This document shows, piece by piece, positions 1 to 64,000 of a stretch of DNA of 64,000 nt. Position numbers and translations under genes: made by a program. The notes under the pieces were generated by a model. The model was not told the origin of the DNA. It worked only from the letters and a program-made list of their open reading frames with translations, and searched no databases. Within the stretch, counting starts at the first letter, position 1, and every line of letters starts with the position of its first letter. Source of the stretch: Siphonodentalium dalli (Eukaryota; Mollusca; Scaphopoda; Gadilida; Siphonodentaliidae); NCBI GenBank assembly GCA_032622095.1, contig CP136065.1, forward strand, positions 42,631,503 to 42,695,502, written 5' to 3'.

Positions 1-905
1 TTCGGCCGAGAACTGGCATGGGCCTATTAATTTGTCCGTGCGACGTGACCTTGACCTTGAAATCGGGTAATTTCAAGGTCAAACGCCCGAATATCTCGGG
101 ATTTAGATGAAACTTGGTATGTGGGGGTATTTTCGGCCGAGGGGTGACATGAGCCTATTAATTTGCCTGTGCGACGTGACCTTGACCTTGAAATCGGGTA
201 ACTTCAAGGTCAAATCGCCAATTTTGATGGGATTTCGACGAAATTTGATACGTGGGGTTACTTTTGTCCACTGATTGTTTTGGACGGGTCCAATCGTGAC
301 CCCGACCAGACATTGACCTTCAAAATGATCAATTCAAGGTCAAATCGGGTAAAACCGGATGGATTTCGACGGGCATGTTTGTCGGGTACTTTTGTCCGGG
401 CAGTGTTTTTGGACTGGTCAAATCGTGACCCCACTTGACCTTGACCTTCAAAATGGACAATTCAAGGTCAAAGCCCGGACGAAGTCGGGTCACCTTCTAG
501 TCAATTATATATTTTGGAAGATCTGTCTGTGTGTCTGTCTGTCTGTGTGTTCGCGATGGACTCGAAAACTTGGTATGTGGGGGTATTTTCGGCCGAGAAC
601 TGGCATAGGCCTATTAATTTGTCCGTGCGACGTGACCTTGACTTTGAAATCGGGTAATTTCCAGGTCAAACGCCCGAATATTACGGGATTTCGATGAAAC
701 TTGGTATGTGGGGGTACTTTCTTATGGCGAGTTTCTTAAGCATATTAATTTGCCCGTGCGACGTGACCTTGACCTTGAAATCGGGTCATTTCAAGGTCAA
801 ACGCCCGAATATCACGGGATGTCGATGAAACTTGGTATATGGGGGTACTTTCGTATGGGGAGTCTCATAAGCATATTCATTTGCCCGTGCGACGTAACTG
901 AAATA
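1..905. repeat. ~126-133-bp tandem repeat with TCAAGGTCA-type sites
   Basis: About six diverged head-to-tail units can be aligned on the shared words CTTGGTATGTGGGGGTA, TTAATTTG(T/C)CCGTGCGACG and TGACCTTGACCTTGA. Unit starts fall near 112, 245, 380, 575, 699 and 826. Most units carry an overlapping pair of TGACCTTGA words (46-54 and 52-60 in the first unit) and one opposite TCAAGGTCA (73-81). The array starts before the window. Short ORFs across it are by-products of the repeat. Confidence 0.85.
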
Positions 906-2022
906 ATTTCGAAATTCCATTGAAAACTGAAAGAGGTACGGGTCCTCAAATTTTGCACACCTCGATATGCCCTACTGTCCACAGGCATCAACACTTGTGT
1001 CCGCGCTTTCCCTGAGGAGTTACAGCCCATAGTTGGCAAACCTCTATTTGATTGTACTCTGTTGTCCTCCCGTATCATTCCAGATAACTGCATTTGGTTT
1101 TCATAGTCGTGTTGACCGTTGTCAGCTTAGTCCGAACATACTGCATCAATGAGACATCCGCGAAAATATATCCGCTAATAAATACATTCTGAAAAAAGTC
1201 TAACCGGTACGCACATAGCGAATATGTATATATTAAATCTTATTTCCCCCTTAGCTTCATTGTCAGGCAAAAAAAACAGCATAACGGCATACACCCTATA
1301 GAGGGCGTAATGATTGAGCTCAATCATCGCCATCAAAACCGCCATGTTCTCAGGACTGCAAGCTTTTCAGCAATACAATATCAGGGGACAGTTGTGCCTG
1401 ATTTTTTCTAACAGCTTCATGGGAACATGCCATTAGAGTGTACTGGCCTATATATTTCAGAATAAGTGTGATTGCCTTACGTGTAAGAAAAGATAAAACG
1501 GTACAATCATAACTTTAGAGTCTTATGTACATGTACCATGAAAAGTGCGCTGTTCAAATACATGGCATACTCACGTAGTTCCCCACTTAAATATCGCGGT
1601 ATTGAGTCTCCTCGTCTTCCTCGCGATGCAGTCTGGGTTTAGTGTATATCTCAAAAAATATATGACAACGTATACACAACACAACAACGGGCACAATAAT
1701 TTGGACCTCGTTGATAGGATAGGATATTTTATTTCCAATTTACACATATATCATCATTGACAGTTATATTATATAAAACATTCGAATGATTTAACATTTT
1801 TGGAATAAGTTACGCGAAGAGAGCTTTATTTGCACACTTAGCTGTCATGACTCATAACGGAGTACAATAAGAATTGTTGCGAAATCTCTAAACAGATGAA
1901 TTACGACCTCGTGCATACTCCATTTGTTTACATAAAACAAAACTCCCGATTTAAACTGTCATTTGACTGTAATACAGCATTTACGATATACTCGAGTAAG
2001 TTGTAAATTAGGTTGTTGACAG
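906..2022. other. no recognisable gene or repeat
   Basis: AT-rich non-coding sequence. Short ORFs at 1545-1760 and elsewhere have no splice context or domain that I recognise. Confidence 0.5.
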
Positions 2023-2025
2023 TAT

Positions 2026-2989
2026 CCGCCCCTGGTCAAGTGGTCCTGCTAATATGCTATGATTATGGTGGTCCTGCTGAATTGCAATGATGCGGGTAGG
2101 GCAAACTGATGCCGTTATTTTATCTAAAGTTGTAATTTTGCGGTGTTTTGGCGAATCCGAGCGATTTGAGAAAGAAAAAAAAATCAGTGTATATATGTAA
2201 CATTCAAGAAGATATAAATTTTTGAAAGGCATAATAATGCATGCGAATAACCATCCTGCTTATAGTCGAATTTCAACTAATACAACCAGTATTAAAAATA
2301 TTTGGCAATAACTATGTTTTTGAATGTTTGATAAGCATAATGGCTATTCCTGTATATGTCCATATGTGTATATGTAACATTCAAGAACATATAAATTTTT
2401 GAAAGGCATAATAATGCATGCGAATAACCATCTTGCTTATAGTCGAATTTCAACTAATACAACCAGTATTAAAAATATTTGGCAATAACTATGTTTTTGA
2501 ATGTTTGATAAGCATAATGGCTATTCCTGTATATGTCCATATGTGTATATGTAACATTCAAGAACATATAAATTTTTGAAAGGCATAATAATGCATGCGA
2601 ATAACCATCTTGCTTATAGTAGATTTTTAACTAATACAACCAGTATTAAAAATATTTGGCAATAACTATGTTTTTGAATGTTTGATAAGCATAATGGCTT
2701 TTCCTGTATATGTTCATATGTGTATATGTAACATTCAAGAACATATAAATTTTTGAAAGGCATAATAATGCATGCGAATAACCATCTTACTTATAGTCGA
2801 TTTTCAACTAATACAACCAGTATTAAAAATATTTCGCAATAACTATGTTTTTGAATGTTTGATAAGCATAATGGCTTTTCCTGTATATGTTCATATTAAC
2901 AGCATCAGTTTGCCATAACAGCATCATAGCAATTCAGCAGGACCCAACCGCATCATAGCACATTAGCAGGACCACTTGACCAGGGGTGG
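2026..2989. mobile_element. inverted-repeat element with internal satellite
   Basis: Terminal inverted repeats of roughly 93 bp (2026-2118 and 2897-2989) share CCCCTGGTCAAGTGGTCCTG, GTCCTGCTGAATTGC and GGCAAACTGATGC, in opposite orientation at the two ends. The trinucleotide TAT flanks both sides (2023-2025 and 2990-2992), so the target duplication is TA or TAT. There is no transposase ORF, so the element is non-autonomous. A short core-less relative lies at 57942-58080. A TA-targeting DNA transposon is the simplest reading. A Helentron or pearl-type element with subterminal inverted repeats and a tandem core, known from bivalves, is the alternative. Confidence 0.75.
2187..2896. repeat. four 177-bp tandem units
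   Basis: The word TATGTAACATTCAAGAA recurs at 2194, 2371, 2548 and 2725, exactly 177 bp apart each time. The units differ by only a few substitutions. The array fills the core of the surrounding inverted-repeat element. No ORF runs through it. Confidence 0.95.
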
Positions 2990-3223
2990 TATCACGTTTT
3001 TCTTCTAAATATATATTTTCTCAAATATAACGATTTTCCAAAAAAATATCACGATGTATCAACCAATATGATATAGACATAATTATATATCACCGGCATA
3101 TTCATATAATGCTGGTTCGTGTATATAAGTGTCAGCTTTTCTACCGGAATGTTCACAGTGGATATCCAGTTAATTCTGGAACTATGAAAAAGAAATCCGC
3201 AGTTGTAAATAAATAAATACTTA

Positions 3224-3471
3224 TTTATTATAGTGGGACGAATTAATCGCGATAAACAGTATGGCAATCGTTTCGATCCGACAATGTGGGCCACTGCTTA
3301 TATTCCATGTGTAAGAATAATGTTTTGTGATGCTATTTGGATATACAATTTATGAGAATACGTGTAACACTTAATTTGAGCAAGAGTATCCTCTATTCTC
3401 ACCAAATATCCACATTATGCAAAGGGTTTGACCTCACTTTAACATGGGCAACGCCGGGTAACCCTGCTAGT
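3224..3471 (+). mobile_element. dispersed repeat, possible Helitron-like 3' end
   Basis: This segment aligns with 21001-21194. Shared blocks include GTGGGACGAATT, GTGGGCCACT, TTTGGATAT and CTCTATTC(T/C)CACCAAAT, and both copies end in GTAACCCTGCTA(G/A)T. The ends fit the Helitron 3' rule CTRR followed by T. No Rep/helicase ORF and no strong terminal hairpin is visible, so the class is a guess. The repeat itself is well supported by the two copies. Confidence 0.4.
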
Positions 3472-3479
3472 TATATATA

Positions 3480-4200
3480 TTCGCAATAAGTATACATCCA
3501 GGTAAATTTTATCCTTGTGATATATATTGAACATTGATAGTTTTATGATCAAATTTCTTTGAGGCTTTCACAAAAAATGTGTGAATGTTCAACCAATTTT
3601 GCAACTTAAAACGGGCATTATGTTAGAGTCATCAATACTATAAATGAATCAATGTGAATACATTGTGAAATAGCGTTTGTGACTTGTGAATGAGAATAAA
3701 CCTGATTAAAGTTCATTTTTAAACATCAAAGTAATTTGCATGACTAACATTATTGTTAGGGAGTATGGTTATGTTGTTTTTTCAAAAATACACAAGAGTT
3801 TGGAGAGGGATATACACATACATTACATGGTCATAATAAGTACACCTTCTTGTAATTTGCTGTCGATATTTGTGTTCCCAATCTGGTAATTTTTATTTAA
3901 GAATGTTTAAAAAAAAAATTCGACATAGAACGCGGATTATGTTAAACTCTTCAATGTCGTACAGTGTATCAATGCAATGACACTCTCTATAATAATTTTA
4001 TGACAATTGAGCGGGAAAAAACCCTGATCATTGAGGATCATTGTACATTTTTGGATATAAAGGACATTTACATAACTGCCATTATTTTCTAGGTGGATGG
4101 GTTACGTTTATTTTTAGTAGATAAGGAAATTTGGACAGGGATATACATATTCATGATATCGTCATAAGAGGTATATATTCAGGTCAATTTTGGTTTATGT
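3480..4200. repeat. diverged ~335-bp duplication
   Basis: Two degenerate copies are seen. TTGGAGAGGGATATACACAT near 3797 matches TTGGACAGGGATATACATAT near 4130. The preceding TGTTAGAGTCATCAAT and TGTTAAACTCTTCAAT blocks match, and both are followed by a GGTCATAATAAG/CGTCATAAGAGG block. Many indels separate them, so the duplication is old. No coding potential was recognised. Confidence 0.5.
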
Positions 4201-6829
4201 AGCTATATTAAATTTGAATATGAATTTTTTTTAAATAATGCACATGTTATTATACGAGGAATCTAATGCCAAATTGGCACCCTTTGAGTTAGGGTGGGGT
4301 TGCGACCGACACCAACATTGATAAAACACTCGTACTTGGGCGTAAATATTATGAAACTACAGTATGGTGTGGTAACTTCGAATTCAACCATTGAGACAAT
4401 GTTTTGAACATCACATTATGTTCTTCTGATAAGAATGCACAATCCGATTGCTCTCTCGCACCGGTTTATCATATTGGTTTGGTTCCTTGTATCTTCGGGA
4501 TTTTTTTCGTGGGGATTTTGGAAACCATGTTTTTGGAAAAGGTAGATCCTACATAGTTTGGAAATCCATGTATCCATTTTTTACGACGCACCCTGGTGGC
4601 CATTTTGAATTTTTTTTTAATTTCCACCAAAAAACTAATATTAACCTGGTTTTCCATTGTTTGTTCACATCCTATGGATATATATATTCCATTAAAGGAT
4701 ACCTGTCAATTGAAAACGCACCAATGATTCAGTTCTGGTGGATCTGTAACATGGCCACCTAACAAGAAGCTCAAAAATGTTGAAAAAAGCTATCAAAATT
4801 CTGGTTTTGACCCAAAATGCACCAGTCAAGAATCACAACGCCCAGCGTTATAGCTCAAATTCATACCTATACTAGTAGTCCAGTGGATTAACACAACATG
4901 GTGGCTGTCCGAACTAAAGCATGAAACTTGGAACATATGTTCTTTGAACTAAGTGAAATCCATGTTGGTGGGAGTTCCCAGATAACTGTCACGTGTAAGC
5001 CGTAAATCTGATTGGAGAAAACAAGCAATACCTGTTCCTTTGAAACTAATTTGTATGGTTTGATATCAGCATGTATTTTGGTAGTGCAATTGGTTGCCTG
5101 CTTCATGATCGAAACCGCAGGAGATAGTGTTCCCAGGGTCACCCAGTAAGGTCAGGGTAATTTTATGAATTGTTTATTTGTGACGGGTAATTATACATTG
5201 ACCTGCCCAAAAATGCATATTTCGCATATAACCCCCAACCGCGTGATGGAAGAAAACTCGCATGTTTATAACCTTCAATTTGACGTATTAATGGTCTTCT
5301 ATGTGTATTCTGTTTTCCTATTTTAACTTATCAATGTAATACCCGGGGCCTGAATATTCAGATTATATTGTTCAGCTGCACATTTAGAGCAGTATAGGAT
5401 CAAACATGACCATATTTGGAGTATAAAAATACATTTATACTGTATATATTTACATACATACTGAGTGTGAGTATCACTAAATCCAGCATTCCGATTGGTC
5501 GGCGCCCACGTGACTAGTTGCAATTATTTCTCGGTGAACGCGCAAGAAAGTCATAATTGCAAGCATAATTACATCGACGCGTCATTGATTTTGGAGAAGA
5601 AGAACGCGTAATGTTTTGGGCGCATTTGCACTCGCGCAGGATTGACTTAATAAATTATCAGGTTTCAATATAAAGAACCTCGTTTTGAAATTGTTAGTGT
5701 TAACTTTTGCCAATATAAAATTAAGTTCTAAAACAAAGCACGAAAGGTTCGGGTTTTACACAAGTTATGACCACTTACCTCACGAACCTTCACTCAAAGT
5801 ATATATGTTTGGCCATTTGTCCCCCAGTCGAGATAGCGCCTTGGTATGTCACCTCCTTAGCAGACTTAATGTTGACACCGTTACAGCAGATTACATATTT
5901 GGGCAGTTTGTTGATTCTACGTTTGAAACTAAATACGACGGATTATATTTTGCCAAAATGAAGTGACAATGTATTGTGAACTAGCAGTGGCTTAGGGATG
6001 TTAACTCTGTACTCGGCTGATTTACCATACAATTTGAATGATTTCCGAAACTATCAACGTGTTAGTCAGCTGTATACAGAAATAACTTTCAATTTACAGT
6101 TGCAACGGCATCATTCACATACCATAAAACAATATTTGATTACAATACAAATACTTTCCAATTTGATGATTAAAATTAAAATACAAATACTTTTTCGGTC
6201 ATCTTCTCGTCATGATTGCTGATCTCATCATCGTACTCTTTATGATTGTGGTTCAAATGATACTGTTCACACAGCATCCAACACATGCTACTATGTATAT
6301 GTTCTTTCAAGTTTGATATCGGCAAACAAAACAGCACACAGAGACGAAAACGATTGGCCAGTGAGTAATCACAAGAGACCAATCAACTCTTCACACGGAC
6401 CTTATACATCTGACCATCTCTAATAACCTGCTGGGATAAAAATAATTTTCCGTCTAATTCACTCGGTTCAAACGTCGAAAGGAATATTTCCACACGATTT
6501 GTCCAGAACATATGGATGCAATAGGCATCAATTCCAAGATATGTGTACAATAGAACCGACACGGAATATTAAATCTATGGCCATATATAACTATTACAGA
6601 GTTCCATGGATCCGAATCAATATTCAACGCATGATTTGTTATGGCACTTGAGTGTTTGGAGGAGGTCGGTGTTTTTAGAGTTCCGCTGCAGCCAAGGTTT
6701 TGAAACTGTCAGCAGATTGCTCGAGAACATACACTAGAACTGTCATATATTTAAGTTTGTTCCGTGCGGGGCTTGTCCTCAGAAAATGTGAATGTCGTGT
6801 AAAGTTTGTCCCGATTATATTGAAGCGGC
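4201..6829. other. no recognisable gene
   Basis: The ORFs at 4448-4762, 5685-5966 and elsewhere are low in complexity or overlap ORFs on the other strand. No domain, splice pair or repeat was recognised. Confidence 0.5.
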
Positions 6830-8125
6830 TTGAGTTTTTATTTTTTTTATTTTTTCGACGATGTTGGTAAGTTTCTCATCTTTTTGATTTTGATAAAAAG
6901 TCGTCTATTGGCAGAGATCGTGTTGTGTCGTAAACTTTCGAGAGTAGCCAAAGCCGATTTAGTTCGCTGCGTATTTCCAGATTGTCTAGTTGCTGGTACT
7001 TTTAGTGTGTTGGTTATGCGTAGGACAGGCTGCGTTATATGTCGAGTGCAGTGATGTTCTTTAGTTGATGGGGGTTCCCATAATGATGAAGCCTATTCGA
7101 GTTGAGACCGGGCAACGAGGAAAACATACATCAGGACAGTGCTTTAAGTTGAGGATATACCAGATGCAACGGCTGTTGTTTACTTCTTCGCAATGGTGTT
7201 TATGTGAGACTCCCACTTCAGATCATCTGATAACTGGACTCGCAGGATTTGTTCGGGTGGACACGTTGTAGAATATGGTTGCCAGTGGAAGACTACTAGA
7301 AGTGTGAGGATTATGATTTAATGCTCAATAGGTAGCATTATTTGCATTAAACCCCACACCCCAGTTCTTTGCCTTCTCGTCTAGTTTGTGTAGATTGTTC
7401 TGTAGTGCCTGATGGTCAGACCCATGTTATCTTGTTCGGTAGATGAGGCAGTAATCTTGGACATACACTTATGATGATAGAACATTCGTGTATATGACTG
7501 ATAAATACCAAATGGTCAAGTACATGTCACGTTCCAAGTGGCACTCATGCCACGAGTGTTGACTCCAATGCTAGTCCATTTATTACAAATCTCATAGTAA
7601 TTTTTGTGAGGAACTTTGTCAGTCATTTATGGACTTCACTTCTGATATCATAGTTACCCAGTTTGGCGATAAGCTTATCGTGGGCACGGTGTAAAATGTC
7701 TTGGCAAAGACACATCAGTCTGTTTCCCAGCATAACAGGATTTATCCAGTTTCTGATAAGCTAACGGTTGTGTCTCATGACTGGCCCTTTCTGAATCCAT
7801 GTTGTTTTTGAGAGAATTCTATTCGCTTCAATGTGGTTTAGAATTTCCTTGAAATGATATGCTCTAACGGTGAACAATAGAAACAGATCATGAGAAATGA
7901 GGTTCGGTAAATTTCTGGTAGGTATATGTAGGCCAATTTGAATACGGAAATGTTTGCCTTTAGCCAGTCATATGGTAGTGTGCCCCCCTGTAATGATTTG
8001 TTGAATGTGGCTAATAGAGACAGAGCTAATTCTTCGGCACATATTTTGAGTAACTGGTTCGGTATGAAATCAGGATATAGGGCTTTTACCCATGGAATGA
8101 CATTGTGGTGTTGTCTTTCGTAAAT
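6830..8125 (-). pseudogene. decayed non-LTR retrotransposon reverse transcriptase (CR1/L2/Jockey-like)
   Basis: Read on the minus strand from 8125 to 6830, with several frameshifts and stops, the translation follows the usual block order of a LINE reverse transcriptase. PDFIPNQLLKICAEELA is followed by GGTLPYDWLKANISVFK, LEHIISRKF, QHGFRKGQS, then HDKLIAKLGNYDIRSEV, PLGT (in place of PQGT), YCLIYRT (in place of the ADDCLLYR catalytic block, with the Asp pair lost), DHQALQNNLHKLDEKAKNWG, FNAN, then QLSDDLKWESHINTIAKK and LKHCPD. Loss of the catalytic Asp-Asp and in-frame stops show it is dead. The motif set fits CR1, L2 or Jockey clades, and I cannot separate these by eye. The endonuclease part is not recognised. 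The 99-bp repeat at 8180-8640 sits just upstream in the element's own reading direction. Confidence 0.82.
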
Positions 8126-8179
8126 ACAGACAGGAATTGGTCCAATAGCATTTGTTGTCTCGATGTCGTTAGTTTTTAG

Positions 8180-8640
8180 GAATTGCCTTTCTTTAGTGGG
8201 GGTATGTCGATGTGCTTGCGTCTTGCCTTTCTTTAGTGGGGGTATATCGATGTTGTCTCGACGTCGTCATTTGTTAGGGAATTTACTTTCTTTAGTGGGG
8301 GTATGTCGACGTGGTCGCGTCTTGCCTTTCTTTAGTGGGGGTATATCGATGTTGTCTCGACGTCGTCATTTGTTAGGGAATTTACTTTCTTTAGTGGGGG
8401 TATGTCGACGTGGTCGCGTCTTGCCTTTCTTTAGTGGGGGTATATCGATGTTGTCTCGACGTCGTCAGTTGTTAGGGAATTGACTTTCTTTAGTGGGGGT
8501 ATATCGATGTTGTCTCGACGTCGTCAGTTGTTAGGGAATTGCCTTTCTTTAGTGGGGGTTATGTCGATGTTGTATCGATATCGCCAGTGTTTAGGTCATT
8601 GCCTTTCTCTAGTGGGGCTATGTCGATGTTGTCGCGTCTC
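8180..8640 (-). repeat. 99-bp tandem repeat grown from LINE coding sequence
   Basis: CTTTCTTTAGTGGGG recurs about nine times. Two alternating spacers make a 99-bp higher-order unit, for example TTACTTTC at 8283 and 8382. On the minus strand the unit reads as blocks such as DIDIPPLKKGN and LTNDDVETTSI. It lies where LINE proteins have the linker just before the reverse transcriptase fingers. Because 99 is a multiple of three, a plus-strand ORF (8163-8483) also stays open, and I treat it as a shadow. LINE-derived linker sequence (AVT, KGLPGQ and similar) may continue to about 8740. Confidence 0.8.
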
Positions 8641-8886
8641 TTCTAAGTAATCCCACTGATTGTGTTTCTGTGTCTGGTGTGTTAACGTTGCCATTGTCCT
8701 GGCAAACCTTTTTAGGTAACCGCTGCACTAGTCCGATGATCTAATTTCCATTACAAACAGATTCACCAGAGGTCTATAAATAAGCATATACTCTATGACG
8801 GGTACACTGGGTGGTAAGGCCGTGCCACTTTGTGCCACCCAATTATAGCACCAACCCCGGACCGTTATGATAATTAGTTATAAAAT
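8641..8886. other. junction between LINE remnant and satellite
   Basis: No gene is visible. The sequence joins the degenerate LINE linker region to the first satellite unit at 8887. Confidence 0.4.
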
Positions 8887-11380
8887 CGACATGCTTTCAT
8901 CAATTTAGAAGTCATTTTTTAAAGCTGGCGACAAATTTGACCACGCACCAACCACCTCACACGTATTGTTTTTTGACACTCCGACATGTATGCCGACCAG
9001 ACTGACGTAGATTAAAATGGTAGCTGTGATAATGATGAAATGATTATAAGAGATATGTATCTTAATATCGACATGCTTTCATCAATTTAGAAGTCATTTT
9101 TTAAAGCTTGCGACAAATTTGACCACGCACCAACCACCTCACACGTATTGTTTTTTGACAATCCGACATGTATGCCGACCAGACTGACGTAGATTAAAAT
9201 GGTAGCTGTGATAATGATGAAATGATTATAAGAGATATGTATCTTAATATCTACATGCTTTCATCAATTTAGAAGTCATTTTTTAAAGCTGGCGACAAAT
9301 GTGACCACCCGACATGTATGCCGACCAGACGTAGATTAAAATGGTAGCTGTGATAATGATGAAATGATTATAAGAGATATGTATCTTAATATCGACATGC
9401 TTTCATCAATTTAGAAGTCATTTTTTAAAGCTGGCGACAAATTTGACCACCCGACATGTATGCCGACCAGACGTAGATTAAAATGGTAGCTGTGATAATG
9501 ATGAAATGATTATAAGAGATATGTATCTTAATATCGACATGCTTTCATCAATTTAGAAGTCATTTTTTAAAGCTGTCGACAAATTTGACCACCCGACATG
9601 TATGCCGACCAGACGTAGATTAAAATGGTAGCTGCGATAATGATGAAATGATTATAAGAGATATGTATCTTAATATCGACATGCTTTCATCAATTTAGAA
9701 GTCATTTTTTAAAGCTGTCGACAAATTTGACCACCCGACATGTATGCCGACCAGACGTAGATTAAAATGGTAGCTGTGATAATGATGAAATGATTATAAG
9801 AGATATGTATCTTAATATCGACATGCTTTCATCAATTTAGAAATCATTTTTTAAAGCTGGCGACAAATTTGACCACCCGACATGTATGCCGACCAGACGT
9901 AGATTAAAATGGTAGCTGTGATAATGATGAAATGATTATAAGAGATATGTATCTTAATATCGACATGCTTTCATCAATTTAGAAGTCATTTTTTAAAGCT
10001 GTCGACAAATTTGACCACCCGACATGTATGCCGACCAGACGTAGATTAAAATGGTAGCTGCGATAATGATGAAATGATTATAAGAGATATGTATCTTAAT
10101 ATCGACATGCTTTCATCAATTTAGAAGTCATTTTTTAAAGCTGGCGACAAATTTGACCACCCGACATGTATGCCGACCAGACGTAGATTAAAATGGTAGC
10201 TGTGATAATGATGAAATGATTATAAGAGATATGTATCTTAATATCGACATGCTTTCATCAATTTAGAAGTCATTTTTTAAAGCTGGCGACAAATTTGACC
10301 ACCCGACATGTATGCCGACCAGACGTAGATTAAAATGGTAGCTGTGATAATGATGAAATGATTATAAGAGATATGTATCTTAATATCGACATGCTTTCAT
10401 CAATTTAGAAATCATTTTTTAAAGCTGTCGACAAATTTGACCACCCGACATGTATGCCGACCAGACGTAGATTAAAATGGTAGCTGCGATAATGATGAAA
10501 TGATTATAAGAGATATGTATCTTAATATCGACATGCTTTCATCAATTTAGAAGTCATTTTTTACAGCTGGCGACAAATTTGACCACCCGACATGTATGCC
10601 GACCAGACGTAGATTAAAATGGTAGCTGTGATAATGATGAAATGATTATAAGAGATATGTATCTTAATATCGACATGCTTTCATCAATTTAGAAGTCATT
10701 TTTTAAAGCTGGCGACAAATTTGACCACCCGACATGTATGCCGACCAGACGTAGATTAAAATGGTAGCTGTGATAATGATGAAATGATTATAAGAGATAT
10801 GTATCTTAATATCGACATGCTTTCATCAATTTAGAAGTCATTTTTTAAAGCTGGCGACAAATTTGACCACCCGACATGTATGCCGACCAGACGTAGATTA
10901 AAATGGTAGCTGTGATAATGATGAAATGATTATAAGAGATATGTATCTTAATATCGACATGCTTTCATCAATTTAGAAGTCATTTTTTAAAGCTGGCGAC
11001 AAATTTGACCACCCGACATGTATGCCGACCAGACGTAGATTAAAATGGTAGCTGTGATAATGATGAAATGATTATAAGAGATAGGTATCTTAATATCGAC
11101 ATGCTTTCATCAATTTAGAAGTCATTTTTTAAAGCTGGCGACAAATTTGACCACCCGACATGTATGCCGACCAGACGTAGATTAAAATGGTAGCTGTGAT
11201 AATGATGAAATGATTATAAGAGATAGGTATCTTAATATCGACATGCTTTCATCAATTTAGAAGTCATTTTTTAAAGCTGGCGACAAATTTGACCACCCGA
11301 CATGTATGCCGACCAGACGTAGATTAAAATGGTAGCTGTGATAATGATGATATGATTATAAGAGATAGGTATCTTAATAT
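8887..11380. repeat. satellite array: two 182-bp then fifteen 142-bp units
   Basis: The unit start (C)GACATGCTTTCATCAATTTA occurs at 8887 and 9069, then at 9251 and every 142 bp to 11239, ending at 11380. The 142-bp form equals the 182-bp form minus about 40 bp, which includes ACCTCACACGTATTG. Units are nearly identical. Variants such as GCTGTCGAC versus GCTGGCGAC recur in non-adjacent units, which suggests block amplification. The array lies just upstream of the lectin exon, in a probable intron or 5' region. Confidence 0.97.
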
Positions 11381-11447
11381 TCATAAATTGCTTCTAAGAA
11401 ACATAACTAAACACTGAACATTTTTCAACTATTAACTATGATGGCAG

Positions 11448-11624
11448 GTTGTCCGAGCCCTTATATATGGAATTCTGCTGCCGGTGGATGCATATATATT
11501 TCAACGGGTGGCGATGCAACTAGTAGTCACCTGGAAGCCAGACAAGCATGTCAGAACCTGTTGTCCGGCCACCTCATGCGGTTCTCAAGCAATTCAGTAT
11601 TAGAAGCACTCAGACCATTGTTAT
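11448..11624 (+). CDS. C-type lectin domain exon (N-terminal half)
   Basis: This internal exon encodes 59 residues with CPSPYIWNS, GGCIYIS, EARQACQNLLSGHL and LEALRPLL. That is the start of a long-form C-type lectin domain: two N-terminal Cys that usually pair, then the first Cys of the long-range disulfide after helix 1. A pyrimidine-containing tract and ATGGCAG give the acceptor. TTAT/GTAAGT gives a strong donor. Both borders are phase 1, and joining to 13490 restores an open frame with a junction Tyr. An upstream exon with a signal peptide is needed. None is seen, perhaps because it lies beyond the satellite array. The protein is expected to be secreted or on the cell surface and to bind carbohydrate, but function in this animal is not shown. 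The in-frame ATG at 11438 lies in the acceptor region and I do not take it as the start. Confidence 0.8.
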
Positions 11625-11689
11625 GTAAGTATGTACTGATGATCCTTTAGATATACCCGGTCCGATTTTAAACCAAATAATTAAGAAAT

Positions 11690-12605
11690 TCTGGAAATCA
11701 TCATCATTCACATCACTTAAGAATCACGAAAATCATCATTCTCATCACTTAAGCATCACGAAAATCATCATTCACACCACTTAAGCATCGCGAAAATCAT
11801 CATTCACACCACTTAAGAATCACGAAAATCATCATTCACATCACTTAAGCATCACGAAAATCATCATTCACATCACTTAAGCATCACGAAAATCATCATT
11901 CACACCACTTAATCATCGCGAAAATCATCATTCACATCACTTAAGCATCACGAAAATCATCATTCACATCACTTAAGAATCACGAAAATCATCATTCACA
12001 TCACTTGAGAATCACGAAAATCATCATTCTCATCACTTAATCATCGCGAAAATAATCATTCTCATCACTTAAGAATCACGAAAATCATCATTCTCATCAC
12101 TTAAGAATCACGAAAATCATCATTCACACCACTTAATCATCGCGAAAATCATCATTCACATCACGTAAGCATCGCGAAAATCATCATTCACATCACTTAA
12201 GCATCGCGAAAATCCACGAAATCATTATCATTCGCATCACTTAAGAATCTCTAAAATCATCATTCACACCACTTAATCATCGCGAAAATCATCTTTCACA
12301 TCACGTAAGCATCGCGAAAATCATCATTCACATCACGTAAGCATCGCGAAAAGCACCATTCACATCACTTAATAATCACGAAAATCCACGAAATCATCAT
12401 TCACATCACGTAAGCATCGCGAAAATCATCATTCACATCACTTAATAATCACGAAAATCATCGTTCACATCACTTAAGAATCACGAAAATCATCGTTCAC
12501 ATCACATAATCATCGCGAAAATCCACGAAATCATCATCATTCACATTACTTAAGAATCACGAATAATCATCGTTCACATCAGTTAAGCATCGCGAAAATC
12601 CACGA
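11690..12605. repeat. 32-bp minisatellite in lectin intron
   Basis: A unit close to CACTTAAGCATCACGAAAATC plus ATCATTCACAT repeats every 32 bp, for example CGAA at 11727 and CG at 11759. There are about 28 copies with A/C and C/G variants (CATCACG versus CATCGCG). The array sits between the two lectin exons, starting about 65 bp after the donor. Confidence 0.92.
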
Positions 12606-13489
12606 AATCGTTCGTAAGAAAAATGTCTAATACTATCACAAAAGGTCATAATTGAGAACGCGCGTTATTATACACCGTTTGTTTGGGAACAAAAGCATAG
12701 ACACTCTTTATAAGAGTTGGTCGTTGGAAATGTTTTACTAGTCTGGTACAAATTAAACAGGTTCTCCCTCCTGTGAAAAGCGAAACCTGATCACCACAAC
12801 ATCCTATTGATGACATTATAGGTCGCAACTAATTATGCGATGGTAACGAACACGCAGCTATGTTTGTTTCATGGTGTCAAATGGGCCAGAGCATGTTTAA
12901 GGTAGCGCTGATGTGACCAAGTTTGCCCCCTCAATGAAAGATCAGTTCACCACAACTTTAAAGATGTAATGCCATCCATGTCAGAAATACTGGTAATGTT
13001 TGAGCTCATATGAAGCTAATTCGTAAGATGAAATTATGTGTTGTCATGGTGTTCGATAAGAACAAATATTTCTGGAAACTAAATTAAACCGGACTGTTAC
13101 GCATCATTGTGAATATCGCAAATCGTCCAACTGAACTGAACGGTAGTATTGTTATGTATGTAGATTGACTTATATAGCTTGTAATATACATTCTCTTTTT
13201 GTTATCAGGAAGTGTCGTTTTGGGTAACAAAAAGGTGGTGAAAACTGTTATAATAATATATGTTCACTTGCACTGGTTAACTGCTCTGGTTTTTTCAACG
13301 ATAAGTTCGAAGATATATATTTAACTATTTAAAAGTATATCAGCAAAACCTAATTCAAGCGGTCTATAGGATGGAAATTCCACAATACGTTTTATTTATT
13401 CTTTACGCATCACGCGGGTATACACTGTTATTTAATTATATGTTTGAATTAGAGAGTTTTCCAAGTGTTATCTAAACTATACTTTGCAG

Positions 13490-13719
13490 ATCAAGGTACT
13501 GGAGGAAGCTACTTTGTTGACGGAGACGACAAAGTCAGTGAAGGAAACTGGGTATACAGTGACGGCACGCCGATGTCCATGACAGCTGGGTGGCTACTAT
13601 CGGAACCAAATCAAGGGACAAATCAAAATTGTGCAATGTTGTACCGCAGCGCAACAGACGACTATGGTATTGTGGATTACACATGTGTCAAATACAGCCA
13701 ACACATATGTCAGCTTTGA
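13490..13719 (+). CDS. C-type lectin domain exon (C-terminal half, stop codon)
   Basis: The terminal exon follows the acceptor ATACTTTGCAG. It completes the junction Tyr and encodes 75 more residues, including SYFVDGDDKVSEGNWVYSDG, GWLLSEPNQGTNQNCAMLY and DYTCVKYSQHICQL, then TGA. This is the second half of a C-type lectin domain: the EGNWVYSDGT strand, an EPN motif of the kind that coordinates calcium and favours mannose-type sugars, and three Cys that complete a six-Cys long form. The usual WND motif before the penultimate Cys is replaced by IVDY, so calcium-dependent sugar binding may be altered. The usual WIGL core reads YFVDG. The domain ends the protein, with no membrane segment. Phase and length match the exon at 11448. 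Confidence 0.85.
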
Positions 13720-13787
13720 GTATGGTGGCCGCTAAGTACTCTTGGAATCCTACATAGTGAACATTTACTTGAATTGTTTACTGGTAG

Positions 13788-13793
13788 AATAAA
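13788..13793 (+). terminator. AATAAA polyadenylation signal of lectin gene
   Basis: AATAAA occurs 69 bp after the lectin stop codon. It is the first such hexamer downstream, so it is the likely cleavage signal. This was not tested against transcripts. Confidence 0.5.
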
Positions 13794-13799
13794 AGCCCA

Positions 13800-15200
13800 A
13801 AATGTGATATATGCATGGGCTATTATAGCAGCAGGAATGGGTCATTACTTAGTATACTTTTATTACAATTATGTTCATATTCTTAGTTACATATATTTAT
13901 TCCAAATTTTATAAATTATTTAATTATAGCTACAATTTTCAATATTGAGACTAAACACTTAAACGGATCTCAGTTCTTCGTACATTGTATTGTTAGTCCC
14001 TGTGAACAGTGGTGATACAAAGCACATGCCAGATATACCGATTGTATCAGTATACTTTAATAATAAGCTGTTAATCCGCGGATAATCCAACTATAAATTT
14101 CTCAATAACCTGAATTTCTGTTATAGAATTGACAGCAGCATCGAGTAATATGTACTCCGCCCACAACGCGTGCCTCACATGTACATGACAACTATTCGAT
14201 ACTTCCTACGATATAAACAGTAATTCCGTTGTTGCATAACAATTCCTTCGGATAGGACTGCACTGTCGTTAACCATACTTCTAATAAAGATTCAGTACTT
14301 TAGTGCATACGTACCTAGATAAATCAACAAGACGTGCTAACATTTGCAAATGGAATTTGAAACTACACGTAGCAACTAGTTAGCATGAAGCTACAGATAT
14401 CTCCCCATCGAACACCTTTAATACCCAAATGGCTTCTCTTGCTGCAAAATTTGCTCGTTGGCGACAGATTGGGAAAACCATCGCACACAAGTAACCGCAG
14501 GTCAAAAGTCACATGCAGAGGAAATTAACAAAACAATGAAAACTTTCAAAGAAGAAATGAAGAGACTAACATGATCGTACGCAAGACGTAATGGAGCAAC
14601 CACACATTTGGTATAACAATAAAGTGATCAGATGAAACAATTCATACGCCTATGTGAGTGCAGCAATTTTGAAGCAAAGCTAATAATTTACGGGTGGATA
14701 AGTATTAACTATGTATTAATCTTACCACTGCAGCCATGGTATGTCCATGGGGTATTAAGCTTTCTGATGAATTTCTAGTGCATTTAGCTATGTTTTATGA
14801 AGTACGTATGGAAGTTGGTTAGATTTATTACCATGTTTCTTAGTATACACCGGTAGAATAGGCCTGATATCCAGAACTAGCTGATATATTTCCAATTGAT
14901 ATCACAGGTTATTATTGATGGAAATGACAATTTCTGACATTAGCAACCTGGGATAAATATATTTCTTTTAAATATAACGTCATGCTACATATAATTAACA
15001 TTGGCATCAACACAGGGTCATTCAACTGTGTAGTTGAAAGGCATTTACAATTGAATCCCGACAGTATATACTCCGTCATTATCGTATATGTAACGAAAAT
15101 GTCAATGACACTGTAGCTCAACTTGGGAAGTTTATTTTTTACTGAGCAATGAATAGAATGACAGAGAAGGAAAGCCAAAAAGTTACAGTAAAGGTCTTGT
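13800..15200. other. no recognisable gene
   Basis: AT-rich intergenic DNA. I see no domain, repeat family or RNA gene. Confidence 0.45.
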
Positions 15201-15235
15201 ATTGTGTGGATGGAATTATTTTCATTTGAAAGATT

Positions 15236-15860
15236 TCACCAATAAATGTGGGCTGCAGGGTGTGTGGATGGATTCAAATAATTTGAAATCAAAGATGGCT
15301 GCTGTCAGCCATGTTTTAGAACGAATTTCGGAAATAATCGATGGCTCCAATCTAGAGGATACCCCGAATATCCATATGAAGTTAGGTGATGATTGGATTA
15401 GGATGTGGCCTGTGCCAAAAGATTTAGTCAGTCAAAGAGTAAAAGCAAACATGGGCGCTGGCTGAAGAATTTAGTCATGCAAAGAGTAAAATCCAAAATG
15501 CAAAGCGTAAAATCTAAGATGGCTGACGGCGGCCATGTTTTTCATCAAAAATCGTTAAAATGCGACAGCTCCCATCTAGAGGTGATCCTAAACATGCCTG
15601 TACATTTTCAAAAACAATTTTGCTGCAGGGTGTGCCGATGGATTCAATGTTTTTAAAAGAATTTCGGAAAACAATTGATGGCTCCCATCTAGATGTCACC
15701 CCGAAGATCCATATGAAGTTTGGTGATGATCGGATGAGGGATGCAGCCTCTATGGTGAGCCAAAGGAAATTGTTGGACAGACCCACGCACAAACAGACGC
15801 ACGCCAAAACACGACAATAGCTCAAACTTTACAAAGTAAAGTTGAGCCAATAATGGATCT
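15236..15860 (+). repeat. dispersed repeat with AAGATGGCTG(C/A) motif, at least two partial copies
   Basis: Two related segments occur in tandem, 15236-15420 and about 15510-15860. They share GGATGGATTCAA, AAGATGGCTG, GAATTTCGGAAA, GATGGCTCC and ATCCATATGAAGTT. The right end has CAGACCCACGCACAAACAGACGCACGC and a terminal palindrome around TAGCTCAAACTTTAC/GTAAAGTTGAGC. A third fragment is at about 20909-20980. It looks like a non-autonomous transposon. ORFs here on both strands are by-products. Confidence 0.6.
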
Positions 15861-16595
15861 CGGATTTCAATTCGAACTGGTTGAAAGGGCGCAGCTGGTT
15901 GACACTTTCTATACAAGACATGATACATCTCTATTACTGTAATTTTTTTACACTTAATTCATGAGTGGACATATCGACTAATAACCGCATTGTTTAAAAA
16001 TGATATTACTTTATTGAAGTTCAACGAAGAATTAGTTGGAGATAAGGGTGTTAATGGGCAATATTAGATCGATGGGGGCTAAATCTATGGGGCATATCCG
16101 GGTGATTGGCGATTGTAGTTCACGCGTTGATTGATATTGATTCGATTCAGCACGAGTTTCTCGATTGTTCTAAAGTATGCTTGAACGCAAACAAGATTTT
16201 AGCGCTCATTCTGCGTTCAGCTTCTAATGTGCGCGGTTGGCCTACCCACCCGCCCAAATTTAGTAACGTAGATAATTATTCAATTATATTGGCTTTTGAA
16301 AAAGTTGATCATCAATACATATGAGAATATAGACTGCAGAAGTTTGTTTCATTGCATGATACATGTTTACAGTATGACAGGTCTTTTGTGATTATTTAAT
16401 GATAACAATATATATGATGTGCACAGTTTATGTGAAGCAAATCGTTAACCTGACTTTCTAGATTAAAACTTCGTTTATATAATTCGTAGTTGTTATTCTA
16501 TAAATAATTTATGTTTGTTCGAGTGAAACGAGTTAAAACATAGGTATAAAATACGAGATTGATGTAATTCAATAACTATTTACTGAATAAAATCA

Positions 16596-16980
16596 GAAGA
16601 TGGTCTATTTCTTCATATTACATTTATATTGATTCCTATGTATATATACATATGAATCGAAGACCCCTGCCAGGAAACGCTTCTATCGATTAATATTGAT
16701 TATATTTCGAACCTGTTCTGGTAAAAACATGTGTGATCGATCTAACTACAATACAAACAATCAATAGGACATTTGACGTTTGAAGCGTAGCACTGGTATA
16801 ATTATAATAACCTCTATCTGATATCGCCTCAACTGTCTGTTCTAAAATAGTAACAAATATATGTCCCATTTCATCATCGCATTATATCAGAAAATATTTG
16901 TATTAAAATCAATATTAATTGATAGAAGCGTTTACCCACAAAACTTTAAAACAGTTATTGAGATAGACCATCTTTAACAA
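16596..16980. repeat. decayed inverted repeat
   Basis: AGATGGTCTATTTC (16604) faces GAGATAGACCATCTTT (16960), and AACGCTTCTATCGATTAATA (16677) faces TATTAATTGATAGAAGCGTTT (16914). The arms are about 100 bp with indels, and the middle is AT-rich. It is probably an old foldback element. Confidence 0.4.
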
Positions 16981-17074
16981 TGAACATTGGAAGTAAAGCA
17001 GATATAACATAACAATAACTTAATCATTAAAACTATCAATAGTAACAGTATAAATTTTGTGAAAACCCTCTGCC

Positions 17075-17236
17075 AATGCATTCATAAATGTGAGTCACCC
17101 AGGAGACTTGCATATACAAGATAATACATTGGCCTAACAATATATACATTGATTTAGTAAATGGTAAGCCAGTGCATTCTCTTATATATGTGAGGCTCAC
17201 TATGTAGACTCGCATATATAACATAATGCTCTGGCT
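17075..17236. mobile_element. relic of the palindromic TTAA MITE family
   Basis: Two degenerate palindromes (17075-17137 and 17170-17236) use the words CCAATGCATTC, CTTATATATG and GACTCGCATATA. These match the palindromes of the intact element at 29477-29934. The CCCTCTGCC and GGCTTAGGG ends resemble that element's CCCTGTGC/GCACAGGG borders. The outer TTAA ends are not recognisable, so only the core survives. Confidence 0.6.
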
Positions 17237-17239
17237 TAG

Positions 17240-19600
17240 GGTCTTTAAAGCTGCACCAAAGCAGCTCCCGCCAGTAAAGGTTTAAATATGGCCTATTCAT
17301 TCTTTAAAACAAAATAAGATTTCAGGGATTAGGTTAATAGACTACTTTACAATTGAACGGCTTCAGTCAATCTATCTGCCAGCTAATCAATCAGAACCAC
17401 GCTGATCGCGGTTGGTTGCCTTTGATTGACTGTTTGATTGGGCAGAGCACTTGGCTACCTCAATAGAATGTCTTGTTCTCTTACACGCAAGTTTCGTCCA
17501 TCGGTGGACACGAATTTTGTTTCGTAATCGATGTTGTACAAACACTAGTGAGACAATTACTAAAACGTCGAAAAAGTCATTTCTCTTTAGTTTTTAAAAT
17601 ACTAAACCTTAAATATGGATTTTTTGCTAATCTGAGGCTCAGCAGTTACATATATTCAATTCAAAAACTACTCAACGAATCTGGTAAAGGTCTTCTGTTC
17701 TGCAAGCAGCATTGTAGCATCTATACACTACGTATAACAATGGGAGGATATATGAAATATAGTTTCTTATAAACATCCTTTGATATCCATAACTTGAGTA
17801 TTTTACCAAATTTATTTTTACAGAATTCACCAATTTCCCATTTCATTTGTTTTATTTTAGTATAGTGTTGATAATGGGCTAATGTACTTATTCCCGCTGA
17901 CAAACATTGTGTTGCACTAAATGTATGGTTAGCTTTTAAAGTATTTTGTCTCATAAGGTGGCAATACACGATTTCCTGGGTTTGTAGGAGGGCTGAAAAA
18001 TATGATTTAAACATATTGGGATATCATATAACTGACAGTTTGGCCTCTGTTATTTCTGGTAGTAATGGTTTGATGGTTTAATTATTGTATAAAGGTACAA
18101 TAGTATACAGAATGTGATGATATTTGAATACGAAGTTTGTTTTTGCACTTCCAAGACCAAATTTCAAAATTGATACGATAACTGTTCTTTATTTTTTAAT
18201 ATATATTTCATATATCTGAGTTATATCAGCTTATAAGGTGATTATAGACTGACATTCGCTCTGGCATGGTTAGCTAAGGGGCCGAAACGGCCAATTTCGG
18301 CAAAAACATTTTAAATGAAGATTCTGCACAGTCAGTATAAGGGAGATAACTCAACTTGTGATGTGGCAATTCCTGTCAAAATACAGTCAGATAATGCTCT
18401 GACAATTTCTATATATTGTTAACAAGCATTCATGCGCATTTTGTCAATGACCACGGCGCAGCAGAAGGTTATACAGTACCCCACTGAAATGGTGAACATG
18501 GCCAGAAATCGTGTATTGCTACCTTCAAGAATCATGCCAAATTATTTATTTTTTTGTTAATTCATCTTCCCTATGTCAACAATGAATGCATTTTCTATTC
18601 TTTCCAAATCGCATTTTCCCTTTCTCACTATCCGTTGGTACTGGAGCACTTAATTGAAACTGAAGTGGTGCTAAATCTGTCATCTCGTTCGTCATTTATT
18701 TGCGGCAGAGTAAATGTAGCACATTTAAATTTACATGACATCACAGAACATCTATGTGTTTACATAAACATCACTTACTCACTATTAACCAATGAGAAAC
18801 ACACACCTGATCAACTTTCGTAAACCGTATCATTCCAATCGGTCCGTTATCCCGCGTTATGGTAAGTGTATCCAGAACCTCCTTCGCGATTGCCATCTCT
18901 TTCATACACATTTGACTAGAGCGGTCGATAATATTTAAGTAGGGGCCCACGTATAATGAATTCGTGATTGTTCTAAAAATCTCAAACTATCAATTTGAAG
19001 GGAAAATACTATCCTTTATAACAACTGTAAGCTATAGTGCTATAGTTACGCATGTTCACCATCGCAATATGATAGATATGATAAAATATGTAAAACACGC
19101 GGGTGTTAAATAAAACCCCAAGTTATTTTAGATAGTGAGTTTGTCGTTAGAGAGTTTGACAGGAAATATTTTTTGGAAGAAAAAAAATTTGCATTATGTG
19201 CCATGTAGCTTTTTCCCAAAACAAAAACAATAGTGAATATATATAAAAGCTATGCATATAACACACTTAAAACCCTTTCACTTAGACACTTCACTGTGTT
19301 AATTAATATTGAGGATACTTAACGAATAGCCATTCCAATGATTACTGAAATGCTACATTTAACATCCACTGAAACTTACACCGATGTTGTATTTTTGCCA
19401 CATTTTCTATATTTAATATAAACATATGGTAAAACACACTAATTTTTCTTACTAAGGTATACGACCTCAAACAGGCCGTAATGAAACATAATGTATATGT
19501 TATATCATATTCATGGTGAACATGCTTCAAAGCAGCTAGAGTCAGTGTAAGAATTGTATTATCATTTTCTCCGGTTCCGATAAACCCACCCCGTCTGGTG
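17240..19600. other. no recognisable gene
   Basis: ORFs at 17473-17772 (+) and 17721-18014 (-) reach about 100 codons but show no domain I recognise, and they overlap on opposite strands. The sequence is AT-rich. Confidence 0.4.
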
Positions 19601-19617
19601 TCTGGAAAAAGCTGTAG

Positions 19618-19695
19618 TTTTGGACTCCACCAAGCATGTCATGATGGTGTTTTGGACTCCACTAAGTGTGCCATAAGGGTGTTTTGGGCTCAGCT
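19618..19695 (+). repeat. short 32-bp tandem repeat, 2.5 copies
   Basis: TTTTGGACTCCAC starts at 19618 and 19650, and a partial TTTTGGGCTCA starts at 19682, 32 bp apart. No coding role was seen. Confidence 0.6.
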
Positions 19696-20027
19696 GTTCT
19701 TATTTTGTTTTGAAAGTATCATAGTGGACTTGAAATATATATATCAATATGATATGTGTTGACACCAGTTGAGATTTCGTTATGTATTTTGGTGTAAACA
19801 ATATTTACTTCAAAAAATCAAACATAAAACACATAGATACCATGGATACACAGAGTTTGATAAAAAAGGATTGGACAACAAGCTAATAGCTTTTCTTATT
19901 TTGGATGTACGTTAATTGTATAATGGAGGCGCCATGCAGTTCAACTCGTGGATATATTAGCGACCATTCGTGATGAGTTGTTATAATACTTCTCGTAGAT
20001 TAGAGCCACATATTACGAGTTGGTGCA

Positions 20028-20310
20028 GGTCACAGTGTTCCCGGACGCTGTGTTTGCAACGTCGAACGGCTATTTACATTCGCTGGATTGGATTCCTGAT
20101 TATATACTATAGCTACACATACTAATAACTCGTGGCATAGATCCCAATGTTACTTCAAGTAGACCACAGTCAGCCATTACGATCAGTTCAGCACGTCACA
20201 GTGCCCCGTATAACCACAGCGTAAAACTGTTATCTGTCTTCGCTGGATCGGATTCCTGACCAAATGCTATATTATTGTAACTAATAACTCGTGGTATATA
20301 TCAATTTACG
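20028..20310 (+). repeat. diverged direct duplication (~165 bp)
   Basis: GGTCACAGTG(T/C)(T)CCC, TTCGCTGGAT(T/C)GGATTCCTGA and CTAATAACTCGTGG occur in the same order in both halves, offset by about 165 bp. No ORF runs through. Confidence 0.55.
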
Positions 20311-20869
20311 AAAACAATACGATGGGCGTACATTCGTTATGTGGATCGTATAACTAAACCAAAAGCACGACGAACGTATATTAAATTGCACTCTCAAATC
20401 TAGGGGCGTATTGACCACACAACTCTCAAACTATCCGGATGTGTTAATCAATTCTTCACTAATCTTCAGAGAAACCAAACAAGGTAAGTTTACTATTTCC
20501 TCCCATCCTCACCTCCCCTATTTGGCTCTCGGTTAAACAACAGCCACCTGGAATCATTTATCATTATAAAATGTATTAATTGCAGGAGGAGTGTCGCGAA
20601 TAAATTCCAGGATAGATGGTCCCGTGGGTGGGTGGATCTGAGCCCCGATAGCAGATTTTCCCCATTGCCATCGGGTGGTCAGGAAATAATTTTCGGACAC
20701 TTATAGTCTAGGCGCAATTTTGTTCACCGGCCTCTGTGTACCCGTCACCCCCTATATATATTCCGGGAAAAGGTCACACCGCTTCAAACTGCTTCAATGA
20801 CTATTTTACTCAGTTTTCCTGATCTTATCCGATCTATGTTCCGTATTATAATTATAGCAGCATTCCTAC

Positions 20870-20905
20870 TTTTTGTTTACCAACAAGGCTGTTGGTAAAC
20901 AAAAA
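20870..20905. other. perfect 16-bp hairpin with paired GTAAACA words
   Basis: TTTTTGTTTACCAACA, a 4-nt AGGC loop, then TGTTGGTAAACAAAAA form perfect inverted arms. Each arm contains GTAAACA, the core recognised by forkhead factors in animals. It may equally be a transposon end. Confidence 0.6.
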
Positions 20906-21000
20906 TACATGTGGGTTGCAGGTGTGCTGATGTATTCATATTTGAAATTCAAGATGGCTGCTGGCGGCCATATTTTTGAAACCTACACAAATACTTCTTC

Positions 21001-21194
21001 ATTGGTGGGACGAATTGACAATCATTCCGACAAGGTGGGCCACTAATTATAATCCATTTGTATAATAATGACCTTTTGTAGTGCCATTTGGATATGCTAT
21101 TTATGAACTAGAATACTCTCTATTCCCACCAAATGTCCACAACAGAGGATTTCACATCAGTTTAACCCGGAAAACGCCTTGTAACCCTGCTAAT
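21001..21194 (+). mobile_element. second copy of the possible Helitron-like repeat
   Basis: Aligned with 3224-3471 as described there, this copy is shorter by internal deletions and ends CCCTGCTAAT. CTAA also satisfies the CTRR terminus. Confidence 0.4.
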
Positions 21195-21681
21195 ATGGTG
21201 CCGGCCATTTGCAGAATTAGGCACACAGAGGGTGAACTTAATACTGCGACAGCACCCCCCTACAACAGCGGGTTATAGGTTCACTCCATTCACATTCTGG
21301 GGACCTCGTTCTGCCTCAGTCTGCGTAGGCTTATCTTGGTCGTATATTTATTACAAAATTTACAAGTTTTGTTTCAGTTTCTTCAGAAACTTCTTAAGAA
21401 AGTTTATTTTCTTTTATAGTTTCTCTATATCCCCAACTTGGCAGAAGACACAACGCTTAATCGAGATGCCCAAATGGGTGCACATTACCATCTTCGCCAT
21501 ATATCATAGCAGATGAGGCCACGTAGAATGAAGTCCTCCGTGCAGAGGATGAATTTCTAAGTTCACCCTCTGGGGACCACATTCTGTGAATGTCCGACAC
21601 CATAAATGTGAATCTCAAATGTTTCTATAAAGTGACGTTGTCGGTCTCAGGAATTTTTTTTTAAAGTACCAAGTTTATCAA

Positions 21682-21708
21682 GTGTGTGTGTGTGTGTGTG
21701 TGTGTGTG
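21682..21708 (+). repeat. (GT)n microsatellite
   Basis: Uninterrupted GT dinucleotides for 27 bases. Confidence 0.97.
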
Positions 21709-22439
21709 AGCGGGGTATTAACAAGAAATCTGTCCACAGGGGTAAATACACGATTTTTACAGTTAAACCTCTTTGTTAAAATTAAGTCATTTCCAACGGT
21801 TGTATGCTGACAATAGGAACATTTAGGCACCACACTTAATGCTGACTAATGTATACAAATACTCTCAGTGACAGGGTGAGGGGGGGGTTTTTTTTATACT
21901 ATTTGCGGATGCAGGGTCGAAAAAATAATTTCCGCTACAAGGCAAATTTTTTGGGAATTTATTAAATAAATCATAACAAAATAAATGGTAGTAGGGCGAT
22001 CGAAATCAAGATAAGAAAAACAGTTGCCATAGGTATCTGCTTCCCATCTTTATATCAACATTTAAATACGTTTGAACGAATATATCAAGATATGCATTAT
22101 GTATAGGGATGTCGTCTTAGGCCTATAATACTATTTTATAAATATGTTGATTGGAATACATTTGAATCACATGTTCCGACCTCGAACCACCCATCACCCC
22201 TCCCTGTGCGTGAAATGTGTCTGCAGACCCCATGTTAGTGATGGACTATTTGATGCAGATAAAGACATTTCTCTGTTAACTGGGTACAGGTATCGTATTT
22301 GTCAGCGTACCTGTATGATATGTTCAAGAGAAAATATTTGACTTTGCTAATTTTCATCAAACTTTTTGGGAGTGGGTCACCATGCAATTTCCCTTGGAAA
22401 AACTTGGGAAGAAAAAACTAATGTCCGCTACCTGACCAT

Positions 22440-22780
22440 CCACCACACCCTATTGCATGTGCGTGAAGTTAGTTAAGCGTTAGGCATTCGTTTGACATTT
22501 GCGTGAAGTTGGTTAGGCATTCGACGTTCGACATTCGACTTAGACAATTTTATTATTCATTCAAAATTTCGGATTTTGTCGGGAGGGGTGTTCCATTCAA
22601 TCCATTGATGGAGTTACGGGTAAATGGCAAAATCACCTAATAAAATTCGAGTCATCTGCCTTACGGGACCGCTCACCATTGACCCCACTCGAATTGTATC
22701 CTTGTTTTCCACACCACCCAAAGCCTGTACCCCCACTGTAATCTGGTCAAAATTGTAAAGTAAATTCGAATGTCAGTCTG
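22440..22780 (+). repeat. dispersed direct repeat, copy 1
   Basis: It shares GTTAGGCATTCGACGTTC-like, CATTCGACTTAGA, GGGAGGGGTGTTCCATTCAA and TAAATTCGAATGTCAG words with 23853-24100. It borders the partial MITE at 22787. Confidence 0.5.
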
Positions 22781-22786
22781 AATAAA

Positions 22787-22885
22787 AGGTACTCAATCCG
22801 ATCAGATAGTCCCCATACCATCAAGATACAACAACAACAACATTTACCATATATGGAACCACACTCGCTCATCTTCCAAACTGCC
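22787..22885 (+). mobile_element. 5' fragment of AGGTACTCAATC MITE
   Basis: It starts AGGTACTCAATCCGATCAGA and continues GTCCCCATA and CAAGATACAACAACAACA, as in the fuller copies at 23155 and 56543. It lacks the rest of the element. Confidence 0.55.
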
Positions 22886-23154
22886 AATAAAATCCGTTAT
22901 TATCAGCCGTTATTATTGCACCTTTTCGGCAATTATGATATCGTGCTTGGTATATTGTTTTGAATATTTATAGGTAATTACGGATTATGTATCTTTAAAT
23001 GTTAAACAGTATTTATTTTCCCTCTACGGACATTCAAATATATAATTACAATAAATCAGCAGCGAAATTAGGAAAATTGTGCCACGGCAAAATTAATGTT
23101 GTGGTGTGTTAGATTCCACATGTTACCACTGCGTTTCCCACCGCATTGTTTTCA

Positions 23155-23587
23155 AGGTACTCAATCCTATCAGACGGTCCCCATATCATTAAGATACAAC
23201 AACAATAACATTTTAACAAAATACGCTTTAGTTATCAGAATCGATTTATTGCAACAAAATAATGCTAACCACTGTCAACTATGGTAACAAATTTCCCAAA
23301 ACTTGTTAGTTATCAACATTTTGTTCCACAAACTTTGACCGTATTACCACTTGATTTTAGAGTTATCCATCTTCATCCGCAATTCTGTCCGAGACCCTTC
23401 GTTTGACCACGTGTTTCTGTGCCACATGTTATTTCACATCTCCAGATACATGTATAACGAACTTCAAAAATCGATATCTGATCATTCTGAGCTTTGATCG
23501 GTGGGTTCCTCGACTCGAGTAAAATATTTTTAACCCCCGAAGCCAAAGAAATAGTAATATAGGTACGTCTGATCGGATTGAGTACCT
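23155..23587 (+). mobile_element. TTAA-flanked MITE with AGGTACTCAATC ends
   Basis: The left end AGGTACTCAATCCTATCAGAC and right end GTCTGATCGGATTGAGTACCT are inverted repeats. TTAA follows the right end (23588-23591) and TTCA, one change from TTAA, precedes the left end. The body matches the left arm of the foldback at 56543-57345, including TAATGCTAACCACTGTCAAC and GAGTTATCCATCTTCATCCG. There is no transposase ORF. Confidence 0.72.
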
Positions 23588-23852
23588 TTAACTTAAAAAT
23601 TTGGACAAAACAAATTGAGTTTGAGTTTTTTGCTTAAAAGGTCATTTGGCCCACACGAATCTGGTCCGAATTTCATCATTTTCACCAATTTCCCGACCAC
23701 CGCTGGACTTTGAAAATGTATCTCATATCTATTTATTGGCCGCTATATTCAGAGGGAAAAGGTCATGATTATCGGTTTGGTGAGGAAGTGTGTCATCACT
23801 AGTAGTTCGCAGAACCAAATCCATGGATAGCAGACTGTTACCGATTTCAACA

Positions 23853-24100
23853 TGTTAAGTAAAATCGAATGTCAGGCTGGCTTTCAGTTATGTATGTGTT
23901 GTTCATTCAACTTAGACATTCTGACATTCACGTGACATTAGTTAGGCGCTCGGAGTTCAACATTCGACTTAGAATATTTCATTTAAAACCCTCTGTCGGG
24001 TTTTGGCGGGAGGGGTTGTTCCATTCAATCCGTTGGCCCAACTCGTACCACCAATCGAATTTGGTCCCAGCTTTCCAGTACCGAAAGGGACAAAAACGAA
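23853..24100 (+). repeat. dispersed direct repeat, copy 2
   Basis: It carries the same word order as 22440-22780, with GTTAGGCGCTCGGAGTTC, CATTCGACTTAGAATA and GGGAGGGGTTGTTCCATTC. Together the copies flank the 23155 MITE. The ORF at 23869-24105 lies in it and is not considered a gene. Confidence 0.5.
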
Positions 24101-24109
24101 AATAATATA

Positions 24110-24690
24110 TTCAACCTCTCAAATGCATTAAAATCTTTTCGCCAGACAGATCCAGAGAAGTTCAGTTCAAATATTTTGTTATATTTGGCTGGATGGTTTT
24201 AAAATGAAACTATTATAAATAATTGACCCCCCCCCCTCAGATTTCCAAATGATGCCCCGTCAGCTGGTTTGCAATTGCCTTACTGTTGAATATTTTTAAC
24301 ATCGATTGTGGAGATGAGATGAGTCTGCCGCCCCAAACTCAGTCTACTTGTCCCCACGTCTATGAAGAATTTTATATCCTGTACCACTTTTCAGATGCAT
24401 AATTTTATATGCTGGTTGTAATAACAAATCGAAATATACTATGATGTACAAATCATAGTTATGGGATTTTTTAAATGATAAGTAACACTGACAAACGTCA
24501 CGTTCTTTGAATTTTTACTGTATTTTTTAAATAAATCGGGTTTTATAAAAACTGGTCCGGAAGAGGTAGACATTCGCTAAAAACAAACAAAAACATCCTC
24601 ATCATGTATCACTGGATATATGTCTAAATTGGAGCTACAGTGTAATGGACACTCGCACGGTACATAATTGTCGTAGCTTAATGAGTCAAG
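24110..24690. other. no recognisable gene
   Basis: AT-rich DNA with a poly-C run near 24226. Nothing coding was recognised. Confidence 0.45.
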
Positions 24691-24692
24691 TT

Positions 24693-26055
24693 GATTCATG
24701 CGATTGAATACTCCACTATGGATCATGCAGTCTGAATCGTTAATCTTCCCTCATATGACGTCACACGAGCTCGATGGATTACTGGTTAGCGACACGCAGT
24801 GTCAAACTTGAAAGGATGTCGAAATAAAATAATTGGCTTTTATCTACGATTGTTTATACATAAACGGCTGGACCATCGGAGCTGAAAATGTGTACATGTG
24901 GATAATTTGACATGGGGAATCTTATTAGATAGGCCCGTTGACATCATATGTCTTAAAATGCACTAATCATTAATTCAATTAAATAATTAATTATCTATCC
25001 AAAATGGCTGTACTCGGTCGGTGAACATTGAAATACTGGGATAACTTGACCCGTAGAGTATAATGAGATAGATGTCGTTGACATCAGACGATTTAAAGGG
25101 GCACATATGCGCAATAAAGAGCGTTCCTAATAAAGAAAACAATTGGGTCACCTGACCAGGGGAATATCACGGGGTGTGCACATCTTCTCATGTCCCATGA
25201 ATACTGGCTGAGTATAGAGCATAAATTATCTTTGATATCATACCTTAAACGGGGAATAAAACTTACGTGATACACCAAGAGCACTTATTATCAGTCCAGA
25301 AGATATGTGGGAAATTGGTGGTAAACCCATAGTATGATATGACAAGTGTTAGCCAGGGGTTACATGTATGTCGCGTCGTGTTTATACATGTCGTAAATGG
25401 AATCCTGATAGAGGTGTTAGAATGTTATTTAAAAATCGACCACCAATTTCCCCACATATATACTGAAATGATAATAAACGCTCTTTATTTATCATATAAT
25501 CTATTAAGCCCCCTTTAAGCATCTGATGTCAAATGTAAGTAATGTTTATTCTCAGCCATTATCCATGGATGGAGCATGATAATATGCGCCTATCCCATGC
25601 CATTCCCCTGGTCAGGTGACCCATCTGTACTAATTTTCCTACACAATGAACGCTCTTTGTTGCTCCTATTTGCCCCTTTAAGTCGTCTGCTATCAACGAC
25701 ATCTATCCCCCGATACTCTACGGGTAAATTTAACACCGTGTTTTAATTTTCACCGACCAGATTGCAACCATTTTGGGTATATAATTAATTATTTAATTAA
25801 ATTAATTACATGTGGCCTTTTAAGACATGTGATGTCAACGGGACATATTTAATAAGATCCACCTGGTCAAGGTACTTATGTGCACACATTTTCAGCCCCG
25901 ACGGTCCAGCCGTTTCTGTATAAACAATCAGTAGATAAAAGCCAGTTGTGACAGTCTTTCAAGTTTGGCACTGCGTGTCGCTAGTAGTCCGTCAAGTGAC
26001 TTCCCATGAGGGAAGATTATTGATTCAGACTGCACAGTCCACAACCGGATGAATC
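24693..26055. mobile_element. 1.36-kb foldback element with nested inverted blocks
   Basis: The left arm (24693-25330) and right arm (25430-26055) are inverted copies. Paired blocks include GCAGTCTGAATC, AATCTTCCCTCAT, GGCTTTTATCTAC, CGGCTGGACC, TAATTAATTATCTA-like, GATGTCGTTGA and GGTCACCTGACCAGGGGAAT. An inner pair (GGGAAATTGGTGG at 25310 and CCACCAATTTCCCC at 25440) and a third AAAGAGCG(T)T block near 25480 show an extra internal duplication. Arms are clearly diverged with indels. No ORF was recognised, and the target duplication is not clear. Confidence 0.75.
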
Positions 26056-26142
26056 GGCATAACTTCCGTTACGGGTGGCCTGTCACAAAATGTTTTCGGC
26101 AACGTGATCAGTGGATTAGCGGGCACCGGTGTAATCCTTTAA

Positions 26143-27691
26143 GGGGATGGCAAAGTCTGTTTCATAAAAAATGTCCGGAAACGGGCTGACAAAATTGGTA
26201 TTTTTCACATAAAAGCAGACAGAAATAGATATAACAACATAGAGATAATATATAGAGCATAGATCGTTAAAGGAGGTGCCACGAATAGATGTGAGCTAAA
26301 AAGCTTTTTGTACCAGAAAAATGACTTTGAAACAGAGTATATCTGCAATATTATGGCATTGTTTTGGCATTCAAATGTGAAAAACTATAACTTCAACAGT
26401 ATCATTAGGCAGCCCATCGTGATAAGTGACATACCGTTAAGAGCCAAGGAGCTATGCTTTAGATTAATGTTCACTGTATCGTTTGAAAAACGTCCGCTAA
26501 AACGTGTCAGTTTTTCTTGGGAGCCAGGAGCCATATTTCTATTGTAAACACATGTTCATGATGTTGTTGTCATTTTTTAATTCGCGGCAGGTACATGAAA
26601 ATCGACCAGAAAAGCAATTCGATCCTGCAATCGGGCAAGTTTATGATATGAAATCGATGCTTTCAGTTTATTTAAGTTGTTGGAATTAATTTAGTTGCTT
26701 GATTACCCACGATTTATGAAGTTTTGTGCTGTTTACAGATGGAAATGTTGATATTTTATTTTTAGAATTACCAGTCTATAGTCGAAAGCGAGATTACAAG
26801 ATGTCGTATTATTACGCAAATCACATAAATAGAAAACTTACATGTTTCAGAATATTGTATTATTCTAAAATCAAATAGCCTATATAAAAACGTATTTATG
26901 AATAGGAATGTACCGTATTCCGACGAAATATGTCATATTTTACGACGGACTCCTTGTGCGAGTTCACTTCCGGTCAATTATATTTTGGTGCACTGGGAGA
27001 AAAACATTGTGGAGAAAAATACGTTTAATAAAATTTGAATGTAAATTAATCGAGAAATTGTCGGTTATCAGGTACAATCATATAGCTTATAACCCATATA
27101 TATTGATGGGCATAATCAAAAGCTTGATCCCATGCGCGATTGTCTATACTGATCGATTTCCATTCGTAATCGTATTCTAGTATTGACGGATGGGTTTGTT
27201 TCTAATCATGGCCGCCCCGCCCCCATGGCATGTGTATCGGCTATCGCAAAATAATGTTAGGATATTATTGTCTCCCATACCAAGAAAAATAGTTCCTAAG
27301 AATGTAAACAATGCAAATTTTGCCATTATTCAGGATGACAGTACTATTTCACAGGCAGGGTATTTGGGAAAGTTCTTGTTTTTCCTCAAAATGACGTCTC
27401 CTTGTCTCTAGCCATATTCTTATAGGACCATTTTGACTGTTCAGTTTGTGCAAAAAGTTAACCATTGGAACTGGAGAAACGCCGTTTGGGGACATGATTT
27501 TTTGTCACTCTACCGCGAGTAAATTCTAACAGCTAAAATTTCTCTACTAATGACAAGATCTTTGTTTATTATTGATTATTATGTGTGAAAAATATGAAGT
27601 TGATCCATTCTATGGCCGGTGAGTAATTATTGATCATCTGGAGGTAGGGTGCAATCCGCGGTGGCCATCTTGACCAAACTTTGCCATCCCC
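26143..27691. mobile_element. TTAA-flanked 1.55-kb element, piggyBac-like
   Basis: GGGGATGGCAAAGT (26143) and ACTTTGCCATCCCC (ending 27691) are perfect 14-bp terminal inverted repeats. TTAA sits immediately outside both (26139-26142 and 27692-27695). TTAA duplication is the hallmark of piggyBac-type insertion. Internal ORFs of 60-90 codons (26308-26547, 26908-27180) show no transposase motif that I recognise, so it is probably non-autonomous or badly decayed. Confidence 0.7.
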
Positions 27692-27699
27692 TTAACATG

Positions 27700-29470
27700 G
27701 CGGGCTATGGGGTTTTCGCGGATTTCATCTCGAGAACAGAAATCAATGCTTTTCTATGTATGAAACAAATGTATTGATTACTATAGAGCATTTAGGGCTG
27801 TTATCAGTTTATCATGCCAGGGGCTTCATGTGCTCCAATATATGAGGCCCCAAAATTGTCATAAAACTAAACATCAAATAAGTACTCGAAAACACTAACA
27901 TTTTTCTCCAGTCAATGATGGCAGATGTTGGTGTGGATTATTGCCAGGAACCACAGTTTTCAGTTTGTTTATATTGTCACGGTAGATTGAATTTTAGGGA
28001 CTCAGAACTCTTAGAAGATTAACATTGGAGGTTATAGATGTTAGCGTGGATATACAACATTGTACTATGTGAAACCGTATTTGATATAGGGCTACTTACT
28101 GTCTTTTATATGAACTGTTATATCATAGGGGCCAGCATCCTCAGCATATTATGGCTGTATAAACATTCTTTTGATAACAATGTTTATGTCTAAAATATTT
28201 TTCTTGAGTGCTATACTCACCACCAGGGTATGGACTAGGCACATATATCTGATGTTAGGTGTCCTAGGGTATTCCAGTGTTAGTATATGCCTACTGATAT
28301 CAAAGTGACACCACTAGTACAAAATTGGCACTCAGACCCCGAATTTCCAATAATTTGAGAATTTGTATTATTTTGTACATTTTTCATTTTTCTATACATG
28401 TACTTCTTAGTACATAATAGTATACTCTATAATGTATAGCTATTTACTATCGCCAAGGGATGGGTTAAATATCTGCTGATCATGAGCGGCATCTCGTTAT
28501 GAATGGAAGCAGTCGGCCTCTTCAGTTTGCATACTCCTTTGTTTACATACTCCGCCCTTTTGCCGCGGTATCACGAGACCAGATCACTTATGTGTGTGGT
28601 TTTTCGTTGCCATTAACTTGGACAGGGGTACCGAAAACATAAAACAATCAGGTCTGTTATTTGTCAGCCAGTTGTTATCAATATCACCATACTGTTTGAT
28701 GCAGCATTATTTAAACGATTGTGCATGCCATGATATATTAGCCATTATTTATGACACCTGACAATTATTTTTGAACAGCTACACGTAGGTAACGCCCCTG
28801 GACCATTGTCTATTTGAGGCTTTGCACGCCAGGGGTGTTCAACGTGCATATACCATGTAGAGTTTCATATCCTCATGTTGATTTATTGTAAATGTATCCA
28901 GGCTGTCGGAAGCCAAAGGTTATGTTTCGTATCTGACAAGCTCTTTTGTAAATGGTCACAGGCGGCTTGCTGTCAACTTGTATCGAAATAAGTTTTGTAT
29001 GTCCGCACAGAATGGCCTTTTTGAGGATAGCCAAAATATTGAGACTGTAGTTGATCGGAGCATTCGAATATACCCTGGGGTATCCAAATAACATTAAAAT
29101 CACGTTTCTTATTTACCAGGTTTGTTTTTGTATGTCTGCTTCTTGAGCGTGTGGGAATATTTTTAAATTCAATATTAGTTCCTGTATTCCTTTCAAGTAC
29201 CGAGTAGCACTTTTTGGTAAACCCTCAGGATTTCACAAGAGCTAATCTATTAAGTGCATGGTATACGCAGGCATTTATAGATAAATTAGATTTCCAAAAG
29301 CATAGACAAGGCACTCGTTTTTGTTTTGCCATTCGGTTTTCACCGTCCGTATTGTGCCCCATCTGGGTTAGGTGCTCAGACACGTTTTTCTGCATGTATA
29401 TATTGTCTATTGTTAGGGAAACGGAATTGCAGAAGTTAATTTTTTGTTTGGTTTGATATGTTCTAATTTG
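27700..29470. other. no recognisable gene
   Basis: A minus-strand ORF at 28873-29103 and opposed ORFs at 29214-29488 have some protein-like composition but no domain, and no splice context that I can defend. Confidence 0.4.
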
Positions 29471-29476
29471 TTTTAA

Positions 29477-29934
29477 CCCTTTACCCAACAGAACGACCCT
29501 GTGCTAATGCATTCTCTTATATATGCGAGTCGACCATAGGTCGCCTCGCATATATAAGAGAATGCATTGGCTCAACACATATTAAAAATGATAAAATTGT
29601 CAAATAATGTCGAAAAATATTATAAAAATTGTTAAAAAATATAAGAAAAAATTATAAAATTGTTAAAGAATGTAAGAAAAAATGGTAAAAAGTGTTAAAA
29701 AAGATTTTTTTTAGGCCAATGCATTCTCTTATATATGCGAGGCGACCTATGGTCGACTCGCATATACATAAGAGAATGCATTGGCACAGGGCATAACTGT
29801 AACCATCACAATGTGGTCAATGAACCGGTTCCAATGATATCCATATTTGTATGGTGTTATTGAGACAGACCGAAGATATTTTAGGCTGTTGAAGCTTTAT
29901 TTGGGCGTTTTTGGCCGTTTTGTTGGGTAAAGGG
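29477..29934. mobile_element. piggyBac-like MITE with nested palindromes
   Basis: Perfect 14-bp terminal inverted repeats, CCCTTTACCCAACA (29477) and TGTTGGGTAAAGGG (ending 29934), are bounded by TTAA on both sides (29473-29476 and 29935-29938). Inside lie two hairpins, 29506-29568 and 29715-29784, each with 24-bp-class arms built from AATGCATTCTCTTATATATG and a CGACCATAGGTCG palindromic loop. The second hairpin is the inverted copy of the first, so the two also pair with each other. The 130-bp centre is A-rich. There is no ORF. Confidence 0.88.
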
Positions 29935-30539
29935 TTAATATAGCCTACTTGTTATGCATGTGCATTTTCTAAACATATTTTTATGGGAAAACTTCCGATC
30001 TGCAATTTGATTTTATTGAATATCACATGTTATTTTTGTTTTGGTTTTGTTGCTGTGAATTTCTGAACACATGCATGAATTCTCGGCATCTCAGACCAAA
30101 CATAACCGTATTCGCATGACTGGAGGTAAACTCAGTTTAGGTTGTGATTATAATTATTTGAGTTGTGATATTGGAGTATCCTTTTTTGTTTTGGAGAGCC
30201 ATTTTTCCGGATCACCATTTATATTCAGCAAGAAGAAAACCGTCACTGTATTATTAGGACCTGACAATCGAAGATATGGTACTCATTTACTTTCAATAGA
30301 CTGTCATTAGTACATTTTACGAAAAGCAAATGTAATGCTTCCTAACATTTGTCGTTTCAGAGCAAGCTTTTAAGAAAAAAAAAAATTTAAATTCGTGAAA
30401 AATACAATAGCCACCTGTCACACAGTGTAACTACAACAAATAAGATTTACGAATATATAGTTAATTGTTGTCGTAATATGTTCGAAAGGTCCAAAAACCT
30501 TTTTCGCAGAATTGACGACTACTGGCATCGCGGTGTCAT

Positions 30540-30890
30540 TGCGGTCACGGATGCCTGTTCGGGTTAGTGATTCAAACTTCAATCGCCGTGTCATTACGGT
30601 CTCACCATTCCTTCTGGTGGTGACGTTTACTGTATTCGCGGTGTCATTGGGGTTCGACCGTCCACACCGTCCGATGAATCGTTTTGCCATGGTAGTATCA
30701 TCAATGATATACGAGAATCGCGATTCAAACTATGCTCGCGCTGTCAAATACTGTCCACAACGTCCGATGAATCGTTTTGCCATGGTAGTATCATCATTGC
30801 TATACGAGGATCGCGATTCAAACTGTGCTCGCGCTGTCAATTACTGTCCACACCCTGTGATGCATTGTTTTGCCATGGCAGTAATATGAT
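30540..30890 (+). repeat. ~93-bp tandem repeat
   Basis: CCGATGAATCGTTTTGCCAT recurs at 30671 and 30764 (93 bp apart), with degenerate neighbours on both sides and weak relatives at 31650-31790. Because 93 is a multiple of three, an ORF (30512-30889) stays open. It has no start context or domain, and I regard it as a by-product. Confidence 0.7.
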
Positions 30891-31278
30891 CATATACTAG
30901 CGGAATTAACGAACCAAAGATAAACCACTCACATGAGGGTAGCTGCGGTAATATCATAATGTTCATTCCATCCATAAGAATGTCACCGTGTCGATTTCAA
31001 CGAAAATCGACGAACAACGTCACCATGTAACTTTCCCCATTGACCGAATTCGCCTGAACCTTCATGAATGTATCTTCCGCTTTGTTCATAATTATGTGTT
31101 TCCTTTCGATTCTAGAAAAGAGTATGATATTTATGGATTACCAGACGCATAATTATATGTACTATCTATTATTACTAACAATTAATTCCATGTTAAATAT
31201 ATGTTATTTCGTTACGTACAGTATCGCACAGTATAAAGTGTTGTACATTAAAAGCCAACCGTCGCACAGTATACCGGT

Positions 31279-31320
31279 AAATTCGTGATGTGAATCTTAT
31301 TATATTTCACATCACGAATT
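31279..31320. other. perfect 15-bp hairpin upstream of TSP1 gene
   Basis: AATTCGTGATGTGAA and TTCACATCACGAATT flank an 11-nt AT loop, about 500 bp before the TSP1 gene start codon. It may be a regulatory palindrome or a transposon scar. Confidence 0.55.
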
Positions 31321-31823
31321 TCGATCACTTTTCACTCGCCAACAGAGTGTAGACTGTAGTTAATAGTGCACGTTATTTATGTCATATTTTCTCAATAAAA
31401 GGTAAACATCCGTTACGAATGAACTTAAATTGTAATTCAATATTCATAATTCTCATTTGCAATACCAGTAATCGAAAGACATGCAGGTAACAAGATTGTC
31501 CTATTACGACATTAATGCGTTAAGTCCATGGAAATACTTTGCGACAAAAGTGGTCGCACAAATTCAGAAAAGCAGCGTCGTATTAGATAATAATTGGTGA
31601 CATCACAAAATCAGATATAGTCTACATACGACCAAAACATCTGGCTTTGTTTCGTTATCATCGGTCACACGAGGTTCGCGATTCAAACTGTGATCCCGCT
31701 ATCTATTGCCGTCTGCTCCGATTCGTCGTTTTGCAGTATCATCGGTCACACGCGGACCACGATTCAGACTGTCATCGCCGGGTCATTGCATTCTAACCGA
31801 TATTATCTACATTTCGTATTAAG

Positions 31824-32091
31824 ATGCTGATGCAATTATTCACAGTAGCAAGCTTTATCTTGCTGGTTGGCGGATACGGCCATGACCACCGACCAAAGTA
31901 CAACACGAGCTCGAATACAACCTCGACCGACAGTGCGTCGATTAAAATGACATCAACGGAAAACTCAACCACTCACACCTCAACGACCGACCAGACACCA
32001 CGGGCACAGGCTACCTCACAACGTCACATCATCGTAGAACACGGGGATTTCACGGCCTATCTCGTCGAGTCGGAGTATATGGAACAACCAG
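31824..32091 (+). CDS. TSP1-repeat protein, exon 1: signal peptide and Thr/Ser-rich segment
   Basis: The ATG opens a 17-19-residue hydrophobic signal peptide (MLMQLFTVASFILLVGGYG), so the protein should enter the secretory pathway. About 50 residues rich in Thr, Ser and Asn follow (residues 28-67, including NTTSTDSASIKMTSTENSTT with NTT, NST-type glycosylation sites), like a short mucin stalk. The exon then reads HIIVEHGDFTAYLVESEYME and ends QP+G at CCAG/GTAACT, phase 1. Every TSP1 exon downstream begins and ends in phase 1, which is why I join this exon to them. The next one is 5 kb away at 37103. The N-terminal region matches no family I recognise. Transcript evidence would be needed to prove the join. 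Confidence 0.72.
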
Positions 32092-32164
32092 GTAACTGCT
32101 TATGATTTCAATCATATTTTTTTCATATTCTGTTACACTGAGAAATAAAATATGTTGGACCTTC

Positions 32165-32415
32165 TAGTGTGCTATACCGCAGTTAATGTGTCGGCCTGGG
32201 TTGATGCCATCCAGAGTGCAAACATGTATGGGTAAATAACTGTTTATTGTTAGCCTTGGTTAATGTCTTCCATAGTTCAATCCTGTGAGTAACTGTTAAC
32301 TTGTAGGTCTGGGATAAAGTATTCTACAGAGCGCTATCATGTTAGTATCTGTTAATTTGTCGGTCTGGGATAAAGTCTTCTATAGAGCGCTATCCCGTGA
32401 GTAACTGTTACTTTT
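32165..32415 (+). repeat. ~60-bp minisatellite, left part
   Basis: Units contain GT(C/A)GG(C/T)CTGGG(T)TAATGCC, TTCTATAGAGCGCTATC and GTGAGTAACTGTTAA. The same units resume at 33940-34275 and once near 36280, so one array was split by later insertions, including the hAT-like element. The word GTGAGTAACTG resembles a splice donor. Confidence 0.72.
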
Positions 32416-32588
32416 CCTTTAAACATATTGTAATGTATCTTGAGAGATATATATGTAGGATCGGGGCACACGTTACAAATCTTAAAACTTGCCACTATCA
32501 TGATAAAAACATAAAGATACATACAAATACATAGCAGATATATCACAACGTGTTTATTGATAGCAGTGCAGTGTGTGTATGCTGTGAG

Positions 32589-33883
32589 CACAGGTCCCCA
32601 AAACAAAAATTTACCCCACCCCCAATAGTACTTAATCCTATAGAAAGGTATCCAACTTGGCCCGGCCTAATTTTTTTTATCATTTTTACAAAGTCCACAA
32701 TCAGGTTCAAAATACACAAAAATAATTTGTGTACATAAATGCCTCATATATAGTTAGAAAGATATGTTATTACTCTTCACTTTGATGTATCCCATGTAAA
32801 AATTGGTTAAGAAAAACTCCGGTTATGAGCACAGGTCTGACGCAAAGCGGCTGTAAAATTTCACTCGTTCGAAATGGTGTCCGCTAAATTGGGTCAAATA
32901 GTCCGGTTTTTACACCGACTTTCGCTTCAAAAACACGCTCAACGGAAAGTAGAATGTATATATTATACATCATTAGAAGCGGAATTGTTTACTGATTCAC
33001 CAAAACCAATTACGCTACATAACGGCATCGTATCTCTCGTATTTATTGAAAAATTCAGTTTCATAAACCCGGAAGTAAAATTAAATTTTCCAAAACCAGC
33101 CATTTTGGGGATATTTTGTGCGAGTCTGCTATGAGTACTATTTATAGTTCTTATGCAACACAATATATAGTTATAAAAATTAAATAAATACACAGACTGA
33201 ATTAACACGATTTGAAAACATACATATGGACAAGAATATAACTTCATAAATATTTAGAGCGTATATATACACTACTTCTTCGTTATATATTTGATTTATA
33301 TTTGGCCCATGACAAGTTAGTGTTACGTCATTTGTGCTTGCTTACAATATTTGACAAAATGGCTGGCTTTGGAAAATTTCATTTTGCTTCCGGGTTTATG
33401 AAACTTAATTTTTCAATAAATAGGAGAGATACGATGCCGTTATGTAGCGTAATTGGTTTTTGTGGGTCAGTAAACAATTCCGCTTCTAATTATGTATAAT
33501 ATATATATTCTACTTTCCGTTGAGCGTGTTTTTGAAGCGAAAGTCGGTGTAAAAACCGGACTATTTGACCCAATTTAGTGGACACCATCTCGAACGAGTA
33601 AAATTTTACAGCCGCTTTGCGTCAGACCTGTGCTCATCATCGGAGTTTTTCTTAACCAATTTTTACAGGGGATACATCAAAGTGAAGAGTAATAACATAT
33701 ATTTACAGGGGATACATCAAAGTGAAGAGTAATAACATATCTTTCTAACTATATATGAGGCATTTATGTACAAAAATTATTTTTGTGTATTTTGAACCTG
33801 ATTAGGCCGGGCCAAGTTGGATACCTTTCTATAGGATTAAGTACTATTGGGGGTGGGGTCAATTTTTGTTTTGGGGACCTGTG
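32589..33883. mobile_element. hAT-like foldback element, 1,295 bp
   Basis: CACAGGTCCCCAAAAC at the left end and GTTTTGGGGACCTGTG at the right end are perfect 16-bp inverted repeats. The 8-bp GCTGTGAG lies directly outside both (32581-32588 and 33884-33891). An 8-bp target duplication is typical of hAT transposons. Inverted homology continues inward for about 540 bp per arm around a ~230-bp centre. The right arm has an extra ~42-bp direct duplication (33661-33740). There is no transposase. The mirrored ORFs inside (MAGFGKF... on both strands) come from the palindrome. It lies in intron 1 of the TSP1 gene. Confidence 0.87.
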
Positions 33884-33939
33884 GCTGTGAGTATCGGGTT
33901 ATCATCTGTATTCCAAATTGCTAACGAAGACATGCTGTC

Positions 33940-34275
33940 AATGTGTAGGCCTGGGTTAATGCTTTCTATATAGTGCTATCCCGTGAGTAACTGTTAATTT
34001 GTAATGCCTTCTATAGAGCGCTATCACGTGAGTAACTGTTAAGGTGTCGGGCTGGGTTAATGGCTTCCAGAGTGCAATCATGGGAGTAAATTTTAATGTG
34101 TAGGCCTGGGTTAATGCCTTCTATAGAGTGCTATCACGTGAGTAACGGTTAATGTGTCGGTTATTAATGTCTTATATATATAGAGTGCTATCCCTTGAGT
34201 AACTGTCAGTGTGTAGGCTTGGTTTAATGCTTTCTTTTGAGCGCTATTAGGTGAGTAACTGTTAATGTGTTGGTA
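33940..34275 (+). repeat. ~60-bp minisatellite, right part
   Basis: This continues the array at 32165-32415, with about six units such as GGCCTGGGTTAATGCCTTCT, AGAGTGCTATCACGTGAG and TAACTGTTAATGTG. Confidence 0.75.
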
Positions 34276-34278
34276 GTG

Positions 34279-34413
34279 GATAATATTCGAAGCAGATGGG
34301 ATTCGGTAAATGAATCAACGAGGCGCTTGCGCCGGGATTCGGTAAATGAATCAACGAGGCGCTTGCGCCAATTTGATTCTTGACCGTATTCCCGACGCTG
34401 AGAATATTATCCA
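34279..34413. repeat. small inverted-repeat element with internal 38-bp duplication
   Basis: GGATAATATTC (34279) and GAATATTATCC (ending 34413) are perfect 11-bp inverted ends. Between them ATTCGGTAAATGAATCAACG plus AGGCGCTTGCGCC occurs twice in tandem. Flanking CTTAAAACCCACC (34415) faces GGTGGGTTTTAAG near 36270, which may mark a larger nested element. Confidence 0.45.
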
Positions 34414-37100
34414 ACTTAAAACCCACCCATCATTGGTGCCAACTATCCATTTGGTCTGGTCCATAGCTCTGTTTTGATTACCTGAGTATATACGCCCACA
34501 GTTCAGCACGGACAGTTATTGTTGTCCACGGCGAAAAGCAACACGTTTCAATTATTATTTAATTCGAATTCGGACTCGCCAGTTGATGTACGTTTCCTCC
34601 GAAGTTTGCCGTTGCGATATGGATTCGGCCAGTGTATGTCAGCTATATATTTCTATCCAATTGTATTTGTTCATTGTTCTTTCTTTCGTGATTTAAAGAT
34701 GACCCATCTTATTCAAAATCAAATAAGTTAACATTCCATAAACCATTTATCAGGCAATAAAACATGAAAAATAATGGTCGTTATACATATGCATCACCAA
34801 TACAGCACCACAAGAAACATTCAAAAATAATGTGATCAGAATGAGCATACACAGCTTATTTTCGAAATTGCTCTTCAATTTCCATCGTTGGTTGATCATG
34901 AAGTAAAAACGCTCCTTAGAAAATATGATTTTTCTAATATGCTGGCGCCAAACAACACGAAACCTGGTAAAACTGCCACATTATTAAGAAGTCGAAAGTA
35001 CACAAGGGGCTTGCATAACTGGGTTTACTGATTCTTTCTCATTGTTGTCTTGTGTATAATACGCAATAATACAAGTATTACAGTGTCAAATCGTATGGGG
35101 TTTCTTGAATTTCCAGTTATTACCAGAAAGACACCTACTAGCTTCAATTCTAAGTATCATCCTATATTTAATACACAGGGACGTGGCTAGACGTGATTCA
35201 GAGAAGTATGGCAATTTAAATGTGCACACCCATCCCCTTCAGGATAAATGTTTCAAACTGAATGGTATCATTACGTTTCCAGTTATTGGATAATTCTTAC
35301 ATGCCATGGGTAACCCCCCACCCCGTGGTTGGCAAATTCCCATAAGTCCCATCGTGTATGCATGATTTCCAACTATTCCCCCACCACGATGACCTTACAT
35401 ATACCTTTAAGTATCACCCCCAAAAGTTAACAAATGGTCAGTGCACAAAATTCAATGTATAACCTGTGTTATTTTGTCTTTGAAACGGCATACAATCGCG
35501 TAAATAGTGCCTATATATCGTTCAATATATAGTTGATTAATCATCAGCGACGTGGCTAGAGGGTTCCGGGAATTTTCCAGCTGCATCCCGTCCATTTTAA
35601 CCAGGCTGAGCTCGCAATGTCGCGTAATTTCATTTTCTTCCCGTGGCTTGGAATTTCCTAACTGTAACTATTGTGGGGAGGAATCATGAAACAATTTGAA
35701 ATATGAGCCTGAACACTGCAAAATCCTAGCATCTATAAAAGTCTAACTCCATTTGTTTTTCTTTTAAACATTTTAAAATCCGAACCTGACTGAAATTTGT
35801 AGTCTTAGAATATGTATATAACTACATACATATACAGGCCGCCATTTTGTTTCAGTTTGATTTATTCGTAATTTGTAATTGATTAGCAGGTTTTGTCTGG
35901 CCAACGTTTAGTGAGGTGGGAGAACAATTCAATTTTTTTATTTTACTGGCCTCAAGATTTCCAAACACTAAGATTGGAAAATTCCCGAAAGTTTTGACCG
36001 AATGTAGGAAATTCTCCGCTAATTACCCCCATCCCCATATCAACGCCCGAGTCCCTTTTACGACAGACGTTTTATGTATATTTTTATATTATTTTCTCGA
36101 CTCGCGACGGGAGTATAGCATCAAATAATCCCTTGCGTATTCTTAAAAAATGCCCACGGGTATTCTTAAAGAATAAAAATAAATAAAATAACACTCATGC
36201 GATTAAAAAGCTCGAGGATTCTGCCGGATAAGAGCCGTGTCAGGACAAAGGGATAATACTTCGGTGGGTTTTAAGCATCGGTTAATGCCTTCTATAGAGC
36301 GCTGTCCCATGGGTAACTAATAATAATTATGTTAGCCTGGGTTGATGAAGATGTGTGGTTTTTCGTTTCTACTCAAATGGTACGATAACACTTTCATAAA
36401 ATTGTTTTTATATTGTAAAACATGGGGGGGGGGGATCTTCATTTTTGTTTTCCGAAGCGCTGCTGCGGTAATGGTGGTATACCTTGTTACCGTATTTTAA
36501 AATTTATGTTCCTTAAAGATACGGGCGATGTTGGCGGTGGGTATGCTGTTAAAACATTCACCTCCGTCAACAACCGCCATAAACAGAAATAATAGTAAAA
36601 TATAGACATACTTTAAGAGCAGGCTCTTGTTTACGTACACCATCGTACGTCTTGACGACAATATACTATTTACGCGCTGATTATGTTTGGCATACGAACT
36701 ATATATATTTTAATATTCCTTCTGTTGATGGCGATTTGAACACAAATTAATATTTCTGCAACGAACGCCGCCCGTGCATTTAACATAATTATGTCTTACT
36801 AAGTGAGGGTTAGAGCATGCGAAGAATTTTTGACCAGAATGAATCATGTCGAAGACGGGATTGATTCTGGTGAAAAAAAGGCTTCGCGTGCTCTTATCGA
36901 TTTAGAGTACAATTGACCTCAACCAATGTGGTTAACTAAATAATCGCCGATGAGCTTGAGTTAACCACAACAGACAAACATTCCACTGACCGTCATTGAT
37001 TGCTTTACCAATCAGGGATGGATTGTAGAAATAGGAGTATGCTCTAAACAATGTGATAGATGGTGTTGGTATTGCTACTATGCTTCATGTATTATTATGC
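34414..37100. other. intron of TSP1 gene, no exon recognised
   Basis: AT-rich sequence. Repeated GACGTGGCTAGA occurs near 35180 and 35549, there is a G11-type run near 36424, and a stray 60-bp minisatellite unit lies near 36280. No TSP1-like exon was found. Confidence 0.5.
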
Positions 37101-37102
37101 AG

Positions 37103-37270
37103 TTAACGGCAAATGGTCTTACTGGGAAGAATCAGAGTGTCTGGTGACCTGTGGACATGGTTACCTTGTGCGCACTCGGACCTGCACCAACCCACCACCA
37201 TATAACGGCGGAGAACAGTGCAACGGAAAATCGATGCAGATGGCGATTTGTCGGAATCCAGACTGTCCAG
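37103..37270 (+). CDS. TSP1 domain exon 1
   Basis: This 168-nt exon lies between TATTATGCAG and CCAG/GTGAGT and is phase 1 at both ends. It encodes one complete thrombospondin type-1 repeat: NGKWSYWEESECLVTCGHGY, then RTRTC, PPPYNGGEQC and two C-terminal Cys (MAICRNPDCP). The six Cys, the W-x-x-W pair (first Trp at residue 5), the TCG motif and the RxRxC strand are all present, so the fold should be intact. TSP1 repeats are extracellular modules that bind glycosaminoglycans and proteins and can carry C-mannose on Trp. Because the exon is symmetric it can be skipped or duplicated without frame change. The donor here is the strongest in the cluster. Confidence 0.87.
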
Positions 37271-38062
37271 GTGAGTCGTAGCTACACGATAGAGTTCTCT
37301 CTTTCACTATGTTTAATCAAGCTAAGCTGGCTAGGCAAGTCCAAACGACACGATAGAGTTCTATCATTATGTTGACGTGAACTCCACTTTACTCCAGGAC
37401 CCATGTACACGCATACAAGTACATGCTGATACATAATTTATATGAGAACGTCTGTGATGCATATTATCGGGAATGACAACTCCCCTTACATGCACACAAG
37501 GACATGTATGTGTATAAATAAATTTAATATATAATCATAAATATGAAAACATGTTTTTTAAAGGCCCAATTAATGTTCGAATGGCCAAATCGCATTATAT
37601 ACAACATATTCCATATCATATACCATTTTGAAGAGGAACAAATATATATTCTACCGGAATACGGAACAGATGTGGCCGAGGAGTGTCCACAAAGTGATAG
37701 AGATTCTCAGATTCATACAAAGACTCCCCCGTTGTGCACTCAGGAACGCATAATTGACAAATAAGAGCTAGAGTTATTCCACTTCCATTGACAGTAATAG
37801 ACTGGCAGTACAGACCGGATCGAAATTAAGCACAGAACACACGTCGGTACCTTGACAAAAATAACATGTTCATAGTTTATTCTACTGGATAAGTTGATAA
37901 TACAATACTTTGGAGCTTCCTCTTTCAAAAGGTATATAACATGGAATATGTTGTATATAATGTGATCTAGGGATTCAATAATTAAGTGGGCCTTTCAATC
38001 ATTTCTAAACAGTGATTATATTAGGTTGCCGTGATTTATAATTTATCTATCTACTGGTGTAC

Positions 38063-38490
38063 AACATATATTGCTCTCCGCATCGCTCTACATCAGCCAA
38101 TCTTCACACCAATCCAAGCCCTCCACGACGCAGCAGACATGCCTACGATGAAACAACGACTAACCGACCTCAGAAACCAGACCCTCGCCAGCATTGACAA
38201 CAGCCCACTCATCCAAGAACTCCATCTACAAAACCAGCTGCTCTCCACCAAAAAGACCAAGTCCATCCTAGAAATCGACAACACCGACAGACCCATCTAG
38301 ATCCAATACAACCGTCAACCAAGCCAACCAACAGCCAAATAACCAGCCAACCAATAACCTCACCAGCCCAACGCAACTCCAACCACTCCAGCACTTCGCC
38401 AGCCACACCACCACCCAAGATGCACCAGCCTTAAAGCCAGCCAACCAACAGCCACAGCAACCAGACATCCAGCCTAAACATATATTGCTC
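38063..38490 (+). mobile_element. 5'-truncated LINE 3' end with 14-bp target duplication
   Basis: AACATATATTGCTC occurs at 38063-38076 and again at 38477-38490. Between them is a 400-bp insert of very different composition, extremely C-rich and G-poor on the plus strand. Its first 223 bp keep an ORF that includes TPIQALHDAADMPTMKQRL and LASIDNSPLIQEL, then a stop. This looks like the extreme C-terminus of a non-LTR retrotransposon polyprotein, followed by a CCAACCAA-rich 3' UTR without a poly-A tail. The target duplication and 5' truncation support target-primed insertion. Clade is not assigned, and the C-terminal match is from memory of family patterns. Confidence 0.65.
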
Positions 38491-38715
38491 ACAACTGATG
38501 CGGGCACCGTAGAACAAAAACATGTTTATATATAATGGGCGGTTATTCCAAGTTGTTAGCTGTTATATTCTACTGCGTTGGTTACCTTTATCTTGATTTT
38601 GTAAACGTGGAAGACTGCCCTGGACATCATAAGTGAAGTTTCCACTACTGCATTCCAAGACAGGGTTACCTCTACTGTATATGACATGCATAGGAGCCAG
38701 GCAATTCTTCAAGGA

Positions 38716-39300
38716 TTGGCCATGTATAAACGGACAATCCGTACCTAAAATGTTCGTTAATTAATGGACAATCCGACAACGCGTGGCACGCGAGCTTGGG
38801 ATTGTCCACTAAATGACGATATGTATAGCTAATCTTGCATGTCAGCTTCATATTTAATATGAAGGGCAATAACTCTATAAAGAATGAACCTTTACTAAAT
38901 AACGGCGATTTGTATGAGAAGAAGTGTTTTTGACGAAATAACGGAGATATTTGAAGAATAGTTTTTGACGAAATAACGGAACTATTCGAAGAAGTGTTTT
39001 TAAAGAGCGTACACCAAACCTCCCCCAAGCCCACCCACCCAAGGGAAGAATTTGACTTATATTTCACAAGAGTTGATCTGTTGTGGTGTTGCAAATTTTT
39101 CACACAAATCTCCGTTATTTAGTAAAGGTACATTCTTTATAGAGTTATTACCCTTTAGATTTAATATGAATCTAACATGCAGGATTATCTATATATGTCA
39201 TGATTTAGTGAACAATCCCAAGATCGCGTGCCACGCGTGGTCGGATTGTCCATTAATTAACGATTATTTTAGGTACGGATTGTCCGTTTATAAGTGGACA
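38716..39300. mobile_element. foldback element with mirrored ORFs
   Basis: Inverted arms of about 200 bp pair TATAAACGGACAATCCGTAC, AATGGACAATCCGA, GCGTGCCACGC-like, CTTTATAGAGTTATT and TTAGTAAAGGT (left 38720-38930, right 39105-39295). The centre near 39001-39055 is unlike the arms. Both arms keep an ORF reading outward with similar protein (KSPLFSKG(S/T)FFIELLPF, FRYGLSVY). No clear target duplication. It lies in a TSP1 intron. Confidence 0.7.
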
Positions 39301-39706
39301 ATCTTTTGCGCATTAGGTGATAGGAGCAGACCCCGAAGCCCTGCTGCTTATAGTGGGTATTATACAACAAGCGAAGCTGTCCGGGTGAGCACAAACATAA
39401 ACTAAAGCCATCCGTCCTTCATCCATGGCCCAAACTACACGATCTAGTTATCTCCCTCACTAAGTTTGATCAAGCCATGCTGCCCAGGTTAGCGCAAACC
39501 TCACGATAAAGCTCTCACTGTGTCCACACCAGCTTGCAACACATCTGGCGCATATCACTTTCCTGTTAAGTGTGCGAGGACCTGGTGCAACTGCTTAGCA
39601 GTAAAGGTTACACACAACTAATTATTTTCCATAGGCGACAGTGTTAACTAAAAGTCCCGCCGGCCATGGGTTTGACCTATTTGAACTTCAAGTGGTCAAT
39701 TTTCCC

Positions 39707-39768
39707 TTAGAACGTCATCCTCTGCACCAGTATGTGACAACAAACGCGTGCAGAGGATGACGTTCTAA
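39707..39768. other. perfect 21-bp hairpin
   Basis: TTAGAACGTCATCCTCTGCA plus C and its exact reverse complement surround a 20-nt loop. It is a short intronic palindrome. Arm and loop lengths are in the range of a small RNA hairpin, but perfect pairing with no bulges fits a MITE scar just as well. Confidence 0.6.
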
Positions 39769-40362
39769 AACGATAATCTTGCATTTCCACAACTACCCCA
39801 TTTACTGCACAAAAATCAGCAGCATAAATATACCACGACCCCTTCCGTAACTTCTGGACACCACCAGACTCTTCCTGGATATCTAAACATACACGATCGC
39901 CATATTTGCGTAGGTTATAATTTTCTGTTCCCGATTAGGGATATTTCCCTCAATGATAATCAACCAATCAGCAGCCAGAATTTTTTTTTATGCTGACTCG
40001 AGTTTCCCTACACAAATTCAAGAAGCGTAACTCTATATAATTAGTTGTTTGTAACCTATAGTGATATACACCATAGAGTTATCTTCCTTACTAGATGATT
40101 GTTCTAGTTTTTTCAATGAATCCACAAGTTTGAAGATGTGGCTTTGTTTATGGTAGATTTGTTTGTTATAAATGCGGATGACTATTACTACTGAAACAAA
40201 CCATCTCAGTCCCATTGAAACGAACCATAGTTGCACCTAAATGTTAGCAGATATCGACCAATCAGTGCGTTATATAGAAAACTATATTAAAGTTGAATTA
40301 CGATTACACATGTCATGCATCTATCAAACTACATGAATATTATGTCTCCTGGTAATTTATAG

Positions 40363-40530
40363 TTGACGGAGTTTGGACTGGTTGGAATGATGGATGCTGT
40401 AGTTCTACATGTGGCTTAGGGAAGCAGCGGCGGACCAGATCGTGTACACAACCGGCACCGGCATTCGGCGGGAAAGATTGCCCATACTCAGATACAGATG
40501 TGGCGCTCTGCGAACAGTCATCGTGTCCAG
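40363..40530 (+). CDS. TSP1 domain exon A1
   Basis: This is a 168-nt phase 1-1 exon (acceptor TAATTTATAG, donor CCAG/GTACCG). It encodes VDGVWTGWNDGCCSSTCGLG, KQRRTRSCTQPAPAFGG and DVALCEQSSCP+G. All TSP1 landmarks are present: WxxW, STCG, RxRxC-like RRTRSC, six Cys. There is one extra Cys (DGCCSS, where A2 and A3 have EGGCSS), which might pair abnormally. The donor GTACCG is weaker than GTRAGT. Immediately downstream, the last codons (GAACAGTCATC...TGTCCAG) and the donor repeat at 40554, the start of the minisatellite. A1 differs from A2/A3 at about eight residues, so it is the older relative. Confidence 0.87.
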
Positions 40531-40940
40531 GTACCGAACCTAAACACCACATCGAACAGTCATCATGTCCAGGTACCGAACCTAAACACCACACCCAAAC
40601 ATCGGCGGTCATCATGTCCAGGTACCGCACCTACACACCCACACCCAAACCTCTCCGGTCATCCATGTCCAGGTACCGCACATACCCACCCACACCCAAA
40701 CCTCTCCGGTCATCCATGTCCAGGTACCACACCTATACCCATTCACACCCAAATATATCCATCATCATGTCCAGGTAACGCACCTATACCCATCCACACC
40801 CAACACTCTCGGGTCATCAAGTCCAAGTACCGCACCTATACCCATCAACACCCAACCCTCTCCGGTAGTCATGTCCAGGTACCGCGCATATATCCATCCA
40901 CACTAAATCTCTCCGACCGACAGATTCACCTTGTGTGACC
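40512..40940 (+). repeat. donor-bearing minisatellite after exon A1
   Basis: About eight degenerate units of 42-60 bp repeat TCATCATGTCCAGGTACCG followed by CACC and CACACCCAAACCTCTCCGG. The first two copies duplicate the exon end itself (GAACAGTCATC at 40512 and 40554, 42 bp apart). The plus strand stays open for 146 codons. Confidence 0.93.
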
Positions 40941-41483
40941 ATATCGTCCGCATCGCTGTCTAAATGTTCTATGATATATGAAGAATAAATCGAGGATGGA
41001 TATGAATGCATATTAATTATTTAATTTTCACAGTACTTTTAATATAGGCTCACGGCAAATATATGATCGTCATAGGATAAATACACTTTCAGTCATAAAA
41101 TAGGCTCCACAACGTGAGTGCGACTTATGCATGTCCACTTCCCGTTTAAAAGCTATGGTTCCCTGATTCCACTGACGTAGTTCAAGTTCATGCTGAACAG
41201 AGTGGACGTTAAATGCATCAAAATACAAGGCCCCAATCACACAACTGGCCCGTGTATATGTACATGTGATTCTACTTAAACTATTCTTTAGCCAGGACAA
41301 TGATAATTCCTTTTGGGCAACACTCTGTTAGATGCCGGTATTCTTTCTGTTATGTGCGAGTAAGCTCTTCATATAATACCGATTATTAATTTAGACCGGT
41401 TGTTGTTCTTTTGTTTGATATCAATGACTATTAGCCTCAGCGCTTTAGATTCTCATGTTCGTGCACAATATATCAAATTCCAG

Positions 41484-41651
41484 TTGACGGTTCGTGGTCG
41501 GAATGGACCATTAGTGAATGTATTGCTAGTTGCGGACAGGGCATCCGGATTCGGATTAGAACATGCAGCAGTCCCGCACCAAACCACGGAGGGAGCTATT
41601 GCAAGGGCAACCAGACCGAGTTAGTCAATTGTTTGAATACTCCGTGTCCAG
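41484..41651 (+). CDS. TSP1 domain exon B1
   Basis: This 168-nt phase 1-1 exon (acceptor TCAAATTCCAG, donor CCAG/GTAATG) encodes VDGSWSEWTISECIASCGQG, IRIRIRTCSSPAPNHGGSYC and ELVNCLNTPCP+G. WSEW, ASCGQG, RIRTC, NHGG and six Cys make a full TSP1 repeat, with an N-glycosylation site (GNQT). It differs from type A in most loop residues, so A and B are older paralogues. The translation from the ORF starting at 41400 is out of frame with this exon and is not used. Confidence 0.87.
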
Positions 41652-41971
41652 GTAATGTATAAACGATTGACCCAACATAAATCACTAAAATGGCTAAAAA
41701 TGCCCGATCCGATTTGACACAACATTTTACAAATGTCCGAAAACAATTTTCCCATTTCTACGCAAAAGAAAACTGAAGAAAAAACCTTAAATTATTATCA
41801 TTCATGTAGAACAGGCATACCAACTGTTCACAAATTACCATTAAGGCATAGCTAGGCCTACGCAGAAAGAGATGCTCTGTATTATTTAAAACTTTTGTCA
41901 GGTTGAAAAAAATATTAAGATAGGTTAAAACATCCTGTTTCGAAAGTTTATGTATGACAATCAGAATATCG

Positions 41972-42608
41972 TATTACTGGTCTCATTGCTTCGATCAAAT
42001 ATAAATATCATATTAATGGGGTGATTGCTTCGATCAAATATAAATATCATATTAATGGGGTGATTGCTTCGATAAAATGTAAATATCATATTAATGGGGT
42101 GATTGCTTCGATAAAATGTAAATATCATATTAATGGGGTGATTGCTTCGATCAAATGTAAATATCATATTAATGGGGTGATTTCTTCGATCAAATATAAA
42201 TATCATATTAATGGGGTGATTGCTTCGATCAAATATAAATATCATATTAATGGGGTGATTGCTTCGATCAAATGTAAATATCATATTAATGGGGTGATTG
42301 CTCGATAAAATATAAATATCATATCAATGGGCTGATTGCTTCGATCCTAATGTAAATATATTAATGGGTTCATTGCTTCGATCAAATGTAAATATCGTAT
42401 TAATGGGCTGATTGCTTCGATCAAATATAAATATATTAATGGGGTGATTGCTTCGACCAAATATAAATATCATATCAATGGGCTGATTGCTTCGATCCTA
42501 ATGTAAATATATTAATGGGTTCATTGCTTCGATCAAATGTAAATATCTTATTAATGGGCTGATTGCTTCGACCAAATGTAAATATCATATTAATGAGCTC
42601 ATTGCTTG
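41972..42608 (+). repeat. 39-bp minisatellite before exon A2
   Basis: ATTGCTTCGATCAAATATAA plus ATATCATATTAATGGGGTG repeats about 16 times, with later units slightly shorter. It runs to within 12 bp of the exon A2 acceptor, so the acceptor's upstream region is repeat-derived. ORFs across it on both strands are by-products. Confidence 0.95.
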
Positions 42609-42619
42609 TTATTTTATAG

Positions 42620-42787
42620 TGGACGGAGTTTGGACTGGATGGAATGAAGGAGGCTGTAGTTCTACATGTGGCTTAGGGAAGCAGCGACGGAGCAGATCGT
42701 GTACACAACCGGCACCGGCATACGGCGGGAAAGATTGCCCAGACTCAGATACAGAAATGGCGCTCTGTGAACATTCATCATGTCCAG
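42620..42787 (+). CDS. TSP1 domain exon A2
   Basis: This 168-nt phase 1-1 exon (acceptor TTATTTTATAG, donor CCAG/GTACCG) encodes VDGVWTGWNEGGCSSTCGLG, KQRRSRSCTQPAPAYGG and EMALCEHSSCP+G, a complete six-Cys TSP1 repeat. The frame does not stop at the donor. It runs on through the minisatellite to a TGA at 44695-44697, giving a 692-codon ORF. If the donor is used, the next exon is B2 at 45243. If not, the domain would gain a long Pro/His/Ser tail. I favour normal splicing, but retention or use of later donors is possible. Confidence 0.87.
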
Positions 42788-44697
42788 GTACCGAACCTAC
42801 ACACCACACCAAACCTATACGGTCATCATGTACAAGAACAGCACCTACTCATCCACACCCAAACCTCTCCGGTCATCATATCCAGGTATCACACCTATAC
42901 CCATCCACTCCCATATCACTCCGGTCATCTTGTCCAGGTACTGCACCTACCGACCCACACCCAAACCTATCCGGTCATCATATCCAGGTATCACACCTAT
43001 ACCCATCCACTCCCATATCACTCCGGTCATCTTGTCCAGGTACTGCACCTACCGACCCACACCCAAACCTATCCGGTCATCATATCCAGGTATCACACCT
43101 ATACCCATCCACTCCCATATCACTCCGGTCATCTTGTCCAGGTACTGCACCTACCGACCCACACCCAAACCTATCCGGTCATCATATCCAGGTATCACAC
43201 CTATACCCATCCACTCCCATATCACTCCGGTCATCTTGTCCAGGTACTGCACCTACCGACCCACACCCAAACCTATCCGGTCATCATATCCAGGTATCAC
43301 ACCTATACCCATCCACTCCCATATCACTCCGGTCATCTTGTCCAGGTACTGCACCTACCGACCCACACCCAAACCTATCCGGTCATCATATCCAGGTATC
43401 ACACCTATACCCATCCACTCCCATATCACTCCGGTCATCTTGTCCAGGTACTGCACCTACCGACCCACACCCAAACCTATCCGGTCATCATATCCAGGTA
43501 TCACACCTATACCCATCCACTCCCATATCACTCCGGTCATCTTGTCCAGGTACTGCACCTACCGACCCACACCCAAACCTATCCGGTCATCATATCCAGG
43601 TATCACACCTATACCCATCCACTCCCATATCACTCCGGTCATCTTGTCCAGGTACTGCACCTACCGACCCACACCCAAACCTCTCCGGTCATCATGTCAA
43701 GGTACCTCATCCATACCCGTCCACAATCAAACCGCTTCGGTCATCGTGTCCAGGTAACGCACCTATACCATACACACCAAAACATCTCCGGTCATCATAT
43801 CTAGGTACCACACCTACTCATCCACACCCAAACCTCTCCGGCACCTATACCCATCCACACCCAAACCTCTCCGGTCATCATATCCAGGTATCATACCTAT
43901 ACCCATCCACTCCCATATCACTCCGGTCATCTTGTCCAGGTACTGCAACTACCGACCCACATCCAAACCTCTCCGGTCATCATGTCAAGGTACCTCATCC
44001 ATACCCGTCCACAATCAAACCGCTTCGGTCATCGTATCCAGGTAACGCACCTATACCATACACACCAAAACATCTCCGGTCATCATATCTAGGTACCACA
44101 CCTACTCATCCACACCCAAACCTCTCCGGCACCTATACCCATCCACACCCAAACCTCTCCGGTCATCATATCCAGGTATCATACCTATACCCATCCACTC
44201 CCATATCACTCCGGTCATCTTGTCCAGGTACTGCAACTACCGACCCACATCCAAACCTCTCCGGTCATCATGTCAAGGTACCTCATCCATACCCGTCCAC
44301 AATCAAACCGCTTCGGTCATCGTGTCCAGGTAACGCACCTATACCATACACACCAAAACATCTCCGGTCATCATATCTAGGTACCACACCTACTCATCCA
44401 CACCCAAACCTCTCCGGTCATCCATGTCCAGGTACCGCACATACCCACCCACACCCAAACCTCTCCGGTCATCCATGTCCAGGTACCACACCTATACCCA
44501 TTCACACCCAAATATATCCATCATCATGTCCAGGTAACGCACCTATACCCATCCACACCCAACACTCTCGGGTCATCAAGTCCAAGTACCGCACCTATAC
44601 CCATCAACACCCAACCCTCTCCGGTAGTCATGTCCAGGTACCGCGCATATATCCATCCACACTAAATCTCTCCGACCGACAGATTCACCTTGTGTGA
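42769..44697 (+). repeat. 102-bp (50+52) donor-bearing minisatellite after exon A2
   Basis: Dimers of a 50-52-bp monomer repeat about eight times from 42881 (TCCAGGTATC at 42881, 42983 and so on). Variant and shorter units then follow to about 44690. Each monomer contains (A/T)(T/G)(A)TCCAGGTA(C/T), a copy of the exon-end and donor. All three plus frames are open for 300 codons or more because 102 is a multiple of three and the unit has no stop words. Confidence 0.96.
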
Positions 44698-45242
44698 CCA
44701 TATCGTCCGCATCGCTGTCTAAATGTTCTATGATATATGAAGAATAAATCGAGGATGGATATGAATGCATATTAATTATTTAATTTTCACAGTACTTTTA
44801 ATATAGGCTCACGGCAAATATATGATCGTCATAGGATAAATACACTTTCAGTCATAAAATAGGCTCCACAACGTGAGTGCGACTTATGCATGTCCACTTC
44901 CCGTTTAAAAGCTATGGTTCCCTGATTCCACTGACGTAGTTCAAGTTCATGCTGAACAGAGTGGACGTTAAATGCATCAAAATACAAGGCCCCAATCACA
45001 CAACTGGCCCGTGTATATGTACATGTGATTCTACTTAAACTATTCTTTAGCCAGGACAATGATAATTCCTTTTGGGCAACACTCTGTTAGATGCCGGTAT
45101 TCTTTCTGTTATGTGCGAGTAAGCTCTTCATATAATACCGATTATTAATTTAGACCGGTTGTTGTTCTTTTGTTTGATATCAATGACTATTAGCCTCAGC
45201 GCTTTAGATTCTCATGTTCGTGCACAATATATCAAATTCCAG

Positions 45243-45410
45243 TTGACGGTTCGTGGTCGGAATGGACCATTAGTGAATGTATTGCTAGTTGCGGACAGGG
45301 CATCCGGATTCGGATTAGAACATGCAGCAGTCCCGCACCAAACCACGGAGGGAGCTATTGCAAGGGCAACCAGACCGAGTTAGTCAATTGTTTGAATACT
45401 CCGTGTCCAG
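45243..45410 (+). CDS. TSP1 domain exon B2
   Basis: Duplicate of exon B1, 3,759 bp downstream, identical in the translated product. It has the same acceptor (TCAAATTCCAG), donor (CCAG/GTAATG), 168-nt length and phase 1-1 borders. It encodes one complete TSP1 repeat (WSEW, CGQG, six Cys). Confidence 0.86.
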
Positions 45411-45730
45411 GTAATGTATAAACGATTGACCCAACATAAATCACTAAAATGGCTAAAAATGCCCGATCCGATTTGACACAACATTTTACAAATGTCCGAA
45501 AACAATTTTCCCATTTCTACGCAAAAGAAAACTGAAGAAAAAACCTTAAATTATTATCATTCATGTAGAACAGGCATACCAACTGTTCACAAATTACCAT
45601 TAAGGCATAGCTAGGCCTACGCAGAAAGAGATGCTCTGTATTATTTAAAACTTTTGTCAGGTTGAAAAAAATATTAAGATAGGTTAAAACATCCTGTTTC
45701 GAAAGTTTATGTATGACAATCAGAATATCG

Positions 45731-46367
45731 TATTACTGGTCTCATTGCTTCGATCAAATATAAATATCATATTAATGGGGTGATTGCTTCGATCAAATAT
45801 AAATATCATATTAATGGGGTGATTGCTTCGATAAAATGTAAATATCATATTAATGGGGTGATTGCTTCGATAAAATGTAAATATCATATTAATGGGGTGA
45901 TTGCTTCGATCAAATGTAAATATCATATTAATGGGGTGATTTCTTCGATCAAATATAAATATCATATTAATGGGGTGATTGCTTCGATCAAATATAAATA
46001 TCATATTAATGGGGTGATTGCTTCGATCAAATGTAAATATCATATTAATGGGGTGATTGCTCGATAAAATATAAATATCATATCAATGGGCTGATTGCTT
46101 CGATCCTAATGTAAATATATTAATGGGTTCATTGCTTCGATCAAATGTAAATATCGTATTAATGGGCTGATTGCTTCGATCAAATATAAATATATTAATG
46201 GGGTGATTGCTTCGACCAAATATAAATATCATATCAATGGGCTGATTGCTTCGATCCTAATGTAAATATATTAATGGGTTCATTGCTTCGATCAAATGTA
46301 AATATCTTATTAATGGGCTGATTGCTTCGACCAAATGTAAATATCATATTAATGAGCTCATTGCTTG
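45731..46367 (+). repeat. 39-bp minisatellite before exon A3
   Basis: Duplicate of 41972-42608 with the same unit order. Confidence 0.95.
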
Positions 46368-46378
46368 TTATTTTATAG

Positions 46379-46546
46379 TGGACGGAGTTTGGACTGGATG
46401 GAATGAAGGAGGCTGTAGTTCTACATGTGGCTTAGGGAAGCAGCGACGGAGCAGATCGTGTACACAACCGGCACCGGCATACGGCGGGAAAGATTGCCCA
46501 GACTCAGATACAGAAATGGCGCTCTGTGAACATTCATCATGTCCAG
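46379..46546 (+). CDS. TSP1 domain exon A3
   Basis: Duplicate of exon A2, identical in the 56 encoded residues, with the same splice sites and phases. The open frame continues through the following minisatellite for a total of 815 codons to 48825. No intact TSP1 exon was found after it in this window, so how the transcript ends is unknown. Candidates are readthrough into the repeat, or splicing to the doubtful exon at 50240 or beyond. Confidence 0.86.
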
Positions 46547-49120
46547 GTACCGAACCTACACACCACACCAAACCTATACGGTCATCATGTACAAGAACAG
46601 CACCTACTCATCCACACCCAAACCTCTCCGGTCATCATATCCAGGTATCACACCTATACCCATCCACTCCCATATCACTCCGGTCATCTTGTCCAGGTAC
46701 TGCACCTACCGACCCACACCCAAACCTATCCGGTCATCATATCCAGGTATCACACCTATACCCATCCACTCCCATATCACTCCGGTCATCTTGTCCAGGT
46801 ACTGCACCTACCGACCCACACCCAAACCTATCCGGTCATCATATCCAGGTATCACACCTATACCCATCCACTCCCATATCACTCCGGTCATCTTGTCCAG
46901 GTACTGCACCTACCGACCCACACCCAAACCTATCCGGTCATCATATCCAGGTATCACACCTATACCCATCCACTCCCATATCACTCCGGTCATCTTGTCC
47001 AGGTACTGCACCTACCGACCCACACCCAAACCTATCCGGTCATCATATCCAGGTATCACACCTATACCCATCCACTCCCATATCACTCCGGTCATCTTGT
47101 CCAGGTACTGCACCTACCGACCCACACCCAAACCTATCCGGTCATCATATCCAGGTATCACACCTATACCCATCCACTCCCATATCACTCCGGTCATCTT
47201 GTCCAGGTACTGCACCTACCGACCCACACCCAAACCTATCCGGTCATCATATCCAGGTATCACACCTATACCCATCCACTCCCATATCACTCCGGTCATC
47301 TTGTCCAGGTACTGCACCTACCGACCCACACCCAAACCTATCCGGTCATCATATCCAGGTATCACACCTATACCCATCCACTCCCATATCACTCCGGTCA
47401 TCTTGTCCAGGTACTGCACCTACCGACCCACACCCAAACCTCTCCGGTCATCATGTCAAGGTACCTCATCCATACCCGTCCACAATCAAACCGCTTCGGT
47501 CATCGTGTCCAGGTAACGCACCTATACCATACACACCAAAACATCTCCGGTCATCATATCTAGGTACCACACCTACTCATCCACACCCAAACCTCTCCGG
47601 CACCTATACCCATCCACACCCAAACCTCTCCGGTCATCATATCCAGGTATCATACCTATACCCATCCACTCCCATATCACTCCGGTCATCTTGTCCAGGT
47701 ACTGCAACTACCGACCCACATCCAAACCTCTCCGGTCATCATGTCAAGGTACCTCATCCATACCCGTCCACAATCAAACCGCTTCGGTCATCGTATCCAG
47801 GTAACGCACCTATACCATACACACCAAAACATCTCCGGTCATCATATCTAGGTACCACACCTACTCATCCACACCCAAACCTCTCCGGCACCTATACCCA
47901 TCCACACCCAAACCTCTCCGGTCATCATATCCAGGTATCATACCTATACCCATCCACTCCCATATCACTCCGGTCATCTTGTCCAGGTACTGCAACTACC
48001 GACCCACATCCAAACCTCTCCGGTCATCATGTCAAGGTACCTCATCCATACCCGTCCACAATCAAACCGCTTCGGTCATCGTGTCCAGGTAACGCACCTA
48101 TACCATACACACCAAAACATCTCCGGTCATCATATCTAGGTACCACACCTACTCATCCACACCCAAACCTCTCCGGCACATATACCCATCCACACCCAAA
48201 CCTATCCGGTCATCATATCCAGGTATCACACCTATACCCATCCACTCCCATATCACTCCGGTCATCTTGTCCAGGTACTGCACCTACCGACCCACACCCA
48301 AACCTCTCCGGTCATCATATCCAGGTATCACACCTATACCCATCCACTCCCATATCACTCCGGTCATCTTGTCCAGGTACTGCACCTACCGACCCACATC
48401 CAAACCTCTCCGGTCATCATGTCAAGGTACCTCACCCATACCCGTCCACAATCAAACCGCTTCGGTCATCTTGTCCAGGTACTGCACCTACCGACCCACA
48501 TCCAAACCTCTCCGGTCATCATGTCAAGGTACCTCATCCATACCCGTCCACAATCAAACCGCTTCGGTCATCATGTCCAGGTAACGCACCTATACCATAC
48601 ACACCAAAACATCTCCGGTCATCATATCTAGGTACCACACCTACTCGTCCAAACCCAAACCTCTCCGGCACCTATACCCATCCACACCCAAACCTCTCCG
48701 GTGCCTATACCTATTCAAAACCAAACCTCTCCGGCCATCATGTTTCAGGTACCGCATATTATCATCCACACCCAAACCTCTACGGTCATCATGTCCAGGT
48801 ACCACACCTACTCGTCCACATCTAAACCTCTCCGGTCATCGTGTCCAGGTACCACGCCTATACCCATCCATACCCAAACAACTTCGGTCATCATGTCCAG
48901 GTACCGCACCTACTCGTCCACACCCAAACCTCTCCGGCACCTATACCCGTCCACACCAAACATCTCCGGCACATATACCTATTCACAACCAAACCTCTCC
49001 GGCCATCATGTCCAGGTACCGCACCTATACCCAGCCATGCCCAACCCTCTCCGGTCATCATGTCCAGGTACCGCACCTATACTCATCCACACCCAGTCCT
49101 CTTCGACCGACAGTATCGTC
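46528..49120 (+). repeat. donor-bearing minisatellite after exon A3, ~50 monomers
   Basis: It begins like the A2 array and extends about 950 bp past the duplicated segment, with 102-bp dimers, TCATCATGTCAAGGTACC variants and short CTCTCCGGCACCTATACC units. Donor-like CCAGGTA words recur throughout. Confidence 0.95.
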
Positions 49121-49134
49121 CGCCTCGCTGTCTA

Positions 49135-49426
49135 AATAGCAATGTTCTATGATATATGTAGAATACATCGCGGATGGATATGAATGCATATTAATTATTT
49201 AATTTCCACTGAACAGCAAATATAGCCTCACGGCAAATATATGACCTCCATAACATACATTTTAAATAAAGAAATAGGCTTCACAACGTCAGTGCGACTT
49301 TTACATGTTCACTTCCCATTTAAAAGCTATGTTTCCCTGATTCCACTGACGTAGTGCAAGTTCATGCTGAACAGAGTGAACAACCAAACCGAGATAGTCA
49401 ATTGCTTAAATACTCCGTATCCAGGT
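49135..49426 (+). pseudogene. decayed TSP1 B-type copy with internal deletion
   Basis: The sequence aligns with the intron before B1/B2 (TGAATGCATATTAATTATTT, CCACTGACGTAGT, CATGCTGAACAGAGTG). At 49379 it jumps straight into the last third of a B exon (AACCAAACCGAGATAGTCAA, encoding NQTEIVNCLNTPYPG). The acceptor and the first two thirds of the exon are gone, and the penultimate-type Cys codon TGT has become TAT. The donor CCAG/GTAATG remains. It is a third, broken member of the A-B-A-B-A-B series and cannot encode a TSP1 domain. Confidence 0.8.
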
Positions 49427-49602
49427 AATGTGTAAACGATTGACCCCAAATAAATCATTAAAATGGCTAAAAATGCCCTATCCGATTTGACACAAAATCT
49501 GATTATATGTTCTAAACCAATTTTCCGATTACTATTTAAAAGAAAACTGAAGAAAAAAAACCTTTAAATAAATTATTATCATTCATGTAGCACATCCACG
49601 TT

Positions 49603-49688
49603 CGCCCTGCACCAAAGGATGGAGGGAATTATTGTCATGGTGCCCAAAGTGAGATGGTCAAGTGGTGCTTGAATATTCCGTGTCCAAG
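49603..49688 (+). pseudogene. 3' half of another TSP1 exon
   Basis: In one frame it reads RPAPKDGGNYCHGAQSEM and VKWCLNIPCPSG, the C-terminal half of a B-like TSP1 repeat (PAPxxGGxYC, two final Cys). The 5' half and acceptor are absent, and the donor is changed from CCAG/GTA to CCAAGTGGA. It probably decayed after duplication. Confidence 0.72.
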
Positions 49689-50239
49689 TGGAATATTGAC
49701 TCCAAATCAATCATTATAAGTATATTGTGGAGCGCAAACCACCAGGTGGCTTTAAGGGTCAGATGCACGTTTCGCCAATATGTCCTGGTATTTCTAAATG
49801 GATTTTCTCAAAATCTGTCTGGAATGTATTTGTGAAATTTGGTACAAGCGATTATTGTATAGAGTGTTTAAGAACAATCGAATAATCAGTTATTATAAAC
49901 TCCTTTACTCTACTTTTATGGCATGGAAAATATTTAAAATTTCACCGTTTTCAGGTACCAAAACTTCTGTAAATTAGATTTGTTGCAAAGTGCAGTCCAT
50001 ATATCCGTGATATCATATCTGAAGATCACGAGAGGAGACTTAATTTTTCTTGATTCATGAAATGTTATGATTATTTTCACTTAGAAAGACAACTACCCAC
50101 AAATAATTTTCTATATTTGAATATTTTCATGTCATTCATGTTCAATGAAAAATTGAGCCGAGATGAGTTCTGGGTCATGGATTCATAACCAAGTTAAAGC
50201 TGACCACCATATCTCTTAACACTGTGGTCTAATTTCCAG

Positions 50240-50331
50240 TTGATCGTGCACTGCTTGAGTGGACACACTACATATCAACATTTGTTTTCATTGGGCTGGA
50301 ATATTTGCGACTGCTTTATACTTCATTATAA
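50240..50331 (+). CDS. doubtful terminal exon of TSP1 gene
   Basis: The acceptor TAATTTCCAG is followed in phase 1 by VDRALLEWTHYISTFVFIGL and EYLRLLYTSL, then a stop. The start (VDRALLEWT) recalls the VDGSWSEWT start of exon B, and the rest is hydrophobic, so it could be a short membrane-anchor exon or a decayed TSP1 5' half. A different frame over the same DNA (50259-50492) also encodes a hydrophobic stretch. Neither is proven. Confidence 0.22.
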
Positions 50332-50769
50332 TATATGGGGGTATGACAATATATGATGCAATTAAAAATATAACTCCACATAATGATACAAATGAAGCCT
50401 CCTCTTATGGAACCAAGACAATAAACTGTTTGGTGATTGGAATGTTGTGTGAAACTATTAATTATTCTAGCAGTTCTTGGCACTCATGTTGACAACAAAG
50501 AAAATAATATTTTCAACCTCTCAAGTGTATTAATATCCATTGTTGTTATCACCTCTTAATACTTGCTCAGATTCTGCAAACAATGAAGATGATGATATCT
50601 GAGTATCAAGATGTATCGCCTGATAGATCCAGAGCAATACTTTGTTGAATATCTCTAGCCATATTCGGCTGTATTTATGCAAAACGTGCTTCTCCATCTT
50701 AATATTAGTGATCATTATATGACACTATATATAGAGCGAGATACATGGTATAAATTTCAAAAACTGTGT

Positions 50770-51274
50770 TTGTAATTGTAACTAATGCTGTTGAAACCTA
50801 AGAGTTGAAAGAAAATTTTGGCTTTCGGGAAAACTTTCTTGATTCGCGACACACTGTTCGAAATCTTTGTTCCTAGCTTTTTCTGAATATCCGGGAGGGA
50901 GTTGCCCTATTTAATTGATTCCATCCCTTCTTTGATGTCAATGAAACCGATATTAATTGGGATCTGTTCCAAGGTTTTACTCGTATTGTGCGTTGCAAAA
51001 TTTATGACATTATTGAGTGAAAAGTCTGAGAAAATTTCCAAATCCACATTAAGGTGTAGCGAGTCAACTAATTTTCTAATGGTGCCATCCGACAAAGTAA
51101 GAGATTTTTTGCTAATAGAGAGTTTGGCACTGTTTGCATAAAACTTAGCTGCCAATTAAACTGCGGGAGGTATTTTACTAGCAATTGATGCAAAAGGTCA
51201 GGATGCGTTCGGAGATTTGCTATTTGTTTCGCCTTTGGAAGAGGAGATTTCCTCTTGAGGACACCCTTGCTCAT
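50770..51274 (-). pseudogene. unrecognised decayed ORF
   Basis: On the minus strand, MSKGVLKRKSPLPKAKQIAN (from 51274), then after a frame change KLSISKKSLTLSDGTIRKLV and VDLEIFSDFSLNNVINFATH, then past one stop NSLPDIQKKLGTKISNSVSR. Together this is about 165 codons with one frameshift and one TAG. The composition is protein-like (Lys-rich N-terminus, amphipathic helices). It is probably a processed or transposon-borne coding remnant. I do not recognise the family. Confidence 0.5.
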
Positions 51275-51289
51275 AGTCTCTCAGGTATA

Positions 51290-51530
51290 TATAGTAAACA
51301 TATAGACCTCACAAAAATACACTCCAGACTTGCATATACACCTCACACATGACAATTAGCTACTCGCTGTATATGCATAAACCACATTCGTGATCATAGT
51401 CACTACTTGTATACCATTAATTTTGTCATACTGTCATTCCCTGTATACATATTGGCCACGCCATGACCATATAGTTACCAAAGATATACCTCAATATACA
51501 ATACAGGTGTAAACACACATATACACACAA

Positions 51531-51580
<50 letters not shown>

Positions 51581-51990
51581 CCATACAATTACCACTCCCT
51601 ATTTATTCATACACCACATCGATTGCCATAAGCAAACACATGTATACATATACACCCACACATGACAATGCAGCCACTCTATGTACACGTGTACATCCCA
51701 CACATGACAATACAGTCACTACATATATAAATAAACAACATACATATGGAGAATGTAGCTACTCTCATTATACCCATAAACCACTTCAATGACCATGCAG
51801 CCACTCCCTGTATACATATTCACATCACACGTGACCATAAGCTACTCCGTATATACCTACCCCACCATGGACACACCATCCAAGGCCATATAGTCACACA
51901 TTGTCTTAATATTCACATCAGGCATGCATACAATGACTTCATGTATACCTACTTACCTCACCGATGACCGTACAATAAAGATACATACAC
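51290..51990 (+). repeat. degenerate CAC(A)CATGAC(A/C)AT-rich minisatellite
   Basis: Loosely spaced units contain CACACATGACAAT or CACCATGACCAT, then A(G/C)TCACT and TGTATACATAT, 45-60 bp apart with many changes. Confidence 0.55.
51528..51580 (+). repeat. (CA)n(TA)n microsatellite
   Basis: A run of CA repeats passes directly into a run of TA repeats. Confidence 0.95.
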
Positions 51991-52850
51991 ACTGTATTAA
52001 GTTGATCAATGTTGATGGTAATTGGCCATAATAGCCACATAATACGACCCCTCTCAGTTCCTTTTCAACGTTCTGCCCATTTCCGTTCAAAAACAAAAAA
52101 AGTTTTCGGCAAAATCCATACTGCATCCCTTAAAATAAATTTGTCATGTACTGGGATAACCAGAATAGAACATGTAGTTGATTAAGTAGCATGTTTAATA
52201 ACCAAGTGAGTCACAATCTGCTACCTTTTCGGAACAGCAGAGAATAATGGTCGGAATTATGTGACAAATCAAATGTTTACAAATTTGGTTGCCATTTTGC
52301 AAGCCATCTTGAGAAATTTGGTCTAAAACACCCCAGTTTGACGCATTTAACACACATAAACACCTTTGATGCGAAAGATAGTTCTATCTTACTTTAAAAA
52401 ATGGTTCAAATCCGAACAGTGAAATTTTTGCCGATTTTTTTGTGATAGAAAAAATTGAATACATCTGGTAATTTCAGTGGTTAAAATAGTAACAATTAAA
52501 CAAGTTGCATCAGGGTTGTTAGCATTCGATGCATATAAGACACAATAGTCAATTGCGTACATCAACCACAACTTGTAAGCGGTTGCGACAATATTTACCA
52601 TTTTCCATATTTTAGCCGCCATGTTGAGCCAAAGTGATACTTTTGGTATAATTGAGTAGGAATATCCATAAGAAATAGAATGCATCACTTACATTGCACA
52701 GTTCTCATTTCTTAATGAAATATGACTAGAATCCCAATGGTGATATTTGTGTGAAATGTTATACCGCATTCTGTAAAATCAATTTTTGGAGTGATCGGAA
52801 GGGGTGGGGACCCCATGAATGGCATATTTCATTTCTCCAATGGTCAGTAA
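51991..52850. other. no recognisable gene
   Basis: AT-rich. The minus ORF 52389-52688 has no recognised domain. Confidence 0.4.
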
Positions 52851-52857
52851 CATGCTC

Positions 52858-52990
52858 GAAGCGAGAGACTCCCGAGGCGAGAGATGTTTAGGTAAGAAAC
52901 TCGTGCGCTAACGCGCACTCGTTTCTTACCGACGTCTCTCGCGCGCTAACGCGCACTCGTTTCTAACCGACGTCTCTCGCCTCTCGTGAA
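52858..52990. repeat. GC-rich hairpin cluster
   Basis: GGTAAGAAACTCGTGCGC, TAA, CGCGCACTCGTTTCTTACC form a near-perfect stem. CGACGTCTCTCGC and CGCGCTAACGCGCACTCGTT then repeat once more, and GCGAGAGACTCCCGAGGCGAGAGA pairs with TCTCTCGCCTCTCG at the right edge. It is a compact palindromic island in AT-rich DNA. Confidence 0.75.
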
Positions 52991-53089
52991 TTATTTAACG
53001 TAATTCTCGGAACCAATTGATTACTCTCTATATATACATTATTTACAAAAGAGTTGTCATTATATACATTCTCCTCGTCAACATCATCA

Positions 53090-53231
53090 ACGTCATTATA
53101 TTTGTCATCACCATCGTCAGCATCATCAACATCATCATCGTCGTTGTCGTCGTCGTAATCATCTCCATCATCATGATCATCATCGTCATCATCGTTATCA
53201 TCATCGTGATCGTAATCATCATCATCATCGT

Positions 53232-53262
<31 letters not shown>

Positions 53263-53455
53263 GTAATCATCATCATTATCATCCATCACCGTAATCATGA
53301 TCATCGTAATCATCATCATCTTCATCGTAATAATCATCATCGTAATCATCATCATCGTAATTATCTTCATCATCATCATCGTAATCATCATCATCGTAAT
53401 CATCATCATCATCATCGTAATTATCTTCATCATCATCATCATCATCATCGTAATC

Positions 53456-53494
<39 letters not shown>

Positions 53495-53660
53495 GTAATC
53501 ATCATCATCGTAATCATCATCATCATCGTAATTATCTTCATCATCGTAATCATCATCGTAATCATCATCATCGTTTTTCATCATCGTAATCATTATTATC
53601 GTCAACATGGGCATCGCCTTCATCATCATTGCCATCATCATCATAGTTATCTTCATCGTC
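53090..53660 (+). repeat. (ATC)n / (CATCAT CGT AAT) trinucleotide tract
   Basis: Nearly pure ATC-type trinucleotides interrupted by CGTAAT. The poly-Asp, poly-Met and poly-Ile ORFs here on both strands are artefacts of the repeat. Confidence 0.97.
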
Positions 53661-53779
53661 ATATCTCTCGTCCTACTTACCCATATAAAAATGTACCTGG
53701 GTAAATCCACCCAGGTTTTTTGGGCCGAAACCCAGGTAAAAATATATCTACCAAGACATCCACCAACCATCAAGACCCC

Positions 53780-54535
53780 GCGAAACCTGGGTTTTACCAT
53801 GATTTACCCACCTGAAACTGGATAAAAACCCTGGTATGGGTAAACCTGGGTGTAATTACCCAGGTGACCACACCCAGGTGTACCCTACCTGGGTGTTTCC
53901 CACCCAGGTCTACCCTGGTGTTTCCTACCTGGGTGTTTCCCCACCCAGGTGTACCATGGTGTTATTTACCCAGGTGTACCCTGGTGTTTCCTACCTGGGT
54001 GTTTCCCATCCAGGTTACCTTGGTGTTATTCACCCAGGTGTACCCTGGTGTTTCCTACCTGGGTGTTTCCCACCCAGGTGTACCTTGGTGTTATTCACCC
54101 AGGTGTACCCTGGTGTTTCCTACCTGGGTGTTTCCCACCCAGGTGTACCTTGGTGTTATTCACCCAGGTGTACCCTGGTGTTTCCTACCTGGGTGTTCCC
54201 CACCCAGGTGTACCTTGATGTTTCCAACCCAGGTATACCTTGGTGTTTTTTTTTTACGCCGGTGTACCTTGGTGTTTTCTTACCCAGGTGGATTTCCCAT
54301 TGAGATGCACCTGGGTTAGAAAACCCCAAGGTACACCCAGGTAAGGAAACACCAAGGTACACCTGGGCAGGAAAACACCAAGGTACACCTGGGTAAGAAA
54401 ACACCAAGGTACACCTGGGTAAGAAAACACCAAGGTACACCTGGGTAAGAAAACACCAAGGTACACATGGGTAGGAAACACCAAGGAACACCTGGGTGAA
54501 TAACACCAAGGTACACCTGGGTGGGGATACCAAAG
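53780..54535. repeat. inverted ACCCAGGTGTACC minisatellite
   Basis: From about 53850 to 54290, units CACCCAGGTGTACC(C/T)TGG and GTGTTTCCTACCTGGGTG repeat with a 65-bp higher-order period (54071, 54136). From about 54310 to 54530 the array is in reverse orientation (CACCAAGGTACACCTGGGTA plus AGAAAA, ~33 bp). The centre of inversion is near 54300. The ~220-bp right arm can pair with the left arm. ORFs on both strands here are by-products. Confidence 0.95.
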
Positions 54536-54539
54536 TGAA

Positions 54540-56117
54540 ATGATGAGGATGGCAATGAAGTAGATTTTGATGGGATGCAGGGGTATTGTTATCAATGGAG
54601 TTGTTTTAGTATAATAGAACATTAAGGAAACTGATTGTGCAGCAATACAAGTTTATTCAAGGACAACAAACTAACTAAAGATAAAATACATGTATAGAAA
54701 CACATGTAATATATAAATATATAAACTCATTAAACTGCATGGGTTAAAACTTACTGACAACAAGAGTTGGGTTAAAATTTTGATTAAAAAACACTTGCAA
54801 AGTCCCTCTTCATACATGTATATGGTATGTTAGGCAAGTTACATGTACATGTAGTTGCAATGTATACTAGTACCGGTACATGACATACCGGTGGACACAA
54901 AAATCATTATTTTAGTTCCAATGTCATTTACCAGAATACATGTACATGTTGTACCTTGCAACTACATCTACAGTGAGGTAGTTTAGTCTCATTTAAACTT
55001 TCTAAATGGGTTTCTCCCTTTGAATGACATAAACTAATGTGAGTATACACATGAGCTGTGGTGTGAAATACACACCAAAAAATTATTTCTTAGTCTGAGG
55101 ACATGTTTCCTGTCATTATCTTACTGCTTACAAATATAGATTTGTAATAATGTGCTGTAATGCTCCAGAAATAGTAATATTTTGTCCTGGTTCATAAGAA
55201 CATATTATTTCTTAGTGTTAGAAGGACATGTTGTCTGATATTATTTGACTCATAAACCCCCAAATGTACATGTAAACAGAACATTCGGGAAAGAGACACA
55301 CCATCTTTATCCTGTTTTATATCAGTACTAAGTAGCAATATTGATCAGATAGCAAAATATGCTATAAATAGATTTCAGATGGTAGAGATTAAACAATCAC
55401 ATTAATTGCACCAACTCGAAACAGTTAACATACCCTGTAGAATACAGACTATGATCAAGGAGGGTGTCACACACACCCCCACCCCGCTTTGGTATGTGAT
55501 ATTCAAGCCATTTTCAGGTGGTATGCTATATACATGTACATACCCAATGTTATCTGGTACTAGGATTTCACACGGCAATATAACCGGCATTCACGATTCA
55601 GCAAAAAGGCTAGTATGCAGATATAATAGCAGAAAATTATATAAATTTTGAGTATTTTCCAGCTTAAACAGACCCAAGTGATATATTTTTATCTAATTCA
55701 GTCTAATGGCTCTTGATATGTTGATGTTTTGGATACTATTTCAGCAAATGTGAGAAAAAGTGGCTTCTTTGGGGCATCAGCTTGTCTGAAAAATATATCA
55801 AGGTCCCCTAAATCCGATACTACATTTCAGAACAATCCAACCAGTGTCCCATGAAATGGTGGATAATAAACTATCATACCAAATTTGATTCAGATTTGAT
55901 CACACAAACTAAAATTATGATGCGGAAACCAGAAATTAACACGATTCTAAGTCGAAAAAGGGCCATAACTCTCGCAAAAATGAGCGGAGCACACCTATAT
56001 TCGAACTTGACCTGTATTTTGGTATGATAAACTTACATACCACATTTGGTTCAGATATGATCACACAAACTGAAGTTATCATCCGGAAACCTACAATTTT
56101 CAAAGTTTAAATGTCTA
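54540..56117. other. no recognisable gene; ACATGT-rich
   Basis: TACATGTACATGTA-like words occur at 54839, 54943 and 55531. TTTATTCAAGG at 54652 contains a reverse AATAAA, which might mark the 3' end of a minus-strand gene, but no exon is seen. Confidence 0.4.
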
Positions 56118-56120
56118 TTA

Positions 56121-56508
56121 GGCGACACCAATTTTTAAGTCTGGTTTACGAACATGTGGGCTGATGTGGGGAGAAAAAAAGTAGATGCAGCAGGGGAAAA
56201 AAATAAAAATAAAAAAAATTGTCCCCCCCCAATTTATATCAAGTAAATCTTGAAATTTTACATAAATTTTACAAAAATTGTGAGAAAAAAACTTTTCGAA
56301 TGAAATTCTGAACCAAACAAGACATTTCTTGTCATGAAATACATGAAAATATGGATATGCAAATGATCATAAGCAGAACCGGATGCGACAGCACATGAAA
56401 ATCAGTACGCGTGTAAAAAAATTTGGGACAAAAAATAAAAAAAAAAATTCATGAAATGGAAAAAAAGTTGTAGGTGTTCGTAAACCGGACTTAAAAATTG
56501 GTGTCGCC
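56121..56508 (+). mobile_element. PIF/Harbinger-like MITE, copy 1
   Basis: The ends GGCGACACCAATTTTTAAGT and ACTTAAAAATTGGTGTCGCC, extended by C(T/C)GGTTTACGA, are inverted repeats of about 31 bp. TTA lies outside both ends (56118-56120 and 56509-56511). 388 bp, no ORF. A second copy in opposite orientation is at 63348-63734. Confidence 0.85.
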
Positions 56509-56542
56509 TTATGTGTATATAACTCATATAGCTAACTATTAA

Positions 56543-57345
56543 AGGTGCTCAATCAGATTCGATGGTCCCCATATAATTAGATTCCAACAACAACATTTTT
56601 TTTAGAAATGCTGCTTCAGTAATATCAGAATCGATTAATTGCCCAAAAATAATGCTAACCACTGTCAACTACATGTATAGTATAAAATCGCCTGATACGT
56701 TATATTTATCAACATGCTGTTCGACGAAGTTTGACCTTATTATCAACACAAAGCCTCTTCATTTTAGAGTTATCCATCTTCATCCGCAATTTGGTCTGAG
56801 ACCGTCGGCTCGTCAAATTTTTCTGGGCCACTATTAAGTATCAATGGTGATAAATATAAAATTTTCAAAAATTTGATATCTAATAACTCTGAGCTTTGAT
56901 ACATGTAGGTGGGTCCCTCGACTTGATTAAAATATTTTTACCCCCCCCGATTCCATATACATGTATATGTAAATAGCAAATGAGGGGCACTTAATCGGAT
57001 TATGCATCTTTAAACTGTATTTGAATTTAAAGATCAATTTTTGAAATATACTATTTTTCACGATCAAGAATTAATAGTGGCCCACGGTCTCGGACCAAAT
57101 TTCAGATGAAGATGGATAACTCTAAAATCAAGAGGCTTTCTGTTGATAATAAGGCCAAATTTTGTAGAACAACATGTTGATAAATAACATATGTCAGGCA
57201 ATTGTATACTTTAGTTGACAGTGGTTAGCATTATTTTAGGGCAATTAATCAATTCTGATAACGTAACTGAAGCAGCCTTTCTAAATACAAATGTATGATG
57301 TTGGAATCTGATTATATGGGTATCATCGAACCGGATTGAGTACCT
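56543..57345. mobile_element. TTAA-flanked 803-bp foldback element
   Basis: The left end AGGTGCTCAATCAG and right end CCGGATTGAGTACCT are preceded and followed by TTAA (56539-56542 and 57346-57349). The two halves are inverted copies over about 400 bp each (TAATGCTAACCACTGTCAAC, GAGTTATCCATCTTCATC and their complements), with an AT-rich centre near 56950. Same family as 23155-23587. No transposase. Confidence 0.83.
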
Positions 57346-57349
57346 TTAA

Positions 57350-57940
57350 AATGAACTGTATCCAGTATAAACATGTTAAACCTGATAATTAATTAGAGCA
57401 TGCAGTCCCTGTTGACATGCGGTATCCGCTGGTAATCTTACCACAGTAATATGTGTTAACTGTGATAACCAAGTTAATTGTTTTTACCACAAAAATTCTG
57501 AATTCTATCTAGACATTTTGAAACAATAAAAAAAAATTCTGGTGTGATTACAATGTCAACTTTAAAACAAAATTCATATAAACATCGCATGAAAAATACA
57601 GCCTAACTGCAAATGTGAGGTGGACCACATTCTGCGACGGTATAACTGACTGCGGTTGATCGCATGAACACGCCTGAATACTGCAGTAATACCCGAGTAA
57701 TATAAGGCGAGTTGATTAATTAAAGCATAGCTGTAATTTTACATGTATGTTCTATACACTTTGTTGGGAAAGAGAATATAGCTGTGCGACAATGTTAATC
57801 CTGATGAGCTAAGTTAGAAATTTTTCAATCGAAACCTCATAAAAAAAAATTTAAATTCAGTTCTCAATTTTCGAACACTTCTAGGAAATTGTTCAAAAAT
57901 ATTGTTAAAAGATGCCCATTCGATTTGACACTGTAAATAT
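57350..57940. other. no recognisable gene
   Basis: AT-rich spacer between two elements. Confidence 0.4.
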
Positions 57941-57941
57941 A

Positions 57942-58080
57942 CCCTGTTCAAGTGTTCCTGCTAATGTGCTATGATGCGGTTGGGTCCTGCTTAATTGCTA
58001 TGAATTGCACTACCCGCATCATAGCAATTCAGCAGGACCACCAGCATCATAGCATATTAGCAGGACCACTTGGCCAGTGG
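57942..58080. mobile_element. core-less relative of the 2026-2989 element
   Basis: CAAGTGTTCCTGCTAATGTGC, GGTCCTGCTTAATTGC and the complementary GCAATTCAGCAGGACC and GCATATTAGCAGGACCACTT form a 139-bp foldback flanked by TA (57940-57941 and 58081-58082). It matches the terminal repeats at 2026-2118, without the 177-bp array. Confidence 0.8.
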
Positions 58081-58082
58081 TA

Positions 58083-58494
58083 AAATAGTTTGTTTTCCAT
58101 ACGGATATGTGTTTTCAAATAATCATGTAATGATATCTAACATACATGTATATGATCCCATTTATAGGTTTTATTCATCACGGCCAGATAAACTTTGTAT
58201 ACAGACAGTTTTACCAAACTTAGAATTTTTATTAGGTGCTTTCGAATTCATTGTAGCTGTAATTACTAGTATTAAAAGAGTGCTCAATAAAGTTTGTTTT
58301 ATCATTTATGCTCATTCGGAATTTGGATGCTATTTAATTCTGTTTATCTATATAATTGGCTGCACTGCTAAATTTTGACTCATTTCAGTCATTTGATGTC
58401 AGTACATGTAGTTGTCCATCGAAATGGCGAACACAACCAAAGACAAATTACAAGAGGAAAGACAACAAATACATTTGATGTGCACTAAAACAGA
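58083..58494. other. no recognisable gene
   Basis: The ORF 58070-58378 (102 codons) starts inside the foldback end and has no domain that I recognise. Confidence 0.35.
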
Positions 58495-58496
58495 TA

Positions 58497-58661
58497 CAGT
58501 AGTGCCCTAAGAAATCGACCCCTTAACCACAGCAGAATTATGTGTAACTTTCAGGATTTAGTCGGATATATGGCTTGTTGCCATTCATCGGAAAGCTCTC
58601 CCCGAGTTTAATACCCGTAATTCTGCTGTGGTTAAGGAGTCGATTAATTAGAGCATTACTG
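58497..58661. mobile_element. TA-flanked MITE (Tc1/mariner-like), copy 1
   Basis: CAGTAGTGCCCTAAGAAATC and the inverse end ATTAATTAGAGCATTACTG are flanked by TA (58495-58496 and 58662-58663). Inner pairs CTTAACCACAGCAGAATTA and TAATTCTGCTGTGGTTAAG extend the fold. 165 bp, no ORF. Confidence 0.82.
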
Positions 58662-58663
58662 TA

Positions 58664-60161
58664 GTTACAAATGTATGTCTAGCCTCCTGTTGTGTCACTA
58701 ATAAGATCTTTAATTCACATACGGTACACATGTACATGTACATGTACTATATAGTACCCGTTCAAGCGTTTACAAGTGTCAGTCATCGAGAAACTGACCA
58801 AAAGTTTTGGTAGTATATAATATAGGCTAGCACTGCACTTGGGCTACATGTACATGTACTGTAAGTGATTATAATGTACTATTTTTATATTCTGCTGTGA
58901 AAGTGTTGCTGAATGAAATTTAAGTTTACCCCGATATTCTAAGTCCGCTCGACTAAGATGGGTTTTTTCTCGAAAACTGATATCTGAATATACATGACTT
59001 TTTGTACGTCTTCCACTGGTTGGTATTCCCTCTAAAATGACTAATTTTAACTGATTAGATTAGCCCTGGTATGGAAAACTCTAACTGTTATAGCCAGATG
59101 AGCGGTTTACTGCCAACAGCGGTGATGATATGATGACCAGCGTTGTGCATGGCATATGTTGATCCAGGTAAGAATGCTACCATACATTCCGAACATTCAT
59201 TAAATATCTTATTAATAGTAACCCAAACTACACAAGAGACTAGTATAACTAAGATTGGGCTCGATTAATGATGTGACACTTTCAGTACTTCATTTACTAG
59301 TAGCCTGGTACTGGTGGGCCTGGCTACAGATACTTGTTTGGCGTGTTTGAGGCCTGTGGCACAAGGGCAGCAGAATCAATTAAAATTTCTCTTATTGTAG
59401 TGTAGTACATGTACATGAATAGTACCGGTAGTACAGCACACAAAGAGGTATATAGTACCGGCACATGTACATGTATTCTCTCTGTTTTCACACATGTTTT
59501 TTTTCAATTTAACAACATGAGTCTTTTATGACACATACATGTACTAAAGTGAAAGTAGGCCTACATGTATATAATGTGCACCCAGTATACCGGTACATGT
59601 ACTGATATATTACATTGCAATACAGTCCGAGTACAATGATATAACAAAATTATGCATAGTAGAATAACAACCTTTTGTACAAACAGTCCTGACAATGATA
59701 TACCGGGATATCATGGTGATAGTTCATACATTTGGAATTACCGAATACCTGAGTTTGTGGATAGACCGCTTCATGCGATGTTTATGTGAATTTTTATTTT
59801 TAAGTCGGCATTGCGTACGGTAGTCCTATAAACCACACCAGAGAATAGCAATTGTCGGTCAGTGACCAACTTCTTATGTTTATGCAATCGATACAATCCG
59901 GTTCTGCTTTTGATGTCCAGTTCGATATTTGTGGTGCGTTCTTGTGCAAAAATATAATTCTAACTAATGCGCCAAAAATCAGGTTTATAAATTTATCCAT
60001 TCTTGAGCAAGAGCAACTCGTAAAACTTGTATGGTATAACATTCCAAACTGAGTATTTCTGCTATCAAACCATATGATAATAATGTTGAACCGGACATCG
60101 AAATCTGAACCGCATTTATGGATTGCAGCACGTGATGTTGAATAAACAGTTATAGAGGATA
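58664..60161. other. no recognisable gene; ACATGTAC-rich
   Basis: Dense ACATGTAC words (58732-58750, 58844-58860, 59406, 59463, 59592). The opposed ORFs 59800-60042 (-) and 59852-60052 (+) have no domain that I recognise. Confidence 0.4.
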
Positions 60162-60163
60162 TA

Positions 60164-60380
60164 CAGTAATGCTCTAATTAATCGACTCCTTAACTACAGG
60201 AGAATTATGGGTAACTTTTCAGGATTTAGTCGGAAATATGGGTTGATGCCATTCATCGGAAAGCTCTCGGTGAGAGCTTTCCGATGAATGGCAACAAGCC
60301 ATATTTCGGACTAAATCCTGAAAAGTTACCCATAATTCTGCTGTAGTTAAGGAGTCGATTAATTAGCTCTAGAATTACTG
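60164..60380. mobile_element. TA-flanked MITE (Tc1/mariner-like), copy 2, near-perfect palindrome
   Basis: CAGTAATGCTCTAATTAATC and GATTAATTAGCTCTAGAATTACTG ends are flanked by TA (60162-60163 and 60381-60382). The arms (about 108 bp) pair almost completely about a centre near 60272 (AAAGCTCTCGGTGAGAGCTTT). Same family as 58497-58661. Confidence 0.88.
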
Positions 60381-60382
60381 TA

Positions 60383-61484
60383 ACATGGTTTATAATATAC
60401 AAATGTATACTGTATGGGAAACATCAGAGGTTTACAAAGTAATAAAAACAGTTGATTTGTTCTTTATTCTTGTGGTTATATACACGTACATACATGTATT
60501 CTAAAAATAAATGTCCTTTACAACGTGGATCAATGAAATGCGGTTGTTGCATTTAAAATGCATTGAGGGTGCATTGTGTCACGCCACTTTGTAAATGCCT
60601 TAATGACAGCATTTAAATTAAATGCACTGCATTGGGAATAATCGCAGTCGCATTGAAATTACCGATCATTGCGCCGAAAAAGTATACTAGTATGAACACC
60701 CAAATAACGATACGATAGTGTATTTTGCAATTTTAGTTATAATTTTGTTTAATTTAAATTCACATCTGAATAATTCTGTGTTATTTTCCCACTCCTGGTG
60801 TACATGTATATGTTCGGAATCGGACATTCATGATGTAGTTTTCCATTCAAAATGGAATAAACATAAATAAACACTATTGACATTAATTGTTTTATAATCA
60901 GAATCTGAGAATCATGATTCTCATTTTGATTCTAGTAAAAAGTCTTGATTCCCTGTAGAAAGTGAAACACTAACATTTTGATTATTGCCAAAAATCTGAT
61001 GGATTTTAAGGCCTGCATCAAGACATTTGTTTGTGAATAAATCAAGGTAAATGTGTTAAAATATGAACGCATTTACAAATGCGTTGCTCCAAAATCGCAA
61101 AGTAGATTCGAACATGTGGTCGCTTTTCTAAGAAATTTGTGAGTGGTCTGTACATGTACATACATGTAAGTTACTTGACCAATTACACAAGGAGTCGAGG
61201 GACACAATCAATGAGGACGTTTGTACTAAAAAAAAAATTTTTACGCAAGGAACGAACACAAGGCCACTTTCTTAATTTATATTATGAGCCAACAAGACAG
61301 ATCGTAAATCGCTGTTATATGACAATATATGTGGCCATCATAATGGTCGACAGGCATGACGCCAACAAAAACCAATCTGTCAGGCCAATATAAAGAAGTC
61401 GCGACTTATTGCTGGTGGAACCTATTAAAGGCATCGTTCCATTTCGTTAATAACAACTTACATGTAACATTCACCTCCACCTCT
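60383..61484. other. no recognisable gene
   Basis: Nothing beyond short ORFs and ACATGTA words. Confidence 0.4.
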
Positions 61485-62426
61485 TTACTCTTGGGCTCCA
61501 AATAAATATGCATGCACCAGCTGCATCCACGTTTATTATTTTTCTTGGGAAATCCCCCCCCCCCTGCACAGTGCTTATTTGGGTCTGCACGTTTATTAAT
61601 ATTTTGAAGCTATGAAAATTTAAATCAGCACAAATTCAAGATTTCTATATGATTCAGATGTAAAAATGATCAACACGTCTACATTAGTTACTAGCTAAAC
61701 AAGACATTTTGTCATATGTTTATACTTTACTGTGAAATTGCGTTTCTTCCGTTCTCCATGAACGGATTCTCAAAATGTTTGGTTTTCCAAAAAACAAGGA
61801 TTCGAACTGTCTGAACTGAACTCCATGCGTTTGTTTAAATAGATGAATAAATAATGGGAAAGACATACAATCCTAGTTCATAATGAATTTAAGTATATAA
61901 ATATAAATAATAAACGGCGGATTCAAAGTGGTCATGGGTTTTGACCGCGTTAAAAAAATCAGCAAATTCTGCATGAACCCCGAAGTTTGCTGATTTTTTC
62001 TCGCGGTCAAAATCCCATGACCGCATTGAAACCGCCGTTCATTTCTTATATGAATAACACAATTTAAGATTGGTGAATTATTTCTTTTGGTTAATTTAAT
62101 AAACGTACAGGACCAAATAACGATCGTACAGGTGGGAATTTTACCTCGATTTTAATAATCGTACATTAGGCACTCAAGAGTAGTACATATTCAAGTATGT
62201 GGCAAACCAAAAAAACACCACATGATACATACATGTACCTGTACTACATGTTGACTCGTATACCTGAACCTGCTATAAAAATTATTTGGTTAACCACAGT
62301 TGATGTTTTGCTCAGAGTTCCCCCTGCACTATTATTTAGGTCTGTACTTTTATTAACTTTCAATGGAATTTCCCCCCCCCCGCACTATTATTTGGGCCTG
62401 CACTTTTATTTGGAGCCTGAGAGTAA
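61485..62426. mobile_element. candidate TIR element with TTACTC..GGCTCCAAATAAA ends
   Basis: TTACTCTTGGGCTCCAAATA at the left faces TTTATTTGGAGCCTGAGAGTAA at the right. Just inside the right end, and again near 61550, CCCCC(C)GCAC(T)ATTATTTGGG(T/C)CTGCAC repeats. The hairpin at 61913-62039 lies inside. Target duplication was not resolved. Confidence 0.55.
61913..62039. mobile_element. 127-bp foldback MITE
   Basis: AACGGCGGATTCAAAGTGGT pairs with ACCGCATTGAAACCGCCGTT. The pairing continues through CATGGGTTTTGACCGCG and AAAAAATCAGCAAA to a ~19-nt loop. Arms are about 52 bp with few mismatches. Confidence 0.78.
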
Positions 62427-62465
62427 GTTGCATTGACATTTATTTTCACGAATTACCATGCTAAA

Positions 62466-63161
62466 GGCCAAAGAAAAAAGATTGTATGTTTCCGGTAAAA
62501 AAATTTAGGGTAGGTGGTAGGTAGGGAATTTTTTTTATTTTATTTTATTTTGATATTTTTTATCCAGCTGCAGAAATATTGAACTACCTCGACCAAAGTG
62601 ACATAAAATGCCAACCCGTGCCATGGGGAAAGTATTACTTGATCAACACAGTGGAAATATACATTAAGATTGATAAAAAATCAAACTTACTTCATGCTTA
62701 CGTATGTTTTTTATTATATCTAATACCACATTTTCATAAATTTGGCTATAAACTTGGTACAAAATTGATGTCACTAACTTTTTATAAGAATTTTACCAAT
62801 AATACCGCCATTATACCGTACATGTATTGTGACGATTACATCCCATTGTCTGGGGGTAGCCAGTACACCCACCGAGCATGCCTGGTTTTTGGAAACAGTA
62901 GCTACTAGTACATGTATACCCCTAATATATTCAGTGATAACCTCTTTACATGTATATATACAGATACACACCCACCATGTCTGTTGATAGTGTTCCATAA
63001 GTCCCAAACAAGACATAAAGCAGGCAGGAGATCCACTCTCAGGAAATTAAAATTGCGAAAATTTTGACTTTTTCTCAAAATATCAATAAAAAGTTTAGGG
63101 TCGGCGGGTTATTTTTAGGGTCGGTCGATGTACGGAAACATAGTATCTTTTTTCTTTGGCC
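62466..63161. mobile_element. TIR element with GGCCAAAGAAAAAAGAT ends
   Basis: GGCCAAAGAAAAAAGAT, then TATGTTTCCG, at the left faces CGGAAACATAGTATCTTTTT plus TCTTTGGCC at the right, about 30 bp. Inner AGGGTCGG words occur near the right end. The contained ORFs (62579-62908 and 62774-63016 on opposite strands) are not convincing genes. Confidence 0.68.
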
Positions 63162-63347
63162 TAAGGAACATTGCAACTGGTTTGAAGTAACATGACCGCG
63201 TTGCGTCAACACTGGAACTGCATTGATGGTAATTTTCAACATGGTCTCACTGAGGTTCTATCAAATATAAATACTAGTATGGTTGAGGCCAACTTGAGGG
63301 AGACAATTATTTTGAGAATATGTGATCCTGTGTTAACATGAGCCTAA

Positions 63348-63734
63348 GGCGACACCAATTTTTAAGTCTGGTTTACGAACACATCCTACAAGTTACAACT
63401 TTGTTTCCATTTCATGAAAAAAAAAAAAAAACTTTTTTTGTCCCAAAATATTTTACACGCGTACTGATTTTCATGTGCTGTCGCATCCGGCTCTGCTTAT
63501 GATCATTTACAGATCCATATTTTCATGTATTTCATGACAAGATATGTCTTGTTTGGTTTGAACAGAATTTCATTCAAAAACATTTTTTCACAATTTTTGT
63601 AAAATTTATGTAAAATTCCACGATTTACTTGATATAAATTGGGGGGACAATCTTTTTTATTTTTATTTTTTTCCCTCCTGCATCTACTTTTTTTCTCCCC
63701 ACATCGTAAACCAGACTTAAAAATTGGTGTCGCT
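63348..63734 (-). mobile_element. PIF/Harbinger-like MITE, copy 2
   Basis: Same family as 56121-56508, in opposite orientation and the same length within 1 bp. It is flanked by TAA (63345-63347 and 63735-63737). Its last base is T where copy 1 has C. Confidence 0.82.
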
Positions 63735-63737
63735 TAA

Positions 63738-64000
63738 ATATCATCTGATGGAGTCAAAATCATTGAACCGTCACTTATGCATGCACATGTTGTCTTGATG
63801 TTGAGTCTGGCTTTCATCATTTTCATTAGTTTTACTGTTAATATCCACCAAAGGTTGAGGTGTTATGGAACAACTGTATGGCATCGTATACTGTTATCTT
63901 CCGAGTAAATATGGAGTCTCTAATTCTTTTATCAGTCACGCATCTACTCATCAAATAGTATAATCCTTAAATATTTGTAGTCCAGGTGATCTCGACTGCA
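63738..64000. other. no recognisable gene
   Basis: Window edge, nothing recognised. Confidence 0.4.

Follow-up and report, generated by a model that had tools for sequence, protein, structure and literature searches.

The window analysed here is a stretch of 64,000 nucleotides from the genome of the scaphopod mollusc Siphonodentalium dalli. It carries TSP1 exons of three types, A, B and C, all symmetric in phase 1-1. Exons A1 and B1 score 37.2 and 46.5 bits against the Pfam family PF00090 (TSP_1), whose curated cut-off is 21.6 bits. The last exonic bases of the type A exons had been placed at 40530, 42787 and 46546, and this was confirmed, with CCAG|GTACCG at each. A candidate first coding exon probably joins the TSP1 exons, as its matching phase suggests. 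Pfam searches with this exon and with the candidate last exon gave no match. The features of the locus, together with the repeats that surround the exons, are as follows.

31824..32091, + strand, candidate first coding exon (open reading frame with a signal-peptide-like start, Ser/Thr-rich, ending in CCAG|GTAACT in phase 1)
37103..37270, + strand, TSP1 exon of type C (tblastn), with a strong donor, CAG|GTGAGT, and without an array
40363..40530, + strand, TSP1 exon A1, phase 1-1 (Pfam TSP_1, E=3.4e-9)
40512..40595, + strand, 42-bp duplication of the end and donor of exon A1, 2 mismatches
40531..40915, + strand, donor-side minisatellite after A1, unit 49-53 bp, AG|GT in 6/7 internal units
40639..44417, + strand, first copy of an exact tandem duplication, unit 3,759 bp
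41484..41651, + strand, TSP1 exon B1 (Pfam TSP_1, E=4.4e-12), donor without an array
41965..42607, + strand, acceptor-side minisatellite, 39 bp x 16.7, stopping 12 nt before A2
42620..42787, + strand, TSP1 exon A2 (boundaries and tblastn)
42788..44674, + strand, donor-side minisatellite after A2, 102-bp dimers followed by 288-bp higher-order units and an A1-type tail, AG|GT in 33/37 internal units
44398..48176, + strand, downstream copy of the exact tandem duplication, mismatch-free over 3,779 bp, junction inside an array
45243..45410, + strand, TSP1 exon B2, identical to B1 (tblastn)
45724..46366, + strand, acceptor-side 39-bp array before A3, a copy of 41965-42607 (repeat search and duplication)
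46379..46546, + strand, TSP1 exon A3, identical to A2 (boundaries and tblastn)
46547..49106, + strand, donor-side minisatellite after A3, AG|GT in 44/49 internal units, TSP1 frame open for 759 codons beyond the exon
49379..49424, + strand, remnant consisting of only the 3' end of a type B exon (tblastn)
49591..49687, + strand, second remnant of a type B exon (tblastn)
50240..50331, + strand, candidate last exon, predicted from a phase-1 acceptor, a hydrophobic stretch and a stop

A1, A2 and A3 are each trailed by tandem copies of their own last codons and donor, as the preliminary description had stated, and the paralogues described below strengthen this account of their origin. The three arrays are far above chance (TRF scores 430 to 2,603). 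Each is a tandem repeat that starts at the 3' border of an exon and has the donor in its unit, which is the kind of minisatellite known from human IFI6 and ABCA7. After A1 the first copy is a plain 42-bp duplication (40512-40553 and 40554-40595, 2 mismatches). The 102-bp dimer of 52+50 bp reported after A2 and A3 is present, with phase-1 CTTGTCCAG donors once per 102 bp, and with phase-0 ATATCCAG donors. The statement that every monomer keeps a donor was too strong. Among internal copies that span 75% or more of the unit, 6/7 after A1, 33/37 after A2 and 44/49 after A3 have an intact AG|GT, and truncated units of 33-39 bp in these arrays are without it. The open frame described past these exons is indeed long after A2, but it is not special there, because all three forward frames stay open for at least 322 codons (636, 338 and 322 codons). 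After A1, the TSP1 frame stops at 82 codons.

Minisatellites also occur on the acceptor side. The array at 41965..42607 contains one AG in 642 nt, compared with 38.5 expected. A 39/40-bp array lies just before the acceptor in 12 of 28 A exons, a count made on exons from array-fetched loci only, and the acceptor-side arrays end 12-21 nt upstream of the acceptor.

The sequence 40639-44417 is identical to 44398-48176 over 3,779 bp, with zero mismatch and an offset of 3,759 bp. A2 and A3 are therefore not independent and count as a single case. The duplicated unit begins and ends (40639 and 44397) within arrays, and array-to-array recombination has probably copied the whole 3.76-kb block of a B and an A exon. 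We rejected array recombination as a general route of exon duplication, since it is seen only in the window, and two of the three exon duplications examined (loci L031 and L044) begin outside arrays and have ends that are not in an array. A mismatch-free 3,779-bp match that spans two minisatellites could also indicate that part of an array, or the 3,759-bp duplicate, was mis-assembled. We consider this unlikely, since related arrays with different sequences exist at many separate loci, so that only the A2/A3 duplicate is in doubt.

The pattern is not confined to the window: it recurs in a gene family whose members lie on several contigs of the 2.2-Gb genome. Approximately 70-72 A-type exons were listed genome-wide and 40 were read; some have no duplicate, some have two copies, some have dozens, and some have arrays at both splice borders. 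A donor-spanning duplicate within 200 nt was found in 28/40 A, 0/34 B, 2/5 C and 0/23 other TSP1 exons, and grouping of near-identical rows gave 19/29 A, 0/14 B and 1/3 C, the C cases being weak and from one pair of near-identical exons. This count left out 3 of 37 B rows, which have no GT at the expected place, and 5 of 28 control loci (three lack a GT at the homologous codon; two were not entered). Twenty-eight of the A exons, those with long flanks, sit in loci fetched via an array search (including four array-free exons in L042 and L043), and a fair estimate therefore has to come from the 12 slices that were chosen from the exon list with introns unseen. In this array-blind sample the duplicate is present in 4/12 A rows (L067, L072, L075 and L076), or 3/11 groups, against 0/34 B and 0/23 other TSP1 exons. 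Two controls carry repeats of another kind, which are not donor-spanning duplicates within 200 nt: in L006 an array begins 51 nt past the donor, and in L063 the whole exon is in tandem.

The lineages differ in how much of the exon is included in the unit and in donor spacing (exon part/donor spacing in nt): 14/49 in the main clade, 25/49 at the C1 loci, 20/42 in the nested repeat of A1, 12/75 in L067 and 9/56 in L075. Because the unit boundaries differ in this way, donor-spanning arrays were probably born independently about five times. In a tree of the A exons, from which L034:4496 was left out because of an insertion in the exon, the array-free L042/L043 fall between two array-bearing groups with support of 85/99 and 97/95.

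All 18/18 first units of the main clade (14/14 distinct) have an intact AG|GT, compared with 212/289 internal units (118/172 distinct; p=0.007), and stricter identity filters gave p=0.006-0.010. An array-end stop rule was applied to the unit alignments; L045:8244 still overruns. In the long array of L038:2519, 19/44 internal units read CCAT|GT. Three arrays of the C1 group retain every internal donor (9/9, 9/9 and 6/6), and the first-versus-internal contrast in this group is due to the single array L044:8304, in which the donor is altered in most copies and whose 83-bp unit fits the 49-bp model poorly; without it the counts are 4/4 and 10/13 (p=0.42). Distinct units pooled without L044:8304 gave 18/18 first and 128/180 internal units (p=0.003). 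The AG|GT columns show no special conservation across 160 distinct internal units of 15 representative arrays: their change rate is 0.076, the mean is 0.121, and they rank 9th among 52 four-column windows; the GT columns alone have the fifth lowest change among 52 two-column windows. In an array of selected donors, the internal donors would be more conserved than the rest of the unit, and this was not found. The A exons themselves are under purifying selection, with a median dN/dS of 0.29 (205 pairs, leaving out L034:4496 and L029:4677); the B-exon value was undefined and the C-exon value came from 6 pairs, and neither was used. A weak donor was considered as the cause of the arrays and rejected. 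On a human donor profile the A donor scored 0.2 bits, below all 26 TSP1 controls, but on a native profile of 46 donors (19 B, 4 C and 23 other) the A donors have a median of 4.25, within the control range of -0.65 to 9.53. We therefore make no claim of unusual weakness for A donors.

The preliminary description proposed that the array acts as a graded set of donors. Alternative phase-1 donors would add Pro/His/Ser steps of 34 residues between TSP1 domains, and linker peptides such as RSSCPGTAPTDPHPNLSGHHIQVSHLYPSTPISL would be expected. Within the window such insertion is possible at A2 and A3, because 19 of 33 internal AG|GT sites of A2 are in phase 1 and all 19 are stop-free, and 23 of 44 of A3 are in phase 1, 22 of them stop-free. 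Internal CAG|GTAACG (6.4) and GTACTG (5.4) also score above the exon's own GTACCG (4.25) on the native profile, and the IFI6 passages report two downstream repeat units as donors (PMC4526556). However, usable internal donors are present in 10/28 A exons and absent from 18/28 (four of the 18 are array-free), and the stop comes after 9-12 codons in 5/6 exons of the C1 group. Across the 28 A exons the TSP1 frame stays open for 9-759 codons. Outside the window, 48/162 internal AG|GT sites are in phase 1, which is about one third, and 13/162 are both in phase 1 and stop-free. As a conserved, family-wide function the graded linker is thus unsupported, because internal donors of the main clade decay and, outside the window, only these 13 sites would splice in frame without a stop. 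We rejected the open frame as evidence of coding, since A2 is followed by open sequence in every forward frame and the frame is not kept in paralogues; a frame kept across homologues, as in a mucin-like linker exon made of coding repeats, was not found. Taken together, a graded linker generator is improbable.

Alternatively, the array might act as a splice trap. Weak donors or splice-factor motifs would compete with the exon's own donor, so that correct splicing decreases or the next exon is skipped, and copy number would set the strength. A precedent is the intron 18 VNTR of ABCA7, with which skipping of exon 19 grows with length, although one-unit retention in the same passages is unchanged with length (PMC5954066). 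The TSP1 exons are symmetric in phase 1-1, so skipping one would preserve the frame. On the other hand, the number of internal units ranges from 0 to approximately 49 among paralogues, with no maintained range evident. We regard such a dial as rather unlikely.

Internal CCAG|GTA sites might also serve as both acceptors and donors. The outcome would be cassette exons of 102 bp, recursive (zero-length) exons, or introns gained by tandem duplication of AGGT. The median pyrimidine count over the 17 nt from -20 to -4 is 12 for the 68 internal CAG|GTA sites of the window, and for family acceptors it is 11 (20 A), 9 (17 B) and 10 (3 C). Intron gain by AGGT duplication is an established model (PMC3443670, PMC4974935). 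However, an intron was already present where the repeats arose, so that no new intron is needed, and no intron absent from relatives was found: the array-free L042/L043 share the exon border and have the donor at the same place. Use of the sites in both roles appears very improbable. A broader proposal would combine these elements. A exons would be a recurrent two-sided birthplace of splice-signal minisatellites, with about five donor-side births and acceptor-side arrays 12-21 nt upstream, and A2/A3 would carry a ladder of donor/acceptor AG|GT sites giving TSP1 linkers that vary in length by 34-residue steps. We consider this combination improbable; if true, exon borders themselves would be the source of repeats that later become new coding sequence.

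Our data are most consistent with intronic minisatellites that were born by tandem duplication across the donors of type A TSP1 exons and that are spliced mainly at the first donor, a reading of the sequence to which we give a probability of about 70%. A segment of 9-25 nt of exon end and approximately 22-63 nt of intron would have been duplicated in tandem, an event repeated about five times independently in one multigene family. In some lineages it was probably followed by expansion and homogenisation through slippage and unequal crossing-over. Splicing would occur mainly at the exon's own first donor, most of the array leaving with the intron, and use of the downstream AG|GT sites is probably low and noisy. 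As in human ABCA7, array length may influence how often the following exon is skipped. The arrays resemble by-products, largely ignored by splicing, more than they resemble a tuned switch. Neutral slippage alone does not account for the near-restriction of donor-spanning duplication to A exons.

Like other multi-exon PF00090 genes, the family has a single domain in each symmetric phase 1-1 exon, with such exons repeated along the gene. It differs from them in the duplicates at A exons (and weakly at one C pair), with none in the 23 other TSP1 exons tested. The minisatellite of human IFI6 (6-16) has a short repeat unit of 12 bp. Turri et al. 1995 (NAR 23:1854) is reportedly the original study of it. 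That minisatellite lies at an exon end and supplies several splice donors, as the arrays here potentially do, and two of its downstream repeats are reported as used donors in the cited passages (PMC4526556). IFI6 is one gene with a short unit, and its donor use is reported, whereas the array donors here are putative. In the ABCA7 passages, a 25-bp unit in intron 18 (human, 2018) opens with the donor of exon 18, the donor one unit downstream is used at a low level with one-unit retention observed, and skipping of exon 19, unlike this retention, rises with VNTR length (PMC5954066). The likeness is a tandem repeat right at an exon donor, the donor being the first two bases of the unit. ABCA7 is one gene with a 25-bp unit, and the arrays here also take 9-25 nt of the exon. 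Those passages contain nothing on repeated origin in a gene family, unlike the TSP1 arrays. In the Rogers model, as given in the cited passages, introns are gained by tandem duplication of AGGT-containing segments (PMC3443670, PMC4974935). There, as here, a duplicated AG|GT segment yields extra potential donors and acceptors, but the TSP1 duplications span an exon-intron border that was already present and make the existing intron longer. In a literature search of titles and abstract starts, no paper was found to report that minisatellites spanning a donor arose repeatedly in the members of a gene family. The single human cases, IFI6 and ABCA7, show that a minisatellite on a splice donor can alter splicing. 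The TSP1 family, in which exon borders appear to act as a birthplace of repeats, offers a natural series of approximately 70 related exons in one genome, which makes it possible to test how minisatellites at splice sites arise and whether redundant donors are tolerated, harmful or used.

The donor-array anatomy of this TSP1 gene is real and unusual: tandem repeats of exon end plus donor lie downstream of A1, A2 and A3, the three type A exons, alike. The genome (2.23 Gb, nine contigs) contains at least 150 TSP1 matches. The gene in the window spans 31.8-50.3 kb, and each TSP1 domain is one symmetric phase 1-1 exon of type A, B or C. The outermost candidate exons are plausible as its first and last. 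The A exons look functional, judged by their dN/dS (median 0.29; 205 pairs, 21 distinct exons).

Features of the TSP1 gene (window positions, forward strand)
C5:42631503-42695502, the window on its contig
31824-32091, candidate first exon, by phase fit only
37103-37270, TSP1 exon of type C
40363-40530, TSP1 exon A1
41484-41651, TSP1 exon B1
41965-42607, acceptor-side 39/40-bp array
42620-42787, TSP1 exon A2
45243-45410, TSP1 exon B2
45724-46366, acceptor-side 39/40-bp array
46379-46546, TSP1 exon A3
49379-49424 and 49591-49687, two broken remnants of type B exons, past the A3 array
50240-50331, candidate last exon, by phase fit only

Similar broken B-exon remnants occur in the C2 paralogues. 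Tandem repeats are abundant across the whole window (77 TRF rows), including, at 53105-54522, an extended array of TCA-type triplets with 65-bp and 26-bp arrays behind it.

The preliminary description was right about the 42-bp copy of the A1 exon end (2 mismatches) and the 102-bp dimer (52 + 50 bp) downstream of A2 and A3. Its claim of a donor in every monomer does not hold, as AG/GT is intact in 6/7 (A1), 33/37 (A2) and 44/49 (A3) internal units, the copies downstream of the exon's own donor. The open frame that it noted does not indicate coding, since all three forward frames past A2 are open (636, 338 and 322 codons). Arrays are present behind both A2 and A3, but they are not independent cases because 40639-44417 and 44398-48176 are identical across 3,779 bp. 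Within 40639-48176 the B-A exon block is exactly duplicated in tandem, with a unit of 3,759 bp. This duplicate is either the product of very recent unequal crossing-over between arrays, under which its two ends would be expected to lie within arrays, as they do (A1 and A2 arrays), or an assembly artefact, which may lie behind the identity.

A genome-wide DNA search with the array repeat as query gave matches on contigs C1, C2, C5 and C8, and an exon search (E at most 1.6e-18) gave at least about 72 A-type exons among the matches listed. Forty A-type exons were read: 28 came with long flanks, from loci fetched via array hits and thus biased toward arrays, and 12 were short slices taken from the exon list, free of that bias. 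Scored as lying within 200 nt, with no more than 8/24 mismatches and a shuffle p of 0.01 or less, duplicates spanning the donor were found in 28/40 A, 2/5 C, 0/34 B and 0/23 other TSP1 exons. With near-identical rows grouped, the counts were 19/29 for A, 0/14 for B and 1/3 for C; among the unbiased slices, 4/12 A exons (3/11 groups) carried one. Type C exons L044:616 and L045:961 have a 63 bp x 2.1 tandem starting 6 nt inside the exon end, and type B exons L044:7379 and L045:5643 a 44 bp x 2.7-3.7 tandem starting 31-37 nt beyond it. Loci L042 and L043 (C5:57.28 and 57.54 Mb) are array-free, near-identical and inverted, about 250 kb apart. L040 (C8:96.47 Mb) and L041 (C5:104.57 Mb) have a few array units, and tblastn found no TSP1 exon there; L041 shares flank sequence with TSP1 loci and may therefore be a decayed or moved copy.

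In a tree built from 27 A-exon rows, with B exons as the outgroup, array-free L042/L043 fall between the C1 group (A exons of the C1 loci; units 49/56 bp) and a 17-exon group (units 52 bp; support 97/95), which they join at a fork supported at 85/99. The length of exon copied and the spacing of the donors also vary (14 nt/49, 25 nt/49, 20 nt/42, 12 nt/75, 9 nt/56). Because of both, we read the donor-spanning arrays as having arisen about five times independently at the same border; a further birth in L072 (4 nt/62) is doubtful. A single origin is possible for the two large groups, with L042/L043 then losing the array and the units changing shape, but each of L067 and L075 carries its own simple two-copy duplication.

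A 39/40-bp array similar to the A exon's own pre-acceptor sequence ends 12-21 nt upstream of the acceptor in 12/28 long-flank A exons (besides the window, L029-L032 and L035-L039), and in 0/37 B and 0/4 C exons. Nine such arrays contain 21 AG against about 208 expected, and 163 GA. This scarcity alone is no evidence of selection, because the ancestral unit may have been without AG. Overall, the arrays are most likely minisatellites within introns that exon borders have seeded.

That array donors insert variable linkers between TSP1 domains, as proposed previously, is quite unlikely; four sequence-based tests speak against a conserved donor ladder. In the main clade (the larger A-exon group) AG/GT is intact in 18/18 of the exons' own donors versus 212/289 internal units, or 14/14 versus 118/172 distinct units (p=0.007; 0.006-0.010 with identity filters). 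The raw C1-group difference in distinct units (5/5 versus 12/35, p=0.009) is due to L044:8304 alone; without it the counts are 4/4 versus 10/13 (p=0.42), and three C1-group arrays keep all internal donors. The own donor is kept in 39/40 A exons, the exception being L070 (CAA/GT, without a duplicate). Arrays persist after donor loss: CCAT/GT stands in 19/44 internal units of L038:2519, and in the 83-bp array at L044:8304 the donor survives in 1/28 (rough alignment). The latter array (about 14.7 copies) includes a longer stretch of exon end, and its donor is altered to GTGCATATACC in the copies read. The AG/GT columns rank 9 of 52 windows for conservation and so are not the unit's most conserved part; the GT columns alone are 5th lowest for change. 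Outside the window, internal sites are phase 1 in 48/162, close to the one third that chance predicts, and also stop-free in 13/162; 18/28 A exons, four array-free ones among them, have no usable (phase 1, stop-free) internal donor. In favour of linkers, 19/33 A2 and 22/44 A3 sites are usable, and certain internal donors score above the exon's own on the native donor profile. Together with the GT rank and the acceptor-likeness of internal sites (in pyrimidine count they are about level with genuine acceptors of the family), this makes internal donor use in the window gene possible. Splicing would most likely occur at the first donor, with array effects at most noisy or length-dependent.

These arrays belong with several known cases. 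In human ABCA7, the donor of exon 18 is formed by the first two bases of a 25-bp VNTR; retention of one unit is low and unchanged with VNTR length, and exon 19 skipping increases with it (PMC5954066). The IFI6 minisatellite is described as supplying multiple donors (Turri 1995, via PMC4526556), and tandem duplication of AGGT segments is an established way for introns to be gained (PMC3443670, PMC4974935). The literature searched contained no report of repeated birth of donor-spanning minisatellites across a gene family. Going by that literature, repeated births specific to an exon type within one gene family, and arrays on both borders, appear to be new.
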